NCBI GenBank assembly: GCA_016793585.1
Contig: JAEUJR010000103.1
Location: 1 to 7,541, forward strand
Origin: Archangium sp.
GTDB taxonomy: Bacteria; Myxococcota; Myxococcia; Myxococcales; Myxococcaceae
Direction of reading: 5' to 3'
Length of the DNA: 7,541 bases
Shown: piece by piece, positions 1 to 7,541 of the stretch
How the letters are laid out: each line of letters starts with the position of its first letter
Position numbering within the stretch: the first letter of the stretch is position 1
Notes under the pieces: generated by a model
What the model saw: the letters and a program-made list of their open reading frames with translations, nothing else
Database searches by the model: none
What the model was told of the DNA's origin: nothing
Made by a program: the position numbers and the translations under genes

Positions 1-72
1 GCCCTCTTCGCGACCGCGAAAGAGACGCTCGAAGTCACCAACCCACGATTCGATCTCACTCACGAGGCCTGA
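1..72 (+). CDS. C-terminal end of an unidentified protein (partial)
   Basis: Frame 1 is open from the window edge for 23 residues and ends in TGA at 70-72. The residues begin ALFATAKETLEV and finish FDLTHEA. The stop lies one base before the ATG of the acyl-CoA dehydrogenase, so the two genes are very probably one transcript and translationally coupled. The tail is too short to place in a family. Genes next to ACAD10/11-like dehydrogenases in bacteria are often phosphotransferases (APH-type kinases) or short-chain dehydrogenases, but nothing visible here decides between these. The reading frame is supported by its GC-rich third positions and the tight junction; the function is unknown. Confidence 0.6.
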   Translation, partial: ALFATAKETLEVTNPRFDLTHEA

Positions 73-73
73 C

Positions 74-1267
74 ATGGACTTCATGCTCAACGAGGTGTTG
101 TCGGCGACGCGTGCACGCGTTCGTCAGTTCGTCGACGCGCACATCATTCCCGCCGAAGACGCGATTCTGGCCGAAGACAAGGCGGGCAAACGCGACACGC
201 TCAAGGCGCTGCAGGCGAAGGCACGCGCCGATGGGCTCTGGGTTCCCCACCTGCCGCCCGCGCTCGGAGGCATGGGCCTGGGCCCGATGGGCATGTGCGC
301 GCTGTTCCGCGAGATGGGCCGCAGCCCCGTCGGCGCGAAGGTCTTCAACTGTGACGCGCCCGATCAAGGGAACATGGACCTGCTGTTGATGGCAGCGAAG
401 AAGGAGCACCAGGAGCGCTACCTGGCGCCGCTCGTGCGCGCAGAGATCACCAGCGCCTTCTGCATGACCGAGCCCGCTCCCGGCGCTGGCGCCGACCCGT
501 CGAACCTGCGCACCGTCGCGAAGGAGGTGAGCGGCGGCTGGGAGATCACGGGCCGCAAGTGGTACTCGACCGGCGCACGCAACGCGTCGTTCCTCGTGGT
601 GATGGCACGCACCAGCGACGACCCGCGCACCGGAGCCTCGATGTTCCTCGTCGATCGCCGCGCGAAGGGCGTGACGTACGTGCGAGACATTCCGACGTTC
701 GGGGAGCAGGTGCTCGACCATCACGAGGGCGAGGTGAGCTTCGAGGGCGTGCGCGTCACGCCCGACGACGTGCTCGGCAACATCGGCGACGGCTTCAAGC
801 TCGCGCAGGTTCGCCTGGTGCCTGCGCGCCTCACCCACTGCATGCGCTGGCTGGGGCTGGCCGAACGCACCCTCGAGCTGTGCAAGAAGTACAGCACGGA
901 GCGCACGAGCTTCGGCAAAGAGCTCGCCCGGCATCAGCTCATTCAGGAGATGATCGCGAGGAACGTGACCGCGATGCACTCCGGCAACCTGATGACCCTT
1001 CACGCCGCGTGGATGCTCGAGCAGGGCAAACACAAAGAAGCAAAGCCGTACTCGTCGATGGCGAAGACGCAGGTCGCGCGGCTGTTGTGTCAGGTGCTCG
1101 ACGACGCGATTCAGATGCACGGCGGGCTCGGGTACTCCGACGACGTGCCGTTCGGCCGGTGGTACCGCGCGGCGCGGGCCGCCCGCATCGCCGACGGCCC
1201 TGACGAAGTTCACACCATCACCGTCGCGCGTGACTGGCTGCTCGGCCGGCTCGAAGTGCTGGTGTGA
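74..1267 (+). CDS. Acyl-CoA dehydrogenase, ACAD10/11-like
   Basis: This 397-residue FAD flavoprotein is predicted to introduce a double bond at C2-C3 of an acyl-CoA. It is a full-length family member: an N-terminal helical domain (about 1-125), a middle beta domain (about 126-235) and a C-terminal helical domain (about 236-397). Visible motifs are FNCDAPDQGNM (91-101), typical of the ACAD10/11 group; the flavin/substrate segment FCMTEP followed by GAGADPSN (129-144); RKWYSTGA (161-168); ERTSFGK (276-282); and QMHGGLGY (347-354). In ADGPDEVH (373-380), Asp374 falls where medium-chain acyl-CoA dehydrogenases carry their catalytic Glu; as I recall this is usual for the ACAD10/11 group. That group has been linked to hydroxy- or branched acyl-CoA breakdown, working with a kinase domain that is absent from this protein. 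The start ATG at 74 has GAGG at 64-67, six bases upstream; a second ATG at 83 is possible. It converges with the next gene across 6 bases. Confidence 0.95.
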   Translation: MDFMLNEVLSATRARVRQFVDAHIIPAEDAILAEDKAGKRDTLKALQAKARADGLWVPHLPPALGGMGLGPMGMCALFREMGRSPVGAKVFNCDAPDQGNMDLLLMAAKKEHQERYLAPLVRAEITSAFCMTEPAPGAGADPSNLRTVAKEVSGGWEITGRKWYSTGARNASFLVVMARTSDDPRTGASMFLVDRRAKGVTYVRDIPTFGEQVLDHHEGEVSFEGVRVTPDDVLGNIGDGFKLAQVRLVPARLTHCMRWLGLAERTLELCKKYSTERTSFGKELARHQLIQEMIARNVTAMHSGNLMTLHAAWMLEQGKHKEAKPYSSMAKTQVARLLCQVLDDAIQMHGGLGYSDDVPFGRWYRAARAARIADGPDEVHTITVARDWLLGRLEVLV

Positions 1268-1273
1268 AGCGAC

Positions 1274-1630
1274 TCAGGCGCCGATGACTCGCTCGAACGG
1301 CATCGGCCCCAGCACCGCCAGCACCAACGCGCCCGCAGCCATCGCCACCGACGTCGCGAGCACGCCCTTGCGAACGTCGGTCGTGTCGTCGCCGCGCAGG
1401 TCGCGCTGCCGCAGCAGCGACGAGCGCACCGAGAACTGAACGACTGACAGCGTCGCGATGCCGACCGTGGTGAGAAACCACGCGAGGTGTGCGGGCTTCT
1501 CGAGCCCGATGGCCCCGTTCGAGAGCCCCAGCCGGAGCACCGCCGTGGCCAGCGCGACGCCTTCGGTCAGGGCGACGACCACGAAGTGCTTCTTGTCGAA
1601 CGGCGCCCGCGCAGTGGTCTGAGGAGGCAT
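1274..1630 (-). CDS. Small hypothetical membrane protein, three predicted helices
   Basis: This 118-residue protein matches no family I recognise. Three hydrophobic stretches, about residues 15-34, 48-66 and 89-108, suggest a small inner-membrane protein. A charged loop (about 72-88, rich in Arg and Asp) lies between helices 2 and 3, and a short hydrophilic N-terminus contains DKK. The frame stays open further upstream to an ATG at 1750, but that extension runs through the end of the hydrolase gene in another frame and is Arg-rich, as expected of a shadow. The ATG at 1628-1630 is therefore the likely start. A GGAG lies upstream (1644-1647 on the opposite strand), at a rather long spacing of about 13 bases. 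It begins 20 bases after the hydrolase stop and is probably co-transcribed with it. No function is assigned. Confidence 0.7.
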   Translation of the reverse strand: MPPQTTARAPFDKKHFVVVALTEGVALATAVLRLGLSNGAIGLEKPAHLAWFLTTVGIATLSVVQFSVRSSLLRQRDLRGDDTTDVRKGVLATSVAMAAGALVLAVLGPMPFERVIGA

Positions 1631-1650
1631 TGGCCGAACGCTACTCCGGC

Positions 1651-2985
1651 TCAACGTCGGCGCGTCAGCACGAGCAGGGCCACGGCCAGCAGCACGCCGA
1701 GCTCGGAGCTGGCGCCACAGCCACAGCCGGGCGTCGGCGTCGAGGTGCACCGACCTGCTTCACACAGCTGGCCCGAGAGGCAGATGGCGCAGGCAGCGCC
1801 GTTCGCGCCGCACGCCATGTCAGACGACTGAACGCACACGGCGCCGTTGCAGCACCCCGAGCAGTTCGTCGCGTTGCACGTGACGCTGGGGGAGCCGCCA
1901 GCCGTCGCGGTGCCGCCTCCCGCCGCGCTGCCTCCTGCTGATGCGACGCCGCCGGCCGCTGCCGTGCCGCCTGCCGTCGCCGCTCCGCCTGCCGAGCCTC
2001 CCGCGGTTGCGGAGCCGCCGGCTGTCGCGCTTCCGCCGCCCGATGCCCGACCTCCCGCCGCCGCAGTTCCGCCCGCCGTCGCAGTGCCGCCAGCCGAGGC
2101 CGTCCCTCCGCCTGCTGCGCCGCCGGCTGCAGAGCCGCCATCGGTGCTGCAGCCGAGTGACATCGTCACCTGGTTAATGGCCCCGCTAGAAACATCGGCC
2201 CCGACCATCGATTCAACACAGCCGCTGCCGAGTAAGAACTGGGCAAAGAAGGCGCGTGCATACCGCTTGTAGACAGCCGAGCGCGCCGAACTCCACGTGG
2301 CGGGCGTGAGAATCGACGGCCCGCAGCCCCCGAGACACAGAGCGTTCGACGGCTCCTGCGGGTCGCAGTGATTCGCCATGGGCACGTTGAAGCGCCCCTT
2401 GAGACCGGACTTCTCCGCAAACCACCCGCCGATACCTCCATCAAGAAGCACGCGATCGGTGTTGTTCTGCGTGTTGCACGACTGCGGCGGCGCGAACTCG
2501 AACAGCGTCGGCGCCGTCACGTTGGCGATCTGCGCCGAGCCGAGGCTGCTGCTGTCGACCGGGTCGAGCAGCGCGAGCGCCTTCGTCTGCGGCCGACGAG
2601 ACGCAGCGAGCCACGCGGCGAGCCCACCGGCGCTGTGCCCCCCAAAGCCAACCCTGGTTGCGTCGCCGATTCCGGCGGTGATGGTGGCGTCGACGGCAGC
2701 GACGAGCGCGTCGGCGTTGGCGGAGTGATTGACGCTGAGCCCACCCGTCAGCTGCGGCGCCACCACGACGATGCCATCGGCCTGCAGCGCCTGCGCGAGC
2801 CCACGAACGTTCTCCTTGTTGTTCGAGAAGCCGTGCCCGAGCGCGACGATGGGGAACGGCCCCGTGCCCGCGGGCGTGTAGCGATCGACCTGAAAGCTCG
2901 AGCCATTCACCATCACGGTGAAGGTCGTCTGAGCCTGCGCCACCGAGGCGACGGCGAGGAGGAGCAGCAGGAGTCGGTTGAACAT
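1651..2985 (-). CDS. Secreted alpha/beta-hydrolase (chlorophyllase/PETase-like fold) with MYXO-CTERM tail
   Basis: This 444-residue protein starts with a signal peptide (Leu-rich core 5-13, likely cleavage after AQA, residues 16-18). An alpha/beta-hydrolase domain follows (about 20-278): oxyanion-loop GHGFSNN (50-56), nucleophile elbow GHSAGG with Ser118, ALLDPVD (138-144) giving the probable acid Asp141 or Asp144, and NHCDP with the likely catalytic His206. The DPVD and GHSxGG pattern resembles chlorophyllase/dienelactone-type esterases; the true substrate (ester, lipid or polyester) cannot be read from sequence. A Gly/Ala/Ser/Thr linker (283-366), a module with eleven cysteines (370-413) and a MYXO-CTERM tail follow. 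The function is predicted to be an extracellular or surface-anchored ester hydrolase. The start at 2985 is chosen because it begins the signal peptide and has GAGAGG five bases upstream; the frame extends to 3144, but that part is low-quality sequence. Codons for about residues 239-275 (2161-2271) use more A/T endings than the rest. It is divergent from the T2SS genes. Confidence 0.88.
   Translation of the reverse strand: MFNRLLLLLLAVASVAQAQTTFTVMVNGSSFQVDRYTPAGTGPFPIVALGHGFSNNKENVRGLAQALQADGIVVVAPQLTGGLSVNHSANADALVAAVDATITAGIGDATRVGFGGHSAGGLAAWLAASRRPQTKALALLDPVDSSSLGSAQIANVTAPTLFEFAPPQSCNTQNNTDRVLLDGGIGGWFAEKSGLKGRFNVPMANHCDPQEPSNALCLGGCGPSILTPATWSSARSAVYKRYARAFFAQFLLGSGCVESMVGADVSSGAINQVTMSLGCSTDGGSAAGGAAGGGTASAGGTATAGGTAAAGGRASGGGSATAGGSATAGGSAGGAATAGGTAAAGGVASAGGSAAGGGTATAGGSPSVTCNATNCSGCCNGAVCVQSSDMACGANGAACAICLSGQLCEAGRCTSTPTPGCGCGASSELGVLLAVALLVLTRRR
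1654..1728 (-). other. MYXO-CTERM surface-sorting signal
   Basis: The last 25 residues of the hydrolase (420-444) have the three parts of a MYXO-CTERM signal: a Cys motif GCGCG (420-424), a hydrophobic segment rich in Leu, Val and Ala (429-440) and a terminal Arg-Arg-Arg. In Myxococcus this signal is reported to be processed by an intramembrane protease (myxosortase), with the exposed Cys becoming the lipid anchor and export to the surface depending on the T2SS. The signal is what makes a Myxococcota source likely. Confidence 0.92.
1888..2139 (-). repeat. Low-complexity GG(S/T)A(T/A)A-type linker repeat in the hydrolase
   Basis: About 84 codons encode imperfect tandem units of five to six residues such as GGSATA, GGTAAA and GGTATA, with only Gly, Ala, Ser, Thr and an occasional Arg or Val. 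On the plus strand this reads as GC-rich repeats of the gccgcc/gccgtc type. It joins the catalytic domain to the Cys-rich module and probably serves as a flexible spacer that holds the enzyme away from the cell surface. DNA like this can change copy number by slippage, so length may vary between strains. Confidence 0.85.
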
Positions 2986-2990
2986 GGCCG

Positions 2991-2996
2991 CCTCTC
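2991..2996 (-). promoter_or_regulatory. Ribosome binding site of the hydrolase
   Basis: Read on the minus strand this is GAGAGG, five bases before the ATG at 2985-2983. It is one of the better Shine-Dalgarno matches in the window and decides the start of the hydrolase in favour of the signal-peptide Met over the upstream in-frame ATG at 3144. No convincing -35/-10 pair was found for this gene in the 181-base intergenic region. Confidence 0.7.
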
Positions 2997-3034
2997 TGCC
3001 GACACCCGGTGCCGTTCGCAAGTCGGCGGTCGCG

Positions 3035-3082
3035 GCTCGACATCTCGTCGCAGGTCGCAACGCCACAGCTCGACACATTGTC
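3035..3082. repeat. Direct repeat plus dyad, candidate activator site
   Basis: GCTCGACA occurs twice, at 3035-3042 and 3068-3075, offset by 33 bases (about three helical turns). The second copy runs into a short dyad, GACA-CAT-TGTC (3072-3082). Relative to the transcription start predicted from the sigma-54 element at 3139 (about 3165), the repeats lie near -126 and -93, the usual distance for enhancer-binding proteins that activate sigma-54 promoters. The repeats are short and may be chance in GC-rich DNA, or may serve the divergent hydrolase gene instead. Confidence 0.3.
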
Positions 3083-3138
3083 AGCGCGTGCAACGGCAGC
3101 GCGCGCTCAAGCGCCCGATTCCCCGGCGGGAGCGGTGG

Positions 3139-3154
3139 TGGCACCTGCGTTGCT
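3139..3154 (+). promoter_or_regulatory. Sigma-54 (RpoN) type promoter before first gspC
   Basis: The sequence TGGCACC-TGCG-TTGCT matches the -24/-12 consensus TGGCACG-N4-TTGCW at every defined position except the seventh. The GG and GC cores are 12 bases apart, as required. Taking the C of TTGCT (3153) as -12 puts the start of transcription near 3165, two bases before the ATG at 3167. The same element with all 12 defined bases identical occurs before the second gspC. Sigma-54 promoters need an activator ATPase, and myxobacteria encode many of these. Confidence 0.6.
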
Positions 3155-3166
3155 CACCCCAGCTCC

Positions 3167-3979
3167 ATGCGCCTTCGCACCAGCCTGTTCCTTCACGTGC
3201 TGCCGTGGGCTCTCCTCGCGCTCACGGCGTGGCTCGTGGTGACTCCCGTCGGTGCCCTGCTCGAGGAGCGGCTCGCCGTTTCCGTGGTCGAGCCGGTTCT
3301 GCCCGCGCCGCAGGTCACGCGGGAGCAGGCCACCCTCAGTGAGCAACGCGTCTACGCGCTGCTCGGCCTGCCGCTCCCCCGTGCGCCAGAGTTCGTCTCG
3401 ACGCCGCGAGCCCTGCCGCCCTTTGGCGCGAAGCTGCTCGGCACTCTGTCGTCGTCGTTGAGAGACCGCTCGGTGGCGACGTTGCTGCTCCCCACGGGCC
3501 GCGCCGTCTCGGTGTGGGAGGGCGATCAGGTGCTCGGCGCCGAGATCGTCGAGATCGCCCGCAATTCCATCACCATTCGACGTGCAAACCTGTTGGAAGA
3601 ATTGTCGATACACCGGCCTGCTTCAATTCCTTCCATCGCTTTCGTGACACCAGTCACGGCACAAGACTACGCCGTCTCACGAACCGAGCTCATGACCCGG
3701 CTGGGCGACCTGTACTCGCTCTCGAAGGAGGTGCGCGTGATGCCCGCCTTCCGTGACGGCCAGGCGATCGGCTTCCGGTTCGCGGGCCTCGCCCCCGACT
3801 CGGCGGTCGCGAAGCTGGGGCTGAAGACCGGCGACGTGATCCGCTCCATCAACGGCCAGCCGCTGGACTCGATGCAGCGGGTGCTGGGCCTGGTGGGCGC
3901 CCTCGAGCACACCCCCGAGGTGCTCGTGCAGATCGAGCGCGAGGGCCAGCTCCTCACCCACCGCTACCGCCTCAACTGA
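3167..3979 (+). CDS. gspC: Type II secretion protein GspC, paralogue 1
   Basis: This 270-residue inner-membrane clamp protein of the T2SS is expected to link the inner-membrane assembly to the GspD secretin. A short N-terminus with two Arg is followed by one membrane helix (about 7-28), a periplasmic linker, the homology region that binds GspD (about 85-150, containing AKLLGTL and the turn EGDQVLGAEIVEI), and a C-terminal PDZ domain (about 188-268, with GFRFAGLAPDSAVAKLGLK and GDVIRSING). It aligns with the next gene across both domains but has a shorter linker, so the two are diverged tandem paralogues. The ATG at 3167 is the only start that keeps the whole anchor; it has no Shine-Dalgarno, and the frame upstream (open to 2978) reads as noncoding. 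Codons 138-168 are unusually A/T-ending. The alternative is a GspC-like PDZ accessory protein rather than the core clamp. Confidence 0.85.
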   Translation: MRLRTSLFLHVLPWALLALTAWLVVTPVGALLEERLAVSVVEPVLPAPQVTREQATLSEQRVYALLGLPLPRAPEFVSTPRALPPFGAKLLGTLSSSLRDRSVATLLLPTGRAVSVWEGDQVLGAEIVEIARNSITIRRANLLEELSIHRPASIPSIAFVTPVTAQDYAVSRTELMTRLGDLYSLSKEVRVMPAFRDGQAIGFRFAGLAPDSAVAKLGLKTGDVIRSINGQPLDSMQRVLGLVGALEHTPEVLVQIEREGQLLTHRYRLN

Positions 3980-4006
3980 CCGCCCCTGCTGATCCACCTG
4001 CCGTTC

Positions 4007-4016
4007 CGTCATGACG
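4007..4016. repeat. Perfect 10-base palindrome CGTCATGACG
   Basis: This palindrome lies in the 112-base gap between the two gspC genes. It is centred about 107 bases before the transcription start predicted from the sigma-54 element at 4093, so it could be an operator or enhancer site. It is short and shares no clear sequence with the repeats before the first gspC. A weak hairpin, GGCAG-AGGC-CTGCC (4039-4052), also lies in this gap but has no T-run, so it is not a terminator. Confidence 0.25.
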
Positions 4017-4091
4017 CCCTCCTTCGCTTTGACAAAATGGCAGAGGCCTGCCCGAACTCGGTCAGATTCCTCAGTGATTTCAGGGCACTTG

Positions 4092-5054
4092 ATGGCACCG
4101 GGCTTGCTCTTTGGCCCTCCTGCCGTGGAGTTCCTCTTCAAGCGACATTTCTGGCTGGTCCACCTCGCCTTCATGTTCGGGGTGGCCTTCTTCATCGGGA
4201 AGACGGCGAACGCCTTTCTCGAAGCCCAGCTGCTCCCGCTGCCGACCGGCGAGACGCGGCAGGTGCTCAAACCCCAGGTGATCGAGCCGGTGCCTCAGCT
4301 GGTGCTCGACCGCATCGCCAAGCTCACGGGCCTGCCGGTGCCGAAGCCCGAGCCCGAGGTGAAGGAGCCCGAGGCCCCGAAGGTCGACATGGAGTCGCCG
4401 CCGATTCACTCGTCGCTGCGGCTCAAGCTGCTCGGCACGCTCGTCTCGGGCAACCCCGAGTGGTCAGTGGCGTCGATTCAAGACGTCGTCACGCTCAAGA
4501 CGAACACGTACATGGTTGGCGACACCATTCAGGGCGCCGAGGTGCTCGAGATCGAGCGCAAACGCGTCATCATCAAACACAACAATCGCCGCGAATACAT
4601 CGACGAGAACCCGGGTGACGGGTCGATGGCGCCGCCGCCTCCGCCAGTGCAGACGATCGCCGCCGCGCCGGCCAAGTACAACGACGCGCCGCCGCCGTCG
4701 GTGGGCCTGGGCTCGACCATCAAGCAGATGAGCGAGAACGAGTACGAAGTGCCCCGCGCCGAGATCGACAAGACGCTCTCGAACCTGAACGACGTCGCGA
4801 TGCAGGCGCGCATCGTGCCTGCGTTCAAAGACGGCGTCGCGCAGGGCTTCAAGCTGTTCTCGATTCGCCCCGACTCCATCTATTCGAAGATTGGCGTGCA
4901 GAACGGTGACGTCATCAAACGCATCAACGGCTACGACCTGAACAGCCCTGAGAAGGCGCTCGAGGTCTACTCCAAGCTCAAAGAGGCTTCGCGCATCGAC
5001 ATCGAGGTCGAGCGCAATGGAGCCTCGGTTCGCAAGACCTACAACGTTCGCTGA
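4092..5054 (+). CDS. gspC: Type II secretion protein GspC, paralogue 2
   Basis: This is the second inner-membrane clamp protein of the T2SS, 320 residues from the ATG at 4092. Order: a membrane helix (about 20-38, preceded by FLFKRHF), a long Pro/Glu-rich periplasmic linker (about 50-105), the GspD-binding homology region (about 107-172, with LKLLGTL and VGDTIQGAEVLEIERK), a second Pro-rich linker (about 178-205), and a PDZ domain (238-318, with GFKLFSIRPDSIYSKIGVQ and NGDVIKRING). It sits directly before gspD with a 12-base gap, the usual gspC-gspD order, so it is the more likely core GspC. Start: ATG 4092 has AGGG at 4082-4085, but its first codons are poorly GC-ended and overlap a sigma-54 element. 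GTG 4125 (starting VEFLFKRHFW) is a serious alternative. ATG 4011 has no ribosome site. Confidence 0.93.
   Translation: MAPGLLFGPPAVEFLFKRHFWLVHLAFMFGVAFFIGKTANAFLEAQLLPLPTGETRQVLKPQVIEPVPQLVLDRIAKLTGLPVPKPEPEVKEPEAPKVDMESPPIHSSLRLKLLGTLVSGNPEWSVASIQDVVTLKTNTYMVGDTIQGAEVLEIERKRVIIKHNNRREYIDENPGDGSMAPPPPPVQTIAAAPAKYNDAPPPSVGLGSTIKQMSENEYEVPRAEIDKTLSNLNDVAMQARIVPAFKDGVAQGFKLFSIRPDSIYSKIGVQNGDVIKRINGYDLNSPEKALEVYSKLKEASRIDIEVERNGASVRKTYNVR
4093..4108 (+). promoter_or_regulatory. Sigma-54 (RpoN) type promoter before second gspC
   Basis: TGGCACC-GGGC-TTGCT again matches the -24/-12 consensus at all defined bases but one, with correct GG-to-GC spacing. With C at 4107 as -12, transcription would begin near 4119. 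The element overlaps the ATG at 4092, so if it works, protein from this transcript must begin downstream, most simply at the in-frame GTG at 4125, leaving a six-base leader. It would drive gspC, gspD and gspE independently of the first gspC. Confidence 0.55.
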
Positions 5055-5066
5055 AACGACTTGAAC

Positions 5067-7481
5067 ATGAACACCCGCCTGTCCATCGGTCTCCTCTGCG
5101 CGCTCGTGCCGGCGTTCGCGCTCGCCCAGCAGCCCCCTGCGCCCAAAGCCGGAGCGCCCGCCGCCGCTGCAGCTGCTGCTCCCGGTGCCACCATCGCGCC
5201 CAAGAAGCCGAGCTGCGAGGAGTCGCGCCGCAAGGGCCGCTACAACATCTATTTCGACAAGGTCGAGATCGAGAAGCTGGTTCAGACCGTCTCTGACGTC
5301 ACCTGCAAGACCTTCATCCTGCCCGAGAACATTCGCGGCAAGATCAGCATCATCGGCCCCGAGAACGGCAAGGTCGAGGTCGACGCCGACCAGTTCTACG
5401 CGGCGTTCCTCGCGGCCCTCGATGCGAACAGTCTGTCTGTCTATTCGAACGGCAAGTTCATGAAGATCGTGGACAAGCAGCGGGCGAAGCAGTTCCCCAT
5501 TCAGACCATCTTCGACCCGACAGAGCAGTACACGATGAACGAGCAGATGGTCACTCGCATGTTCAAGATCAAGAACGTCGAGATCGAGCAGCTGCGCGGC
5601 GTGTTGCAGCAGTTGGTCACGCCGTCGGGCGACACCATTCCTTTCCAGCCCGACACCATCATCATCAACGACCTCGCGTCGAACATGCACCGCCTCGAGA
5701 AGCTGGTGGAGCAGCTCGACTCGCGCTCGGCGTCTGACGAGATGCGCGTCATTCAGGTGCAGTACGCGACGGCGCAGGAGATGGCCGACAAGATCACCAA
5801 GCTCTTCGAGGCGAAGGTGAACCGCCCTGGTCAGCGGCCTGGTGGGTTCATTCCGCCGCCTCCGCCGGGCGCCACGGCCGGCACACCTGCACCCGAGACC
5901 GGCCCCGCCACGCTCACCCAGCTCATTCCCGACGAGCGAACCAACAAGCTCATCATCATCGCCAGCCCCGGCGCGATGGCGCGCGTCACCGCGCTCATTC
6001 GGGAGATCGACATTCCCATCTCGGGCGAGGGCCGCATCAACGTGCTCTACCTCGAGAACGCGAACGCCGAAGACGTGGCCTCGACGCTGCAGACGCTGGC
6101 GCAGGGCACCGCGAACCGCCCCAAGACGCCCACGCCGCCTCCGCCCGGTGGCCGCCCCACCACCGCTGCCGAGCTGTTCTCGGGTGAGGTGAAGGTCTCG
6201 GCCGACAAGTCGACCAACGCCCTCGTCATCATTGCCAGCCAGAACGACTACCGCTCGCTGCTGCGGGTCATCGAGAAGCTCGACATTCAGCGCCGGCAGG
6301 TCTTCGTCGAAGCGGTCATCATGGAGGTCAACCTCGATCGCAACTCAGACCTCGGCATCAACTTTCACGGCGGCGTGCCCCTGCCCTCGCAGGACGTGAG
6401 CCCGATCTTCTTCGGCACCAAGTACTCGAGCCAGGGTCTGCCGCCCAGCCTCAGCCTTGCCAACCTGATCTCGTTGTCGGGCTTCCTCGGCGGCATTCAG
6501 AGCTCGCAGACCATCAACATCGCCGGCCTGACGATTCCCAACTTCGGCCTCGTCATCAACGCGCTGCAGAAGTCGAGCGACGTGAACGTGCTGTCGACGC
6601 CGCACATTCTCACCACCGACAACGAAGAGGCCGAGATCACGGTCGGCCAGAACGTGCCGTTCCAGTCGGGTTTCTCGGCGGGCGGGCTCGGCGGGCTCGG
6701 TGGCCTCGCGGGTCTAAGCGGCCTCGGTGGTGCGACTGGGCAGCTTGGTGGCCTCGGTGCGCTCGGTGGTCTCGGCGGCCTCGGCGGTGGCGTGTTCGGG
6801 CAGATTCAACGCCAGAACGTCGATCTGAAGCTCTCGATCAAGCCGCAGATCAACGAGTCCGACTACGTGCGCCTCGTCATCAACGAGCAGATCGAAGAGA
6901 TCGCCTCGTCAGACCCGGTGCTCGGCCCGACCACGTCGAAGCGCAGCGCGAAGACGACCGTCATCGCGAAAGATCAGGAGACCATCGTCATCGGCGGCAT
7001 CATGCAGGACCGCCTGGTGGAGTCGGTCTCGAAGACGCCGCTGCTCGGCGACATTCCACTGCTGGGCAACCTGTTCCGCCAGCAGTCGCGCCGCAAGGTG
7101 AAGACCAACCTGCTGCTCTTCCTCACGCCGTACATCATTCGTGACGCGGGCGACTTCCGCCGCATCTTCGAGCGGAAGATCAAGGAGCGTCAGCAGTTCG
7201 TCGAGCAGTTCTACGGCGCCAGCACCACCTATGACGTCGCCATCGACTTCAACCGCAAGCCCGGCCCGCTCGCGCGCATGACGCAATTGCTGAACAAGGA
7301 ATTGAACCGCATCGAGAACGGCGGCCCCGGCCTGCCTGGCGAGAAGGTCATCGCGCCCGCGCCCGAGTCGAAAGACCCGAAGCCTGCCACGCCGGTCGTC
7401 GAGCCGGCTGGTGCGACGCCGCCCGTGCCCGTGAAGGAGCCGAGCCCCGAGCAGCTGAAGGTGCAGCCGGAGATTCAGTGA
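5067..7481 (+). CDS. gspD: Type II secretion system secretin GspD
   Basis: This 804-residue outer-membrane channel of the T2SS forms a multimeric gated pore for folded exoproteins. A signal peptide (1-20, cut after ALA) leads to an Ala/Pro-rich stretch, the N0 domain (about 58-140, YNIYFDKVEIEKLVQTVSD onward), N1 (163-222), N2 (225-320) and N3 (324-405). N2 and N3 each carry a Pro-rich loop (252-281 and 350-366). The secretin core (about 405-692) contains VFVEAVIMEVN, TVGQNVPF (525-532), LSIKPQINE, TIVIGGIMQD, LLGDIPLLGNLF (659-670) and LLLFLTPYII. A Gly/Leu-rich insertion occupies 536-578. The tail includes a charged helix (about 695-715, possible S-domain/pilotin region) and a Pro-rich end (753-804). 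No Cys follows the signal peptide, so it is not itself a lipoprotein. The start is ATG 5067, which begins a standard signal peptide; TTG 5061 is in frame but less likely. There is no strong ribosome site, suggesting coupling to gspC. Confidence 0.97.
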   Translation: MNTRLSIGLLCALVPAFALAQQPPAPKAGAPAAAAAAAPGATIAPKKPSCEESRRKGRYNIYFDKVEIEKLVQTVSDVTCKTFILPENIRGKISIIGPENGKVEVDADQFYAAFLAALDANSLSVYSNGKFMKIVDKQRAKQFPIQTIFDPTEQYTMNEQMVTRMFKIKNVEIEQLRGVLQQLVTPSGDTIPFQPDTIIINDLASNMHRLEKLVEQLDSRSASDEMRVIQVQYATAQEMADKITKLFEAKVNRPGQRPGGFIPPPPPGATAGTPAPETGPATLTQLIPDERTNKLIIIASPGAMARVTALIREIDIPISGEGRINVLYLENANAEDVASTLQTLAQGTANRPKTPTPPPPGGRPTTAAELFSGEVKVSADKSTNALVIIASQNDYRSLLRVIEKLDIQRRQVFVEAVIMEVNLDRNSDLGINFHGGVPLPSQDVSPIFFGTKYSSQGLPPSLSLANLISLSGFLGGIQSSQTINIAGLTIPNFGLVINALQKSSDVNVLSTPHILTTDNEEAEITVGQNVPFQSGFSAGGLGGLGGLAGLSGLGGATGQLGGLGALGGLGGLGGGVFGQIQRQNVDLKLSIKPQINESDYVRLVINEQIEEIASSDPVLGPTTSKRSAKTTVIAKDQETIVIGGIMQDRLVESVSKTPLLGDIPLLGNLFRQQSRRKVKTNLLLFLTPYIIRDAGDFRRIFERKIKERQQFVEQFYGASTTYDVAIDFNRKPGPLARMTQLLNKELNRIENGGPGLPGEKVIAPAPESKDPKPATPVVEPAGATPPVPVKEPSPEQLKVQPEIQ
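6669..6800 (+). repeat. Gly/Leu-rich repeat insertion in the secretin
   Basis: About 44 codons encode imperfect GLGGLGG-type units with few other residues, from tandem ggcctcggtggt-like DNA. The insertion falls directly after the conserved VPF motif and before the strand leading to LSIKPQINE, inside the otherwise well-conserved secretin core. In enterobacterial GspD this connection is short and polar, so here it is expanded and may line or cap the pore. Repetitive DNA of this kind is prone to length change. Confidence 0.85.
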
Positions 7482-7483
7482 CC

Positions 7484-7541
7484 ATGAGCGAGTCGATGGA
7501 GACCAACGAAGAGATCCGCACCGAGCGCACCCAGATGGTGT
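7484..7541 (+). CDS. gspE: Probable T2SS ATPase GspE, N-terminus only (partial)
   Basis: An ATG two bases after the gspD stop opens a frame of 19 codons to the window edge, starting MSESMETNEEIRTERTQMV. GGAG at 7469-7472, inside the end of gspD, is 11 bases upstream. The visible part is acidic and probably disordered and has no diagnostic motif. The call rests on the standard gspC-gspD-gspE order. A different gsp gene or an accessory protein cannot be excluded until Walker A and the GspE zinc-binding tetracysteine motif are seen downstream. Confidence 0.65.
   Translation, partial: MSESMETNEEIRTERTQMV

Follow-up and report, generated by a model that had tools for sequence, protein, structure and literature searches.

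In myxobacteria the T2SS delivers MYXO-CTERM proteins to the cell surface (PMC11980579), and within the open-licence literature we searched only fragments of how it is switched on are in print. A computational survey of 2025 reported sigma-54 enrichment of T2SS genes and COGs in Myxococcia and predicts sigma-54 promoters for T2SS genes of that group (PMC12316311). Work of 2022 described control of M. xanthus T2SS genes by sigma-54 and the enhancer-binding protein (EBP) Nla28 at MXAN2511, with binding and expression data (PMC9765219). The original prediction for the DNA analysed here knew of no established role for sigma-54 in T2SS regulation in this lineage and is to be tempered accordingly: the subject is not wholly unreported, although the first of these reports is computational and the second concerns a different promoter. 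A further close system is M. xanthus NmpR, a response-regulator EBP with two palindromes upstream of a sigma-54 element (PMC11841059). We found no description of the enhancer, the activator or the gspC-paralogue regulon in the open-licence literature searched.

The window, that is the whole stretch of 7,541 nucleotides from Archangium sp., carries two gspC genes, each preceded by a sigma-54 -24/-12 element and by two enhancer-like palindromes:

3038..3050, plus strand: CGACATCTCGTCG, distal palindrome of gspC1, enhancer-like but degenerate, 33 bp from its proximal partner; fits relaxed YGNC-N5-GNCR
3071..3083, plus strand: CGACACATTGTCA, proximal palindrome of gspC1, enhancer-like, 68 bp before the -24 element
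3139..3154, plus strand: sigma-54 -24/-12 element of gspC1, TGGCACC-N4-TTGCT with N4 = TGCG
3165, plus strand: predicted gspC1 transcription start from sigma-54 geometry, leader about 2 nt
3167..3979, plus strand: gspC1, accessory GspC paralogue of 270 aa with PDZ; GspC_delta 123 bits, under the 150-bit cutoff
3999..4011, plus strand: TGCCGTTCCGTCA, distal palindrome of gspC2, enhancer-like, 31 bp from its proximal partner; 8/8 to TG[AC]C-N5-G[GT]CA
4030..4042, plus strand: TGACAAAATGGCA, proximal palindrome of gspC2, enhancer-like, 63 bp before the -24 element; 8/8 to TG[AC]C-N5-G[GT]CA
4093..4108, plus strand: sigma-54 -24/-12 element of gspC2, TGGCACC-N4-TTGCT with N4 = GGGC
4119, plus strand: predicted gspC2 transcription start from sigma-54 geometry, leader about 6 nt if the gene starts at GTG 4125
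4125..5054, plus strand: gspC2, canonical GspC of 309 aa from GTG 4125; T2SSC; GspC_delta 308 bits, cutoff 150
5067..7481, plus strand: gspD secretin, with Secretin, Secretin_N and GspD N0
7484..7541, plus strand: 5' part of the following gene, cut by the window end; probably gspE judging by sequence

The twin elements lie where the original prediction placed them, with N4 and flanks that differ between the copies, and they are the only exact matches to TGGCAC-N5-TTGC on either strand, where it had seen no others on the plus strand. Shuffled windows contain on average 0.04 exact matches, and two were reached in 0 of 200 shuffles. When up to 2 mismatches are allowed, the window is poorer than the shuffles (4 matches versus 8.4), so the sigma-54 signal resides in the perfect matches. 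At sigma-54 promoters transcription begins 12 nt past the C of GC, and GG-N10-GC is present inside TGGCACN5TTGC. The proposed mismatch at a single position holds for both elements against the consensus TGGCACG-N4-TTGC(T/A) printed in the Table 1 footnote of PMC9765219 (11 of 12 positions agree). So does the proposed distance of 12–16 bases to the first codons, with 12 bases to ATG 3167 of gspC1 and 16 to GTG 4125 of gspC2. We prefer GTG 4125 as the gspC2 start because the match to the GspC_delta profile sets in 6 residues after it and, of 77 alignments to gspC2, 20 start at exactly this codon; 22 start at ATG 4092, which lies farther upstream in the same frame and overlaps the sigma-54 element. 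gspC2 thus scores over the cutoff of this profile and gspC1 under it; the latter, which carries PDZ, is a diverged paralogue sharing 29% identity with gspC2.

The original prediction was staked on conservation in related gsp loci, and the gspC2 element is kept there with at most one mismatch in 68 of the 76 sequences with a gspC2 upstream region (75 loci and the window), from Myxococcus to Anaeromyxobacter; by this measure it is absent in 8. Across both strands of 80 related gspD loci and the window (2.45 Mb), all 62 exact matches to TGGCAC-N5-TTGC lie directly upstream of gspC and none elsewhere, and spacers of 0–4 or 6–11 between TGGCAC and TTGC give at most 5 matches each. Among 72 tabulated promoters, selected for at most one mismatch, GG, CA and TTGC are invariant and the 10 mismatches fall on C6>T (8) and T1>C (2). 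The distance from element to gspC start occurs in all three frames (24, 22 and 16 of 62; 5 unassigned), so peptide conservation does not account for the element.

Upstream of these promoters we noticed a further feature, paired TGAC-N5-GTCA palindromes, which by sequence are arranged as a putative activator's enhancer and would supply the upstream sites of a sigma-54 promoter. When all 4-bp dyads with gaps of 0–12 were scanned in the 72 promoters, GACA-N3-TGTC came first (49/72) and TGAC-N5-GTCA second (45/72); the two are one and the same palindrome, and the best unrelated dyad reached only 14/72. It is a 13-bp dyad, usually paired at 31, 33 or 40–41 bp, with a density of 4.39 per kb upstream versus 0.051 per kb elsewhere. 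Searching 145 genomes for the composite of palindrome and promoter gave 91 matches with the longer gap, 89 of which precede gspC or gspD (reversed control 0), and 27 with the shorter gap, 20 of which do so (reversed control 1) and 7 of which are not ahead of any T2SS gene. The strict composite was found in 78 of the 145 genomes with the longer gap and in 23 with the shorter one, and it missed 5 of the 6 gspC1-bearing genomes; in a 15-genome search 3 of 10 longer-gap matches had no T2SS link. Some longer-gap matches are extra gspC genes. The signature picks out additional gspC and gspD genes away from the main locus.

Relatives encode the likely activator, an EBP, ahead of gspC, on DNA that lies beyond the window. 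Of 66 loci, 36 have its gene 96–239 bp before the element. In the other 30, with no EBP within 300 bp, it is farther away in 4, at most 2.1 kb of upstream sequence is available in 9, and 17 remain. These 17, with more than 2.1 kb of upstream flank, have no EBP orthologue within the flank; in 4 of them (L001–L004) it lies just beyond. In four close relatives the gene is 7–10 kb upstream of gspC1. Each of the 6 gspC1-bearing genomes has one clear orthologue, 75–78% identical to the M. xanthus protein, the next match being at most 50% identical among the matches listed. Both the M. xanthus protein and the orthologue of the window's nearest relative contain REC, Sigma54_activat AAA+ and a Fis-type HTH, the domains of an NtrC-type response-regulator EBP. 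The GAFTGA loop is present in 10 of 10 genome orthologues; among copies at the loci with the loop covered it reads GAFTGA in 35 of 43 and GAYTGA in 8. The recognition region contains LLGIAARTIYRKL in 33 of 44 copies and RTIYRK in all 44, and this conservation, together with adjacency, suggests by association that the EBP may bind the palindromes. It scores below the curated equivalog cutoffs of AtoC (462/714 bits), ZraR (438/760), NtrC (425/559) and LuxO (358/800). Going by gene order, the M. xanthus gene is probably MXAN_2516. Inspection by eye of the large ORFs in the 5 kb that precede the EBP gene of M. xanthus (L031) showed no evident kinase gene. rpoN (PF04552) is found in 15 of 15 related genomes; the genome from which the window comes presumably has both rpoN and the EBP.

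It is unlikely that the promoters are real but answer to another EBP, such as Nla28, or to several. Nla28 does bind and affect the MXAN2511 promoter of M. xanthus T2SS genes (PMC9765219), and each of 10 searched genomes, with up to 150 candidates scored in each, holds at least 22–48 matches to the EBP at E<=1e-60. However, the conserved palindrome differs from the Nla28 site, the gene adjoining gspC in the 36 loci is a different EBP, and the Nla28 half-site CTSCGSAG does not occur with at most one mismatch in 3000–3140 or 3980–4093. Nla28 as direct activator of both window promoters was rejected for want of close half-sites, with the proviso that published Nla28 targets include weaker ones (PMC9765219).

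Somewhat more doubtful is the view that only the gspC2 promoter works, the gspC1 copy being a decaying relic or gspC1 being controlled otherwise. gspC1, recognised in 6 of 80 loci and the window, diverges fast (82% identity between the window and L001, versus 99% for gspC2). Its palindromes are weaker by the strict consensus (proximal 7/8, distal 6/8), and its element has two mismatches in L005 and one in L038, being exact in the other 5 sequences. Nevertheless, all 7 gspC1 promoters (6 loci and the window) keep GG-N10-GC, two palindromic sites, one at -66 to -68 and its partner at -98 to -107, and an ATG 28–30 bases after the first base of the element.

It is very improbable that TTGACA, frequently contained in the proximal palindrome, is a sigma-70 -35 element and TGGCAC/TTGC something else: the site bearing it is a 13-bp dyad, usually with a second copy, and sigma-70 control was discarded after a consensus scan of 2900–5200 gave no candidate promoter. 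Chance, coding constraint or plain upstream duplication is hardly credible, for even though 4092–4124 is constant in length and open in the 7 gspC1 sequences, so that part of the conservation could be coding, the shuffles, the use of all three frames, the location of all exact matches at gspC and the differing spacers and flanks speak against it. Separately, sigma-54 loss is lethal in M. xanthus (PMC12316311), and an essential T2SS under sigma-54 was considered as the cause; this idea loses ground, since an insertion strain for MXAN2510, which belongs to the T2SS segment, is able to grow and was used in assays (PMC9765219).

We return, with considerable confidence, to the reading that both elements serve as genuine sigma-54 promoters within a single T2SS regulon driven by the upstream-encoded EBP. 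An NtrC-type response regulator, phosphorylated by a kinase, would bind the paired palindromes, which precede each -24 element by about 60–100 bp, and remodel RNAP–sigma-54 at both promoters alike, giving a near-leaderless gspC1 transcript and one covering gspC2–gspD and the genes after them. Elements, paired palindromes, EBP proximity and the specificity of the composite make a common sigma-54 signal for gspC1 and gspC2 most likely, and in cells the two would be activated together. The proposal of an EBP-switched T2SS operon with both gspC genes on one signal is thus supported by the conserved element, and its shared control independently by the paired palindromes ahead of both promoters in all gspC1 sequences. 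The pattern suggests that one dedicated regulator may switch on the main secretion machine and its spare parts.

gspC1 showed no special similarity to 11 extra gspC genes of other genomes, and we therefore treat these as separate gains. We lean towards a dedicated T2SS activator in Myxococcota, an NtrC-type EBP whose regulon would consist almost entirely of T2SS genes: the main operon and extra gspC/gspD genes that arose more than once with the same enhancer and sigma-54 promoter. If true, a single signal would add extra GspC subunits and so retune the machine. The concrete promoter, the enhancer-like sites and the candidate regulator, kept in most relatives examined, are directly testable in M. 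xanthus.

The comparison with known systems sets this arrangement apart. The survey, in the portion of its text at hand, gives a COG-level statistic, without promoter anatomy, enhancer, activator or gspC paralogues (PMC12316311). Nla28 acts on a separate promoter, GGGCGCG-N4-TTGCA, with other binding sites, and the main text of that paper does not mention MXAN2514 or MXAN2515 (PMC9765219). The NmpR palindrome is GCGCA-N5-TGCGC, whereas that of the window and its relatives is TGAC-N5-GTCA and the targets are T2SS genes (PMC11841059).

The LuxO-type enhancer palindrome is likewise a 13-bp dyad with a short AT-rich centre, as here, but its half-site differs and the candidate EBP falls far under the LuxO cutoff.

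The sequence TGGCAC-N5-TTGC, a putative sigma-54 -24/-12 element, occurs exactly in the window only at 3139 and 4093, both on the + strand, as the original prediction of one such pair with no further + strand copy had it. None of 200 shuffles of the window reached two exact elements (mean 0.04), and with up to two mismatches allowed the window holds fewer matches than shuffled sequence (4 versus 8.4). The features of the window, including palindromes that resemble enhancer sites, are as follows.

74-1267, + strand, acyl-CoA dehydrogenase gene
within 1274-1750, - strand, small ORF without a Pfam match
1651-2985, - strand, hydrolase gene, weak alpha/beta-hydrolase matches
3038-3050, gspC1 palindrome CGACATCTCGTCG, relaxed consensus YGNC-N5-GNCR
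3071-3083, gspC1 palindrome CGACACATTGTCA
3167-3979, + strand, gspC1, the accessory GspC paralogue
3999-4011, gspC2 palindrome TGCCGTTCCGTCA
4030-4042, gspC2 palindrome TGACAAAATGGCA
4125-5054, + strand, gspC2, the canonical GspC
5067-7481, + strand, gspD
from 7484 to the window end, start of the next gene

A gspD search (best 80 of 150 relatives) gave 80 loci, or 81 sequences with the window, among them records named Myxococcus, Corallococcus, Archangium, Hyalangium and Anaeromyxobacter as well as unclassified Deltaproteobacteria; GspD identity goes as low as about 42%. All loci and genomes compared are phylogenetically related, and since many loci are close kin the conserved elements are not independent events. 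gspC2 is recognisable in 76 of the 80 loci and gspC1 in six (L001-L005, L038); at L016:283-492 and L064:1823-2200 gspC has a second gspC-like stretch next to it, of a different kind and not identified as gspC1. The 62 exact elements in the 81 sequences are all at gspC promoters (5 gspC1, 57 gspC2), none was found away from them on either strand of this 1.22 Mb, and spacers other than N5 (0-4, 6-11) gave at most 5 matches each. Conservation in relatives, on which the original prediction hung, was found: at up to one mismatch the gspC2 element is present in 68 of 76 sequences (the window and the 76 loci in which gspC2 was matched, minus L018, cut by a contig end). Of these elements, 67 fall between -160 and +20 relative to where the match begins and were tabulated; that of L059 lies outside these limits. 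Eight sequences were not counted as having it (L015, L045, L048, L049, L066, L067, L068, L079), including L045, whose one-mismatch element 187 bp upstream was left out.

Judged from sequence, TGGCAC-N5-TTGC before gspC is very probably a sigma-54 element and not the product of coding constraint. The 72 tabulated promoters (67 gspC2 and 5 exact gspC1) contain ten mismatches, C6>T (8) and T1>C (2) only, an invariance that is partly by construction because promoters were selected for at most one mismatch. The base following TTGC is T in 68/72, N5 varies, and the distance from the element to the gspC start uses all three frames (24, 22 and 16; five unassigned). The consensus used for comparison comes from PMC9765219, and rpoN is found in 15/15 related genomes.

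A 13-bp palindrome, TGAC-N5-GTCA, first seen by eye, lies in the upstream regions, usually in two copies. Scored as TG[AC]C-N5-G[GT]CA at positions -220 to 0 of the 72 promoters, it occurs in full (8/8) at least once in 59 and twice in 10, and at 7/8 at least once in all 72 and twice in 61. Upstream, 8/8 sites number 4.39 per kb, versus 0.051 per kb in the remaining locus sequence, and shuffled upstreams gave a mean of 1.09 promoters with such a site (maximum 5). As the consensus had been picked by eye, all 4-bp dyads with gaps of 0-12 were scanned: GACA-N3-TGTC (49/72) and TGAC-N5-GTCA (45/72) ranked first and second and are one and the same palindrome, ACAA-N1-TTGT (31) is an overlapping frame of it, and the next dyad reached 14. 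Paired copies are mostly spaced by 31, 33 or 40-41 bp, near whole helical turns. The gspC1 promoters keep GG-N10-GC in 7/7, with the proximal site at -66 to -68, the distal one paired with it between -98 and -107, and the ATG 28-30 bases past the element's first base in every case; these fixed positions are the stronger evidence for the gspC1 sites because the relaxed consensus matches other places there too.

The combination of site and element was also searched for genome-wide. In 15 genomes, TGAC-N5-GNC, a gap and TGGCAC-N5-TTGC gave, for a shorter gap, nine rows (eight promoters), all at gspC or gspD, and for a longer gap ten rows, seven of them at these genes and three (L121, L127, L129) without link to type II secretion (T2SS). 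In 145 genomes drawn from the class we used TGAC-N5-GTC with TGGCAY-N5-TTGC, a strict pattern that misses genomes with TGCC/GGCA site variants, among them five of the six that carry gspC1. The longer gap (85-115) gave 91 matches in 78 genomes, all examined; 89 have gspC homology within 1.5 kb downstream on the same strand and two (L206, L255) do not. Identity to gspC is at least 55% for 68 of the 89, which we infer to be mostly main-operon gspC. The shorter gap (40-70) gave 27 matches in 23 genomes, of which 20 precede gspC (17) or gspD (3) and seven neither (L141, L142, L147, L149, L150, L155, L158). Reversed-pattern controls yielded 0 (longer gap) and 1 (shorter gap) matches.

A candidate activator is encoded nearby. 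Of the 66 loci whose gspC2 promoter was tabulated, 36 carry a gene for an enhancer-binding protein (EBP) immediately upstream of gspC and in the same orientation; counted from where the tblastn match ends, it is 96-239 bp away from the -24 element. Four further loci have it at a distance of 0.7-5.6 kb, and nine of the remainder offer no more than 2.1 kb of upstream sequence. Its receiver, sigma-54 AAA+ domain, AAA lid and Fis-type HTH are those of an NtrC-type response regulator, and the M. xanthus protein scores under the curated cutoffs of AtoC, ZraR, NtrC and LuxO. GAFTGA is present in 10/10 genome orthologues and in 35 of the 43 locus copies with the loop covered; the other eight have GAYTGA (L017, L019, L020, L025, L041, L042, L046, L069). 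The recognition region is LLGIAARTIYRKL in 33/44 copies, with RTIYRK in 44/44, and MLGIAARTIYRKL in orthologues from gspC1-bearing genomes. A single clear orthologue was found in each of the 10 genomes searched, M. xanthus itself being one of them and the other nine copies showing 75-78% identity; among the matches listed, the next best reaches at most 50%. Four relatives (G001-G004) have gspC1 on long contigs that also carry the EBP gene in the same orientation, 7-10 kb upstream of gspC1, a position short of which our window ends; in the window's nearest relative the gap contains other genes, including the window's acyl-CoA dehydrogenase. Adjacency and specificity suggest that the EBP acts through the palindromes. 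Given that M. xanthus GspD is MXAN2514 (PMC3222651), gene order would make its EBP about MXAN_2516, a tag of which no mention was found in the open-licence literature searched. The record of L029 is titled Comamonas sp. KCTC 72670, a label that looks wrong, its EBP and the M. xanthus one sharing 97% identity.

From sequence we infer the whole account of gspC promoters, enhancer and activator. Phosphorylated EBP would bind the two palindromes, then oligomerise and open the RNAP-sigma-54 complex at each of the gspC1 and gspC2 promoters. Sigma-54 transcription starts 12 nt after the GC of the element, which predicts starts near 3165 (gspC1) and 4119 (gspC2), leaders some 2 nt and 6 nt long, and nearly leaderless translation in the window's clade; in M. 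xanthus, GTG/ATG codons follow the predicted transcription start of gspC by about 20 nt. The second promoter would permit gspC2-gspD transcription without gspC1, and we therefore propose that the paralogues are co-signalled but separately started. At 4092 there is an in-frame ATG that overlaps the gspC2 element. From there to GTG 4125 the stretch (4092-4124) does not vary in length among the seven gspC1-carrying sequences, so a longer GspC may possibly be made from read-through transcripts.

Comparison of the window with L001, its nearest relative, shows much faster divergence of gspC1 (82% identity) than of gspC2 (99%). Other extra gspC-like genes, some short (163-216 aa), lie mostly outside the main T2SS operon (L135:6851-8392, two in a row; L186-L196), behind sequence patterns of the gspC kind of enhancer and sigma-54 element. 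Five of their proteins were scanned: two match T2SSC and three the PDZ model only (two below its cutoff). As gspC1 is not particularly close to any of 11 compared, extra GspC copies under such promoters apparently arose on more than one occasion. GspD-like secretin genes also stand behind an enhancer-like site and TGGCAY-N5-TTGC (L136:7205-9244, L138/L198, L139/L199); for L136, inspection by eye of the ORFs in 15 kb of sequence revealed no other T2SS gene. Beside gspC1, the divergent hydrolase (1651-2985, - strand) ends in ...GCGCGASSELGVLLAVALLVLTRRR, which by eye resembles a MYXO-CTERM sorting tag and would make it a predicted T2SS client; no NCBIfam tag model was among its matches listed at E<=1e-3. 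In L132 and L133, too, a gene on the - strand at that position ends in a similar tail.

The gspC promoter, palindrome and adjacent EBP were not found described in the available parts of PMC12316311 and PMC9765219, in a search of open-licence literature. The original prediction, which knew of no established sigma-54 control of T2SS in the lineage, needs amending in that, in those same parts, sigma-54 promoters are reported as statistically enriched for T2SS COGs in Myxococcia (PMC12316311), and Nla28, an M. xanthus EBP, as binding at MXAN2511, a T2SS operon segment with Nla28-dependent expression (PMC9765219). The latter is a promoter other than the gspC promoter described here.
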